From Bacillota bacterium (lineage in GTDB: Bacteria; Bacillota; UBA5301): 50,949 nucleotides of DNA. The notes under the pieces were generated by a model, which was not told the DNA's origin, did no database searches, and saw only the letters and a list, made by a program, of their open reading frames with translations. Made by a program: the position numbers and the translations under genes. This document shows positions 1 through 50,949 of this stretch, piece after piece. How positions within the stretch are numbered: the stretch's first letter is position 1; each line of letters opens with the position of its first letter. The DNA is taken from assembly GCA_012735535.1 (NCBI GenBank), contig JAAYHC010000053.1:1-50949 (forward strand). Reading direction: 5' to 3'.

Positions 1-124
1 CCTCCTTCGGCTTCCTTCAGACCCCACCGTTACCAGTGACGCCCTTGCCTACGGATTGTCTTCCCGCTAGTTAGGCGACAGGGTTTCTTTCAACCCATCG
101 GCTCAGCAGACATGCTGGGCACAC
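1..124 (-). mobile_element. Group II intron, 5' end only (cut by window edge)
   Basis: Read on the minus strand, the segment starts with GTGTGCCC at position 124. It continues with a GGGTTGAAAG...CCC stem and ends in a CTGAAGGAAGCC block near position 15. I recognise this order as the 5' end and domain I of bacterial group II introns. These are self-splicing ribozymes that normally carry a reverse transcriptase further downstream, which here would lie beyond the left edge. The 5' boundary falls about ten bases after the minus-strand terminator of smpB. Insertion behind terminator hairpins is the habit of class C introns, so class C is an inference from context. The first thought, tmRNA (often next to smpB), does not fit because no tRNA-like acceptor end is visible. 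Confidence 0.8.
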
Positions 125-129
125 CAAGC

Positions 130-160
130 AAAAACCGGGCCACTGCGCCCGGTTTTTTTC
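130..160. terminator. Bidirectional Rho-independent terminator after smpB
   Basis: A perfect ten-base-pair stem (AAAACCGGGC with GCCCGGTTTT, positions 131-140 and 147-156) encloses a six-base loop. A T run follows on the plus strand (153-159), and the A run on the other side gives a T run on the minus strand. It closes the smpB transcript and probably served as the landing site of the intron behind it. Confidence 0.9.
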
Positions 161-169
161 TCTCACTCA

Positions 170-634
170 TTACAACTTAGAACGTTCGCGAAAGGCCCGC
201 TCGATCTCTCGGTTCATCTCGCGCTGTTTGATGTCGTCACGTTTATCATAAAGTTTTTTCCCTTTGGCCAAAGCCAACTCTACCTTGGCATAACCATTGC
301 GGATGTACATGGACAGTGGAATCAGAGTCAACCCTTTTTCCTGAGTTTTGCCGATCAAACGCCTAATCTCATCGCGATGCAACAAAAGCTTGCGCGGTCT
401 GACGGGGTCATGGTTCTCGCGGTTACCGTAATCATAGGGGCTGATATGCAGGTTATACACGATGACCTCGCCATTTTCTACCCTGGCAAAGCTATCCTTG
501 AGGTTAACCCGCCCATTGCGCACCGACTTAATCTCCGTACCCTTGAGCACGATGCCGGCTTCGATCGACTCAAGGATATGATAATCATGGCGAGCCTTAC
601 GGTTGGTAGCGATTGGCTTGACATCATTCGCCAC
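170..634 (-). CDS. smpB: SsrA-binding protein SmpB
   Basis: SmpB is a 154-residue tmRNA partner that brings SsrA to stalled ribosomes for trans-translation and tags the unfinished peptide. The full length matches the family. The N-terminal [10 protein letters not shown] segment and the GTEIKSVR and [15 protein letters not shown] segments of the OB-fold body are all present. The C-terminal basic tail (KRDDIKQRE...) enters the decoding site. Translation probably starts at the GTG at 634, eight bases after an AAAGGGGG ribosome site, and 15 bases after the stop of the HD-domain gene upstream. The usual partner gene rnr (RNase R), often between secG and smpB, is absent here. The tmRNA gene is not visible in the window. 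Confidence 0.97.
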
Positions 635-648
635 GCAATTGTCCCCCT

Positions 649-1203
649 TTAAAGACCGAGCTCATCACTTATCGCCTGCATACTGGCTAAACCGATCGCG
701 ATGAATTGCTCCAGATCCAAACCCAACTCCGCACATGAACTGATCTGCTCCCGGTTAGCCCCCCGGGCAAAACCTTTCTCGCCAAAACGATTCAAAACAA
801 ATTGCGTATCAATCGAGCTCAGTTTCTTGTCCGGATGAATCAAGGCGGCCGCTACTATCAGTCCGCTCAATGGATCGGCAGCGTACAAAGCCTTATCGAT
901 CTTGCGGTTACGCGGCAAGCCGTGCACCGGGTTATGACTTTTGACCGCATAGATAATATCACGGTCCACACCCATCGCTTCAAGTATTTCGGCGGCGACC
1001 ATACTATGCGCCTGGGGATCGTTGGCGGTAAAATCATAATCGATATCATGCACCAGACCGGCCAAACCCCACCGATCCGGGTTTTCATCAAAATGAGCTG
1101 CTAAACCCCGCATGATTGCTTCTACAGCATACATGTGCTTTAACAGATTCGGATTCTTGACATTGCGTTGGACCGCAGCTAAAGCTTCTTCCCTGGCAAT
1201 CAC
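649..1203 (-). CDS. HD-domain phosphohydrolase family protein
   Basis: This 184-residue protein has a single HD domain. Likely metal ligands are H23, the H52-D53 pair in LVHDIDYD, H66 and D110 in YAADPLSGL. Proteins of this type are annotated as HDIG hydrolases; the substrate is unknown and could be a nucleotide or another phosphoester. No DNA-binding, GYP or RelA features are seen. The start is a GTG preceded by GGGGGAG. It lies between secG and smpB, where many Firmicutes carry RNase R instead. A strong terminator and a 12-base tandem repeat separate it from secG, so it may depend on readthrough or on a promoter I cannot see. Confidence 0.85.
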
Positions 1204-1232
1204 TGCAACTCCCCCACTAACATAATATCCTT
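1200..1232 (-). CDS. Possible 10-codon leader peptide before the HD-domain gene
   Basis: On the minus strand, an ATG at the end of the first AAGGATATTATG repeat unit opens a short frame, [11 protein letters not shown]-like. It ends at a TGA that overlaps the GTG start of the HD-domain gene (GTGA). The repeat supplies an AAGGA ribosome site in front of it. This could be a translational coupler or a chance frame. The evidence is only the layout. Confidence 0.25.
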   Translation of the reverse strand, partial: KDIMLVGELQ

Positions 1233-1244
1233 CATAATATCCTT
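1221..1244. repeat. Perfect tandem duplication of a 12-base unit
   Basis: CATAATATCCTT occurs twice head to tail. On the minus strand each unit reads AAGGATATTATG, that is, a ribosome-site core plus a start codon, placed between the secG terminator and the HD-domain gene. Confidence 0.9.
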
Positions 1245-1248
1245 AGAG

Positions 1249-1274
1249 AAAAAATGCGCCTATTGGCGCATTAA
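1249..1274 (-). terminator. Rho-independent terminator after secG
   Basis: On the minus strand, TGCGCC-AATA-GGCGCA forms a tight hairpin followed at once by six T residues. It lies 23 bases past the secG stop and should end or attenuate the transcript before the HD-domain gene and smpB. Confidence 0.9.
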
Positions 1275-1296
1275 TCCTGCCAGCAGAACCGAAAAA

Positions 1297-1518
1297 CTAG
1301 CTAATGAAAGCTATTAACAGCGACGAAAGCATGAAAATGACGGCTAAAATCGTAGTAGCTTTGGTTAAAACCGCATCAAGTCCTTTTTCTTTGTTGAAGA
1401 ACAATTGGGCCCCACCGCCGATCGACCCCAAACCTTCACCCTTACTCGACTGCACGGTTACAACCACGATTAAACCGAGCGAAACTAGTACTTGGAAAAC
1501 GTACAGGAAAGTTTCCAT
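1297..1518 (-). CDS. secG: Preprotein translocase subunit SecG
   Basis: SecG is a 73-residue membrane protein of the SecYEG channel that aids SecA-driven export. The two transmembrane helices are visible (about residues 4-22 and 52-70). They are joined by the family loop with QSSKGEGLGS and GGGAQLFF. The ATG follows a GGAGGAC ribosome site. Its own promoter lies just upstream and a terminator just downstream, so it can be made as a separate short transcript between the glycolysis run and smpB. Confidence 0.95.
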   Translation of the reverse strand: METFLYVFQVLVSLGLIVVVTVQSSKGEGLGSIGGGAQLFFNKEKGLDAVLTKATTILAVIFMLSSLLIAFIS

Positions 1519-1554
1519 GACGCGGTGTCCTCCTCAATAAGCATTTCTCTGGTT

Positions 1555-1583
1555 AGTATAACACACTTGGCCGCAACTGCCAA
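1555..1583 (-). promoter_or_regulatory. Housekeeping (sigma-A type) promoter for secG
   Basis: On the minus strand, TTGGCA (1583-1578) and TATACT (1560-1555) are separated by exactly 17 bases. Each box differs from consensus at one position. It lies about 40 bases upstream of the secG start, in the gap after eno. A small CTTGGC...GCCAAG inverted repeat covers the -35 box and spacer and could be an operator. Confidence 0.8.
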
Positions 1584-1601
1584 GAAAACCGGCTTGGCTC
1601 G

Positions 1602-4440
<2,839 letters not shown>

Positions 4441-4444
<4 letters not shown>

Positions 4445-5208
4445 ACTACGGCCACCCTTACTATTGCGGCAAACTGATCGGCCTTGAGGCTGGCCCCACC
4501 GACCAACGCACCATCAATATCCGATTGAGCGGCAAATTCCGCAAAATTCTCCGGTTTGACGCTCCCGCCGTACAAGATCCGCACTACCTCACCGGCAGCT
4601 CGATCAACAGCAGCAATCGTCTCCCGAATTAGCCGGCCGATGCGGTTAGCCTCCGGACCATCGGCGGTCTTGCCGGTGCCGATAGCCCAGATTGGCTCAT
4701 AAGCGATCACGATCGAAGCGAGTTCAGCAGCGGATAGCCCTGCTATGGCCGCCCTGACCTGTCTTTGGATCAATTCCTCGGTTACACCGGCCTCGCGCTC
4801 GGCCAGGCTTTCACCAACGCAGATGATTGGCTTGATCCCATGCTCCAGCGCCGCTTTGACTTTGCGGTTTACCGCTTCATCTGTTTCGCCAAAATATTGG
4901 CGCCGCTCGGAATGGCCGATGATGACATACTCGCAACCAAGCTCGGCCAGCATGACCGGGGAGACCTCCCCGGTATAGGCACCTTGCTTTTCCCAATGCA
5001 GGTTCTGAGCTCCGAGTTTGATCTTGGTCCCGGCCACAATCTTCGCCACCTCAGACAGCGCGGTAAACGGCGGACAAACCAGGACCTCCACCGGTGCAGG
5101 CAAATCGGCCTTTAACAGACCTTCCACCAGTTCAACCGCTTCAGCGACAGTCTTGTGCATTTTCCAGTTACCTGCAATCAGCGGTGTTCTCGCTTGCTTA
5201 CCCTCCAT
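4441..5208 (-). CDS. tpiA: Triose-phosphate isomerase
   Basis: Triose-phosphate isomerase (255 residues, a TIM barrel) interconverts dihydroxyacetone phosphate and glyceraldehyde 3-phosphate. The catalytic set is intact: the GNWKMHKT asparagine and lysine, histidine in IIGHSERRQYFGE, and glutamate in AYEPIWAIGTGKTA, with the phosphate-binding GGSV and GALVGGASL loops near the end. It lies 19 bases after pgk and overlaps gpmI by four bases. Confidence 0.98.
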
Positions 5209-5227
5209 GGCTACACTCCTTTAACAA

Positions 5228-6409
5228 TCAGCGTTCGTGCAAGACGGCAATCCCAGGTAGGACTTTGCCTTCCAAATATTCAAGTGAGGCTCCGCCGCCG
5301 GTGGAAACGTGAGTCATCGCATCGGCAAAACCCATTTGCGTTACCGCGGCGGCCGAGTCACCCCCGCCGATAATCGACTCCGCACTCGACTTGGCCAACG
5401 CCTCCGCCACGGTACGGGTCCCCGCGGCAAAGGGTTCGACCTCGAAGACGCCCATGGGTCCGTTCCAAATGACCAGCCCGGCCCGGCTGACCTCAGCGGC
5501 GAAAAGTTGAGCGGTCTTGGGACCAATGTCCAAGCCTTGCCAGCCCTCCGGAATCGCGGAGCTGTCCACAATACGAGTCTCGGTATCGGCGGAGATTTCC
5601 CGGGCAATGACGACATCGACCGGCAAAATCAGGCGTATACCACGACGCTCCGCTTCGGCGAGCATCTCTCGGGCAAACTCGAGGTTTTGCTCATCAACGA
5701 TCGAATTGCCCACCTCATAGCCCTTGGCTTTGAGGAAGGTATAAGCCATTCCACCGCCGATAAGCAGTGTATCGACCTTGGTCAACATATTCCGAATGAC
5801 CCCGATTTTATCGGAGACCTTTTTTCCACCGAGAATGACGACAAAAGGACGTTTGGGATTTTCTAAAGCTTTGCCCAGGATGTTTAGCTCTTTTTCCATC
5901 AAGAAGCCGGCCACCGCCGGCAGTAGACTCGCCACACCGACCACGGAGGCATGGGCCCGGTGAGCCGAACCAAAAGCGTCATTGACATAATAATCGGCTA
6001 GACTCGCCAGCTCTTGGGCGAACTCCGGATCATTCTTTTTCTCCTCCGGGTGGAAGCGCACGTTCTCCAAGAGCACCACATCACCCGGTTTCATCTGCCG
6101 AACGGCCTCACTGACCTCAGCGCCTATACAGTCATCAAGTTTGCGGACCGGAACACCCAGCAACTCAGATAGGCGTTTAGCCACCGGATCCATGCGAAGC
6201 TCCGGAACTACTTTACCATCCGGTCGGCCCATGTGGGAGGCCAAAATGATCATGCCGCCCTGAGCGCGGAGATATTCGAGTGTCGGCAAAACAGCTTTGA
6301 TTCGCGTATCATCGGCAACATTTCCTGCCTCATCCAGCGGAACATTGAAATCCACCCGGACAAACACTCTTTTACCAGAGACGTCCAGATCCCGAATGGT
6401 TTTTTTCAT
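5228..6409 (-). CDS. pgk: Phosphoglycerate kinase
   Basis: Phosphoglycerate kinase (393 residues) transfers phosphate from 1,3-bisphosphoglycerate to ADP. The N-terminal [10 protein letters not shown] segment, the SHMGRPDG loop, the hinge around [11 protein letters not shown] and the ATP-site GGGDSAAAV loop are all present. The length is normal for the single-domain-pair form; there is no fused tpiA, unlike in Thermotogales. It starts two bases after the gap stop, so translation of the two is tightly coupled. Confidence 0.98.
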
Positions 6410-6411
6410 CT

Positions 6412-7437
<1,026 letters not shown>

Positions 7438-7477
7438 CTAAGAATTTCCTTTTTAGGCTTGACGTTCGCAATAGTAT

Positions 7478-7506
7478 GTATTAGTAAGGGTGTAGGAAAA
7501 TCCTGC
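7478..7506 (-). promoter_or_regulatory. GCAGG-spacer-AATAC motif upstream of gap
   Basis: On the minus strand, GCAGG is followed 19 bases later by AATAC, in the whiA-gap gap. A five-base inverted repeat (GTAGG...CCTAC) overlaps it. The arrangement resembles two better matched copies near 13986 and 42745 but is off by one base. I do not know its function. Confidence 0.3.
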
Positions 7507-8442
7507 CTACGCCCGAACTTCCTTGGCGAGTTGTTCTATTCGGCGCAGTCTGCTGGCCACGGTCGATTTATCCACCGGCGGATCCAACAATTCACCGAGC
7601 TCCTTGAGGCTGGCGGTCGGGTTTTCCAGACGAGCCTCCGCTACCTGGCGCAGCTTAGGGGAGAGGCGCTTGAACCCACCGGTTGATTCCAAACGGCGGA
7701 TAGCCGCAATCTGCCGCATGGCCGCTTCGACCGTCTTGTCCAAGTTGGCGGTTTCGCAGTTCACTTGCCGATTGACGGTGTTGCGCATCTCCTTCAGCAC
7801 CCTGATATTCTCCAGAGCGAGCATCGCATTATAGGCGCCCATTCCCGCCAGTAAATTCGCAATCTCATCAGCATTCTTCGAATACAGGAGATACCCTTTT
7901 TTTCGATCGGTCAATCCGAGGTTCACCCCGAGGGTCCTGACCAGCTTGATCATTTCTTCGCCAAGGTACTTTTCCTCGAGGCTGATCTCCCAGTGATAGG
8001 TCTTTTCCGGGTTGGTAACCGAGCCCTTGGCCAAAAATGCCCCCCGCAAAAAAGCCCATTGGCAATGATCGGCTTGCAATAGCGGCCAGGGAATCCCCCA
8101 GACCGGCCGGTGAAAACTATCCACCAGCGCCAATTCTTGTAGGACCTCGCCCACCGGAGCAGCCGGAATAATTCGTACCTGATAGCTCAAATTTTTCTGC
8201 AGTCGTTCCCGGCGACGGACCCGGATCTCGGTCTGTGCCTCCAGACAGTTACGGGTGAGCTTAACAACCTTTCTGGCCACAGCAGCCGACTCCGTTACGA
8301 TTACCAAGCTCGGTCGGTGACCGGCCCGCATCTCCAGCGAACCGCTAAAGACCAAGAGAGCACTCAACTCGCTCCGCTGGCAGCAGTTGGTATCGGTAAG
8401 AAACCGTGCCAATTCATTTTTCGTGCTTTGGGAAAAACTCAT
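7507..8442 (-). CDS. whiA: DNA-binding protein WhiA
   Basis: WhiA (311 residues) is a conserved Gram-positive DNA-binding protein. In Streptomyces it controls sporulation septation; in Bacillus it affects division. The first two thirds form the degenerate LAGLIDADG homing-endonuclease-like fold (around WAFLRGAFLAKGSVTNPEKTYH), and the end is the helix-turn-helix domain (ASLKELGELLDPPVDKSTVASRLRRI). The length matches the family. It follows the lipoprotein gene by 16 bases, starts behind AGGGAGGGATGAGCG, and precedes gap by 90 bases. In many clostridia it sits in the same rapZ-yvcK-whiA block as here. Confidence 0.96.
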   Translation of the reverse strand: MSFSQSTKNELARFLTDTNCCQRSELSALLVFSGSLEMRAGHRPSLVIVTESAAVARKVVKLTRNCLEAQTEIRVRRRERLQKNLSYQVRIIPAAPVGEVLQELALVDSFHRPVWGIPWPLLQADHCQWAFLRGAFLAKGSVTNPEKTYHWEISLEEKYLGEEMIKLVRTLGVNLGLTDRKKGYLLYSKNADEIANLLAGMGAYNAMLALENIRVLKEMRNTVNRQVNCETANLDKTVEAAMRQIAAIRRLESTGGFKRLSPKLRQVAEARLENPTASLKELGELLDPPVDKSTVASRLRRIEQLAKEVRA

Positions 8443-8458
8443 CGCTCATCCCTCCCTG

Positions 8459-9259
8459 CTAACGTGGGAAGAGGGAGATATTGCCGCTTGTCACCCGCAG
8501 TTCCAGTTCGCTTCCCCCTGCATTCAACCATCCGGTGAGTCGGGCCCCAACCCCCGTATCATCAAAGAGTTCTAAATAACCGAAGTCGAGATGGGACAAG
8601 ATCTCCCCGAAGTCAGCCCGGGCGACAACCCGGACCCCGGCATCCGCCGGCAAGCTGACTTCGAGCAAACCAAAGCCTGCCTCCAACCGGTGCAACCCCG
8701 GTCGCAAATCTGCCAGATCGGCAAGCACGCCGCCACCGGCAACAACACGTGAATTGCCTTGCAAAATCGCCTGCTCCAGCCGGCAGGAGCCATGTTCGAC
8801 CGCAATATCAAGTTCGCCGCGCACCCCCGTCAGCACAACATCACCCGTCCCGACCGCAACCATGATGCGCGCCGGTAGTTGCTCGGCCGGATACTTGATC
8901 GCGATCTCCAAATCCACTAATTGCCGGTCAAAACCCTCCGGCAGTTGCAAACGCGGTTGGAGCACGCCGTCAGCGGTCTCCCAGGTCAGCGTGGCTTCTT
9001 CCAATACGCCGGCATATTCAGCCGGTACCCGCAAATTCACCACCGTGACCCGGTGCGCCGAGTTGACATACGTAACCTGACCCCGGGCAATCTCGACCAT
9101 AACCTGGTCAGCTACTGCGCCGAGATCAGCAGGGAGGTTATACATAAGCGTCTTGGTGACGGTCTCGCCGGTTTGGGTGTTGAGCACAGGTTCAGAACAG
9201 CCCGCCAAGAAAAAGAAGGCTACCACAATCGGCAGCAAAGCGCTCCCCCACGCCCTCAT
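8459..9259 (-). CDS. Putative lipoprotein with DUF4097-like repeat fold
   Basis: This 266-residue protein opens with a short hydrophobic signal and the lipobox LAGC (cysteine at about residue 21), so it should be lipid-anchored outside the membrane. The rest is rich in short beta strands with repeated VxVxxGxG-type turns (VAVGTGDVVLTGV, VEHGSCRLE, VVAGGGVL) and ends VTSGNISLFPR. This resembles putative adhesin (DUF4097) proteins. No catalytic residues are seen and no function can be given. The gene starts four bases after the BON gene behind AAAGGATTG and is inserted, with that gene, between yvcK and whiA. Confidence 0.7.
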   Translation of the reverse strand: MRAWGSALLPIVVAFFFLAGCSEPVLNTQTGETVTKTLMYNLPADLGAVADQVMVEIARGQVTYVNSAHRVTVVNLRVPAEYAGVLEEATLTWETADGVLQPRLQLPEGFDRQLVDLEIAIKYPAEQLPARIMVAVGTGDVVLTGVRGELDIAVEHGSCRLEQAILQGNSRVVAGGGVLADLADLRPGLHRLEAGFGLLEVSLPADAGVRVVARADFGEILSHLDFGYLELFDDTGVGARLTGWLNAGGSELELRVTSGNISLFPR

Positions 9260-9263
9260 TCTA

Positions 9264-9695
9264 TCAATCCTTTACCTCGATTTTACTAATCACATCTACG
9301 ACACCACGCGCCTTGGCGGCAGCTCGCACCGCATCCTCAGCCAACTCCGGCTTGGTGACGGTTCCGCGCAAAGTCACCACTCCCTTGTCGGCCTGAATGC
9401 TCAACTGCCGCACCTCATCCTCCGGAAGCAAACCTAGCTCTTCGCCGACTTCGAAACGCACATCTCCGTCGTCTAACTGTCCGTCGGTGCTCACAGTGAT
9501 CGCAGCCTCAACCTCTTTCACCCCGGCGACTTGCTCAGCAACCCGCTTGGCGTGCCATTTTTCCGCCAAAACATCAACTACACCGGTGATGGTAACCTTG
9601 TCACCGTTAGCCCGAACCGCCAAATCGTAACCCTGCAAGTCTTTCTCTGCGTCCAAGGCCTGCTTAACCGCTTGAGCCAAATCCTCATTAGCCAT
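9264..9695 (-). CDS. Double BON-domain protein
   Basis: This 143-residue protein has no signal peptide and consists of two BON domains (about residues 5-70 and 75-142). Each carries the G-V-T-L-x-G core strand, seen as KVTITGVVDV and GVVTLRGTV. BON domains bind lipids or ligands and occur in OsmY-like proteins. Without a signal peptide it should be cytoplasmic or membrane-peripheral, which is unusual for the family. It is probably cotranscribed with the lipoprotein gene that follows four bases later. A small CTCAC/GTGAG hairpin precedes its GGAGGG ribosome site. Confidence 0.8.
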   Translation of the reverse strand: MANEDLAQAVKQALDAEKDLQGYDLAVRANGDKVTITGVVDVLAEKWHAKRVAEQVAGVKEVEAAITVSTDGQLDDGDVRFEVGEELGLLPEDEVRQLSIQADKGVVTLRGTVTKPELAEDAVRAAAKARGVVDVISKIEVKD

Positions 9696-9744
9696 GGGAA
9701 ACCCTCCTCACACCTATTGTGAGTAGTATTTCCCAGCAGGCGGT

Positions 9745-11064
9745 CTATTGAATCAGATTCAGCAAAAACCCGGCCAACTCCAGCGGAGAATGGCGGACGT
9801 GTTCGGCGATGGTCGCAAAGTGTCCGGTCAAAACTTTCACACCCATTGCTTCCACGGCCTCCTGATCCAGGACAACCGGCTTCGCATTCTCACCTTCATA
9901 CTTGGCCAACACCTCGGATGGAAGCTCGGATACGTTGGCGACAACATAATCCACGACCCCTTTGCCAAGATGGTCGGCCAGGGCCTTGAGATGGTCGCTC
10001 ACCGTATAGCCATCGGTCTCCCCCGGTTGGGTCATGATATTGCAGACATAAACGACCGGACATTTGGCCAGCATCACCGCTCTTCTGATCTCGGCAACCA
10101 GAATATTGGGGATCACGCTTGTATAGAGGCTACCTGGACCCAAGACAATCAAGTCTGCCTCTTGCAGAGCGCGGATTGCTTCTTCTGGGGGCCTGACATT
10201 GCCGGGGCGCAACTCAACACGGCTAATCCGCTTGCCGACCTTGGGAATCTGGGCCTCCCCTTCGACAGTACTGCCGTCGGTGAAGTGACCGACGAGGGTA
10301 ACGTCTTCCAAAGTTGAAGGCAACACCCTACCCCGCACCGCCAGAACCTTACTCGACTCCCGAACCGCCGTTTCGAAATCCCCGGTGATCTCGGACATGG
10401 TCGCAATAAAGATGTTGCCGAACGAATGGCCTTCCAAACCGGAAAACTCTGGACCGTAACGATGCTGAAACAGCTTCTTCATCAACGGCTCGGCATCGGC
10501 GAGGGCAACGATACAAGAGCGGATATCTCCGGGAGGCAAAGTCCCCAACTCCTCCCGCAACCGCCCGGAGCTGCCCCCGTTATCCGCAACCGTGACAATC
10601 GCGGTGATATTGCTGGTGTATTCTTTGAGGCCGCGCAAGAGAGTCGATAGCCCGGTCCCACCGCCGATGGCCACGACTTTCGGCCCGCGCCGCAAGCGCA
10701 TTTGAGTGAGATAATAATCAAAAAACTCCGAGTCATTGCCTTTAAACAGGACCTCGGCAACCGAACGCAAGAGTTGGCGGATAGCGTAAGCGACGGTGGC
10801 TAACCCGAGGAGGATCATCAGAAAACCTGAGCTGCGGGATACAGTGCTGGAGGCCATATCCAGCCAGACCGCAATCTGTGCCCATACCCGAGATGCCTGC
10901 ACCCAGAGCGGAGTAATAAAGACCGGACCAATTGCTACTTCCAGGCCGGTCACCCCCAGCCAGGTGCCCAAAACAATGAGGATGATCCACCGTTTAAAAC
11001 GCATCCCCGGCCGCAGCCAGCGCAGATCATGCCAGTTGAACCAGTGTTTTTTCTTGGTATACAC
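9745..11064 (-). CDS. yvcK: Gluconeogenesis factor YvcK (CofD-like), membrane-anchored form
   Basis: YvcK (439 residues) is a UDP-GlcNAc-binding regulator. In Bacillus it is needed for growth on gluconeogenic carbon sources and for cell shape. The CofD-like fold starts near residue 130 with VVAIGGGTGLSTLLRGLK and TVADNGGSSGRLR, followed by PPGDIRSCI and LGPGSLYTSVIPNI. The first 120 residues add two transmembrane segments (about 28-48 and 82-102), an extension known in clostridia but absent from the Bacillus protein. The start is a GTG behind AGGGTGAT, 12 bases after rapZ. Confidence 0.95.
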   Translation of the reverse strand: MYTKKKHWFNWHDLRWLRPGMRFKRWIILIVLGTWLGVTGLEVAIGPVFITPLWVQASRVWAQIAVWLDMASSTVSRSSGFLMILLGLATVAYAIRQLLRSVAEVLFKGNDSEFFDYYLTQMRLRRGPKVVAIGGGTGLSTLLRGLKEYTSNITAIVTVADNGGSSGRLREELGTLPPGDIRSCIVALADAEPLMKKLFQHRYGPEFSGLEGHSFGNIFIATMSEITGDFETAVRESSKVLAVRGRVLPSTLEDVTLVGHFTDGSTVEGEAQIPKVGKRISRVELRPGNVRPPEEAIRALQEADLIVLGPGSLYTSVIPNILVAEIRRAVMLAKCPVVYVCNIMTQPGETDGYTVSDHLKALADHLGKGVVDYVVANVSELPSEVLAKYEGENAKPVVLDQEAVEAMGVKVLTGHFATIAEHVRHSPLELAGFLLNLIQ

Positions 11065-11076
11065 CGTGGGATCACC

Positions 11077-11931
11077 CTACTTATCGATATCCCTGTGCTC
11101 GACCGTAACCGGGTAACCTCGCTCCCGGATGAAGGAGGCCAGACTCTCGGCGATCGTCACCGAGCGATGTCTCCCACCGGTACAGCCGATCGCAATTGAC
11201 AACTCCGACCGGCCTTCGCTTGCAAAAAGCGGCAGTTGAAAGGAGAGGAAGTTCTCCAGTTGCTTAATGTAATGCTGGGTAACCGGCCAGCGCGTCACAT
11301 ACTCGCTCACCGGCGCATCCAGCCCGGTCTGGGGACGCAAGGTATCAACGTAGTGCGGATTAGGCAAGAAGCGGACGTCAAAACACAGGTCCGCATCGAT
11401 CGGTATCCCGTGTTTGTAGCCAAATGAGGTGATAGTGACGTGCATCTTGCCGTTGAGCGTATTTTCACCATAGAGCGCCTTGATCTTCTCACGTAATTCC
11501 CGCGGTTTCAAGTTGGAGGTGTCGATGATATGTGTCGCTCTGCCCCGCAACTCCTGTAACCGCTCGCGCTCCAAGTTAATCCCATCGAGAATCGTCCCGT
11601 CCGGCGCTAAAGGATGGCGACGGCGTGACTCCTTGAAACGACGGACCAAGACCTCGTCGGAGGCCTCCAGAAACAGAATCGAATAAGCGATCCCCCGTTT
11701 CTCCAGCTCCTTAAGGGCCTCAAAAACGTCATCAAAAAACTTGCCGCCCCGCATATCCATCACGACGGCCACCTGCGAAACGGTGCCCCCGGACTGAGCG
11801 ACAAGTTCGGTGAATTTTGGTACCAGCATCGGCGGCAGGTTATCAATACAGAAGAAACCGCGGTCTTCGAAACTACGTACAGCCTCCGTCTTACCCGCCC
11901 CGGAAAGCCCGGTAATGATGACGAAATCCAA
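11077..11931 (-). CDS. rapZ: RNase adapter / nucleotide-binding protein RapZ
   Basis: RapZ (284 residues) is a P-loop protein. In enterobacteria it directs RNase E to the sRNA GlmZ and so controls glmS; in Firmicutes (YvcJ) it hydrolyses GTP and affects competence. Visible motifs are the Walker A GLSGAGKTEA at the N terminus, the VVMDMRGG segment, and the C-terminal HVTITSFGYKHG and CTGGRHRSV motifs. The start is a TTG at 11931 behind GAGAGGGAT. It lies between the PHP gene and yvcK. Here glmS has its own ribozyme, so a GlmZ-type role is unlikely. Confidence 0.96.
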   Translation of the reverse strand: MDFVIITGLSGAGKTEAVRSFEDRGFFCIDNLPPMLVPKFTELVAQSGGTVSQVAVVMDMRGGKFFDDVFEALKELEKRGIAYSILFLEASDEVLVRRFKESRRRHPLAPDGTILDGINLERERLQELRGRATHIIDTSNLKPRELREKIKALYGENTLNGKMHVTITSFGYKHGIPIDADLCFDVRFLPNPHYVDTLRPQTGLDAPVSEYVTRWPVTQHYIKQLENFLSFQLPLFASEGRSELSIAIGCTGGRHRSVTIAESLASFIRERGYPVTVEHRDIDK

Positions 11932-11949
11932 CGCTCTATCCCTCTCAAT

Positions 11950-12786
11950 TTACTGGAGTCGATGCGCCCGCTTCTTCCGTCTAATTTCGGCGAGCCGGGA
12001 GTTGATTCCTCCCCTGTGTATGTGGGCCTCCCGGGAGTCCTCGTCCCCTTGACCGGCGCTATTGAGAACGTCGGCGGCGGAGAGTCCGGTTTCCGCAATA
12101 AGAATCAGTCCACGCTCGAGACGACCTACATCCTCCGGACGGTGGGCATCGCTGCCGACCAGAAATTTGACGCCTACATCCCTAGCTATCTTAATATATT
12201 CGGGTGTAATATGCTCATGATTGCAGTTAATCTCCAGCGCGGTACCCCTGGCAGCACAGACTGCCGCCAGAGCTTTAGTATCGATGTTCAGGCGATAGCC
12301 CGGGTGGGTCACCGCCAGGACCGGATGGCGCTCCACTGCACGAATCACCGCTTTGGTATTGTAAAACCGGTTTCGCGTATCCCACTGTTTAAATCTCTTA
12401 CCCAAGAAATTAGAGAGTGAGAGATGCCAGAAATCGGAAGGGCGCGCCGTTTTGACCAGCGGGTGCAGCCCGACCAGCAGGTAATCCAGGTGTTCCAGAA
12501 TCTCCGGTGGAATGTCGATATCCCCATCGGTACTGATGATGTTGGCCTCCGCGCCAACCAACACCCGGATACCGGAGAGCTTCCGGCGGGCAACAAAAAC
12601 ATCCGCTTTGATCTGTAAGAAATCGGAGAGCTTTTTGACCCCGATCCCGAACAGATTGGCCGGTCCATGATCGGCGATTCCGACAATTTGCAGTCCCTGG
12701 CGTTTGGCGGCTGCTGCATTCTCCAGCACGCTGCCGGTGCCATGCGAGTAGACGGTATGGGTATGGTAATCGGCAATCAGTTTCAT
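11950..12786 (-). CDS. PHP-domain phosphoesterase (YcdX-like)
   Basis: This is a PHP-family metal-dependent phosphoesterase, 278 residues from the ATG at 12786, which follows AGGAGGTTTGCCC. A longer frame exists upstream but lacks a ribosome site and crosses a terminator. Metal ligands are visible in DYHTHTVYSHGTG, IADHGP, VGAEANI, THPGY and GSDAHRPED, all typical of the YcdX branch. It resembles the PHP protein at 14324-15076, so the two may be paralogues. The last 40 residues are charged and probably disordered. Position next to rapZ is common in clostridia. The substrate is unknown. Confidence 0.88.
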   Translation of the reverse strand: MKLIADYHTHTVYSHGTGSVLENAAAAKRQGLQIVGIADHGPANLFGIGVKKLSDFLQIKADVFVARRKLSGIRVLVGAEANIISTDGDIDIPPEILEHLDYLLVGLHPLVKTARPSDFWHLSLSNFLGKRFKQWDTRNRFYNTKAVIRAVERHPVLAVTHPGYRLNIDTKALAAVCAARGTALEINCNHEHITPEYIKIARDVGVKFLVGSDAHRPEDVGRLERGLILIAETGLSAADVLNSAGQGDEDSREAHIHRGGINSRLAEIRRKKRAHRLQ

Positions 12787-12803
12787 GGGCAAACCTCCTA
12801 TAA

Positions 12804-12835
12804 CAAAAAAGCTGCGCTCGCATAATAGCACAGCT
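12804..12835 (-). terminator. Rho-independent terminator after the GHL10 gene
   Basis: On the minus strand, AGCTGTGC and GCGCAGCT pair (8 bp, one GU) around a TATTATGCGA loop, followed by six T residues. It lies about 36 bases past the GHL10 stop and ends just before the ribosome site of the PHP gene. Confidence 0.85.
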
Positions 12836-12870
12836 AGTGTTTCCCAGTTCACCCCGCTGATTGCGTTTCT

Positions 12871-13977
12871 TTATTGGAGGGCGGCAAAAAGATTACCCTC
12901 GGCCATAGTGCGATACTCAAAAAAGACCATCCCGGAAAAACCCAAGCGGTTAACCACCTGAATCTGGTCGAGCAACTCGTTTGGTTTGCCTTGCAGCTTA
13001 TAAGCTCCGATCCCGGGATAAACCCTGGTCGTCCCGACCTTAGCCTTGAGCTCGTGCAAAGCCGGCACCAACTGGTCCGAACGGTCAAAATAGGCCATAG
13101 GCACCACAAAATCGACTTTACCCTCGATTAACCAGGCGGACCAATCTTGAAAATATTTGTTCCTCGCCCGTTCGAGATCATAGACCACCGCGGCGGAATA
13201 GATTATCCGTCGTGGCTGTTCCGCAATGACCCGGCCGATCAGCTCAACGGTCTGAGTCACCTGGTACTGGCGCCACAAATCCCAGACCTTCTGTTTAAAA
13301 GAAAGCTCGGAAGTTATCGCGACCGCCGGATCCCAACCGACTAAGGCTTGGAAAGCGCTTCTACTGCCGGCGGAATAGCCGAATTCAGGCCCGGGATAGC
13401 GGATATAATCCAAATGCACCCCGTCAACGGCATAATTTGCAATAAGTTCGCGCACAATTTCCGCCAGATACTCTTTAACTCCGGGAGAGCCCGGATCGAG
13501 GAAGATAGCCGGTACATCGGGAGCCTCCTGGGGCCCGTAGGTTAAGAGTGATCGTCCGGTCTTGTCGACCTGGACCCACTCCGGGTGTTGGTAAATGATA
13601 TGCTCGGGCGAGCTGGGCCGCGAACCTCTGTTGGCAGCGGTAAAAGCATTTACCCAGACATGCACCCGCAGTCCCCGGGCATGCGCCCGGTCAATCAGGT
13701 AGGCAAGAGGATCGAAACCCGGCGGAACCCCATCGGCCGGCGGCAAAATGCACGAGGTGTAATAGGCTTCAGCTCTGCCGCATACTTGGGCAAAGAGATC
13801 TTGGATCCCGACACTCGTCGCCGTATCAATGATCCGGTCGATCTCATCGGGAGTAGCTAAGTTAAACCGCACCACCCAAAGCCCGGCCAGCTCGGTCGGC
13901 TGCTGCGGCTTGGCCTCGGCTACCAGGGGCAATGCGGGTAAACTAACCACGAGCAAGATCAAGAGCAACTTCTTCAT
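12871..13977 (-). CDS. Secreted family-10-like glycosyl hydrolase (GHL10/DUF187)
   Basis: This 368-residue protein starts with a Sec signal peptide (MKKLLLILLVVSLPALPLVAEA). It continues as a TIM-barrel domain of the GHL10 family: LAGLWVVRFNLATPDEI, GLRVHVWVNAFTAANRG, NYAVDGVHLDYIRYPG, and VDFVVPMAYFDRSDQL. Members are thought to act on cell-wall or other polysaccharides, but substrates are mostly unproven. No obvious ribosome site precedes the ATG at 13977. A GCAGG-N19-GAATAT motif ends nine bases before it. A terminator follows, so it is a single-gene unit ahead of the PHP-rapZ run. Confidence 0.88.
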   Translation of the reverse strand: MKKLLLILLVVSLPALPLVAEAKPQQPTELAGLWVVRFNLATPDEIDRIIDTATSVGIQDLFAQVCGRAEAYYTSCILPPADGVPPGFDPLAYLIDRAHARGLRVHVWVNAFTAANRGSRPSSPEHIIYQHPEWVQVDKTGRSLLTYGPQEAPDVPAIFLDPGSPGVKEYLAEIVRELIANYAVDGVHLDYIRYPGPEFGYSAGSRSAFQALVGWDPAVAITSELSFKQKVWDLWRQYQVTQTVELIGRVIAEQPRRIIYSAAVVYDLERARNKYFQDWSAWLIEGKVDFVVPMAYFDRSDQLVPALHELKAKVGTTRVYPGIGAYKLQGKPNELLDQIQVVNRLGFSGMVFFEYRTMAEGNLFAALQ

Positions 13978-13985
13978 AAGCCGAG

Positions 13986-14015
13986 ATATTCGCGGTCATG
14001 GCAACAAAAACCTGC
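13986..14015 (-). promoter_or_regulatory. GCAGG-N19-GAATAT motif upstream of the GHL10 gene
   Basis: On the minus strand, GCAGG (14015-14011) is followed after exactly 19 bases by GAATAT (13991-13986), nine bases before the GHL10 start. The same two boxes with the same spacing precede cheR. An ATGGCA...TGCCAT inverted repeat overlaps it. The function is unknown. Confidence 0.35.
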
Positions 14016-14068
14016 TGCCATGGGGGCTATAGGTTAAACCTAAAGCGGGAAGGAGGTGGCTTGTCATT

Positions 14069-14323
14069 ATGAGTTGGCTGACAGCCGGAGTGATGATCAT
14101 CAACCTCGCCCTGTTTTTGTGGGCCGGCCATCTGTACTACACCCAAGCCATCAGCACCAGGACTTTCTATGGTTTTAAGGCCTTATTCTACTTTTTGTTG
14201 ATCATCACGACCGCGTGGGTTAAAGCTGATCCTCCGCCACCGCCACTGTTGATGTACGCAATCTTGCTCTGTTTCCTCAAAGACCTGTACTACTTTCTCC
14301 AACCTTTACGCTGGCGACCATAA
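14069..14323 (+). CDS. Small three-helix membrane protein of unknown function
   Basis: This 84-residue protein is predicted by eye to span the membrane three times (about residues 5-24, 33-51 and 58-78). A PPPPP turn lies between the second and third helices. It has a strong ribosome site, GGAAGGAGGTGG, at good spacing before the ATG, which is the main reason to accept it. I do not recognise a family. It is the only plus-strand gene between two minus-strand genes; its stop abuts the stop of the PHP gene at 14324 with no space for a terminator. Confidence 0.75.
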   Translation: MSWLTAGVMIINLALFLWAGHLYYTQAISTRTFYGFKALFYFLLIITTAWVKADPPPPPLLMYAILLCFLKDLYYFLQPLRWRP

Positions 14324-15076
14324 CTAAACTTGTGGGCTGGCCGAATCTTGTCGTTTGAGTTTGCCCCGTTTGGCCAAGTAAGCCTCGATGCCCTCGGCGG
14401 TAAGGTTGATGATCTGATCATCGCTAATCCCGCATTCTCTCGCTAAGGCCAGGGCAGCATCCAGTTTCCCGATATCATCGGCAAAGTGGGCGTCACTCGA
14501 GATGAGGACCGGTGCCCGTAGTTTGGCCGCTAAGCGGGCAATCAGAGTACAGTTTTCCAGGCTCCCCTGACGCACCACCGTTAACGAGGCGTTGTTGATC
14601 TCGATTGCCTTGCCAAGCTCGGCCGCGACCGAAACCACCTGTTCATAATCGAGCGGGTAGGTGGGGTTACCTGGGTGAACCAATCCGTCAACGAGGGGAT
14701 TGGCTAAGACCTTAATCGCCGCTTGGGTATTCTCCTCAAGCGAGCCCCCGCTATAGCCGGCATCGGAATGAAACCCGGCCAAGACCCAGGGCAGCCTGGC
14801 CAAGATCCGAGTCGGCAGATCGAGTTCACCGTCGCAATTGATGATATTGGCTTCCACCCCGGCGAGGATATTGACACCGGCGATTTGGGGCGGGACCACT
14901 CTGAGGTTTCCAAAATAATAATAGTGCGGCGCCCCCGGCATGTTCGGACCGTGCTCGCAGAGTCCCAGATAGGTCAAGCCCTTCTCCGCAGCAGCCACGG
15001 CCATCTCGGTGATGGTTGAATAAGCATGACCGCTGGCCAACGAATGGGTATGCAGATCTCCAGCAAATTTTGACAT
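14324..15076 (-). CDS. PHP-domain phosphoesterase, second copy
   Basis: This 250-residue PHP-family protein has the metal-binding motifs GDLHTHSLASGHA, CEHGPN, GVEANIIN, VHPGNP and SSDAHFADDIG. It is of the YcdX type and is shorter than its relative at 11950-12786, lacking that protein's C-terminal extension. The ATG follows AGAGGGGGCACGCTAG. It begins 34 bases after the GH15 gene and is likely cotranscribed with it. The substrate is unknown. Confidence 0.88.
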   Translation of the reverse strand: MSKFAGDLHTHSLASGHAYSTITEMAVAAAEKGLTYLGLCEHGPNMPGAPHYYYFGNLRVVPPQIAGVNILAGVEANIINCDGELDLPTRILARLPWVLAGFHSDAGYSGGSLEENTQAAIKVLANPLVDGLVHPGNPTYPLDYEQVVSVAAELGKAIEINNASLTVVRQGSLENCTLIARLAAKLRAPVLISSDAHFADDIGKLDAALALARECGISDDQIINLTAEGIEAYLAKRGKLKRQDSASPQV

Positions 15077-15110
15077 CTAGCGTGCCCCCTCTGCCCCACT
15101 ACTTCCCCGA

Positions 15111-17102
15111 TCAGGCCGGCGGTTCCTGCCTGCCGGTAAGTTGACGGTACCGGCGTAAGTAACGCTGAACGGCCAAAACATAGGTGCTATGCGACCAAGT
15201 CAGCGGCGAGACCGACAGCGGTGTGCCGCTGTAGGGATCAACCTGTTCGGCCATCATTCCGGCCTCGGAACTATGCTCCACACACCATTCCAAAAGATTT
15301 AACGCAGAGTGCAATTCGGGGAGTTCGCCGGCGACCTCGATCAACCACAGGGCAAGCCACAAGGTGGGGACAAACCACGGGTTGCCAGGAATCGTCGCAA
15401 TATCCTGTGATTTCTGATGATAATAGTCATTGGTGTATCTGGCTACACCACCAACCCTGCTTTTGACCCATAAGCCGTCTTTGATCGCCCGCATCGTCTT
15501 GACGACGAGCGGATCGGTAGGCGGCAAGACCCCGAACTCACAGACCCCAAAGACGGAACTCTCAAGAGTGTAGTCTTTCACGAGCCCCTCGGCGGTGGGA
15601 TAGACTCCCCGCAGGAAGCGGCTATTCTTCTCATCCCAGAGATAAGTCAAGATCGCCTCTTTGACCTCACCGGCGGCCACCTCATAGGTGAGAGCCCGGC
15701 GATAATGACCGAACAGACGAGCGAAATTGCCGGCGGCTTTGAGGGCAGCATAAACCGCCGCCGCGGTAAAGGTAAAGATCCCGCGGCGCTCCTCCCAAAG
15801 GTCATAACTGGCAGCGGGCAGATGGGTCTGGGGATCGCGATAACTAACCAGGAAATTGGCTGCCCGCTGAATTAACGGAGCGTATAACTCTTCGATGAAT
15901 TCCAGATTACGCGTGCACTCATAATGGTGCCAGAGCGCCCAGAGCACCAGGGCGGTTTCATCTTCTTGAATCGGATATTGCGGTTTTCCATCGCGAACCC
16001 ACGGATGCCAGCTGGATCCGAGCGAGCCGTCCGGATTATATTTATGCCAGAAAAATCCCTCCGGACTTAGTAGATTCGTACAAAAGCGAAAAAACCGCTT
16101 GCTGATCTCATGATATCCGGCACTATCCAGCGCATAGGCGACCAAAGCCCCGTCGCGCGGCCACAAGTAGCTGTAGTGATCGCGGTTGGTCTCCATGATA
16201 TCGGTATCATTGGCCGCGAGAATTGCTCCCCGCTGATCGGTCTGGGTTCTGACCACGAGAAGGCTGCGTTTATAGGCCTCTATCACCTGCGGGGGCAGGT
16301 CTCCGAAATCAAGGGGATTTCTGGTCACCCAAGTTTGCCAATAGACCTTGGTCTCATGGAGCAGCGCATCGAGCCCGTCCCGTTTAACCTGGGCGTTAAG
16401 TTCGCGGGCCTCGGCGAGACTCTCCCCAACCGCGATCCAGTACCAGAGCTCCTGCTCTCCGTGGGGGCCGATGACAAAACGAATGGAGACCGCACTATCA
16501 ACCGAACCTTGCGCGACCGGATTACCTTCCAGCTGGCCGTCTTCGGCGTCACGCCAGGTCCCTTCCGCGCCACCGAAGCGTTTGGTACCGGTCGCATATT
16601 GAAAGAAAGGGTTCTCCTCGGCCCGACCTTTAACCGCTGCACCAATAAGAAAGACCCGGTTTAGCTTGTAATGAATCATCACCCGGCTCAACGGATCAAA
16701 CAGGGCGGTATCTCCGACATCGGTCTGGTTAATACTAAAGTCATGCGTGAAAAAGAGCCGGACCTCGCGCTCTGCAGCAGTCAAATTGCGCACTGTAAGC
16801 CGGCGCAGCAGAATATTCCGGCGAAAGTGCACCGCATCATTTAAGGTCAGTTCCAAGCCTAGTTCCGGGCAAGTAGATTTAACATCGGTTACCAACGAAT
16901 CGGGCAGATAACGCAAAGTATGTTGCCAGCGCTCATCTTCGCACCAGAGAAAGCGGCCATCGACCCAGGCGCCGATCCGGTTTTTGTGGCCCATAATGTG
17001 GTTCATCTGTCCGACATAAGGGTAATAAAAGTCCCGCATATTCAGTTTGGCATCAAAGTTAACTAAGATCTTGCCATTTCCGATGACTAAAGCTCTCGGC
17101 AT
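15111..17102 (-). CDS. Glycoside hydrolase family 15 (glucoamylase-like)
   Basis: This 663-residue enzyme has the GH15 layout: an N-terminal beta-sandwich domain (about residues 1-270) and an alpha/alpha barrel. Signatures are HYSYLWPRDGALVAYAL, QEDETALVLWALW, ASYDLWEERRG with the likely catalytic acid, and GMMAEQVDP with the likely catalytic base. Family members release glucose from starch, glycogen, dextran or trehalose. No signal peptide is seen, so it should be cytoplasmic and act on stored glucan. I take the ATG at 17102, eight bases after GGTGG; a TTG one codon earlier is less likely. It is divergent from the DUF4912-GH57 pair. Confidence 0.9.
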   Translation of the reverse strand: MPRALVIGNGKILVNFDAKLNMRDFYYPYVGQMNHIMGHKNRIGAWVDGRFLWCEDERWQHTLRYLPDSLVTDVKSTCPELGLELTLNDAVHFRRNILLRRLTVRNLTAAEREVRLFFTHDFSINQTDVGDTALFDPLSRVMIHYKLNRVFLIGAAVKGRAEENPFFQYATGTKRFGGAEGTWRDAEDGQLEGNPVAQGSVDSAVSIRFVIGPHGEQELWYWIAVGESLAEARELNAQVKRDGLDALLHETKVYWQTWVTRNPLDFGDLPPQVIEAYKRSLLVVRTQTDQRGAILAANDTDIMETNRDHYSYLWPRDGALVAYALDSAGYHEISKRFFRFCTNLLSPEGFFWHKYNPDGSLGSSWHPWVRDGKPQYPIQEDETALVLWALWHHYECTRNLEFIEELYAPLIQRAANFLVSYRDPQTHLPAASYDLWEERRGIFTFTAAAVYAALKAAGNFARLFGHYRRALTYEVAAGEVKEAILTYLWDEKNSRFLRGVYPTAEGLVKDYTLESSVFGVCEFGVLPPTDPLVVKTMRAIKDGLWVKSRVGGVARYTNDYYHQKSQDIATIPGNPWFVPTLWLALWLIEVAGELPELHSALNLLEWCVEHSSEAGMMAEQVDPYSGTPLSVSPLTWSHSTYVLAVQRYLRRYRQLTGRQEPPA

Positions 17103-17200
17103 CAATACACCACCGTACTTAATTTGACCGGTCGCGCGGAGAATAAATCAGCTTTTTGACGTGGATATTAATACAGTATTCAAGATCTGAGGTGTGCCCA

Positions 17201-18034
17201 ATGAAATGCAAAGCTGAAGTCCCTCGCCGGCCACGGAATGTCACAATTACCTGGCCGGTTTTCGAGCCTGCCGTTAGTGAACCGGAGCCGCCGCTACCCC
17301 CGCCGTATGAGCGAACGGCGCTCTACTTATTGGTCAGAGATCCGCAATGCTTATTCGCCTTTTGGAACTTGCATCCGGGACTCTCAGCGACATTTGGTGC
17401 GAATCGGTTTAAAGTCTTACGTCTTTATGAGGTCGCGGATGGAAAAATCACCTACACCCAATACGGGATCGGCGATGCCACCAGCTGGTACTGTACGGAG
17501 GCCGAACCGGATACCACCTATTACGGTGAACTTGGCCTATTGGAGCCGGACGGCCGGTTCACGCTCCTGGCCCGATCGAATCAGGTCCATTCGCCGCGCA
17601 ATACCTTCTCTGCAGTCACCGATGAAGAATGGTTAACCATCGAAGAGCTCTATGGGATGAGCGTCGGCCTCACGCAAATGATGGGCTCGGAAGAACTGCT
17701 GCACGCAGCCGGCGAACACTTGGCCCAGCAACTTGGCTCGGAAGCCGTCTCCAGTTTTTCCAGTCCTATTGGCGCCTATGGCCTAGCACAGCCGGCAGCT
17801 AAAGACCAAGACCTGAGCTTGGAAACGACCGCTTTCCTCACCATTTACGGCAAGACAACCCCTGGGGCGAGTCTGATGCTGAACGGCCAACCGTTAGTAA
17901 CCGATCAAGCCGGGCAGTTCGTTTATACGCTACCGCTCGGAGAAGGGGAGCTCACGGTGGTGGTCCAGGCCACCTCCCCTGATCAAGATCTCACGCAAGC
18001 CCAAGAGCTAAAGATAACCTATCAAACGAGGTGA
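17201..18034 (+). CDS. DUF4912-domain protein
   Basis: This 277-residue protein starts at the ATG at 17201 behind GAGGTG. A longer frame from 17156 would need a TTG with no ribosome site. The central region matches DUF4912: TALYLLVRDPQCLFAFWNL and YYGELGLLEPDGRF. The C-terminal 75 residues look like a carbohydrate- or Ig-like beta module (TIYGKTTPGASLMLNGQPL, then AGQFVYTLPL). In other Firmicutes DUF4912 proteins sit beside GH57 branching enzymes, as here, where the next gene starts six bases later. A glucan-binding or regulatory role is an inference from neighbours only. Confidence 0.82.
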   Translation: MKCKAEVPRRPRNVTITWPVFEPAVSEPEPPLPPPYERTALYLLVRDPQCLFAFWNLHPGLSATFGANRFKVLRLYEVADGKITYTQYGIGDATSWYCTEAEPDTTYYGELGLLEPDGRFTLLARSNQVHSPRNTFSAVTDEEWLTIEELYGMSVGLTQMMGSEELLHAAGEHLAQQLGSEAVSSFSSPIGAYGLAQPAAKDQDLSLETTAFLTIYGKTTPGASLMLNGQPLVTDQAGQFVYTLPLGEGELTVVVQATSPDQDLTQAQELKITYQTR

Positions 18035-18039
18035 ACACC

Positions 18040-19620
18040 ATGAGTCAGGGCTATTTGGCCTTCATTTTGCATGCCCACCTGCCCTTTGTGCGCCATCCGG
18101 AGCACAGTTATTTTTTAGAAGAGCAGTGGTTGTACGAAGCGATTAATGAAACCTATCTGCCTCTCCTACGCGTATTCGAAGGCTGGCTGCGTGACGGGGT
18201 TCCGGCCAGGATCACCATCTCTTTGACCCCGCCGCTCTTAGAGATGTTGCGTGACAACCTCTTGATGGAGCGGTTTAGCCGGTCGCTCGCCAAAACGCTC
18301 GAATTAACCTATAAAGAACTGGACCGCACCGCGGCCAATTACGCGGAACACCGCATCGTCTGCATGTACCGCGATTTGTTCGAGACCAACCGCTTTGATT
18401 TCCATGAGCGATATCAGCGCGACCTCGTCGGCGCCTTCGCCCGTCTGCAAGAAGCCGGGATTCTGGAGATCATCACCTCGGCCGCCACCCATGGTTTTCT
18501 GCCGCTCTTAGACGCCGACCCAACAGCGGCCCGCGCCCAAATCCAGCTGGGCGTCGAAACGTACCGCAAACACTTGGAGCGCGACCCCAGCGGTTTCTGG
18601 CTGCCGGAATGCGGCTTTGCCCCGGGCCAAGACCGCTGGCTCGTGGCCAATGGCATCAAATATGTCATTCTGGATACCCATGGTCTGCTCTTCGCCTCAC
18701 CGCGGCCCCGCTATGGTAATTTTGCCCCGATCTTTTGCCGCTCAGGATTAGCTGCTTTCGGCCGGGATCTCGAATCCTCCAAGCAGGTCTGGTCACAGCA
18801 AGAAGGATATCCCGGTGATTATGATTACCGTGACTTTTACCGGGATATCGGATATGACCTCGACCAGGATTATATTTATCCGTACATCCAACCAAACGGT
18901 GAGCGGACCCATACCGGCTTGAAGTACTACCGGATCACCGGGCCAACCCCGCACAAAGAGCTGTACAACCCCGCAGCCGCCCGCGAAAAAGCCGCCATCC
19001 ACGCCGGCAACTTCGTTTTTAACCGTGAACATCAGATCAGGTACTTGGCTGCGATCATGGATCGCAAGCCGATCGTCGTCGCCCCGTATGACATGGAACT
19101 CTTCGGTCATTGGTGGTTCGAAGGCCCGCAGTGGTTGGACTATGTTGTCCGCAAGATCTGTTACGACCAGCAGGTAATCAAATTAATTACCCCGAGTGAT
19201 TATCTGAGAGAATATCCCCGCAATCAGGTTTCGACACCGACCATGTCCAGCTGGGGGTGGAAAGGGTATAACGAAGTGTGGCTGAACGGGGCCAATGATT
19301 GGCTCTACCCACATCTCTATGAAGCCGCAGCCAGAATGAAAGAGCTGGCCCAAACCTATCCCCAGGCCGACGGACTGCTGCGCCGGGCTTTGAACCAAGC
19401 CGCCAGAGAGTTGCTGCTCGCCCAAAGTTCCGACTGGGCTTTTATCATGAAAACGGGAACCGTGACCGCTTACGCACGTAAACGCTTCAAACTGCATATT
19501 CATCGTTTCACCGAAATCTACCGGCAGATCAAAGAAGAACGCCTCGATGAAGGCTGGCTTGCCGACCTCGAGGCGAAGGACAACATCTTCTCAACCATTG
19601 ACTATAGGCTCTATGCCTGA
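18040..19620 (+). CDS. GH57 1,4-alpha-glucan branching enzyme (DUF1957 type)
   Basis: This 526-residue GH57 enzyme introduces alpha-1,6 branches into glycogen-like glucan. Motifs are AFILHAHLPFVRHPE at the N terminus, the nucleophile region GFWLPECGFAPGQD (catalytic glutamate), and PYDMELFGHWWFEGP with the acid/base aspartate. The C-terminal helical DUF1957 domain follows (ASWGWKGYNEVW-like region seen as SSWGWKGYNEVWLNG). The ATG at 18040 follows GAGGTGAACACC, overlapping the end of the DUF4912 gene. It converges on the DUF4139 gene with a 10-base overlap. Confidence 0.92.
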   Translation: MSQGYLAFILHAHLPFVRHPEHSYFLEEQWLYEAINETYLPLLRVFEGWLRDGVPARITISLTPPLLEMLRDNLLMERFSRSLAKTLELTYKELDRTAANYAEHRIVCMYRDLFETNRFDFHERYQRDLVGAFARLQEAGILEIITSAATHGFLPLLDADPTAARAQIQLGVETYRKHLERDPSGFWLPECGFAPGQDRWLVANGIKYVILDTHGLLFASPRPRYGNFAPIFCRSGLAAFGRDLESSKQVWSQQEGYPGDYDYRDFYRDIGYDLDQDYIYPYIQPNGERTHTGLKYYRITGPTPHKELYNPAAAREKAAIHAGNFVFNREHQIRYLAAIMDRKPIVVAPYDMELFGHWWFEGPQWLDYVVRKICYDQQVIKLITPSDYLREYPRNQVSTPTMSSWGWKGYNEVWLNGANDWLYPHLYEAAARMKELAQTYPQADGLLRRALNQAARELLLAQSSDWAFIMKTGTVTAYARKRFKLHIHRFTEIYRQIKEERLDEGWLADLEAKDNIFSTIDYRLYA

Positions 19621-21029
19621 TAGAGATAGCGAACCGTGTACTCCAGGCTAACTTCTTCCCCGGCGGGAATGGTTAGTGCGAATTCGACTTGTGTTGCCGA
19701 AGTCTGGGTGAACTTATGACTCCGCTTGATAATCTCCCAATTAGCCCCGGCATCGAGATGTTCGCGGACGATCACGGTCGCCGCTTGGTCCCCACCGTTG
19801 GCAATGGTGATCCGGTACGATTCTTGCCGGGAATCTTTGGTCGGGCGCACCAGTTCGGTCTGGACTCGTTCCGCGGTTAAACCGAAGGCATTACCGAGGG
19901 TAATCTCGGCTTTGGCCCCTTGCGGCAAGTTCTTTAGGTTATCCTCGCCGGCAAACCGCAGCGCTCCGGTCTGATCGGCGATAAAGACCCGTACTCGTCC
20001 GGCCGGCAAGGGCAAACCTAACCCAGCCTCCTCGTTATTGGTGAAGACGAGCTTAGCTCCAACCTCGCGCGGATTGATCCGGGCATCGTAGATGAACTGT
20101 TCCTCAATCGGAACCGCCACGGCCTCGACCAGACGCAGCTGCTTAGTTTGTCGGGCCCGCAGTTCGGTCGGTTCGTTGATCGTATACAGATGGTAGATGG
20201 CGAAATCGGAGCGGGTGGCCAAATCGTTGCTGACGGCGTATTCAGGCGCAGCCGCTGTCTTAAACGCCCGGTCATAAGCTAACGGAATAGGTTGCGGGGT
20301 CGTATTAACTTCGCCGGCGACCAAACGCAACTTGACGGTGCCGTAATCGAAATTACTATGATTGGTTACGGTCGCCCAGGTATCCAAATGGGCAACCCCG
20401 CTCACCCGATCATATTCCAACCGATAATCGCCCTGCCAATCTAAGCCATGGGTAAGATAGCTGAGACGAGCCGAAACATTTTGCGCTGTGGCTAAATCAC
20501 TGAAGACGCGTGCCGCCAAGGACGGGACAACGCTATAATCGGGATTAGGCTCCAGGCTCCGGATCTTGACGACCTTATCTTGATTAATACTCACGATCCC
20601 GGTCTCGGTTTCCAACAAAATCTGGCCGGATTCGGCAGAGGCAAGCACGCCTAGAAGCTCTTCACCACCCTCAACGGTTACACCAATCCGCCGCCCGAGA
20701 TGGGCTGCCAACAGTTCATACTGACCGCTGAAACCCGGGGTAAAGTTCTGCTCCCGGACCCGTACTTTGTCGCCATTGGGGCCCCAATCGATTCGGAAAG
20801 ACTGTCCGTCAGCGGTTGGCGGCAGATCCGTCCATTGAAGATAGTTACTGCCCGGCTCCAGTACCGCCTGGATCTCCTGAGTGATAAGTGCGAAGTTTTG
20901 GTTGTAAACCGTGATTTCCCGCGCCGGGTCTGCTCCGGCGAGCGCCCGGTCCGCACCGGCACCAAACCCGGCGTAAGCTATAACAGCGATTAGCACCGGC
21001 ACTACCAAATAACCAAGTTTGCGTAGCAT
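19611..21029 (-). CDS. DUF4139-domain exported protein
   Basis: This 472-residue protein starts with a signal peptide or anchor (about residues 5-30). The body matches DUF4139: ITVYNQNFALITQEI at the start, SYLTHGLDWQGDYRLEYD in the middle, and a C-terminal beta-rich region with AGRVRVFIADQTGALRFAGED and VVIVREHLDAGANWEI-like strands. The family is widespread and its function is unproven. It is the last gene of a minus-strand run with cwlD, the GT4 gene and the nucleotidyltransferase gene, starting 60 bases after the latter. The ribosome site is AGAGGGGG. Confidence 0.85.
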   Translation of the reverse strand: MLRKLGYLVVPVLIAVIAYAGFGAGADRALAGADPAREITVYNQNFALITQEIQAVLEPGSNYLQWTDLPPTADGQSFRIDWGPNGDKVRVREQNFTPGFSGQYELLAAHLGRRIGVTVEGGEELLGVLASAESGQILLETETGIVSINQDKVVKIRSLEPNPDYSVVPSLAARVFSDLATAQNVSARLSYLTHGLDWQGDYRLEYDRVSGVAHLDTWATVTNHSNFDYGTVKLRLVAGEVNTTPQPIPLAYDRAFKTAAAPEYAVSNDLATRSDFAIYHLYTINEPTELRARQTKQLRLVEAVAVPIEEQFIYDARINPREVGAKLVFTNNEEAGLGLPLPAGRVRVFIADQTGALRFAGEDNLKNLPQGAKAEITLGNAFGLTAERVQTELVRPTKDSRQESYRITIANGGDQAATVIVREHLDAGANWEIIKRSHKFTQTSATQVEFALTIPAGEEVSLEYTVRYLYQA

Positions 21030-21089
21030 TGTAAAAACCCCCTCTAAGCCAATCCTTTATCTCTTAGACGGGGCGCAACGCAGAAAAGT

Positions 21090-23480
21090 TCACGAGATGA
21101 TCTGAGAAATTTTGGCCAGGTACATTTTCGTCAGCGCATCGGCCTCTTCCAAGGTCTCGGCCTCACTCAAGATGTGAAAAAGCGGCTCCTCGGCATCCGG
21201 CCAAACCAAGGCCCAGCCATGCTGGTGAAAGACCTTAACCCCGTCCAAAAGCTGAACTCGCTGCTGCCCCGCGGTTTCCAACAACGACCGCATCACCTTA
21301 CCCTTGTACTCCCAAGCACAGTGAACATTAGTGGTTTTACGCACCGGCACCGGGAAATCCTCCCGCAGTGCGGAAAGCGGCAACCCGGTCCGCAGCATGA
21401 CTTCGACTACCAAGGCCAAGGCGGCCAAGCCATCATAAGCCGGCAGCCCGAGCGGGGGTGGCTCGCTTAACAATACGGACCGCTGGTCAGCCTTGCAGCG
21501 TTGGACGGTAGCCCCAAATTTAGCGGCGATCTTTTCAACACTTCCCGGTGCGGTAATCGGCACGGTTACCTGCCGCCGGCCACGCAGGAACATCCCGTAA
21601 ACGAGCAGGTTCCAGACCATCTCCTCACGCCAGAGTAAGCCTGTTTCATCAACTAGTTTAAATGCCACCCCTGTCGGTTCGATCCACAAACCCAGGTCGG
21701 CTCGGGCGGCCAAGGTTTCCCGACCTAACTCGCGAGAATCTGCAAGTTCGCGGCCGACAAAAACCGTCGGGGCCTGCTGAGCCAACAGTTGTACCAATTC
21801 AGATAAGGCTTTACCGGTATACCCAATGAACACTCGCAGGTGGGACCCGAGCCAGCGCTCCGCGCTCGAGGCGAACAGAGTTTCCAGATAGCGTTCGTTT
21901 AACCCGGCCAGATAGTACAGTTCTCCCATCTTTTCCGGTGCCGGACGGGCGAAATCTTCGCGGAAAAACAAGTTCTCCAGGTTGCGGCGGACCCCTTTGG
22001 CCAGCGGCAACCCGCTCTGGTCATAAAAGTCAATGCTCAGTTGATCTGCTCCCGCGAGCCGGAGGAACAGACCTCCGCTTAGACCGCGGGCGGTAATGGT
22101 CTGCCGCAAAACCGGCGCGGTCACGCTGCCCAGATCAGCAACGCTCACCCCACTAGAGAGTAAGCCGCTGATCGCTGCTCGTTTTAAGACACGGGCTGCT
22201 TTTCCGCCGTCGGTGGCCACCGCGACCTTGCTGCGCGGCGCGAACAGACACCCGAAGGCAGCGCCCAACTTGGCGGCAAACTCCGGAGTGATCTCGACAT
22301 TAGCGGTACCGGAAACCCCGCTATCTCCAAAGAGGTGTTGGGGTGAACAACTCCCCCAGACCAAGCTGGAGGTGAGTACCAACCGGTCTGTCAACCGCTT
22401 GTCCGGCCAAATTTGCACATTCGGTTTGATCAAGACCCCGCGTCCGATGGTCGAGCCCTTGCCAACTACCGCTCCCTCTAGGACCTGGCAGTCCTGTTTT
22501 AGAACCACCCGGTCGGCTAGGATCGCCCCTTTAACTTCACAGCCGCGGCCGACATAGACATTACGCCACAGCACCGAGCGTTTCACGCCGGCCTGTGCTT
22601 GGATTGTACAGTTATCACCGATTATCGTATACTCCCCGATCGCCGCCGTGCTGCTAATATAACAATTGCGCCCGATGTAACAGGGGCCTTTCAGAGTCGC
22701 ACCCGGTTCAATAATGGTTCCGGAGCCAATCCAGATATCATCAGCCAACCGGCGGCCGTCAAATCTGATACCGACTTTCCCATCCAATAGATCAAAATGC
22801 GAGAGCCGGTACTGCTCCAAGTTGCCGATATCCGACCAGTACCCGTCGGCGATATAACCGAACAAAGGTTCACCTTTCTTGAGCAGATACGGAAAGAGGT
22901 CTTTAGAAAAATCTACCTCCTTGCCGGCTTCATAAAAGGAAAAAATCCGCGGTTCCAGCACATAGATCCCGGTATTGACCGTATCGCTAAAGACCTCGCT
23001 CCATGAGGGCTTCTCCAGAAACTGCCTGATCCGGCCATTAACATCGGTGATCACCACCCCGTATTCGAGCGGTACGGCAACTCTAGTGAGGATCTGGGTG
23101 GCCAGCGCTTTTTTCTCGCGGTGGTACCTGATGGCCGTCGTTAAGTCAAAATCGGTCAAAGCATCCCCGGATATAACAAGAAAGGTCTCATCCAGCAGTT
23201 CGGCTGCATTGTGCACGCTTCCAGCGGTTCCTAAAGGGGTTTCTTCGATGAAATAAGTGATGCGCATACCCCACTCCGAACCATCCCCAAAATAGGCCAT
23301 GATTTGCTCGGGCAGATAACAGATGGTGATGATCACGTCGGTGATCCCGTGTTTTTTCAACAGCTCCAAGATGTGTTCGAGCATCGGACGATTGAGGATC
23401 GGCACCATCGGTTTGGGTAAATCACACGACAAGGGCCGCAGCCTGGTCCCCTTCCCCCCGGCCATAACAACCGCTTTCAT
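21090..23480 (-). CDS. Nucleotidyltransferase with hexapeptide repeats and decayed phosphomannomutase domain
   Basis: This 796-residue fusion has three parts. Residues 1-240 are a sugar-1-phosphate nucleotidyltransferase ([37 protein letters not shown]). Residues 245-375 are left-handed beta-helix hexapeptide repeats. Residues 380-796 look like a phosphoglucomutase/phosphomannomutase domain. In the mutase part the phosphoserine loop (normally ASHNP) reads RLAGADQ (474-480), and the metal loop (normally DGDGDR) reads IEPTGVAF (600-607). The mutase is therefore very likely inactive. The first domain probably makes an NDP-sugar (GDP-mannose or ADP/UDP-glucose), perhaps the donor for the GT4 enzyme three bases upstream. 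Confidence 0.88.
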
Positions 23481-23482
23481 GC

Positions 23483-24736
23483 TTATTTGACTCCTCCTTT
23501 GGCCACCGTATACTCGTACCGGCCCGGTACCTCATGTTGATACCACGGCTCTACCCGGCTTTTTCCTGTGACGACCTGGGCATAGACCTCGGCGGTCTGT
23601 TGGGCAATCGCCTGCCAGTTATATTTCGTTTGCACCTCGGCATAGGCTTCCTGGGCCAATTCTACCGCTAAGTCAGGGCGATACAATAAAGTCAGGATGT
23701 TATCGGCCAAAGAATTGGCATTACCCGGATAGGCCTTCAAGCCATTTACTCCATGAATGACGATCTCGCCGAATCCACCGGTGTCTGCTACTACTACCGG
23801 GGTCTTGGTCGCCATCGCCTCCAGAGCGACAATACCAAACGGCTCGTATAAGCTCGGATAAACCGCGAGATCTGCGACGGCATAAAAACTATTGCGCTCC
23901 TCATCACTGATAAAACCGGTGAAGGTCACCGCCTCATCAATCTGCAGATGATGGGCGAGCCGTCGGAGTTCATCGAGAAACGGACCACTGCCGGCCAAGA
24001 CAAACTTGACATCGCGCCAATAGTGGCGGATCTTCGGCACCGCCCGTAACAAGTCGGCAGCCCCCTTTTCCCGCACCATTCGCCCGATAAAAAAGACCAG
24101 CTTTTCATGGTCGGCCGCATACCGGCGGCGGAATTGCTGCAAATCCACGCCGGGGGCGACCTCAAACCGCGCCGGGTTGACTCCGTTGGGGATGACGGTT
24201 AGCTTATCGGCGGGCAACTGAAAAAAAGACCGCAACTCATTGTACATATGCCGGCTGCAGCAGATGACCCGGTAACTCTCATAGGTCAGCCACCACTCCG
24301 AGTCGCTGATTTGGCGCTGCAGATCATTATGGAGACCACCATGCCGCCCATATTCGGTGGCATGAATCGTCGCCACCAGCGGTAGATCCAGGGCATGCTT
24401 GAGCACCTTGGCTGCGTAGGCCCCCAACCAATCATGACAATGCACCAGATCAAAGGTATACCCGTGTCTGAGCAGCTTGATCGCTTGTTCGAGTAACCCG
24501 AAGTTCAAATTTAACACCGAGACAAAAAACCCGCGGGGATCGGGGTATCCTAAGTTAGCCCGGTGGATGTGTACACCATTGGCGACCGTCTCTTCAGGTC
24601 CCTCGGAATAGGGACCGGTCAAGACATGAACCGTGTGCCCCTGCTCCGCCAAAGCTTCAGATAGTTCCTGGACATGCCGGGCCAACCCACCGACAATTTT
24701 AGGCGGGTACTCCCATGACACCATCAATATCCTCAT
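23483..24736 (-). CDS. GT4 glycosyltransferase, glycogen-synthase-like
   Basis: This 417-residue GT-B enzyme opens with [21 protein letters not shown], typical of bacterial ADP/UDP-glucose-type starch and glycogen synthases placed in GT4. Further motifs are [41 protein letters not shown], and the donor-site [17 protein letters not shown]. It likely extends an alpha-glucan chain, matching the branching, debranching and GH15 enzymes nearby. The donor sugar cannot be read from sequence. The ATG at 24736 follows GAGGTGATTA; the stop lies inside the ribosome site of the nucleotidyltransferase gene. Confidence 0.88.
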
Positions 24737-24786
24737 TTAATCACCTCGGAAAGTGGATAAAGTTAGCATGTGTCTCTTGATCCCTT

Positions 24787-25482
24787 TTATTCGTGAAAGT
24801 AGCGCAGGACTGCCGTACTGATGGCGGAGGCGATTTGCTCTTGATATTCGGCCTGGCAGAGGAGGTCTTTCTCCTCCGGATTGGTTAAATAACCGACTTC
24901 GATGAGGGCGGTGACCACCGGTGAGGTGCGTAAGATATAGTAGACTCGTCCGGCGAGCGGAGACTGGGTGTGCCAGGGGGCGACTTTGCGTAATTCTTCT
25001 TGGATCAGGCGAGCTAGTCGCTTACTCGCTTCCGAGTCAGCCTGGTAGAACACGATACTGCCACGCGTATGCGGGCTGCCCGAAGCGTTGATGTGGATGC
25101 TGAGCATCAGTTCTGCTTGGCTACGCTGGGCGATCAGCACACGTGAATGGAGATCGCGCTGATGCCGGGATGGCGAGCGATTACTCATATAGCTGAGCTC
25201 ATAATCGCCGTCCCGCGTCAGCACCACAAAAGCTCCCAGCTTTTGGAGCTGCTTGCGGAGGCGCAGCGCGATGGCCAGGTTCAGATCTTTTTCCATTAAC
25301 CCCCGCCGATCGTGCGTCCCGCTATCAATCCCACCGTGGCCGGGATCAACAACGATAACCCGGCCAAAAAGCGGGGGCAGGCTGACCCTGGCTGCCCAAG
25401 CGGTCATGAGCACCATCCCTAGCAGCACCAAGGTCAGAGCCGTGCTCATAATCCACCGGGGTCTGACTGCGAGCAGATCCAT
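24787..25482 (-). CDS. cwlD: N-acetylmuramoyl-L-alanine amidase CwlD-like
   Basis: This 231-residue exported amidase has an N-terminal transmembrane signal (about residues 10-32) and a single Amidase_3 domain. Zinc ligands are the histidine in VDPGHGGIDSG, the glutamate in GLMEKDLNL and the histidine in LSIHINASG. The catalytic glutamate is in TALIEVGYLTN. CwlD removes stem peptides to make muramic delta-lactam in spore cortex, together with a PdaA deacetylase. The start at 25482 is fixed by GGAGGTGCAGTG. It is divergent from the pdaB-like gene and heads a run into the GT4 gene 50 bases on. Confidence 0.9.
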   Translation of the reverse strand: MDLLAVRPRWIMSTALTLVLLGMVLMTAWAARVSLPPLFGRVIVVDPGHGGIDSGTHDRRGLMEKDLNLAIALRLRKQLQKLGAFVVLTRDGDYELSYMSNRSPSRHQRDLHSRVLIAQRSQAELMLSIHINASGSPHTRGSIVFYQADSEASKRLARLIQEELRKVAPWHTQSPLAGRVYYILRTSPVVTALIEVGYLTNPEEKDLLCQAEYQEQIASAISTAVLRYFHE

Positions 25483-25574
25483 CACTGCACCTCCGACTGA
25501 GCTCTTCAACTCATGTATATTGGGCGGCAGCAATAAATATATGTCGCAAAGCCACGCTCAAAGGGGTGACCGGA

Positions 25575-26306
25575 ATGCGCGAAGCCAAAGCGCTGTACGC
25601 GCTCTTTCTTATGGTGATCATCGTGACCGCCTCTCTCCACCAATACTCTCTCGATTTGGCTGTTAACGGTGCAATTGATCGTCCGATCTACCTGATTCCC
25701 ACCTCGGAACCGGCAGTAGCCCTGACCTTCGATATTTCCTGGGGAGAAAAGAGTCCAGGCCCGATCCTCGACATCCTGAAAGAAAAGCAGGTTACGGCCA
25801 CCTTTTTCCTCTCCGGTCCCTGGGTCGAAAGCCATCCCGAGCTCGCCAAACGTATAGCCGATGAGGGTCATGAGATTGCCAGTCACGGACATCGCCACAT
25901 CAACTACAGCCCGCTCAGCCGCGCTGAGATCATCAGCGAAGTCACCGCCAGCAAGGAAGCGATTAAACGTGTCACGGGGGTAGATATTGAGTTTATCCGC
26001 ACCCCGAATGGAGACTACGATGCGGAAGCGATTAGCGCAATCAGAGAAGCCGGATTGACCGCGATTCATTGGAGCGTCGACTCAAAGGATTGGCTCAACC
26101 CCGGAGTCGATCAGATCGTAAAAAATGTGCTCACAGAGGCCCGGCAGGGCAGCATCATTCTCATGCATGCCAGCGACAGTTGTCAGCAAACGGCTCAGGC
26201 GCTGCCACAAGTAATCGAGGGATTGCGTCGGAAAGGTTTGGCGATCAAAACCGTCGGCGAGCTGTACACACTCTACCGTAACCGTAAACCGCCGTTAGCA
26301 CGCTGA
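25575..26306 (+). CDS. pdaB: Sporulation polysaccharide deacetylase, PdaB family
   Basis: This 243-residue NodB-type deacetylase has an N-terminal membrane signal (about residues 7-25). Motifs are TFDISWGEKSP (the PdaB variant of TFDDGP), ASHGHRHINY with the metal histidines, RTPNGDYD, HWSVDSKDW, and IILMHASDS. PdaB is needed to keep spores stable in Bacillus. The ATG at 25575 is set by AGGGGTGACCGG. Its end overlaps the 3' end of the GH133 gene by 34 bases in opposite orientation. The 90-base gap shared with cwlD holds an AT-rich stretch but no clear sigma consensus. Confidence 0.9.
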   Translation: MREAKALYALFLMVIIVTASLHQYSLDLAVNGAIDRPIYLIPTSEPAVALTFDISWGEKSPGPILDILKEKQVTATFFLSGPWVESHPELAKRIADEGHEIASHGHRHINYSPLSRAEIISEVTASKEAIKRVTGVDIEFIRTPNGDYDAEAISAIREAGLTAIHWSVDSKDWLNPGVDQIVKNVLTEARQGSIILMHASDSCQQTAQALPQVIEGLRRKGLAIKTVGELYTLYRNRKPPLAR

Positions 26307-28327
26307 TCAACCGGTAGATAGGGCAGAATATCCTCCACATAGGCTCGTAAGACCTCGGCCACACTCCAGGCCTGGGCCGGACAGCCGCGCGGCGCGAACG
26401 GATACTCCGGTTCCATGATTTCGGAGATATAGCCCAGCCCCGCTTCAGCGAGCGAGATCACCAACGGATCGAGCAACAGCCTGGCTGCTCGCACCGCAGC
26501 GGGGGCATAGTCGGCGACCCGGAGATAGGCTTTGATAAACTGGCCCGTCAGCCACGGCCAGGCCGTTCCTTGATGATAGGCAGCATCTCGTTCAGGTGCC
26601 GGTCCGGCAAAGCGGGGGCGATACTCCGGCTCCCCAGGGGCTAGCGTCCGCAGCCCACCGGGGGTATACAAATGTTCAAAAACCCGCTGAACCACTTGTC
26701 TCGAGCGTTCGCGACTAAGTAAGGGGAATGGCAGACTCACCGCCAAGATTTGATTCGGGCGGATCGCCGGGTCCTTTTGCCCATCAGGCAGGATCAAATC
26801 ATACAGGCAGCCCCGCTCGTCGTTCCAAAATTCGCGCGCAAAGCTCTGCTGCACCAGCTCCGCAGTTGCCTCATAGCGAAAGGCGAGGTCGGACCTCCCG
26901 ACCTGGCCGGCCAGGAGCGCAGCGATCTGCAAGCTGTTATACCAAAGGGCATTTATCTCGACAGGACAACCATGGCGCGGAGTGACCACCCACTCGCCCA
27001 CTTTCGCATCCATCCAGGTTAATTGAACCCCCGGGCTCCCGGCAAAGATGAGACCGAGGCTGGTGGCCCGAATGTTGTACTCGGTTCCGGTCAAATAGGC
27101 CCGGATCACCGCATTGATCGCCGGCCAAATGCGACCCAAGAACTGATGATCCTCGGTGGCTCGCAAATAGTGGTAAACTGCCACCACAAACCATAACGAA
27201 GCGTCAACGGTATTATAGGCCGCGCCACCATCCTCTTGAAACCGATTGGGCAGCAACCCGCCGCGGATATGTTCGGCATAGGATAACAGGATCTGGCGAG
27301 CGGTTTCATGCTCGCCGGTAACCAGGCATAAGCCGGGTAAGGAGATCATCGTATCCCTGCCCCAACTGGTAAACCACGGATAGCCGGCGATGATATCTTG
27401 CCGGTTGCCGATCTGCACGATAAAATTGCGCGCGGCATCGGCCAGAGTTAAGAGCCGCCGCCACAGCCATTGCTCATTGTCCGTAATCTTCTGCCTTGTT
27501 ATATTGTAGCGTTGCCAGTAGGCCTCGACTTGGGCGTGGTACAGCTTTTTGCGTTGCCGGCGCCGCTCGAGGATATCTGCGATTTGCCAGCCCGACGCTT
27601 TACGCTGACCGCTGAGAACCTCTCCGGTGATCTGCACCCGTTCGCCAGGCGCCAACACCACCCGGAAACGGCCGGGCCGAAAATGGTTTTCTTGATCCGA
27701 CAAACCCCTGCACCGTTCGATCCGGTAATGAAAGTTGTAGTACCAATCAGGCTCAGCGAGAAATTCTCCCCGGGAGGCGACCAAGGCGAGCCGCTCAGCG
27801 GCATCCGCCAGTCTGACCAGGCACTCCCGTTCGGAGTATTCGATCGCCAAAGGGAGTTGTTCAAGGGTAATCTCATGATAATCGCGCTGGTTGACCAAGG
27901 GAATTAGCACCAGTTCGACCGGGGCGGGAGCTGTAACCACCTCATACTCGACGAGAGTGGCGTTAACCCCGGGCACCATGGTGATTGTTTCCGCGATGAT
28001 CAGCCCCTGCCCGGCATAAAACCGCTGGAGAGAGTCGCTGTCAACCTGCGCCGATAACAGATGACGGTACCCTGTTGGATGCATGGTACCGTCGCTAAAC
28101 TCATTCGTGGCCAGGTCCAGTTGGCGGTCGCCGCATTTGACAGTGGTCTCAAGCTTCGCCCAGAATAAGCGGCGGGCACCGGAAGGTAAACCCGCTGTCA
28201 ACAAACCGTGGTAGCGGCGGGTGAGGCAGCCGGCCAGCGTTCCGGCGGCAAAACCGCCGATGCCATTCGTCAACCACCACTCTTGAGCAACCGCTTCGGC
28301 AAAGGTTAGTTTGGCAGTAATGAGCAT
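26273..28327 (-). CDS. Amylo-alpha-1,6-glucosidase, GH133 glycogen debranching enzyme
   Basis: This 684-residue enzyme has the N-terminal debranching domain (WWLTNGIGGFAAGTLAGCLTRRYHGLL) and the alpha/alpha barrel of GH133. Key motifs are WFTSWGRDTMISLPGLCLV, AYNTVDASLWFVVA with the likely catalytic aspartate, CPVEINALWYNSLQIAALL with the likely catalytic glutamate, and YHQGTAWPWLTGQFI. It removes alpha-1,6-linked glucose at glycogen branch points. The ATG at 28327 follows GGGGTG; an upstream GTG is possible. The gene sits 50 bases after the glucodextranase-C gene and overlaps the pdaB-like gene at its end. Confidence 0.92.
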   Translation of the reverse strand: MLITAKLTFAEAVAQEWWLTNGIGGFAAGTLAGCLTRRYHGLLTAGLPSGARRLFWAKLETTVKCGDRQLDLATNEFSDGTMHPTGYRHLLSAQVDSDSLQRFYAGQGLIIAETITMVPGVNATLVEYEVVTAPAPVELVLIPLVNQRDYHEITLEQLPLAIEYSERECLVRLADAAERLALVASRGEFLAEPDWYYNFHYRIERCRGLSDQENHFRPGRFRVVLAPGERVQITGEVLSGQRKASGWQIADILERRRQRKKLYHAQVEAYWQRYNITRQKITDNEQWLWRRLLTLADAARNFIVQIGNRQDIIAGYPWFTSWGRDTMISLPGLCLVTGEHETARQILLSYAEHIRGGLLPNRFQEDGGAAYNTVDASLWFVVAVYHYLRATEDHQFLGRIWPAINAVIRAYLTGTEYNIRATSLGLIFAGSPGVQLTWMDAKVGEWVVTPRHGCPVEINALWYNSLQIAALLAGQVGRSDLAFRYEATAELVQQSFAREFWNDERGCLYDLILPDGQKDPAIRPNQILAVSLPFPLLSRERSRQVVQRVFEHLYTPGGLRTLAPGEPEYRPRFAGPAPERDAAYHQGTAWPWLTGQFIKAYLRVADYAPAAVRAARLLLDPLVISLAEAGLGYISEIMEPEYPFAPRGCPAQAWSVAEVLRAYVEDILPYLPVDQRANGGLRLR

Positions 28328-28377
28328 AGAGCAACACCCCACCACTACCTTGGCATTTCTTCGGCCAAATCATGCAT

Positions 28378-29316
28378 CTAGGCCTCAGCTTTGTGATGCC
28401 GGCGCCAGTACACGGCTGCAACCCCGCCGACCAAGAGAGCCAAGGTGCCGATGAGCCAGGGTGTCGCCTCCTGATTAGCCACATTGCCGACCGGATACAA
28501 GACCGCACCGGTTTGGGCCTCAGGATCATAAGCCAGCTGCTCGGCTTGGCTATGCCGGCCGCCTTTGGGGGCCAGCAAATCAATAATGTTGCTGTCGAGA
28601 TTGGCATCAGTTCCTCCGCCAAAGGTCCACTCACCGCCTTGCGTGGTTACAACCCGATACTCATCCGGGCCAAAACTGTCATATCCACCAACCAGGACGT
28701 AATAGCGCCACTGCTCGGTTGGCATGGGCAAGGTTTCCCGGGGCACCACCACCCGGATCGTCCGATCACCGACGACGCCGACCGTGATCCCCCGTCGCTC
28801 GACCAGCTGCTCACCATCTTTTTCGAGATAGTAGGCGCGGCTGCCGCCCCAAGGTGCGATCCGCAGCCAGATGTCCCAGGGGTATTCGGGGGCAAAGGTA
28901 ACATTAGCCCCCGGCTGGGGCGTGATGGTGCGGCCAAAACCGGCCCGACTGTCGATGTAAATATCGATACGTTGGTGGAAAAAACCCTCCGGAGCATTCC
29001 ACGGGTTGGTGATTAACCCGAAATCAAGTTCATACCAGGCCTCATCACCCGCGGTGAGAACGCGGAAAGCTAACAAATCAAGTAAGCTCTTGTGCGGCTC
29101 AAACCCCGGATGGGTCGGGTAGCGATAGTTACCCGGACCATGATCATCCCCTACCGGATCGGTAAAAGCAAAGATCACTTTTTCGCCCAAATCCCCGGTC
29201 GTCACAACTGCCTCTTGTTGCCCGCGCAAGTAACCAAAGAGCAACAGGGCAACCACCAATACGACCGCCATTTCGGAGGCGATCCGCGGATTAAATGTCG
29301 TACGCTTGCTCATCAT
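28378..29316 (-). CDS. Membrane-anchored glucodextranase C-terminal-type module
   Basis: This 312-residue protein carries an N-terminal membrane segment (about residues 13-31), one extracellular beta-sandwich domain, and a C-terminal helix followed by basic residues (ATPWLIGTLALLVGGVAAVYWRR...). The domain matches the C-terminal module of glucodextranase: FAFTDPVGDDHGPGNYRYP near the start, then LLDLLAFRVL and NIIDLLAP. Such modules bind carbohydrate or the cell surface and usually sit behind a catalytic GH15 domain; here it stands alone. With the GH133 gene downstream it may link glucan use to the envelope, an inference. Confidence 0.78.
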   Translation of the reverse strand: MMSKRTTFNPRIASEMAVVLVVALLLFGYLRGQQEAVVTTGDLGEKVIFAFTDPVGDDHGPGNYRYPTHPGFEPHKSLLDLLAFRVLTAGDEAWYELDFGLITNPWNAPEGFFHQRIDIYIDSRAGFGRTITPQPGANVTFAPEYPWDIWLRIAPWGGSRAYYLEKDGEQLVERRGITVGVVGDRTIRVVVPRETLPMPTEQWRYYVLVGGYDSFGPDEYRVVTTQGGEWTFGGGTDANLDSNIIDLLAPKGGRHSQAEQLAYDPEAQTGAVLYPVGNVANQEATPWLIGTLALLVGGVAAVYWRRHHKAEA

Positions 29317-29405
29317 CCTCCCCCCGTGTCGCTACAGAATATGTCCGCAAAATTGGGATTATTCGGGTCAAAACTTGACAAACTACTCTCTAAGGAGATG
29401 ACGCG

Positions 29406-29798
29406 ATGATCTGGACAGGTTGGAGTCTTAATCGGGTTTGTATCTTAATCATTGGCCTGGGCTACTTGCTGACTTTTGCCCAGGTGACTATGTATCATTA
29501 CCGCCAAAACTTCCGGCACTATGCGATGTGGCTGCCGGTAATCGTCGGACCGGCCGTGGCCGTGGCCGCAACCGCACTCGCTTTATTAAACCTGACCTGG
29601 CTCGAACCCGTTACCAGCGGGCTCCTCTGGCTCGCCACCGCCGGAGGAGTTGTCGGCTTTGCTTACCATTTCGTCGGGGTTGGCGAGCGCGTGGGGGGCT
29701 ACCAGACCACGAATTTTTTGGTCGGCCCACCGATCATCTTGCCGCTAATCTTCAGCGCCTTAGGGGTTTTGGGCCTGGTCGCCCTCTACTGGAGGTGA
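29406..29798 (+). CDS. Four-helix membrane protein, first gene of the GMC redox module
   Basis: This 130-residue protein shows four hydrophobic helices (about residues 9-28, 42-62, 68-90 and 102-127). A YHYRQNFRHY stretch lies between the first two and an AYHF motif after the third helix. The histidines could in principle hold a haem, but nothing proves that. I do not recognise a family. The ATG follows AAGGAGATGACGCG. The subunit-3-like gene starts four bases after its stop, so the two are tightly coupled. It may be the membrane anchor or electron acceptor of the flavoenzyme. Confidence 0.8.
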   Translation: MIWTGWSLNRVCILIIGLGYLLTFAQVTMYHYRQNFRHYAMWLPVIVGPAVAVAATALALLNLTWLEPVTSGLLWLATAGGVVGFAYHFVGVGERVGGYQTTNFLVGPPIILPLIFSALGVLGLVALYWR

Positions 29799-29802
29799 TT
29801 GG

Positions 29803-30399
29803 GTGGCTACCAAGTCGCATTATCCGCACTACAACGTGCTGGATGCTGCCGAAGATTGGGATCCGCATACTCGTAAGATTGTCGAAGCGCGCCTTTTACC
29901 GCTCGAATCGGTCGAGCACCTGACAACTGCCGAAACCAAAACCCTCTACAGTGTTGTCGCCGCCCTCATCGACGATGACCGCTCCGAGATCTTGGACTAT
30001 GTGGTCAAACACTTTGACGATACGCTGGGAAAACGGATTGGAGAAAGCCAGCGAAAAACCGGTGTACCGCCTCAAGCGGATCTGATTCGCCGCACCCTTT
30101 CCGGGCTCGGTAAGACGGCCCGGGATAACTACGGCAAACCATTTCCTGAATTGACCGTCGACGAACAACACACAATCTTAGGCCAACTCGAGCGCGGGCA
30201 GATCCCGGCTGATGGCATCTGGATGAACCTACCGCAGAAAGAGGCTTTTACCAAACTGCTCTCGCTGACCGTTGAAGCCTATTATTCACACCCAAAGATC
30301 TGGTCGGAGATTGGTCATGGTGGACCAGCCTATCCGCGGGGCTATGTCAGAACCGGACCAGGGCTCGTCGACCCCTGGGAAGCACAGCGGGAGGAGTGA
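29803..30399 (+). CDS. Gluconate 2-dehydrogenase subunit 3-like protein
   Basis: This 198-residue protein resembles the subunit 3 (gamma) family of membrane gluconate and sorbitol dehydrogenases. Evidence is the LTTAETKTLYSVVAALIDDD segment at the N-terminal part and the AYYSHPKIWSEIGHGGPAYPRGY signature at the C-terminal end. In known enzymes this subunit carries a Tat signal and helps export the flavoprotein. Here no signal peptide is seen, so the complex may stay inside or use the membrane protein upstream. The GTG start follows GGAGGTGATT; the end overlaps the start region of the GMC gene. Confidence 0.85.
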   Translation: MATKSHYPHYNVLDAAEDWDPHTRKIVEARLLPLESVEHLTTAETKTLYSVVAALIDDDRSEILDYVVKHFDDTLGKRIGESQRKTGVPPQADLIRRTLSGLGKTARDNYGKPFPELTVDEQHTILGQLERGQIPADGIWMNLPQKEAFTKLLSLTVEAYYSHPKIWSEIGHGGPAYPRGYVRTGPGLVDPWEAQREE

Positions 30400-30404
30400 G
30401 CAGT

Positions 30405-31970
30405 ATGCAGCGTAGATTCGGTGATCAAGAAGTCGATATCTGTATAGTCGGGGCCGGAGCGGCCGGCGGGGTTCTGGCTCGGGATCTGGCCAGGGCCGGT
30501 TTAAAAGTGGTGGTGCTCGAAGCCGGACCATTCTGGGATCCCCAGCAGGACTTCGCTAGTGACGAACTGAGTATGCAGAAACTCGGCTGGCAGGAGACTG
30601 TCTTGGTTGCCGGAAACAACCCCTTAAAAATGGGACACAACAACACCGGGCGCGGTGTCGGCGGCGGCACCGTCCATTTCACCGGTGTCTTTCTCAGGTT
30701 TCACGAGAGTGATTTCCGGGTCTATAGTCAGGACGGGGTGGCTGACGACTGGCCGATCTCTTACGCTGACCTCGCACCATACTATGACCGGATCGAACGG
30801 GAGATCGCCGTATCAGGCCCAAAACACTTCCCCTGGGGACCTTTTGCCGGGCCATACCCGTATCCGGAACGCGAACCGCTGAGCGCCAACGCCGTGGTCT
30901 TCCGCCAAGGTTGTGAAAAGCTCGGGATCAAGAGTGCCGTAACACCGCTAGCCATTCTCTCGGCGCCCTTTGACGGCAGGCCGCCCTGCATCAACCGGGG
31001 CTTTTGCAACCAAGGCTGCCTGCCGAATGCGAAGTTCAGCACGCTCATCCAACACATTCCTCAGGCTATCGCCGCCGGAGCGGAGGTTTTGCCGGATTGT
31101 ACCGTGACCCAAGTCGAGGTGGATGAGAAAAGCCGTCGGGTCACAGGAGTGATCTTCGTCCATGATGGGACCGAGTATCGCCAACCGGCCAAAATTGTCA
31201 TTTTGGCCAATTTCGTGGTCCAGATGCCCCGCCTGCTACTCAACTCAGCCACACCTGCTTTCCCCGACGGACTGGCCAACTCCAGCGGGATGGTCGGGAA
31301 GGGCATCATGCCGCATAGCAGTTACGATGTCTATGCGAAGTTCCCCGAAGAGATCCGCCTCTACAAAGGAACACCGGTGTTGGCTACAACGCAGGATTTT
31401 TATGAAACGGATCACACACGAGGATTTGTCCGCGGCTACACGCTGCACGCCCACGGAGCCCGGCCGGTGGCGATGGCAACCGGAATCAGTGTCGGCGCCG
31501 GAACCTGGGGCCCACAGTTGCGCCGGGCCATGTTGGATTTTAACTTCTATGCTCGCATAACCCAGGTTGGTGAGGTGCTGCCGTCAGAAAAGAATACGGT
31601 GACCTTGGCAGACGAAAAAGATGACAACGGTCTGCCGCTACCGCTGGTAACCTTCGGCTATGGTGATAATGACTTAAAGCTTATCGATCATGCCGTCGCC
31701 AAAATGAAAGAAATCCTGACAGCGGCCGGGGGTAAGCCGGAATTTGTTATCCCGGATACCGCTCATTTGATGGGTGGGTGTCGGATGGGTGCTGATCCGC
31801 GGACCTCCGTCGTTGACCAGTGGGGCCGAACTCATGACCATCCGAACTTGTACCTGGCCGGAGCACCGATCTTTGTCACCGGTGGCGGGGTTAATCCGAC
31901 CGAGACGGTGATGGCTCTGGCTGCGCGAACCGCGGATCATCTGATTCAGCAGGCGCGACGCGGTCTCTAA
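30405..31970 (+). CDS. GMC-family FAD-dependent oxidoreductase (gluconate/sugar dehydrogenase type)
   Basis: This 521-residue flavoprotein has the FAD motif IVGAGAAGGVLARDLARAG and the loop GRGVGGGTVHFTG. Its C terminus carries HLMGGCRMG and GGGVNPTETVMALAARTADHL. Three cysteines spaced C-x5-C-x3-C (195, 201, 205), followed by AKFST, resemble the iron-sulfur region of multi-subunit FAD sugar dehydrogenases. No signal peptide is seen. Substrate is unknown; a sugar, sugar acid or polyol is likely. The ATG at 30405 follows GGGAGGAG. No cytochrome c subunit gene is near. The last 80 bases lie antisense to the tail of the GGDEF/HD-GYP gene. Confidence 0.88.
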   Translation: MQRRFGDQEVDICIVGAGAAGGVLARDLARAGLKVVVLEAGPFWDPQQDFASDELSMQKLGWQETVLVAGNNPLKMGHNNTGRGVGGGTVHFTGVFLRFHESDFRVYSQDGVADDWPISYADLAPYYDRIEREIAVSGPKHFPWGPFAGPYPYPEREPLSANAVVFRQGCEKLGIKSAVTPLAILSAPFDGRPPCINRGFCNQGCLPNAKFSTLIQHIPQAIAAGAEVLPDCTVTQVEVDEKSRRVTGVIFVHDGTEYRQPAKIVILANFVVQMPRLLLNSATPAFPDGLANSSGMVGKGIMPHSSYDVYAKFPEEIRLYKGTPVLATTQDFYETDHTRGFVRGYTLHAHGARPVAMATGISVGAGTWGPQLRRAMLDFNFYARITQVGEVLPSEKNTVTLADEKDDNGLPLPLVTFGYGDNDLKLIDHAVAKMKEILTAAGGKPEFVIPDTAHLMGGCRMGADPRTSVVDQWGRTHDHPNLYLAGAPIFVTGGGVNPTETVMALAARTADHLIQQARRGL

Positions 31971-34299
31971 CAACTTTCAGGAAAGCCTCGACCACCCGCG
32001 GATCGAATTGGGTCCCCGCACAGCGCTGGATCTCCGCAACGGCTTCCGCCTCGGTCAGCCTTTCTTTGTACGGACAGCCATACACCATCACATCATAAGC
32101 ATCGCAGACCGCCAAGATCCGGGCATTCAGCGGGATCTGCTCATTTTTTAAGCCGCGGGGATAGCCGGTGCCATCCATCCGCTCATGGTGGGCCAAAATC
32201 GCATCGGCAATCGTCACCAGATCCGGATCCGAACTGGCAATGCGGTAGCCGATCTCCGGATGGCGTTTCACGATTTCCCACTCCTCCGGCGTTAAGGGCC
32301 CTGGTTTGCGGAGCAGTTCATCCGGAATGCCGAGTTTACCGATGTCATGCAGCGCCGCCAGTAAAGCCAGCTCATTCAGCTGAGTCTCCGTTAGGCCCAA
32401 CTCAACCCCGATTTTTAAGGCCAGCTCCTTTAGGCGCTCGGTATGTTCCTCAGTCTCCGTCTCCAGTTCCTTGAGACTTTTCATCAAGGAGGTCAACAAG
32501 GAACTGCGAAAGTTTCTCGCTTCCAGCAGCTTATCGCGGTACATCCGGTCTTCGGCCACCTGGATCACATCATGGATCAACTGCTCAGGCGAACTCTTCG
32601 CGGCCACCCCGAGCGCAATGCTGAGACTAATCAGATTCGCGGTCTTAAACTGAGCACAATTCCGTTTGATCCGGGCGGCTACTGCAGCCGCTTGGCTCTC
32701 ACTGGTCTGCGGCAGGAGAATAATGAATTCATCCCCGCCCCAGCGGGCGATGATATCTTCCTGCCGGGCGGACGACTTGAGGATTCTGGCCACATCCACC
32801 AATAACTGGTCCCCCACCGCATGTCCGAAAGCATCATTTACCAGCTTTAAGCCGTTGACATCGCCCATGATGATGGCCAGCGGCAGTTGGCGCGGCACAT
32901 CGAGGCGCTGCAGTTGCTCTTCGAAGTAAGCGCGGTTATACAGGCCGGTCAATTTATCATGAAAACTGAGGTACCGCACTTGCTCCTCTGCCCGGATGCG
33001 TTCGGTAATATCCAGCCAGGAGACAACACTTTGCGTGGTTCCCGGAATCTGCTGGATAGTGCAGAGGACCTCGATGGGGCGGCCATCTTTGGTGATTAAA
33101 GTTAATTCTTTGCAGAACTTGTGCAAATCGCTCTTTAAGCGGCCGCGTTGCGCCGGCACGATGAGATCCGGCAATTTGGCCATGCCAACGACCTCTTGCC
33201 GAGCATAACCGGTGATCTTCTCAAACTCGCGATTGACTAGAACAATAGTAAGGTCAGCTTCGACAATTAACATCGCAGTCCCGGTGCTCTCAAAAGTCGC
33301 TTCATACATCGCCTGCATACGCTGTTGCTCGGTCAAGTTACGGATGATGGTGAAGAGTATCCGATTCCCGTTCACCGCTGATCCGATCGAACTCACTTCG
33401 ACCGGAATGAGCTCCCCGTTTTTGTGGCGATGGTGCACCCGGACCAGTATGCCGCCGGTATCAGCCTCGCGTATTAAGCGGTCAACCTCGCCCTCAGTCT
33501 CGGAGTGATGTAGGTCATAAATGCTTAATTGCTTTAATTCGTTGGCCGTGTAACCGTAGGTCTGGATCGCCATCGGATTCGCATCGACGATCCGGCCGTC
33601 CAAGTCAATCAGCAAAATTATATCCCGTGTATTCTCGAAGAGCGCCTTATACCGGCGAAATAGGATGTCTCGCTCGCGACTCATCCTCTGCAAGCTGATC
33701 AGGAGCATGGAAACAGCGGTCGCCACCGTCAAGGCACTGGTAATCCAGTATCCATAAGGGGCGATCTCCGAAAAGTAGCGCAGAAATGGGTAGTCAAATT
33801 TGTGCAGACCGGCCAAGATCATGCTGCATCCAACTCCTAAGCTCGGCCAAAAAGCCATGGATTGGAAGAAGCGCAGGAAAAAGTAGCCGACATAGATCTG
33901 CATCAGACCGAGGAAAAAGGACGAAAAAACCGTAGAAAGCTGCGGGCTCGCCCCAAATAGATTATTGATAATGCTCCAGATACTAATCACAGTCGCGACC
34001 AGCACCGGGTATTTGTGCCACCGGCGCGCCACCGGCCGGATCTGCCAAACACCATAAGCAAAGAAAACGCCGGCAAAGCAAGTACTGATATCGAGGAGGA
34101 TATTCCACAGGGGGAAGGTTGGATAAAGCCGCTCCAAGCCGTCAAGAGCAAACCGCGCGGCGTACAGACCCCAGGCAACTGCCCAATACATGAGAGCTTG
34201 CACTTGAACTAAGCGGATCCACAAGTTGAAGTGAATGACCGAGACTGCAAGACTGATCAGAAAGGCAGTCCAGGCCGCCAGCAAAATCATCTGTTCCAT
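31891..34299 (-). CDS. Membrane PAS-PAS-GGDEF-HD-GYP cyclic-di-GMP protein
   Basis: This 802-residue sensor has about seven N-terminal transmembrane helices (1-205) and two PAS domains (about 215-330 and 335-440). A GGDEF domain follows (about 445-610) with HDKLTGLYNRAYFEE, an intact GGDEF and a RQED inhibitory site five residues before it. An HD-GYP domain ends it (about 630-775) with HDIGKLGIP and HHERMDGTGYPRGL. Both the cyclase and phosphodiesterase sites look intact. The membrane part and PAS domains suggest sensing of a redox or small-molecule signal. The last 25 residues, rich in Pro and Ser, are encoded antisense to the GMC gene. Confidence 0.93.
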   Translation of the reverse strand: MEQMILLAAWTAFLISLAVSVIHFNLWIRLVQVQALMYWAVAWGLYAARFALDGLERLYPTFPLWNILLDISTCFAGVFFAYGVWQIRPVARRWHKYPVLVATVISIWSIINNLFGASPQLSTVFSSFFLGLMQIYVGYFFLRFFQSMAFWPSLGVGCSMILAGLHKFDYPFLRYFSEIAPYGYWITSALTVATAVSMLLISLQRMSRERDILFRRYKALFENTRDIILLIDLDGRIVDANPMAIQTYGYTANELKQLSIYDLHHSETEGEVDRLIREADTGGILVRVHHRHKNGELIPVEVSSIGSAVNGNRILFTIIRNLTEQQRMQAMYEATFESTGTAMLIVEADLTIVLVNREFEKITGYARQEVVGMAKLPDLIVPAQRGRLKSDLHKFCKELTLITKDGRPIEVLCTIQQIPGTTQSVVSWLDITERIRAEEQVRYLSFHDKLTGLYNRAYFEEQLQRLDVPRQLPLAIIMGDVNGLKLVNDAFGHAVGDQLLVDVARILKSSARQEDIIARWGGDEFIILLPQTSESQAAAVAARIKRNCAQFKTANLISLSIALGVAAKSSPEQLIHDVIQVAEDRMYRDKLLEARNFRSSLLTSLMKSLKELETETEEHTERLKELALKIGVELGLTETQLNELALLAALHDIGKLGIPDELLRKPGPLTPEEWEIVKRHPEIGYRIASSDPDLVTIADAILAHHERMDGTGYPRGLKNEQIPLNARILAVCDAYDVMVYGCPYKERLTEAEAVAEIQRCAGTQFDPRVVEAFLKVVRDRVAPAESDDPRFAQPEPSPSRSD

Positions 34300-34400
34300 C
34301 CGATTTCCCTCCCTGCTCAGTGCTTATTTCGCCATTAACTGGTAATCACTCCTAGAGTCGAACGTCCCAGAAAATGGTTCTTCAGGCAGGAATCTCGTTA

Positions 34401-34433
34401 TTTACAGTAAACTTAAGAGATAACAGTTCGAAC
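34401..34433. promoter_or_regulatory. Two small palindromes in the ltaE / GGDEF divergent gap
   Basis: TTTACAGTAAA (34401-34411) and GTTCGAAC (34426-34433) are perfect palindromes in the 149-base gap between the divergent genes. A second TCGAAC lies at 34358-34363. They could be operator sites, but no known binding consensus is recognised. No convincing -35/-10 pair was found here. Confidence 0.3.
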
Positions 34434-34448
34434 AAAGGTGGCATTCGG

Positions 34449-35501
34449 ATGGGCATTGAGCGATTCATTGATCTGCGTAGCGACACGGTGACCGTGCCAA
34501 CCCCACAAATGCGGGAGGCGATGGCCACCGCGGCTGTTGGAGATGATGTCTATGGTGAGGATCCCACTGTTAACGAACTAGAAGCCAGATCAGCCGAACT
34601 AATGGGCAAAGAAGCCGGTCTCTTTCTTCCGAGCGGCACGATGGCCAACCAAGTAGCCATACTCGCGCATACCGACCGCGGTGATGAGGTCATCGTGGAT
34701 TCAGAGTCACATATCTTCTATTATGAACTGGCTGCTCCGGCAGTCGCCGGAGGGGTGCAGTTGCACCCGGTACCCGCTTTACATTCTCCCACGGCGCTTG
34801 ACAGACTCACGGCAGCTATTCGGCCGCAGAGCTTGCTCTTTCCGCGAACCAAATTGATCTGCTTAGAGAACACTCACAACCGGCTGGGTGGTACCGTCAC
34901 CCCACCCACAGTGATGGAAGCCATTTATACCACCGCCCATGATCATGGTCTGGTCGTCCACCTCGACGGAGCCAGGATTTTTAATGCGGCCGTTTATCTC
35001 GGTCTGCCGGCCCGGGAAATCGCCCGCTGGAGCGACTCGGTGATGTTTTGTCTCTCCAAAGGACTAGCCGCCCCCGTCGGTTCGGTGCTCACCGGCTCCC
35101 GCTCGTTCATTGACCGCGCCCGCAAGTACCGAAAATTGCTTGGTGGCGGGATGCGCCAAGCCGGCATTCTGGCTGCCGCCGGGCTGGTGGCGCTGGAGAC
35201 CATGATCGACCGCCTGAGCGAAGATCACGCCAACGCCAAACACCTCGCCGAGGGCCTGGCCAAAATCGCCGGAATCAAGCTGGACTTAAATACGGTCCAG
35301 ACCAATATTGTAATCTGTGACATAGAAAAGACCGGACTGAATCCAGACGAATTCATCTCCGGTCTCAAAGCCAACGGTGTGTTGGCAAATAGTTTCGGCG
35401 GCAACCTCATCCGCTTTATCGCCCATAAGGATGTTAAGCGTGCAGATATTGAACAAGCCCTGGAAGTCATCCGCTCCGTTGTCGCCCGAAAAACGCGGTG
35501 A
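34449..35501 (+). CDS. ltaE: Low-specificity L-threonine aldolase
   Basis: This 350-residue PLP enzyme cleaves L-threonine (or allo-threonine) to glycine and acetaldehyde. Motifs are [18 protein letters not shown] at the start, [40 protein letters not shown] with the PLP aspartate, and the PLP lysine in [12 protein letters not shown]. The ATG at 34449 lies behind AAAGGTGGC; a longer frame from 34374 has no ribosome site. It converges on lpdA with only one base between stop codons. Confidence 0.95.
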
Positions 35502-35502
35502 T

Positions 35503-36882
35503 TTAGCTTTCAAGCAATGCAACCAATGCTTCGGCGGTGGTCTCAGCCAAAGTCGGGTGGGCTCTGATCACCTCGGCCCACCGCGCGACCGGTATACCCT
35601 CGGCCAGTGCCAAAACGGCTTCCGGCAGCAAATCCGAGGCATGCGGTCCCAAGATGTGTACCCCGAGCAGCTTGCCCTCGCGGTTGGCGATGACTTTGAC
35701 CAACCCCCGGTTGTCGTCGGCAGCCAGCGCTTTGCCGTTGGCTGTGAACTGTTGGAGCCCGACGATCGGGTCGAGCCCCCGCTCTCTGGCCTGCTCCTCG
35801 GTGAGCCCCACCGCAGCCGCCTCCGGGCTGGTAAAGACGACGCTCGGCACCGCCGTGTAATCCATCGCGACCGCCTCGCCACTCATGTGCCGGACCACGA
35901 TCTCGGCGTGCTTGGAAGCAACATGGGCTAATTTGTACGGTTGGTCGGCAAGATCGCCAATGGCATAAATCCCCGGAACACTGGTGCAGAGCTGCTCATC
36001 GACGATGACTTCGCCCCGCTGATTGAGCGCCACACCAACCGCTTCCAGGCCAAGGTTGCTCGAGTTGGCCACCCGCCCGACGGCGATCAAAACCTTGTCC
36101 CCTTCATACCGACCATCCGCGGTCATGATTACGCCGCGACCATGCTCAGCCCGGACTGACTCGACCATGACCCCCGTCTTGATCGTAATCCCTTGTCTTT
36201 TCAAGAAACTTTTGAGGCGCTTGGTGATCTCAGCATCCAACATCGGCAAGATCTCGGGCATCGCCTCCAAAATGGTCACCTGTGAACCTAAGGCTGCAAA
36301 GACTCCGGCTAACTCACAGCCGATATATCCACCGCCGATAACTATAAGCGACTGCGGGATTGAGCGCAACTTCAGCAAGTCGTCACTCGTTAAAACAACC
36401 TCACCATCGATCTCCCATCCGGGGAAGACCCGCGGCCGCGATCCGGTGGCCAAAATGATCTTGTCGGCCTGGTATTCACAGACTTCCCCGGCGTGGTTGG
36501 TAACAGCCAGGGTGGAGGGCGCGCGCAGCACTGCCCGGCCGCTGATCAAGGTAACCCCATGCCGGTCAAACAAGCTTTGGATCCCTTTACGTAAACGCGC
36601 AGTTACACTCTCCACAAAGATCCAAACGCCCTCGGGGTCTAGGGTGGCACCCGTGACTCTGATCCCCACTTTATCAGCCGCTAAGATACTCTGATATCGT
36701 TCGGCCACCCCAACCAAAGCTTTGGTCGGGATACACCCACGGTTAAGGCAGGTCCCGCCAACCTCCCGCTCCTCGATGACGCAGACCGACAGACCTTTGG
36801 CTGCAGCTTTGAGGGCGGCGACATATCCGCCGGGTCCGGCTCCGATCACCGCAAGATCAAAAGAGTTTACTCCGCTGGTCAC
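35503..36882 (-). CDS. lpdA: Dihydrolipoyl dehydrogenase
   Basis: This 459-residue FAD disulfide oxidoreductase reoxidises dihydrolipoamide of 2-oxoacid dehydrogenase or glycine-cleavage complexes. Motifs are VIGAGPGGYVAALKAA, the redox cysteines in GGTCLNRGCIPTKA, the NAD-binding VIGGGYIGCEL, and the C-terminal HPTLAET active-site histidine. A GTG at 36882 behind GAGGAGAGAGCAA overlaps the fur-like stop as GTGA, so I prefer it to the in-frame start at 36912. No E1, E2 or glycine-cleavage genes are in the window. ltaE, which makes glycine, is its convergent neighbour. Confidence 0.94.
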   Translation of the reverse strand: MTSGVNSFDLAVIGAGPGGYVAALKAAAKGLSVCVIEEREVGGTCLNRGCIPTKALVGVAERYQSILAADKVGIRVTGATLDPEGVWIFVESVTARLRKGIQSLFDRHGVTLISGRAVLRAPSTLAVTNHAGEVCEYQADKIILATGSRPRVFPGWEIDGEVVLTSDDLLKLRSIPQSLIVIGGGYIGCELAGVFAALGSQVTILEAMPEILPMLDAEITKRLKSFLKRQGITIKTGVMVESVRAEHGRGVIMTADGRYEGDKVLIAVGRVANSSNLGLEAVGVALNQRGEVIVDEQLCTSVPGIYAIGDLADQPYKLAHVASKHAEIVVRHMSGEAVAMDYTAVPSVVFTSPEAAAVGLTEEQARERGLDPIVGLQQFTANGKALAADDNRGLVKVIANREGKLLGVHILGPHASDLLPEAVLALAEGIPVARWAEVIRAHPTLAETTAEALVALLES

Positions 36883-37334
36883 TTGCTCTCTCCTCTCCGG
36901 CAACGATGACAATAGCCGTAAAACTTAACCTGGTGGTCGAGAATATCAAACTCATATACTTCGCCGATCGACCTTTCCAGCCGTTCCAACAAATCCTCGT
37001 TGACTTCCGCGACATCGCCGCACTTGATGCAGATCAGATGGTGGTGGGCATGTTTGCCGTGCTGGCTGAGCTCATAACGATTTTTCCCGTCACCGAAATG
37101 CACTCGCTCGATGATCCCCATTTTGGCAAAGAGCTCCAAAGTCCGATAGACCGTAGCTAAGCCTATCTCCGGAAACTGCTCCTGAACAAGACGGTGGATA
37201 TCCTCCGCACTTAAATGCTCACCTTCATGGTCGCAAAAGATCTGCATAATTAGCAGCCGTTGGGGAGTTACCCGATAGTTCTTGGCCGTCAGTTTCTCCT
37301 GCAGAAATTGGAGTCGTTCATGCAAGCGAATCAT
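36879..37334 (-). CDS. Fur-family metal-responsive regulator
   Basis: This 151-residue regulator has the Fur winged helix (RVTPQRLLIMQIFCDHE, GLATVYRTLELFAKMG) and a C-terminal dimer domain with two CxxC pairs (C102/C105 and C142/C145) that hold structural zinc. Family members sense iron, zinc or peroxide; HGKHAHHHLIC is the metal-site region, but the subtype cannot be decided. The gene is coupled to lpdA by a GTGA overlap and follows the thioredoxin-like gene by 18 bases. Peroxide or zinc sensing would fit its redox neighbours, as an inference. Confidence 0.93.
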   Translation of the reverse strand: MIRLHERLQFLQEKLTAKNYRVTPQRLLIMQIFCDHEGEHLSAEDIHRLVQEQFPEIGLATVYRTLELFAKMGIIERVHFGDGKNRYELSQHGKHAHHHLICIKCGDVAEVNEDLLERLERSIGEVYEFDILDHQVKFYGYCHRCRRGESK

Positions 37335-37352
37335 CCTCCTTGGGCGAGCCGG

Positions 37353-37916
37353 CTACTCCACCACCTGCTTGACCAAAGCTTCGAGCGTGGCGGCGGAGAT
37401 TGCTCCCACCCTCTTAGTGATAATTTTACCGTCCGGGCCGATAATGAAGGTTGCCGGTATCCCTTGTACAAGGTATCTGGCGGCGACACTGCCATCAGTA
37501 TCAAGAAGGGTCGGCATTGAGTACCTGTTTGCCTGCATGAACTGCTTGACCGTAGTCGGCTGCTCTTGGATGTTAACCAGCAAGAAGGTAGCTTCTCTGC
37601 CCTCACGCTGAAAACGCAGGTGCATCCGGTTAAAATCCGGCAGCTCCATGCGGCACGGCTCACACCAGGTTGCAAAGAAGTTGAGAAAAACTACTTTGCC
37701 GCGCAAATCACTGAGGCGAACCTTTTGCCCCGCCAAGTCGGTGAGGGTGAAATCAGGGGCTAGGGAACCCTCAAAGGGAGCCGCTAAGTCACTATCAACC
37801 GCATGGCGTACCGACTGTTGCCAGACCCCGTAGTAATATAGTCCTCCTCCGATGAGAGCGATCAGAACAACGATAACTGGAAAAAACTGGCCCTTTGTTC
37901 TCTTTTCGGCAGACAC
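37353..37916 (-). CDS. TlpA/ResA-like membrane-anchored thioredoxin
   Basis: This 187-residue protein has an N-terminal membrane anchor (about residues 10-28) and an extracytoplasmic thioredoxin fold. The active site is WCEPC in FFATWCEPCRMELPDF, with DLRGKVVFLNF before it and a cis-proline loop (QGIPATFIIG). ResA-type proteins reduce apocytochrome c or other exported thiols, using electrons from CcdA. The ccdA gene lies 55 bases upstream, which supports that pairing. The GTG start follows AAAGGATG. Confidence 0.92.
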   Translation of the reverse strand: MSAEKRTKGQFFPVIVVLIALIGGGLYYYGVWQQSVRHAVDSDLAAPFEGSLAPDFTLTDLAGQKVRLSDLRGKVVFLNFFATWCEPCRMELPDFNRMHLRFQREGREATFLLVNIQEQPTTVKQFMQANRYSMPTLLDTDGSVAARYLVQGIPATFIIGPDGKIITKRVGAISAATLEALVKQVVE

Positions 37917-37971
37917 CTAAGTTCATCCTTTCTCTTGGCGAAATTTTTCTGAGAAAAATGTTAAATTGGCT

Positions 37972-38682
37972 TTAACTCCAGCTTGCGAGGGTCGAAAAGA
38001 GATTAAAATAAACTAGTAAACCTAAAATGACTAATAGGATACCTGTAAAGATCTTAATCAGACCGAGGCGTTTCTGGAACCAAGGAAGATAATAGTGGCC
38101 AAAACGGTCCAGCGTCAAGGCGATCAGCAGAAATGGGACGGCCAGACCAAGCGAATACCAGGCAAGAAGCCATATACCTGCGGCTAGTGTCGTCCGAGTA
38201 GAGGCATAGGCCAAGATCGACCCCAAGACCGGACCGATACACGGCGTCCAACCGAAACCAAAGGCCGCTCCCAGCAAGAACGATTTGATGAGCTCAGCGG
38301 AGGTTCGGCCGGTGACCTGAGCTTGGAGGCCAGGACGCCATTCGCGTTCAAATAAGCTGATTTTGCAGACGCCCAAGGTTTGTAAGCCGAAGACGACAAT
38401 GACCACCCCGGCAATTTTGCGCATCAGCACCTGATTGATCAGTAAAAACCGACCCAGTACGGTTGCCGAAGCACCCAACAAGATAAAAATCACCGTAAAG
38501 CCGGCGATAAAGCCGAGGGCATTCTTAAACAGTCGCCAGTTAAAAGCGGTTGCCTCCGGCGAACGCTCGACCCCGCCGGTTAGGTAAGTGATATATACCG
38601 GGACCAACGGCAAAACGCACGGAGAAAAAAATGATACCAATCCGGCAACAAAGGCCACCAGCGTAGAAATATTGGACTCCAT
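37972..38682 (-). CDS. ccdA: Cytochrome c biogenesis protein CcdA
   Basis: CcdA (236 residues) is a six-helix membrane protein that passes electrons from cytoplasmic thioredoxin to extracytoplasmic thiol proteins. The family motifs with the redox cysteines are visible: FFSPCVLPLVPVYITYLTGG and GFGWTPCIGPVLGSIL. The length fits the short Firmicutes form. The ATG follows GGAGGGAAGCG, 24 bases after alr, so it is probably in the same transcript as the cell-wall and cofactor genes upstream and the TlpA-like gene downstream. Confidence 0.95.
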   Translation of the reverse strand: MESNISTLVAFVAGLVSFFSPCVLPLVPVYITYLTGGVERSPEATAFNWRLFKNALGFIAGFTVIFILLGASATVLGRFLLINQVLMRKIAGVVIVVFGLQTLGVCKISLFEREWRPGLQAQVTGRTSAELIKSFLLGAAFGFGWTPCIGPVLGSILAYASTRTTLAAGIWLLAWYSLGLAVPFLLIALTLDRFGHYYLPWFQKRLGLIKIFTGILLVILGLLVYFNLFSTLASWS

Positions 38683-38706
38683 CGCTTCCCTCCGTCCACA
38701 GCACCA

Positions 38707-39891
38707 TTAATCATCGAAATAAGAAACTTGCACCACTTTTTCGGCTGCGATTGCCCGGCCATTCTTGATGTACACGCGGGGTATGCGCGGACCGATATTG
38801 CAGATGATCTCGTAATTGAGCGTCCCCATATGGGCGGCTACTTCTTCAGCGGAGATATACTCATCACCTTGCCGCCCGATCAGCACAACCTCATCACCCA
38901 GCCGGGCATCGACATCCGGCGGGACCGCAATCATAAACTGGTCCATACAAATCCGGCCGATGATCGGCACCCGCCGACCGGCTAAAAGCACCTCCGCTTT
39001 ATCGCTCAATAGTCGCGACCAACCATCGGCATACCCTAGCGGCACCCCGGCGATCGTCATCGCCTTGGCGGCCCGGAAAGAACGCCCATAACTGACATAG
39101 CTGCCCGCTGGGATCCGCTTGACAAACACCAACCGGGCCTTGAGCGAGAGAACCGGTCTGAGTTTGAGGTCCCGGTGAACTTCTGCCGACGGGTAGAGGC
39201 CATATAAAATAATGCCCGGACGGACCAGATTCTCGCCAAACTCCGGTGTATCCAGAACAGCTGCACTATTGGCCGCATGGACCCAGGAAAAACTGATCCC
39301 GTGTTCATGCAAATCGCGCAAAACCCGTTTAAAAGTTTCATATTGGGCAATCGTATAGGTTTTGTCCTGCTCATCAGCGCTGGAAAAGTGTGTATAAATC
39401 CCGATCAAGTCCAGATGTGGCAGCCGACGCAGCTTCTCGACAAAAGGCAATACATCTTGGGGCAAGACACCCAACCGGCCCATGCCGGTATCCACTTTGA
39501 CTTGCACTTTTGCCACCCGGCCATAGCGGCGTGCGGCCAAGGCCAAAGCCTCCGCGACTTCGAGATCACTGACCGCGCAGCTAAACCCACCGCGGACGAC
39601 CGCTTCAGCCTGGTCCGGGAGGGGCATGCTCATAATATGGATCGGCGCGGCGATCCCGGCCCGGCGTAGCTCCTGAGCCTCTTCAACCAGACCGACGCCG
39701 AGCCACTTCACCCCGTTCTCCAGGGCAACCTTGGCCACTTGTACCGCTCCATGTCCATAGCCGTTGGCTTTAACGACCGCCATTACTCCGGCCGGTTTGG
39801 AGTGTTCGACAACGGTTCGCACATTGTAAGCTAGATTATCTAAATCAATCTCTGCCCATGCCGGGCGCATGCCCACCGGCAGTTCAATCAT
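38707..39891 (-). CDS. alr: Alanine racemase
   Basis: Alanine racemase (394 residues) is a PLP enzyme that makes D-alanine for peptidoglycan. The PLP lysine is in AVVKANGYGHGAVQVAK, the catalytic tyrosine lies in the MDQFMI region's partner segment GSYVSYGRSFRA, and GRICMDQFMI is present near the C-terminal domain. The ATG at 39891 follows AGGAAGTGAGTAA, one base after the nnr stop. In Gram-positive spore formers alr can also affect alanine-triggered germination, which is known for the family and not shown here. Confidence 0.97.
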   Translation of the reverse strand: MIELPVGMRPAWAEIDLDNLAYNVRTVVEHSKPAGVMAVVKANGYGHGAVQVAKVALENGVKWLGVGLVEEAQELRRAGIAAPIHIMSMPLPDQAEAVVRGGFSCAVSDLEVAEALALAARRYGRVAKVQVKVDTGMGRLGVLPQDVLPFVEKLRRLPHLDLIGIYTHFSSADEQDKTYTIAQYETFKRVLRDLHEHGISFSWVHAANSAAVLDTPEFGENLVRPGIILYGLYPSAEVHRDLKLRPVLSLKARLVFVKRIPAGSYVSYGRSFRAAKAMTIAGVPLGYADGWSRLLSDKAEVLLAGRRVPIIGRICMDQFMIAVPPDVDARLGDEVVLIGRQGDEYISAEEVAAHMGTLNYEIICNIGPRIPRVYIKNGRAIAAEKVVQVSYFDD

Positions 39892-39892
39892 T

Positions 39893-41509
39893 TTACTCAC
39901 TTCCTATACGAATTTGCCGGCACTCCTCATAAGCTCGTGGCAGATAGTTGAGCAAATCCCCGGCGATGAGTCCGGCCCCGAACCCGGCTTGCCGGGCCAT
40001 CACTCCGGACCGGCCATGTAGGTAAACACCGATAACCGCCGCAGCCTCCGGAGGAGCACCCTGGGCGATGAAACCGGCGATAATCCCGGCTAAGACATCA
40101 CCCGTCCCCGCGGTGGCCAACTCTGATCCGCCGGTTGTATTGAGGTATATTCTGCCGGCCGGGGTGGCGATCACCGTATTCGCCCCTTTCAGAACCACGA
40201 TGCTCCGCCATAGCTGTGCTGCCTCTCGGGCCGAGTCAACCCGCGCTTTCTGCACCTCGTCCGTAGTGATCCCAAGTAACCGAGCCAGCTCAGCCGGGTG
40301 TGGCGTCAACACCGCCGGTTCGCTTTTGCTCTGCAGTATCGTTCGAAAGGTATCCCGGTCACCGGCCATGATATTGAGCGCATCGGCATCTAAGACTAGC
40401 CTGCCCTGTACTGCGCTTAAGCACTCACGGAGAAAGTCGCCTGTTTCCGGATGAGTGGAGAGGCCCGGCCCAAGCAGGACCGCCTCGAAAGCGCTCAGAT
40501 CCCGGAGAACCTCAGCGGCCCGGGCCGAGATCGAATGCCCTTCCGTCTCGGGCAGTGGAATCGTCATGACTTCAGTGAGCTTAGTTGCGAAAATACCATG
40601 CAAGCTCGCCGGCCCGGCCAGGGTCGACTTGCCGGCACCTGCTCTTAACACCGCGGTTGCCGCCAAACACGCCGCACCGGTTAGCCCCAGACTGCCGCCG
40701 ATGATCAGAACATGACCAAAACTACCTTTGTGCCCGTCGGCCGGCCGCGGCGGCAACAGCTTCGCAACCAGCTCAGCACGCACCCAAAACCGATCGGCAG
40801 CAACCTGGGAAACCAACGAATCAGGGATGCCGATGGTGTTGACCGCCAGCTCTCCAACGTAGGCATAAGCGGGATAAGAGAACAAACCGAGTTTGGGTCG
40901 GCCAAAAGTGATCGTATAGTCGGCTTCGACGCATACTTCGTCAACCTCGCCGGTATCGGGATTAACCCCGGTTGGGATGTCCAAGGCGAGACAAGGGCAG
41001 TCCAAATCATTAATCAAGGTGACCAGTTCGCGGTAAACCCCCGAAAGCGGCGAATTGATACCGGTCCCGAGCAGCCCATCCACTACCAGGTCAACCGGCA
41101 AAGACTCGCGCAGCAGGACAGGCCAATTCGGCATGCTGCAATCAAGCAGCATAATCCGCTGCTCCCTGCCGGCCGACGGCTGAACTTGCTCGACAAGCAT
41201 TAGCTGCAGCGGTCTGAAAACCTCAGCCGGCAACCCTTGCAGCAAGCGTCGGTCGCCAGCCAGAACGATGACCACTCTGCTCCCGGCGTTAACCAAGTAT
41301 CTGGCCAGAACCAGCGCATCACCGCCATTATTGCCTTTGCCGGCACAGATTAATACCCGTCGGCCGGCAACTGACCCGCCAAGCACCTGCTGCACCAGAG
41401 CAAATGCGGCTAAGCCGGCGCTTTCCATCAGCGTGCGTGGCTGAAGCCCGCACTCAACCGCCGCCAGCCGCTCGATCTCACGCATCTCGGCGGTGGTGAC
41501 CAACTCCAT
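39893..41509 (-). CDS. nnr: Bifunctional NAD(P)H-hydrate epimerase / dehydratase
   Basis: This 538-residue fusion repairs hydrated NADH and NADPH. The N-terminal half (about 1-225) is the epimerase (YjeF_N) with GKGNNGGDALVLARYL and VDGLLGTG. The C-terminal half (about 240-530) is the ADP-dependent dehydratase with GHVLIIGGSLGLTGA, LTPHPAELARLLG and GSELATAGTGDVLAGIIAG. The order epimerase-dehydratase is standard. It follows acpS by five bases and precedes alr, a common Firmicutes order. Confidence 0.97.
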   Translation of the reverse strand: MELVTTAEMREIERLAAVECGLQPRTLMESAGLAAFALVQQVLGGSVAGRRVLICAGKGNNGGDALVLARYLVNAGSRVVIVLAGDRRLLQGLPAEVFRPLQLMLVEQVQPSAGREQRIMLLDCSMPNWPVLLRESLPVDLVVDGLLGTGINSPLSGVYRELVTLINDLDCPCLALDIPTGVNPDTGEVDEVCVEADYTITFGRPKLGLFSYPAYAYVGELAVNTIGIPDSLVSQVAADRFWVRAELVAKLLPPRPADGHKGSFGHVLIIGGSLGLTGAACLAATAVLRAGAGKSTLAGPASLHGIFATKLTEVMTIPLPETEGHSISARAAEVLRDLSAFEAVLLGPGLSTHPETGDFLRECLSAVQGRLVLDADALNIMAGDRDTFRTILQSKSEPAVLTPHPAELARLLGITTDEVQKARVDSAREAAQLWRSIVVLKGANTVIATPAGRIYLNTTGGSELATAGTGDVLAGIIAGFIAQGAPPEAAAVIGVYLHGRSGVMARQAGFGAGLIAGDLLNYLPRAYEECRQIRIGSE

Positions 41510-41514
41510 GCAGG

Positions 41515-41898
41515 CTACTCCTCCTCACCATTCAGGGGCACAGCCAAGGCCATAGCGACGGCATACTCGCGACTGTGCGAAAGCGTAATGGTAAAAAATA
41601 CTCCAGCCTGGCGAGCCCGTTCGGCCGCCAGGCCGTGTAAACGAACCTTGGGCGCCTTCCCATCTTTGACGATCTCAATATCTTGCCATGAAAGCGAACC
41701 GCCCGAACCTGGGAAGGCCTTTATGACGGCCTCCTTAGCCGCAAAACGAGCAGCCAGACACGGCCAGGGATTGGTTCGTCGCCAACAATAATCAAGCTCA
41801 GCGGTGGTAAAGATCCGGTTCAGAAACCGCCGGTTTTGCTCTGCCGCCGTTCTAATCCGGTTAATTTCAATAATATCAATTCCGGTACCGTACACCAA
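41515..41898 (-). CDS. acpS: Holo-[acyl-carrier-protein] synthase
   Basis: AcpS (127 residues) transfers phosphopantetheine from CoA to acyl carrier protein. The magnesium site GTGIDIIEINRI and the RFAAKEAVIKAF motif are intact. The start is uncertain by one codon: TTG at 41898 or GTG at 41895, behind AAGGA; the GTG has the better spacing. It begins three bases after the cheR stop and runs into nnr. Confidence 0.95.
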   Translation of the reverse strand: MVYGTGIDIIEINRIRTAAEQNRRFLNRIFTTAELDYCWRRTNPWPCLAARFAAKEAVIKAFPGSGGSLSWQDIEIVKDGKAPKVRLHGLAAERARQAGVFFTITLSHSREYAVAMALAVPLNGEEE

Positions 41899-41901
41899 TC
41901 C

Positions 41902-42720
41902 TTATCTACCCTCCGGCCGCTGATAAAAAGCGGTATCAAGCGCGATAAAACCATATTCTTTGTACCGCAAGAGAGGCTCAGTTCCGCCAACCATCAGCAT
42001 TCCTCCCGGCCTGAGCGCAGCAAAGAACTTTTGATATAAGATATGCTTCGCTTCTTCGGTAAAGTAGATAACCACGTTACGACATAAAATTAAATCGAGA
42101 TCTTTTTCAAAAGGATCGGTTAACAAGTTGTGGCGCCGAAACTTGATCAACCGTTTGACCTCCGGCTTAACCGCATACCGGTCATTGCCAAGCGGGGTAA
42201 AATACTTGGCCAACCGGGGCGGGGAAACGTGTCGCAACTGTTGGATGGTGTATTCCCCCTGCTGGGCCTGGGCCAAGACGACCTTATCAACATCGGTCGC
42301 CAGAATCTGATGGTTGCCTTGGGGGGCCAACTCCAGCATCAGGATCGCCAGCGAATAGGGCTCCGGTCCGTTCGAGCATCCGGCACTCCACAGTCTGAGG
42401 TCAGGCTTTTCGGCCAGAAGCATCGGAATAAACCTGGTTTCAAGCACCTGCCAACGCTCCGGGTTGCGGAAGAACTCAGAGACATTGATCGTCAGCCTCT
42501 TAACAAACTGGTCATATTTGGCCGGATCGTTTTTCAAAACTTGCACATACTCGGCGTACGACTGGATCCCGAGCAGATCCATGAGCCCGTTGATCCGCCG
42601 CCGCATCTGCTTTTCTTTATAGTTGCTGAGATCTAAGCCGGTCATCTGCAAGATATCAGCGATGAACTTTTCGTAGTCTTGGTCGGTTCTGCCGCGCATT
42701 GCTTGGGTCATCACCAACAT
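41902..42720 (-). CDS. cheR: CheR-type protein-glutamate methyltransferase (orphan)
   Basis: This 272-residue methyltransferase has the CheR N-terminal helical domain (NYKEKQMRRRINGLMDLLGI) and a SAM domain with NVSEFFRNPERW, LRLWSAGCSNGPEPYS, and LILCRNVVIYF. CheR uses SAM to methylate chemoreceptors. Most relatives read AGCSTGEEPYS; here the loop is NGPEPYS. No other chemotaxis gene is in the window, and it heads a run of acpS, nnr and alr. ATG at 42720 or 42711 is possible; the latter has better ribosome-site spacing. A GCAGG-N19-GAATAC motif lies just upstream. Confidence 0.92.
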   Translation of the reverse strand: MLVMTQAMRGRTDQDYEKFIADILQMTGLDLSNYKEKQMRRRINGLMDLLGIQSYAEYVQVLKNDPAKYDQFVKRLTINVSEFFRNPERWQVLETRFIPMLLAEKPDLRLWSAGCSNGPEPYSLAILMLELAPQGNHQILATDVDKVVLAQAQQGEYTIQQLRHVSPPRLAKYFTPLGNDRYAVKPEVKRLIKFRRHNLLTDPFEKDLDLILCRNVVIYFTEEAKHILYQKFFAALRPGGMLMVGGTEPLLRYKEYGFIALDTAFYQRPEGR

Positions 42721-42744
42721 CCTTTCTTAAACCTAACCTTGCTT

Positions 42745-42774
42745 GTATTCTCTGGTTGCCAACTCTTTCCCTGC
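42745..42774 (-). promoter_or_regulatory. GCAGG-N19-GAATAC motif upstream of cheR
   Basis: On the minus strand, GCAGG (42774-42770) and GAATAC (42750-42745) are exactly 19 bases apart, 24 bases before the cheR start. The spacing equals that of the copy upstream of the GHL10 gene. The gap also faces the divergent gerKA-like operon. The function is unknown. Confidence 0.35.
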
Positions 42775-42843
42775 TCGAACCAAACTGTATAAACCGGAGT
42801 TGCCCCCGGGTATCCTTTACCTGGATGGAAGGGTGAAAAAAAG

Positions 42844-44466
42844 GTGATGCCAGGCAAATCTACCGATCAAGAGCTGAACAAACCACTTCACAAACCTGGA
42901 CAACATGGTTCGGATGAACCGCTCAGCACCAGCCTCGAGGAGAATATAACCGCCATCACCGGGGTCATGGGTGTCGACAATGTCGATGTGATTGTCCGCA
43001 AATTCATCATCGGCACCAAACCCGAGCCCACGCCGGCCGCGATCATCTATATTGATGGGCTGGCGAATACCACTGTTCAGCAGTTCTCCATCATCCAGCC
43101 CTTGCTCTACCTCGGCAACCTCCGCAAAGATGAGGCGGAGATCACACCGGAGAATCTGGCCAATTACATCCGCTATTGCCTGATCTCCACACCAAACTCG
43201 AGCGAAGCCACGACCAGGCAAGATGTGATCAACAAGATCATCACCGGCGATACGGCCATTCTTGTCGAAGGCTTAACCCAAGCCATTGTCATCGACACAA
43301 AAAGTTGGGAGCACCGTGGGGTCAGCGATCCAAAGACCGAATCCTCAGTACGCGGTCCGCATGAAGCCTTCACCGAGACGATCCGGGTCAACACCGCCCT
43401 GATCAGGCGGAGAATCCGCTCACCGCACCTGCGGATCGATATGATGCGGATCGGCCGCCGGAGCCACACCGATGTCGCGGTAATCTGGATCGACGGCATT
43501 ACCAACCCCAACTATGTGCACGAGGTCAAAAAGCGGCTGAACGCGGTAGATGTCGATATCCTCCCCTACGAGGGTATGCTGGAAGAATACATCGAAGACA
43601 ACCCTTTTTCGCCATTCCCGCAAGTTCAGATCACCGAACGCCCGGACCGGGTGGCGGCCGCTATTTCCGAAGGGCGGGTGGCGATCTTAATCGACGGCAA
43701 CCCGATGGCCCAAATTGTGCCGACCACTTTTTCAACCTATTTTCAGACCGGCGAAGATTATACCGAGCGCTGGATGTACGCTTCCCTCTTGCGGATTCTG
43801 CGGTTATTCTCGTTAATTAACTCATCCTTGCTTCCGGCACTCTACATCGCCATCACCAATTACCATCAAGAAATGCTGCCAACTCCGCTTGCCCTGGCTT
43901 TTGCCGCAGCCCGGGAGAATGTACCCCTCCCGGCCTTCATCGAAGCTTTGATAATGGTGCTCGCCCTCGAGCTCGTGCGTGAAGCCGGATTGCGTTTACC
44001 GAGCCCGGTCGGATCGACCGTCGGCATCGTTGGCGCCCTGCTCTTGGGCGAAGCTGCGGTATCCGCTAACCTGGCTAGTCCAATTATGGTCATTGTTGTA
44101 GCTTTGAGCGGCTTGTCCAGCTTCATCCTGCCCCAATATTCTCAAGGGCTGGTGCTGCGATTTTTGGTCTATCCGTTTATCCTTCTTTCGGCGGGCTGGG
44201 GCTTGTTTGGCATGACCGCCGGGATCATGGTCGTCATCATCCATCTCTCCAATCTGACTTCGCTCGGCGTACCCTACCTCGAACCACTCTGGCGCCCGAC
44301 CCAAGCCTTTAGAGATACCTTCCTCCGGGTGCCGATGTGGTTGATGCAAAAACGTCCGGGCTTTCTGCGCCCACGTGATCAGCTACGCCAACGGTTAAAA
44401 ATCCGCACTTGGGAACCGGCACAGTTGGAAACCGACCAAACCGACCAGGGTCAAAAGGGGCAATGA
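42844..44466 (+). CDS. Spore germination receptor A subunit (GerA/GerKA family)
   Basis: This 540-residue inner-membrane receptor subunit has the family N-terminal soluble domain (about residues 30-300) and then about five membrane helices (300-450). Family motifs include DVIVRKFIIGT, AAIIYIDGLAN, PFPQVQITERPDRVAAAISEGRVAILIDG and the LALAFAAARENVPLPAFIEALIM region. The hydrophilic tail ends in a Gln/Lys-rich stretch. It senses germinants with the B and C subunits encoded next. The start is GTG at 42844 or ATG at 42847, behind GGAAGGGTG. It is divergent from cheR. Confidence 0.94.
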   Translation: MMPGKSTDQELNKPLHKPGQHGSDEPLSTSLEENITAITGVMGVDNVDVIVRKFIIGTKPEPTPAAIIYIDGLANTTVQQFSIIQPLLYLGNLRKDEAEITPENLANYIRYCLISTPNSSEATTRQDVINKIITGDTAILVEGLTQAIVIDTKSWEHRGVSDPKTESSVRGPHEAFTETIRVNTALIRRRIRSPHLRIDMMRIGRRSHTDVAVIWIDGITNPNYVHEVKKRLNAVDVDILPYEGMLEEYIEDNPFSPFPQVQITERPDRVAAAISEGRVAILIDGNPMAQIVPTTFSTYFQTGEDYTERWMYASLLRILRLFSLINSSLLPALYIAITNYHQEMLPTPLALAFAAARENVPLPAFIEALIMVLALELVREAGLRLPSPVGSTVGIVGALLLGEAAVSANLASPIMVIVVALSGLSSFILPQYSQGLVLRFLVYPFILLSAGWGLFGMTAGIMVVIIHLSNLTSLGVPYLEPLWRPTQAFRDTFLRVPMWLMQKRPGFLRPRDQLRQRLKIRTWEPAQLETDQTDQGQKGQ

Positions 44467-44468
44467 CT

Positions 44469-45554
44469 ATGCACAAGGGCTATATTGATAAACACCAGCT
44501 AACGGTCTTAGTAACCTTAATGATCATGGGCTCCTATTTTCTCGTCGTACCGCGGACGATGGCCTACTTTGCGGGCTCAGCCGGGTGGCTGGGAGTCGTG
44601 GTGGGATCGCTCGGCGGGGTAATCGTCGGCAGCTTGGTAGTCGCTCTCCACCGGCGGTTCCCTTCCCATGATCTGATGGGTATGTCCGAAGTAGTCCTCG
44701 GTAAATGGCTGGGCAAACTGTGGTCGCTACTCTTTTTCCTGTACACCCTGGCCTTTGCCGTGATCACTCGCGAGTTTTCCACGACTATATTGACCCCGTT
44801 CCTGGCCGATTCGCCGATCGGACCGGTCCTGGTCATCAGCATGATCATCATGTCGTATTTAGCTTATAGCGGGATCGAAAGCATTGCCCGCACCGCCCAA
44901 GTCTTTTTGCCCCTAATCGTACTGAGCATTCTCCCGCTTTTGGTCATCTCCATCTCCTCCGGAGACATCGGCCAGAATCTACCATGGTTGGGCAAGGGAC
45001 CAGCTGCCATCGCAATGGCCGGACTTAACGCCGGGGCGGTCTTCGGCGAGGTCGTGGTTTTTACGGTCATCCTCTCACATCTGCGCCGAACCACAGATGA
45101 TATTGCCGCCCTCGGGTGGGGCATTTTCTTTGCCATGGTCCCCTTGGTCCTAATCACCATCGGCGGCGTCAGCCTCTACGGACACGAGGGGGTCACCACG
45201 CTCTCCTTCCCGGCAATTAGCATCGCCCGTCGAATTAAAATCGGCATCTATTTCGAAAGGCTCGAAGCAATCTTCATCATCCTCTGGTTTGTCCTCTCAA
45301 TGCTGAAAATCGGCATGGTCCTCGTGGCCTCCGTGATCACTTTAGCCGGGATTTTCGAACTCAAGACCTATCAACCGCTGGTCTTGCCGACCGCCCTATT
45401 ATCCATCTTACTCTCCTTGCAATTTGAAACCGACTACTCCGTACTCGAATTTGTCGATAAATTCACCACCTACACCCTACCGACTTCCATACTCTTCCCC
45501 GGCGTAGTCTTACTGGTGGCGATCATACGTGGGAAACGGGAGGTTCCGCAGTGA
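44469..45554 (+). CDS. Spore germination receptor B subunit (GerB/GerAB family permease)
   Basis: This 361-residue protein with about ten membrane helices belongs to the GerAB branch of the APC transporter superfamily. Recognisable parts are the N-terminal KHQLTVLVTLMIMGSYFLVVPR, the SGIESIARTAQVFLPLIVLSILPL region and the ERLEAIFIILWFVLSMLKIGMV region. It likely forms the germinant-binding or channel part of the receptor. The ATG at 44469 has the best spacing to AAAAGGGG; an ATG at 44463 would overlap the A-subunit stop as ATGA. Confidence 0.93.
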   Translation: MHKGYIDKHQLTVLVTLMIMGSYFLVVPRTMAYFAGSAGWLGVVVGSLGGVIVGSLVVALHRRFPSHDLMGMSEVVLGKWLGKLWSLLFFLYTLAFAVITREFSTTILTPFLADSPIGPVLVISMIIMSYLAYSGIESIARTAQVFLPLIVLSILPLLVISISSGDIGQNLPWLGKGPAAIAMAGLNAGAVFGEVVVFTVILSHLRRTTDDIAALGWGIFFAMVPLVLITIGGVSLYGHEGVTTLSFPAISIARRIKIGIYFERLEAIFIILWFVLSMLKIGMVLVASVITLAGIFELKTYQPLVLPTALLSILLSLQFETDYSVLEFVDKFTTYTLPTSILFPGVVLLVAIIRGKREVPQ

Positions 45555-46783
45555 AAAGGCTGGTTAGAACGTTTTTGTCGGTATGCCTGTTTATCAGCTT
45601 AGCGACCTTATTGACCGGGTGTTATGGGCGCAACGAAATGGAAGAAACCGCGTTTGTCACCGCTTTTGGCATCGACAAAGGAAGCGATAAAGAATTCAAA
45701 TTGACCATTCTCGTACCCGCTCCGGGCAAAATAGCGGGCTCCGGCAGCGCAGGCGGTGGCGGTGGCGAGGGCGGTAGTGAGAATCCACCGTACTGGCTGG
45801 CCTCTGCCGAAGGAAGAACTCTGTGGGAGTGCTTTCAGGAGTTGTCCAAGCGCTCCAGTCGCCGCATCCAGTTTGCCCATGCTGCAGCGGCGATCATCCA
45901 TGAAAACGTAGCCCGCCAGGGCCTGGAACCGTTGATCGACACTTTTCACCGCAATGCGCAAATGCGGCCGGACACCAATGTCTTGGTCACCACCGAACCA
46001 ATCGAGGATATTCTCCAGGTAGCTTTCCCTTTAGAGTCTCTACCATCAGCGTATCTGGCTCGGCTGCAATTGTTTGCTCACAAACACAGCCAAACGACCG
46101 AATATGAGGTTGGCGACTTCTACGCTTCCAGCCAGGCCGGTCAAGAGGCGGTGATTCCTCGGGTAAGTATCTGCAAAGAATCTACACCGCCGGCCCGCTC
46201 CGAACACGATGAGGAAAAAGAAAAACCCCCACCCAAAGCGCTCCTGATCGAAGGAGCTGCAGTTTTTCGCCAAGATCGCCAAGTAGGCTGGCTGGACGGC
46301 CAAGAAATCTTCGCGCTCGAATCCATCCGGGGACGCCAGGTGCGCAACCCGCTTAGCGTTGAGGTTGACGGCATTGCCTATACAATTGTCATTCGGGAAA
46401 ACTACAGAAAAATAAAGGTGATTCCGAACCTGTCCAACTTAGGCAATAGTGAGATACAGATCAAGGTAAGGTACGAGACCGACCTCGGTGAGGTTCAACG
46501 GGGCGGACTTACGATTACGAACGAAGTATTAAACAAAGTCGCTGTGAAGGCTGAAGAACAAGTAAGCACATTGATGCGCAACCTCATCCAAAAAGCTAAA
46601 TATGAGTTGGCCAGCGATATCTTCGGCTTCGGAGAACTAATACGCCGCAAGGTACCCGACCGGGTCTGGCGTCAAGTGAAGGGCCACTGGAACAAAGAGT
46701 TTCCTAACCTGATCGTTTCAGTAGATACCGAGGTCATCATTCGCCGGCTGGGGATGACGGTCCGCAGCCCCTATATCGAATAA
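45551..46783 (+). CDS. Spore germination receptor C subunit (Ger(x)C lipoprotein)
   Basis: This 410-residue lipoprotein has a signal peptide with the lipobox LLTGC (cysteine at about residue 24) and the family start NEMEETAFVTAFGIDKG. The C-terminal Ger(x)C domain is recognisable from VKVRYETDLGEV-like (IKVRYETDLGEVQ) and the terminal VSVDTEVIIRRLGMT. A glycine-rich linker (about residues 60-75) follows the first domain. The GTG start overlaps the B-subunit stop as GTGA, behind GGGAGG. The stop lies one base from that of the opposite-strand small ORF, leaving no room for a terminator. Confidence 0.93.
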   Translation: MKRLVRTFLSVCLFISLATLLTGCYGRNEMEETAFVTAFGIDKGSDKEFKLTILVPAPGKIAGSGSAGGGGGEGGSENPPYWLASAEGRTLWECFQELSKRSSRRIQFAHAAAAIIHENVARQGLEPLIDTFHRNAQMRPDTNVLVTTEPIEDILQVAFPLESLPSAYLARLQLFAHKHSQTTEYEVGDFYASSQAGQEAVIPRVSICKESTPPARSEHDEEKEKPPPKALLIEGAAVFRQDRQVGWLDGQEIFALESIRGRQVRNPLSVEVDGIAYTIVIRENYRKIKVIPNLSNLGNSEIQIKVRYETDLGEVQRGGLTITNEVLNKVAVKAEEQVSTLMRNLIQKAKYELASDIFGFGELIRRKVPDRVWRQVKGHWNKEFPNLIVSVDTEVIIRRLGMTVRSPYIE

Positions 46784-46784
46784 A

Positions 46785-46946
46785 CTAACGGAGAAAGATC
46801 TGGTAGACGGCCAGGACCATAATCAGACCGAGATAGATGATGATGCCGATGGCTCCGAAGTGATTCTTTTTGCTGAACTCCTGCTTGACTGTTATTGCGG
46901 TCGGCGCCAAGACCAGCAGGACCGCAAAGAAGGCCAAATAACTCAA
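46785..46946 (-). CDS. Small 53-residue membrane protein downstream of glmS
   Basis: This short frame opens with TTG at 46946, six bases after GAGGTGA, and ends at TAG at 46785. The product is 53 residues: a first helix (SYLAFFAVLLVLAPTAI), a charged loop (KQEFSKKNHF) and a second helix (GAIGIIIYLGLIMVLAVYQIF). Two helices with a basic loop and a good ribosome site argue for a real gene. No family is recognised. The ribosome site and start lie in the 3' arm of a 12-bp hairpin, so translation may be controlled. It lies 57 bases after glmS on the same strand. Confidence 0.6.
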   Translation of the reverse strand: MSYLAFFAVLLVLAPTAITVKQEFSKKNHFGAIGIIIYLGLIMVLAVYQIFLR

Positions 46947-46980
46947 AGCGGGTCACCTCACTGGTTAGGGTAACCCGCTT
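46946..46980 (-). promoter_or_regulatory. Twelve-bp hairpin covering the ribosome site of the small ORF
   Basis: On the minus strand, AAGCGGGTTACC pairs with GGTGACCCGCTT (12 bp, one GU) around an 11-base loop. The 3' arm contains most of the GAGGTGA ribosome site and ends on the first base of the TTG start codon. It lies just after the glmS stop. The bases behind it (TGAGTTATTT) are a poor T tract, so a terminator role is weaker than a translational lock, but both remain possible. Confidence 0.6.
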
Positions 46981-47002
46981 GTCCGCCTGTATATTCCTCC
47001 GA

Positions 47003-48829
47003 CTATTCCACGGTCACGCTTTTGGCCAGATTGCGCGGCTTATCAACATCACAACCCCTGGCTAGGGCGGCATGATACGCAAAGAGTTGGAGCGGCGCCA
47101 CCGCCAAAACCGGGGTCAAGATCTCGTTGGTCCGCGGGATGAAGATGACCTGGTCGCACGCCTCCTCAGCAAAGCGGTCCCCCTCATTGGCCACACCAAT
47201 GACGGTCGCACCCCTGGCCTTGACCTCTTTGATGTTACTAATCATCTTGTCGCGCAAACTCTCCTGGGTAATCAGCGCGAAGACCGGGACACCTTCGACG
47301 ATCAGCGCCAAAGTGCCGTGTTTGAGTTCACCGGCGGCATAGGCCTCGGCATGAATATAGCTGATCTCCTTGAGCTTGAGCGAGCCTTCCATAGCCACCG
47401 CATAATCCAAGCCTCGCCCGATAAAGAAGATGTCCTCTTTGTCCTTAAACTCCTGCGCCAGGCCAACAACTGCCTCTTCGCAGCTCAAAGTAGCGCTAAT
47501 CGCCTGCGGCAGTTGCTCTAAGGCCGCAATATATTCGGCCAATTGCTGCTCGGAGAGGGTCTGCCGCTCTTGGGCAAGGTACAAGGCGAATAGATACAGG
47601 GCGATGAGTTGCGTCGTATAGGCCTTCGTCGAAGCCACCGCAATCTCCGGGCCGGCCAGGGTGTAGATGACCTCCGGGGTCTCGCGGGTGACCGAACTAC
47701 CTACCACGTTGGTGATCGCCAGCACCTTGCTACCCAGGCGTTTGGCCTCGCGCAGGCTGGCTAAGGTATCGGCGGTTTCACCGCTCTGGCTAATCACGAT
47801 CGTCAGGCAGTCCGGCCCGAGCATCGGGTTCCGATAGCGAAACTCCGACGAAAGATCGACTTCAACCGGAATGCGGGCCAGCTTTTCGATAACATATTTG
47901 CCGACAATACCGGCATGGTAGGCCGTACCGGCCGCGGTAATGAAGATCTTGCGCAGACCCCGCAGATAAGCCAGGTCTAAAGTAAGATCAGGCAAAACAA
48001 CCCGGCCGCCGTTCAGCCGCCCTTGGAGCGTATCCCGCACCGCCTGGGGTTGCTCATAGATCTCTTTAAGCATAAAGTGGGGATACCCGCCTTTTTCGGC
48101 GAGCACCGGATCCCAGGCAACCTCGAAGATTTCCTTCCGCACCGGCCGGCCGGCGAAATCAAAGATCTCCGCTTGGTCTGAGGTCAGGCGCACAACCTCT
48201 CCGTCATCGATGATATAGACCTTTTTGGTGTGTTCAAGCACAGCCGGGATATCCGAGGCCAAGAAGTTTTCGCCATCCCCCAACCCGACCACCAATGGTG
48301 AATGCTGCCTAGCTGCCACAATCTCCTGAGGTTGGTCAAAGTGCAGCACGCCAAGGGCAAAAGAGCCCTCTAGTCGTTTGATGGTTTTACGCACCGCATC
48401 GACCAGATCCCCCTCATAAAAGCGTTCAATCAGGTGGGCGATGGTCTCGGTATCCGTTTCCGATTTAAAAGTATGTCCTTCCTCAACCAGCCATTCTCTG
48501 AGTTCCTTGTAGTTTTCGATAATCCCGTTATGCACTACGGCGATGCGCCCGCTGCAGTCGCTATGCGGGTGAGCATTAATATCAGAAGGACGGCCGTGGG
48601 TCGCCCAGCGCGTATGCCCGATGCCAAGGCTGCCTTGCGGCACTCCCTGTTCCTCTAGGCGCGCGCGGAGGTCTTGCAGCCTGCCGACCGTCTTAATGAC
48701 TGATAACCGCTCGAGATCACGCACGGCAATACCGGCCGAGTCATAACCCCGATACTCGAGCTTTTCCAGCCCCTTAAGCAAAATAGGGGCCGCCGGTTGA
48801 GGACCAATATAACCGACAATTCCGCACAT
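47003..48829 (-). CDS. glmS: Glutamine--fructose-6-phosphate aminotransferase (isomerising)
   Basis: GlmS (608 residues) makes glucosamine-6-phosphate from fructose-6-phosphate and glutamine. The N-terminal glutaminase domain starts with the CGIVGYIG nucleophile cysteine. The two SIS domains follow, with ISQSGETADTLASLREAK and VASTKAYTTQLIALY, and the end is KPRNLAKSVTVE. The ATG follows GGAGGACTATC. It lies behind a glmS ribozyme in the glmM-glmS order, so its product should trigger cleavage of its own mRNA. Confidence 0.98.
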   Translation of the reverse strand: MCGIVGYIGPQPAAPILLKGLEKLEYRGYDSAGIAVRDLERLSVIKTVGRLQDLRARLEEQGVPQGSLGIGHTRWATHGRPSDINAHPHSDCSGRIAVVHNGIIENYKELREWLVEEGHTFKSETDTETIAHLIERFYEGDLVDAVRKTIKRLEGSFALGVLHFDQPQEIVAARQHSPLVVGLGDGENFLASDIPAVLEHTKKVYIIDDGEVVRLTSDQAEIFDFAGRPVRKEIFEVAWDPVLAEKGGYPHFMLKEIYEQPQAVRDTLQGRLNGGRVVLPDLTLDLAYLRGLRKIFITAAGTAYHAGIVGKYVIEKLARIPVEVDLSSEFRYRNPMLGPDCLTIVISQSGETADTLASLREAKRLGSKVLAITNVVGSSVTRETPEVIYTLAGPEIAVASTKAYTTQLIALYLFALYLAQERQTLSEQQLAEYIAALEQLPQAISATLSCEEAVVGLAQEFKDKEDIFFIGRGLDYAVAMEGSLKLKEISYIHAEAYAAGELKHGTLALIVEGVPVFALITQESLRDKMISNIKEVKARGATVIGVANEGDRFAEEACDQVIFIPRTNEILTPVLAVAPLQLFAYHAALARGCDVDKPRNLAKSVTVE

Positions 48830-48850
48830 GATAGTCCTCCATATTTAAGA

Positions 48851-49012
48851 TCAACTCTACAGAAGGTGCCACGCAAACTTCTTTTGTTCCTGTGTCGCCA
48901 CAGGGTTTGTGGAAGTCCTAACGACCGTGGCCGCCGAGGGTCACCCGCCGATAATCCGAGATCCCCTACCTCGTCAACTCGCCGCCGGGCAGCGAGTCCA
49001 GGCGCTCAGATC
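48851..49012 (-). ncRNA. glmS ribozyme: glmS ribozyme-riboswitch
   Basis: On the minus strand, AGCGCC opens the element at 49006. It continues with TGGACTCGCTGCC and a GGCGAGTTGACGAGG core, then TTATCGGCGGGTG and CCACAAACCCTGTGGCGACACAGG-like arms. These match the known glmS ribozyme, which uses glucosamine-6-phosphate as a cofactor to cut just before the first G of GCGCC (between 49006 and 49005). Cleavage makes glmS mRNA unstable. The core starts 14 bases after the glmM stop, so cutting would separate glmM from glmS in the same transcript. Confidence 0.93.
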
Positions 49013-49019
49013 TACATCT

Positions 49020-50381
49020 TCAAGATATCTTTAAGATCCCTTCCACCACCTCCCGCACCGCAGCATTTACTTTATCTTGATCCGGCCCCTCACCCATTAC
49101 TCTGATCACGGGTTCGGTCCCGGACGGCCGGACGAAAATACGCCCTTGTGGGCCGATGATCGTTTCGGCCCGCGCAACCAAGTCCTTTAACTGTGGGCTA
49201 TTGGCCACCGCCTGTTTGTCCGCAACCCGCACCGCCTCCAAGACCTGCGGGAAGGAGCGCATGACCTGAGCCGCCTCGGAGAGGGTTTGCCCGCGCCGGC
49301 GCAAGGTGGCTGCGACTTGCACAGCGGTCAGAACGCCATCGCCGGTTGTATTATGGTTGAGCATGATGATGTGGCCGGATTGCTCGCCGCCCAAAACCAG
49401 CCCATGTTCGAGCATCGCCGCCAAAACGTAGCGATCCCCGGCCTGGGTGCTGATAACGCGGCCACCGGCGCGCTCCAGGGCCGCTTTGAGTCCTAAATTA
49501 CTGTAGACGGTAACTGCGATCGCATTTCCGGTCAGTTCGCCGCGTTCGAGCAGATCGAGGCCGAGAATGGCCATAAGATGATCCCCATCGACCACCTGTC
49601 CTTTCTCATCGATGGCGATGACCCGGTCGGCATCGCCATCAAAAGCAAAGCCGAGGTCGGCCTGCTTGGCCACGACCATCTCCTGGAGGAAAGCGGTGTT
49701 GGTCGAACCGCAGTTGACATTGATCCGGGCACCATCGGCCAGCGAATTGTATTCTAAAACTTCGGCGCCCAAGGCGCGGAAAGCGCGCGGAGCCACTTTA
49801 TAGGCAGCGCCAAAGCCGCAATCTAAGGCAATCTTCAGGCCGATCAGATGCTCAGAGGAGCTCTGCACCAGGAATTGCGTATACTGCTCGGTCGGGTCCG
49901 GAGTGGGGACCACGCTACCGACCAACTCGCCAATCGGCCGCGGCAGTTCGTCTTGTTCTAACTCGATAACCGCTTCGATCTCTCGTTCCAGCTCATCGGA
50001 GAGTTTAAAACCCCCACAATCAAAAAACTTGATTCCATTGTCGGGAACCGGGTTATGAGATGCGGAAATCATCACCCCGGCATCGGCGTGGGTCTCGCGG
50101 ACTAAGTATGCTACCGCCGGCGTCGGAATCACGCCCAACCGCACGGCATCCGCACCAACCGAGGTGATCCCGGCAATTACCGCCGCTTCCAACATCGGGC
50201 CCGACAGGCGGGTATCCATGCCGACTACCACGCGTGGTTTCTCCGAGCTAGCCTTTACCGTAGCCAAGTGTTCTTTGAGCAAGACATAAGTACCGGCCCG
50301 GGCGATCTTAAAAGCCAGCTCCGGGGTTAAGTCTTGGTTGGCAACACCACGTACACCATCAGTTCCAAATAATCGTCCCAT
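49020..50381 (-). CDS. glmM: Phosphoglucosamine mutase
   Basis: GlmM (453 residues) converts glucosamine-6-phosphate to glucosamine-1-phosphate for UDP-GlcNAc and peptidoglycan. The start MGRLFGTDGVRGVAN, the phosphoserine loop ISASHNPVPDNG, the metal loop AFDGDADRVI, the sugar loop GGEQSGHIIM and the phosphate loop RPSGTEPVIRVM are all intact. CdaA, encoded just upstream, is known in Firmicutes to be bound and inhibited by GlmM. The gene starts 105 bases after cdaA, with no cdaR between them. Confidence 0.98.
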   Translation of the reverse strand: MGRLFGTDGVRGVANQDLTPELAFKIARAGTYVLLKEHLATVKASSEKPRVVVGMDTRLSGPMLEAAVIAGITSVGADAVRLGVIPTPAVAYLVRETHADAGVMISASHNPVPDNGIKFFDCGGFKLSDELEREIEAVIELEQDELPRPIGELVGSVVPTPDPTEQYTQFLVQSSSEHLIGLKIALDCGFGAAYKVAPRAFRALGAEVLEYNSLADGARINVNCGSTNTAFLQEMVVAKQADLGFAFDGDADRVIAIDEKGQVVDGDHLMAILGLDLLERGELTGNAIAVTVYSNLGLKAALERAGGRVISTQAGDRYVLAAMLEHGLVLGGEQSGHIIMLNHNTTGDGVLTAVQVAATLRRRGQTLSEAAQVMRSFPQVLEAVRVADKQAVANSPQLKDLVARAETIIGPQGRIFVRPSGTEPVIRVMGEGPDQDKVNAAVREVVEGILKIS

Positions 50382-50485
50382 AATTTTTCTCTCCCACCTT
50401 AAACTAGTAACCCTCTGGCAGTCTATGTGCCAAAGTCCCTAGTCGTTCTAGGCCACCACAAATAGTATGAGCTTTGCCCAACTTC
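50382..50485 (-). other. Gap between cdaA and glmM with nested inverted repeats
   Basis: This 104-base gap has no ORF. On the minus strand, CTTTGGCA and TGCCAGAG can pair around CATAGAC, flanked by ACTAG and CTAGT, and a CCTAG...CTAGG hairpin precedes it. The glmM ribosome site GGTGGGAGAG follows. It might be a structured RNA leader or a processing site. It does not resemble the larger ydaO c-di-AMP riboswitch. Confidence 0.35.
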
Positions 50486-50949
50486 CTATGTCCGCAAGGG
50501 ACGGAGCAAATCCGGCAAGCTTTGCTTACCGGGTTTTAACAGGCTGCGGAGGCGTTGCTGCAAGGTGTCCAAATTCAAGCCGCGGGTCAACTGCCCGCCG
50601 ACAGCCAAGGAGATCGTCCCGGTCTGTTCAGAAACAACAATCACCACACAGTCACTGACCTCGCTGATCCCGAGGGCAGCGCGATGCCGGGTGCCCAGTT
50701 TTTTCGAAATGTTGGGGTTGTCCGAGAGCGGCAAGACCACTCCGGCGCTGACAATCCGGCCCTCGCGGATGACGACCGCGCCATCGTGCAGCAGGTTATT
50801 GGGCTGAAAGATGGTCGTAATCAGCTCCATGCTCGTCAAGGCATCCAAGGCCACCCCGGTATTGAGGTACTCCTGCAGTCCGGTTTGGCGTTCGATGACG
50901 ATGAGGCCGCCCCAGGAATGCTCTGCCAAGTACTCGACCGAGCGAACCA
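50486..50949 (-). CDS. cdaA: Diadenylate cyclase CdaA (partial; N terminus beyond window)
   Basis: The visible 154 residues cover the DisA_N catalytic domain: AEHSWGGLIVIERQTGL, NNLLHDGAVVIREG with the DGA motif, and KLGTRHRAALGISE with the RHR motif. The protein ends in DLLRPLRT. CdaA makes the essential second messenger c-di-AMP from ATP. The normal protein is about 270 residues with three N-terminal membrane helices, which lie past the right edge. The frame continues to the edge, so no start is shown here; a TTG at 50929 is internal. Confidence 0.93.
   Translation of the reverse strand, partial: VRSVEYLAEHSWGGLIVIERQTGLQEYLNTGVALDALTSMELITTIFQPNNLLHDGAVVIREGRIVSAGVVLPLSDNPNISKKLGTRHRAALGISEVSDCVVIVVSEQTGTISLAVGGQLTRGLNLDTLQQRLRSLLKPGKQSLPDLLRPLRT

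Follow-up and report, generated by a model that had tools for sequence, protein, structure and literature searches.

A probable group IIC intron 5' end directly behind the smpB terminator at a contig edge, and identical intron ends in other MAGs

The window, a stretch of 50,949 nucleotides, is the whole of one contig (C8; G000:C8:1-50949) of a genome that comprises 94 contigs and 1.94 Mb, and its position 1 is the first base of that contig. Its left edge carries smpB, a hairpin and the beginning of what we interpret as an intron, in the following arrangement:

170-634, minus strand: smpB, SsrA-binding protein (NCBIfam NF003843, 218 bits; TIGR00086, 195 bits)
130-157, with a core stem at 135-152 and an A/T extension over the full span, T-rich on both strands: terminator hairpin of smpB (fold -20 kcal/mol)
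125-128, minus strand: 5' exon end CTTG, candidate IBS1 (TTG precedes the intron in 3/3 copies of this genome)
1-124, minus strand: putative group IIC intron 5' end, first 124 nt, with nt 1 at window position 124 and the last at the contig edge

The CTTG is a candidate IBS1 whose possible partner would lie in the intron interior, a part that is absent from the assembly.

The hairpin begins 12 nt past the smpB stop codon and reads AAAAACCGGGC-GCAGTG-GCCCGGTTTTT on the minus strand. Only one of 200 shuffled sequences folded as well (z = -4.3). Past the hairpin, the minus strand continues with TTTTT, then GCTTG, and then the intron GTGTGCCCAGCATG, which runs from window position 124 to the contig end, so that 10 nt lie between the core stem and intron nt 1. 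A consensus terminator scan of both strands of window positions 1-700 called no terminator, perhaps because A-U pairs were counted into the stem.

The intron sequence starts GTGTGCCCAGC..., and its first five nucleotides, GTGTG, fit what we take to be the GUGYG consensus of group II introns. The 160-nt segment at the edge of the window also matches two other contig ends of the same genome (C40:8317-8444 and C41:1-124). When aligned on GTGTGCC, the three copies have 121 intron nt in common (C8 itself shows 124), and upstream of intron nt 1 they agree over just 3-4 exon nt. Because the copies agree from nt 1 onwards and have only these few exon nucleotides in common, we fixed the boundary at window positions 124/125. 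Each copy has its own hairpin directly upstream of the intron, the three exons are unrelated to one another, and the copies on C40 and C41 sit behind genes unrelated to smpB.

At the gathering threshold, segment 1-124 had no match in Rfam. At a relaxed threshold, the start of RF02001 matches 39 nt with 15.6 bits and E = 0.47, which alone is not significant. In L033, a complete relative of this intron, RF02001 begins at about intron nt 86, so a short partial match is what would be expected from a 5' end of 124 nt. Low-threshold hits to eight other RNA families (Leu_leader, SorX and others) in window positions 1-300 all fell below their cut-offs and were taken as chance.

To place the intron in a class, we turned to its relatives. 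We searched 60 related genomes, and the intron's own, for both intron ends; the 5' end was matched in 17 of these 61 genomes (own included) and the 3' end in eight. L033, from genome G057, is a complete relative of 2101 nt that encodes a reverse transcriptase (RT), carries both RF02001 and RF00029, and is 86% identical to the window intron at the 5' end. A second relative, L065 from G008, reaches 96% identity at the 5' end; scaffold gaps interrupt that copy, and for this reason L033 was used as the reference. The L033 frame has 437 residues, 421 of which were searched, and contains RVT_1 and GIIM domains with a TIGR04416 score of 434 bits (cut-off 300). Among solved structures, the nearest to this RT is that of the GsI-IIC RT (327 bits), followed by hits at 285, 235, 231 and 172 bits and by LtrA at 153 bits; the three hits at 231-285 bits are to entries that we take to be class C. 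The domain searches with the 421 residues gave no endonuclease match, and the GIIM domain ends at residue 370. The lineage resembles group IIC introns such as that of GsI-IIC from Geobacillus stearothermophilus in the RT of L033, which is nearest to the GsI-IIC RT and lacks an endonuclease match, and in insertion behind hairpins, and it differs in that the window's own family is known here from 5' and 3' ends alone. Sequence comparison therefore supports assignment of the window intron to class C through a relative with 86% identity in the 5' end rather than by an RT of its own.

We then compared the sequences upstream of 30 5' junctions, consisting of the three in the intron's own genome, six in genome G022, and 21 of the 27 loci obtained from a contig scan of other genomes (the remaining six were the same G022 contigs and were counted once). 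As a control for folding we used 2000 random 45-mers of the window, which are mostly coding and represent neither matched terminators nor intergenic DNA. Against this control, the three own 5' exons (45 nt each) fold at the 0.9%, 0.1% and 0.25% levels, and 26 of the 30 exons, these three among them, rank within the lowest 3%. Four exons miss the 3% level: one from CSMAG lies at 6.1%, with a hairpin visible by eye, and three others fail, one of which has just 19 nt of sequence. Class C introns are described as inserting behind Rho-independent terminators in two publications (PMC4424553; PMC8919778), and the hairpins at the 5' junctions agree with this target.

A search of the same genome with RF00029 identified two group II 3' ends, located at the first bases of contigs C35 and C45 and scoring 45.7 bits against a cut-off of 40 bits. 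The two contigs are identical over 127 nt and then diverge; their first 125 nt end in CTACTCGAT, and in the Rfam alignment they cover domain V as well as the stem that closes domain VI. These 3' ends are not tied to the smpB copy, whose contig ends inside the intron, and a search for a third 3' end in this genome found none, leaving two 3' ends to three 5' ends. No match was obtained when the fragmented assembly was searched for RVT_1. All common stretches lie at contig ends, comprising 121 nt of intron with 3-4 nt of exon on the 5' side and 127 nt on the 3' side, and breaks at such stretches are as expected for contig ends caused by a repeat. The contigs thus seem to stop where the repeat starts, with the interior left unbinned; near-identical intron copies would collapse in short-read assembly, which would account for the missing interior.

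Taken together, these data lead us to conclude, with a probability of roughly nine in ten, that the minus strand of window positions 1-124 forms the 5' end of a group IIC intron, that the genome contains at least three copies of this retroelement, and that the present copy was inserted in the sense direction right after the intrinsic terminator of smpB. The preliminary description had placed the start of a group II intron about 10 bases behind the terminator stem on the minus strand and had ascribed the site to the terminator targeting of class C. The measured distance bears out the first point, the intron itself is confirmed by the same junction at three contig ends and by homology to complete introns, and class C with terminator targeting is supported by the RT of the relative L033 and the hairpin-backed insertion sites. 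By analogy with class C introns in general, the most likely route of insertion would be one in which a ribonucleoprotein of intron RNA and an endonuclease-less RT recognizes the stem-loop of the terminator together with a short IBS1 (CTTG in this case), after which the intron would reverse-splice into DNA and be copied with a primer supplied by the replication fork. Both the smpB reading frame and the hairpin remain whole after the insertion. Taken alone, the copy is a further example of a class C intron at a terminator, which is the usual kind of site for this class, and the choice of smpB as host gene looks like chance.

The same intron ends recur in other metagenome-assembled genomes (MAGs). 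Six contigs of G022, a genome from another family of the phylum whose SmpB shares 61% identity with that of the window, carry 5' ends that are 100% identical to ours over the 105-124 nt visible (124/124 at best), and three more 5'-end matches in G022 are 82-93% identical. Five G022 contigs match our 3' end without a difference over 125 nt, a sixth is 99% identical, and two more matches are at 78-79%. The introns of the two genomes are thus alike at both ends (124/124 nt and 125/125 nt in the best contigs) and differ in their insertion sites; in G022, smpB and ssrA lie 40 nt apart with no intron between them. Our 5' end is also identical at five loci of AS15tlH2ME_178 (over the visible 32-124 nt), at one of two loci of AS09scLD_252 (over 86 nt, the other being 98.4% identical over 122) and in DTU087 (over the visible 61 nt).

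When all the 5' flanks (at most 5 kb each, with the 19-nt flank left out) were compared with one another, only two pairs matched. In one of these, AS15 locus L082 and G022 contig C29 (L076) have the same terminator, with flanks that show 77% identity over the 415 nt leading to the junction, and the intron 5' ends are identical at 105/105 visible positions. Vertical descent is not an easy explanation for this pair, which suggests independent insertion at one site. In the other pair, AS23 L091 and GB_MAG15 L080, the flanks are 67% identical over 486 nt.

The simplest reading of the identical ends is recent horizontal transfer of the intron. We lean slightly toward the broader view that a single group IIC intron, almost invariant in sequence, is sweeping across families of Bacillota in anaerobic communities; the MAGs with identical ends presumably come from anaerobic digesters. 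Cross-binning could mimic part of the pattern, and hardly so for the smpB copy, since the SmpB encoded on its contig is 78-80% identical to that of genomes of the same family. Identical ends in different families would be a concrete instance of a group II intron that has recently crossed from one family to another. One review infers such transfer in general, from bacteria in which introns of several classes are present (PMC4424553). A literature search combining group II introns with anaerobic digestion and horizontal transfer, covering titles and the beginnings of abstracts with subscription journals mostly outside its scope, returned nothing on this case. The distribution of these ends may further explain why contigs of such MAGs in some cases end beside terminators, and it calls for care with gene-neighborhood arguments at contig edges.

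The visible part of the smpB copy amounts to 124 nt, and the copy itself may be truncated or ORF-less. One possible, though distinctly less probable, reading is that it is a decayed derivative of this kind, a group IIC copy truncated or deleted for its RT that was either mobilized in trans or is dead; as a sub-case of our preferred explanation, its odds overlap with those of the latter. Derivatives without an RT frame do occur in the same intron lineage, with both ends present in the first three listed here and the fourth being short:

L026: 975 nt, longest sense frame 99 residues, no RT frame
L032: 632 nt, longest sense frame 58 residues, no RT frame
L101: 605 nt including an N gap, longest sense frame 71 residues, no RT frame
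L031: 256 nt, longest sense frame 53 residues, no RT frame

The existence of these relatives and the lack of an RT in the assembly both favor such a derivative, whereas the identity of the 5' and 3' ends between copies, and with those of G022, suggests recent activity and argues against it. The contig breaks do not discriminate between an intact and a decayed copy, as an ORF-less repeat would break contigs too.

It is very improbable that the segment instead belongs to some other kind of RNA element or that the contig end is a chimera. The lack of a gathering-level Rfam match would fit such an origin, but three junctions, each behind a hairpin of its own, coincide at one nucleotide of the intron, and the segment is homologous to an intron with D1-D4, an RT and domain V.

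In the preliminary description, the intron had also been placed between smpB and ssrA, the two genes of trans-translation. We found smpB in 59 of the 61 genomes and tmRNA (E up to 1e-20) in 58. In 45 of the 59 genomes with smpB (own counted in the 59), ssrA lies behind it on the same strand at a distance within 400 nt, and in three it lies 1.5-2.1 kb behind; in the other 11, our own among them, ssrA is on another contig, or far away on the contig of smpB, or was not detected. Two of the wide gaps belong to genomes of the same family as the window (G001 and G002, 1490 and 1485 nt) and hold two CXXCH multihaem cytochrome genes, one convergent to smpB and one in the direction of smpB, the cytochrome domain having been checked in one convergent and one co-directional gene. 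The gene pairs lie as follows:

L062, 1038-2366: cytochrome gene pair between smpB and ssrA, same-family relative
L063, 861-2173: cytochrome gene pair between smpB and ssrA, same-family relative

In G002, the convergent cytochrome gene ends, by eye, right behind the hairpin that follows smpB, so a bidirectional terminator makes sense there. A search for the two cytochrome genes in the window's own assembly gave only matches of 28-49% identity and no close orthologue. In the third wide gap, that of G055, a frame resembles by eye a sensor histidine kinase, and searches of this gap with RF02001 and RF00029 gave no match.

The window's genome carries ssrA on contig C12 (24589-24949, minus strand), 110 nt from the right end of the contig, and these 110 nt hold no intron sequence. 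The ends of C8 and C12 face each other in the expected order. We searched for a join between them using the last 120 nt of C12 (the 110 nt upstream of ssrA and 10 nt of ssrA), which proved unique within the genome and unmatched in 10 relatives, leaving the join without support. The earlier placement consequently stands in part: the intron lies in sense orientation behind the smpB terminator, but its location between the two genes is not shown, since ssrA is on C12, whose end is intron-free. No smpB-adjacent intron occurs in relatives among the matches listed (the best 14 per genome, with more candidates in G011, G039, G043 and G057), and a literature search for group II introns with smpB and ssrA, limited to titles and abstract openings and with subscription journals largely beyond its reach, yielded nothing on this case. 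The intron's position relative to ssrA is probably without meaning, and any closeness of the two would be incidental. It is likewise very improbable that an effect on trans-translation, such as altered read-through into ssrA, led to the intron's placement or retention between smpB and ssrA: only its location beside smpB and the usual succession of the two genes speak for it, and against it stand its position behind the terminator, the two other copies behind unrelated genes, the lack of smpB-adjacent introns among the listed matches in relatives, and the cytochrome genes between smpB and ssrA in same-family genomes.

On the other side of smpB, an HDIG-domain gene (649-1203, minus strand) lies between smpB and a small gene at 1297-1518 that by eye resembles what we take to be secG; the place of the HDIG gene is one often occupied by rnr. 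Far from this edge, at window positions 48865-49017 on the minus strand, is a glmS ribozyme (79.8 bits), the sole Rfam match in the whole window.
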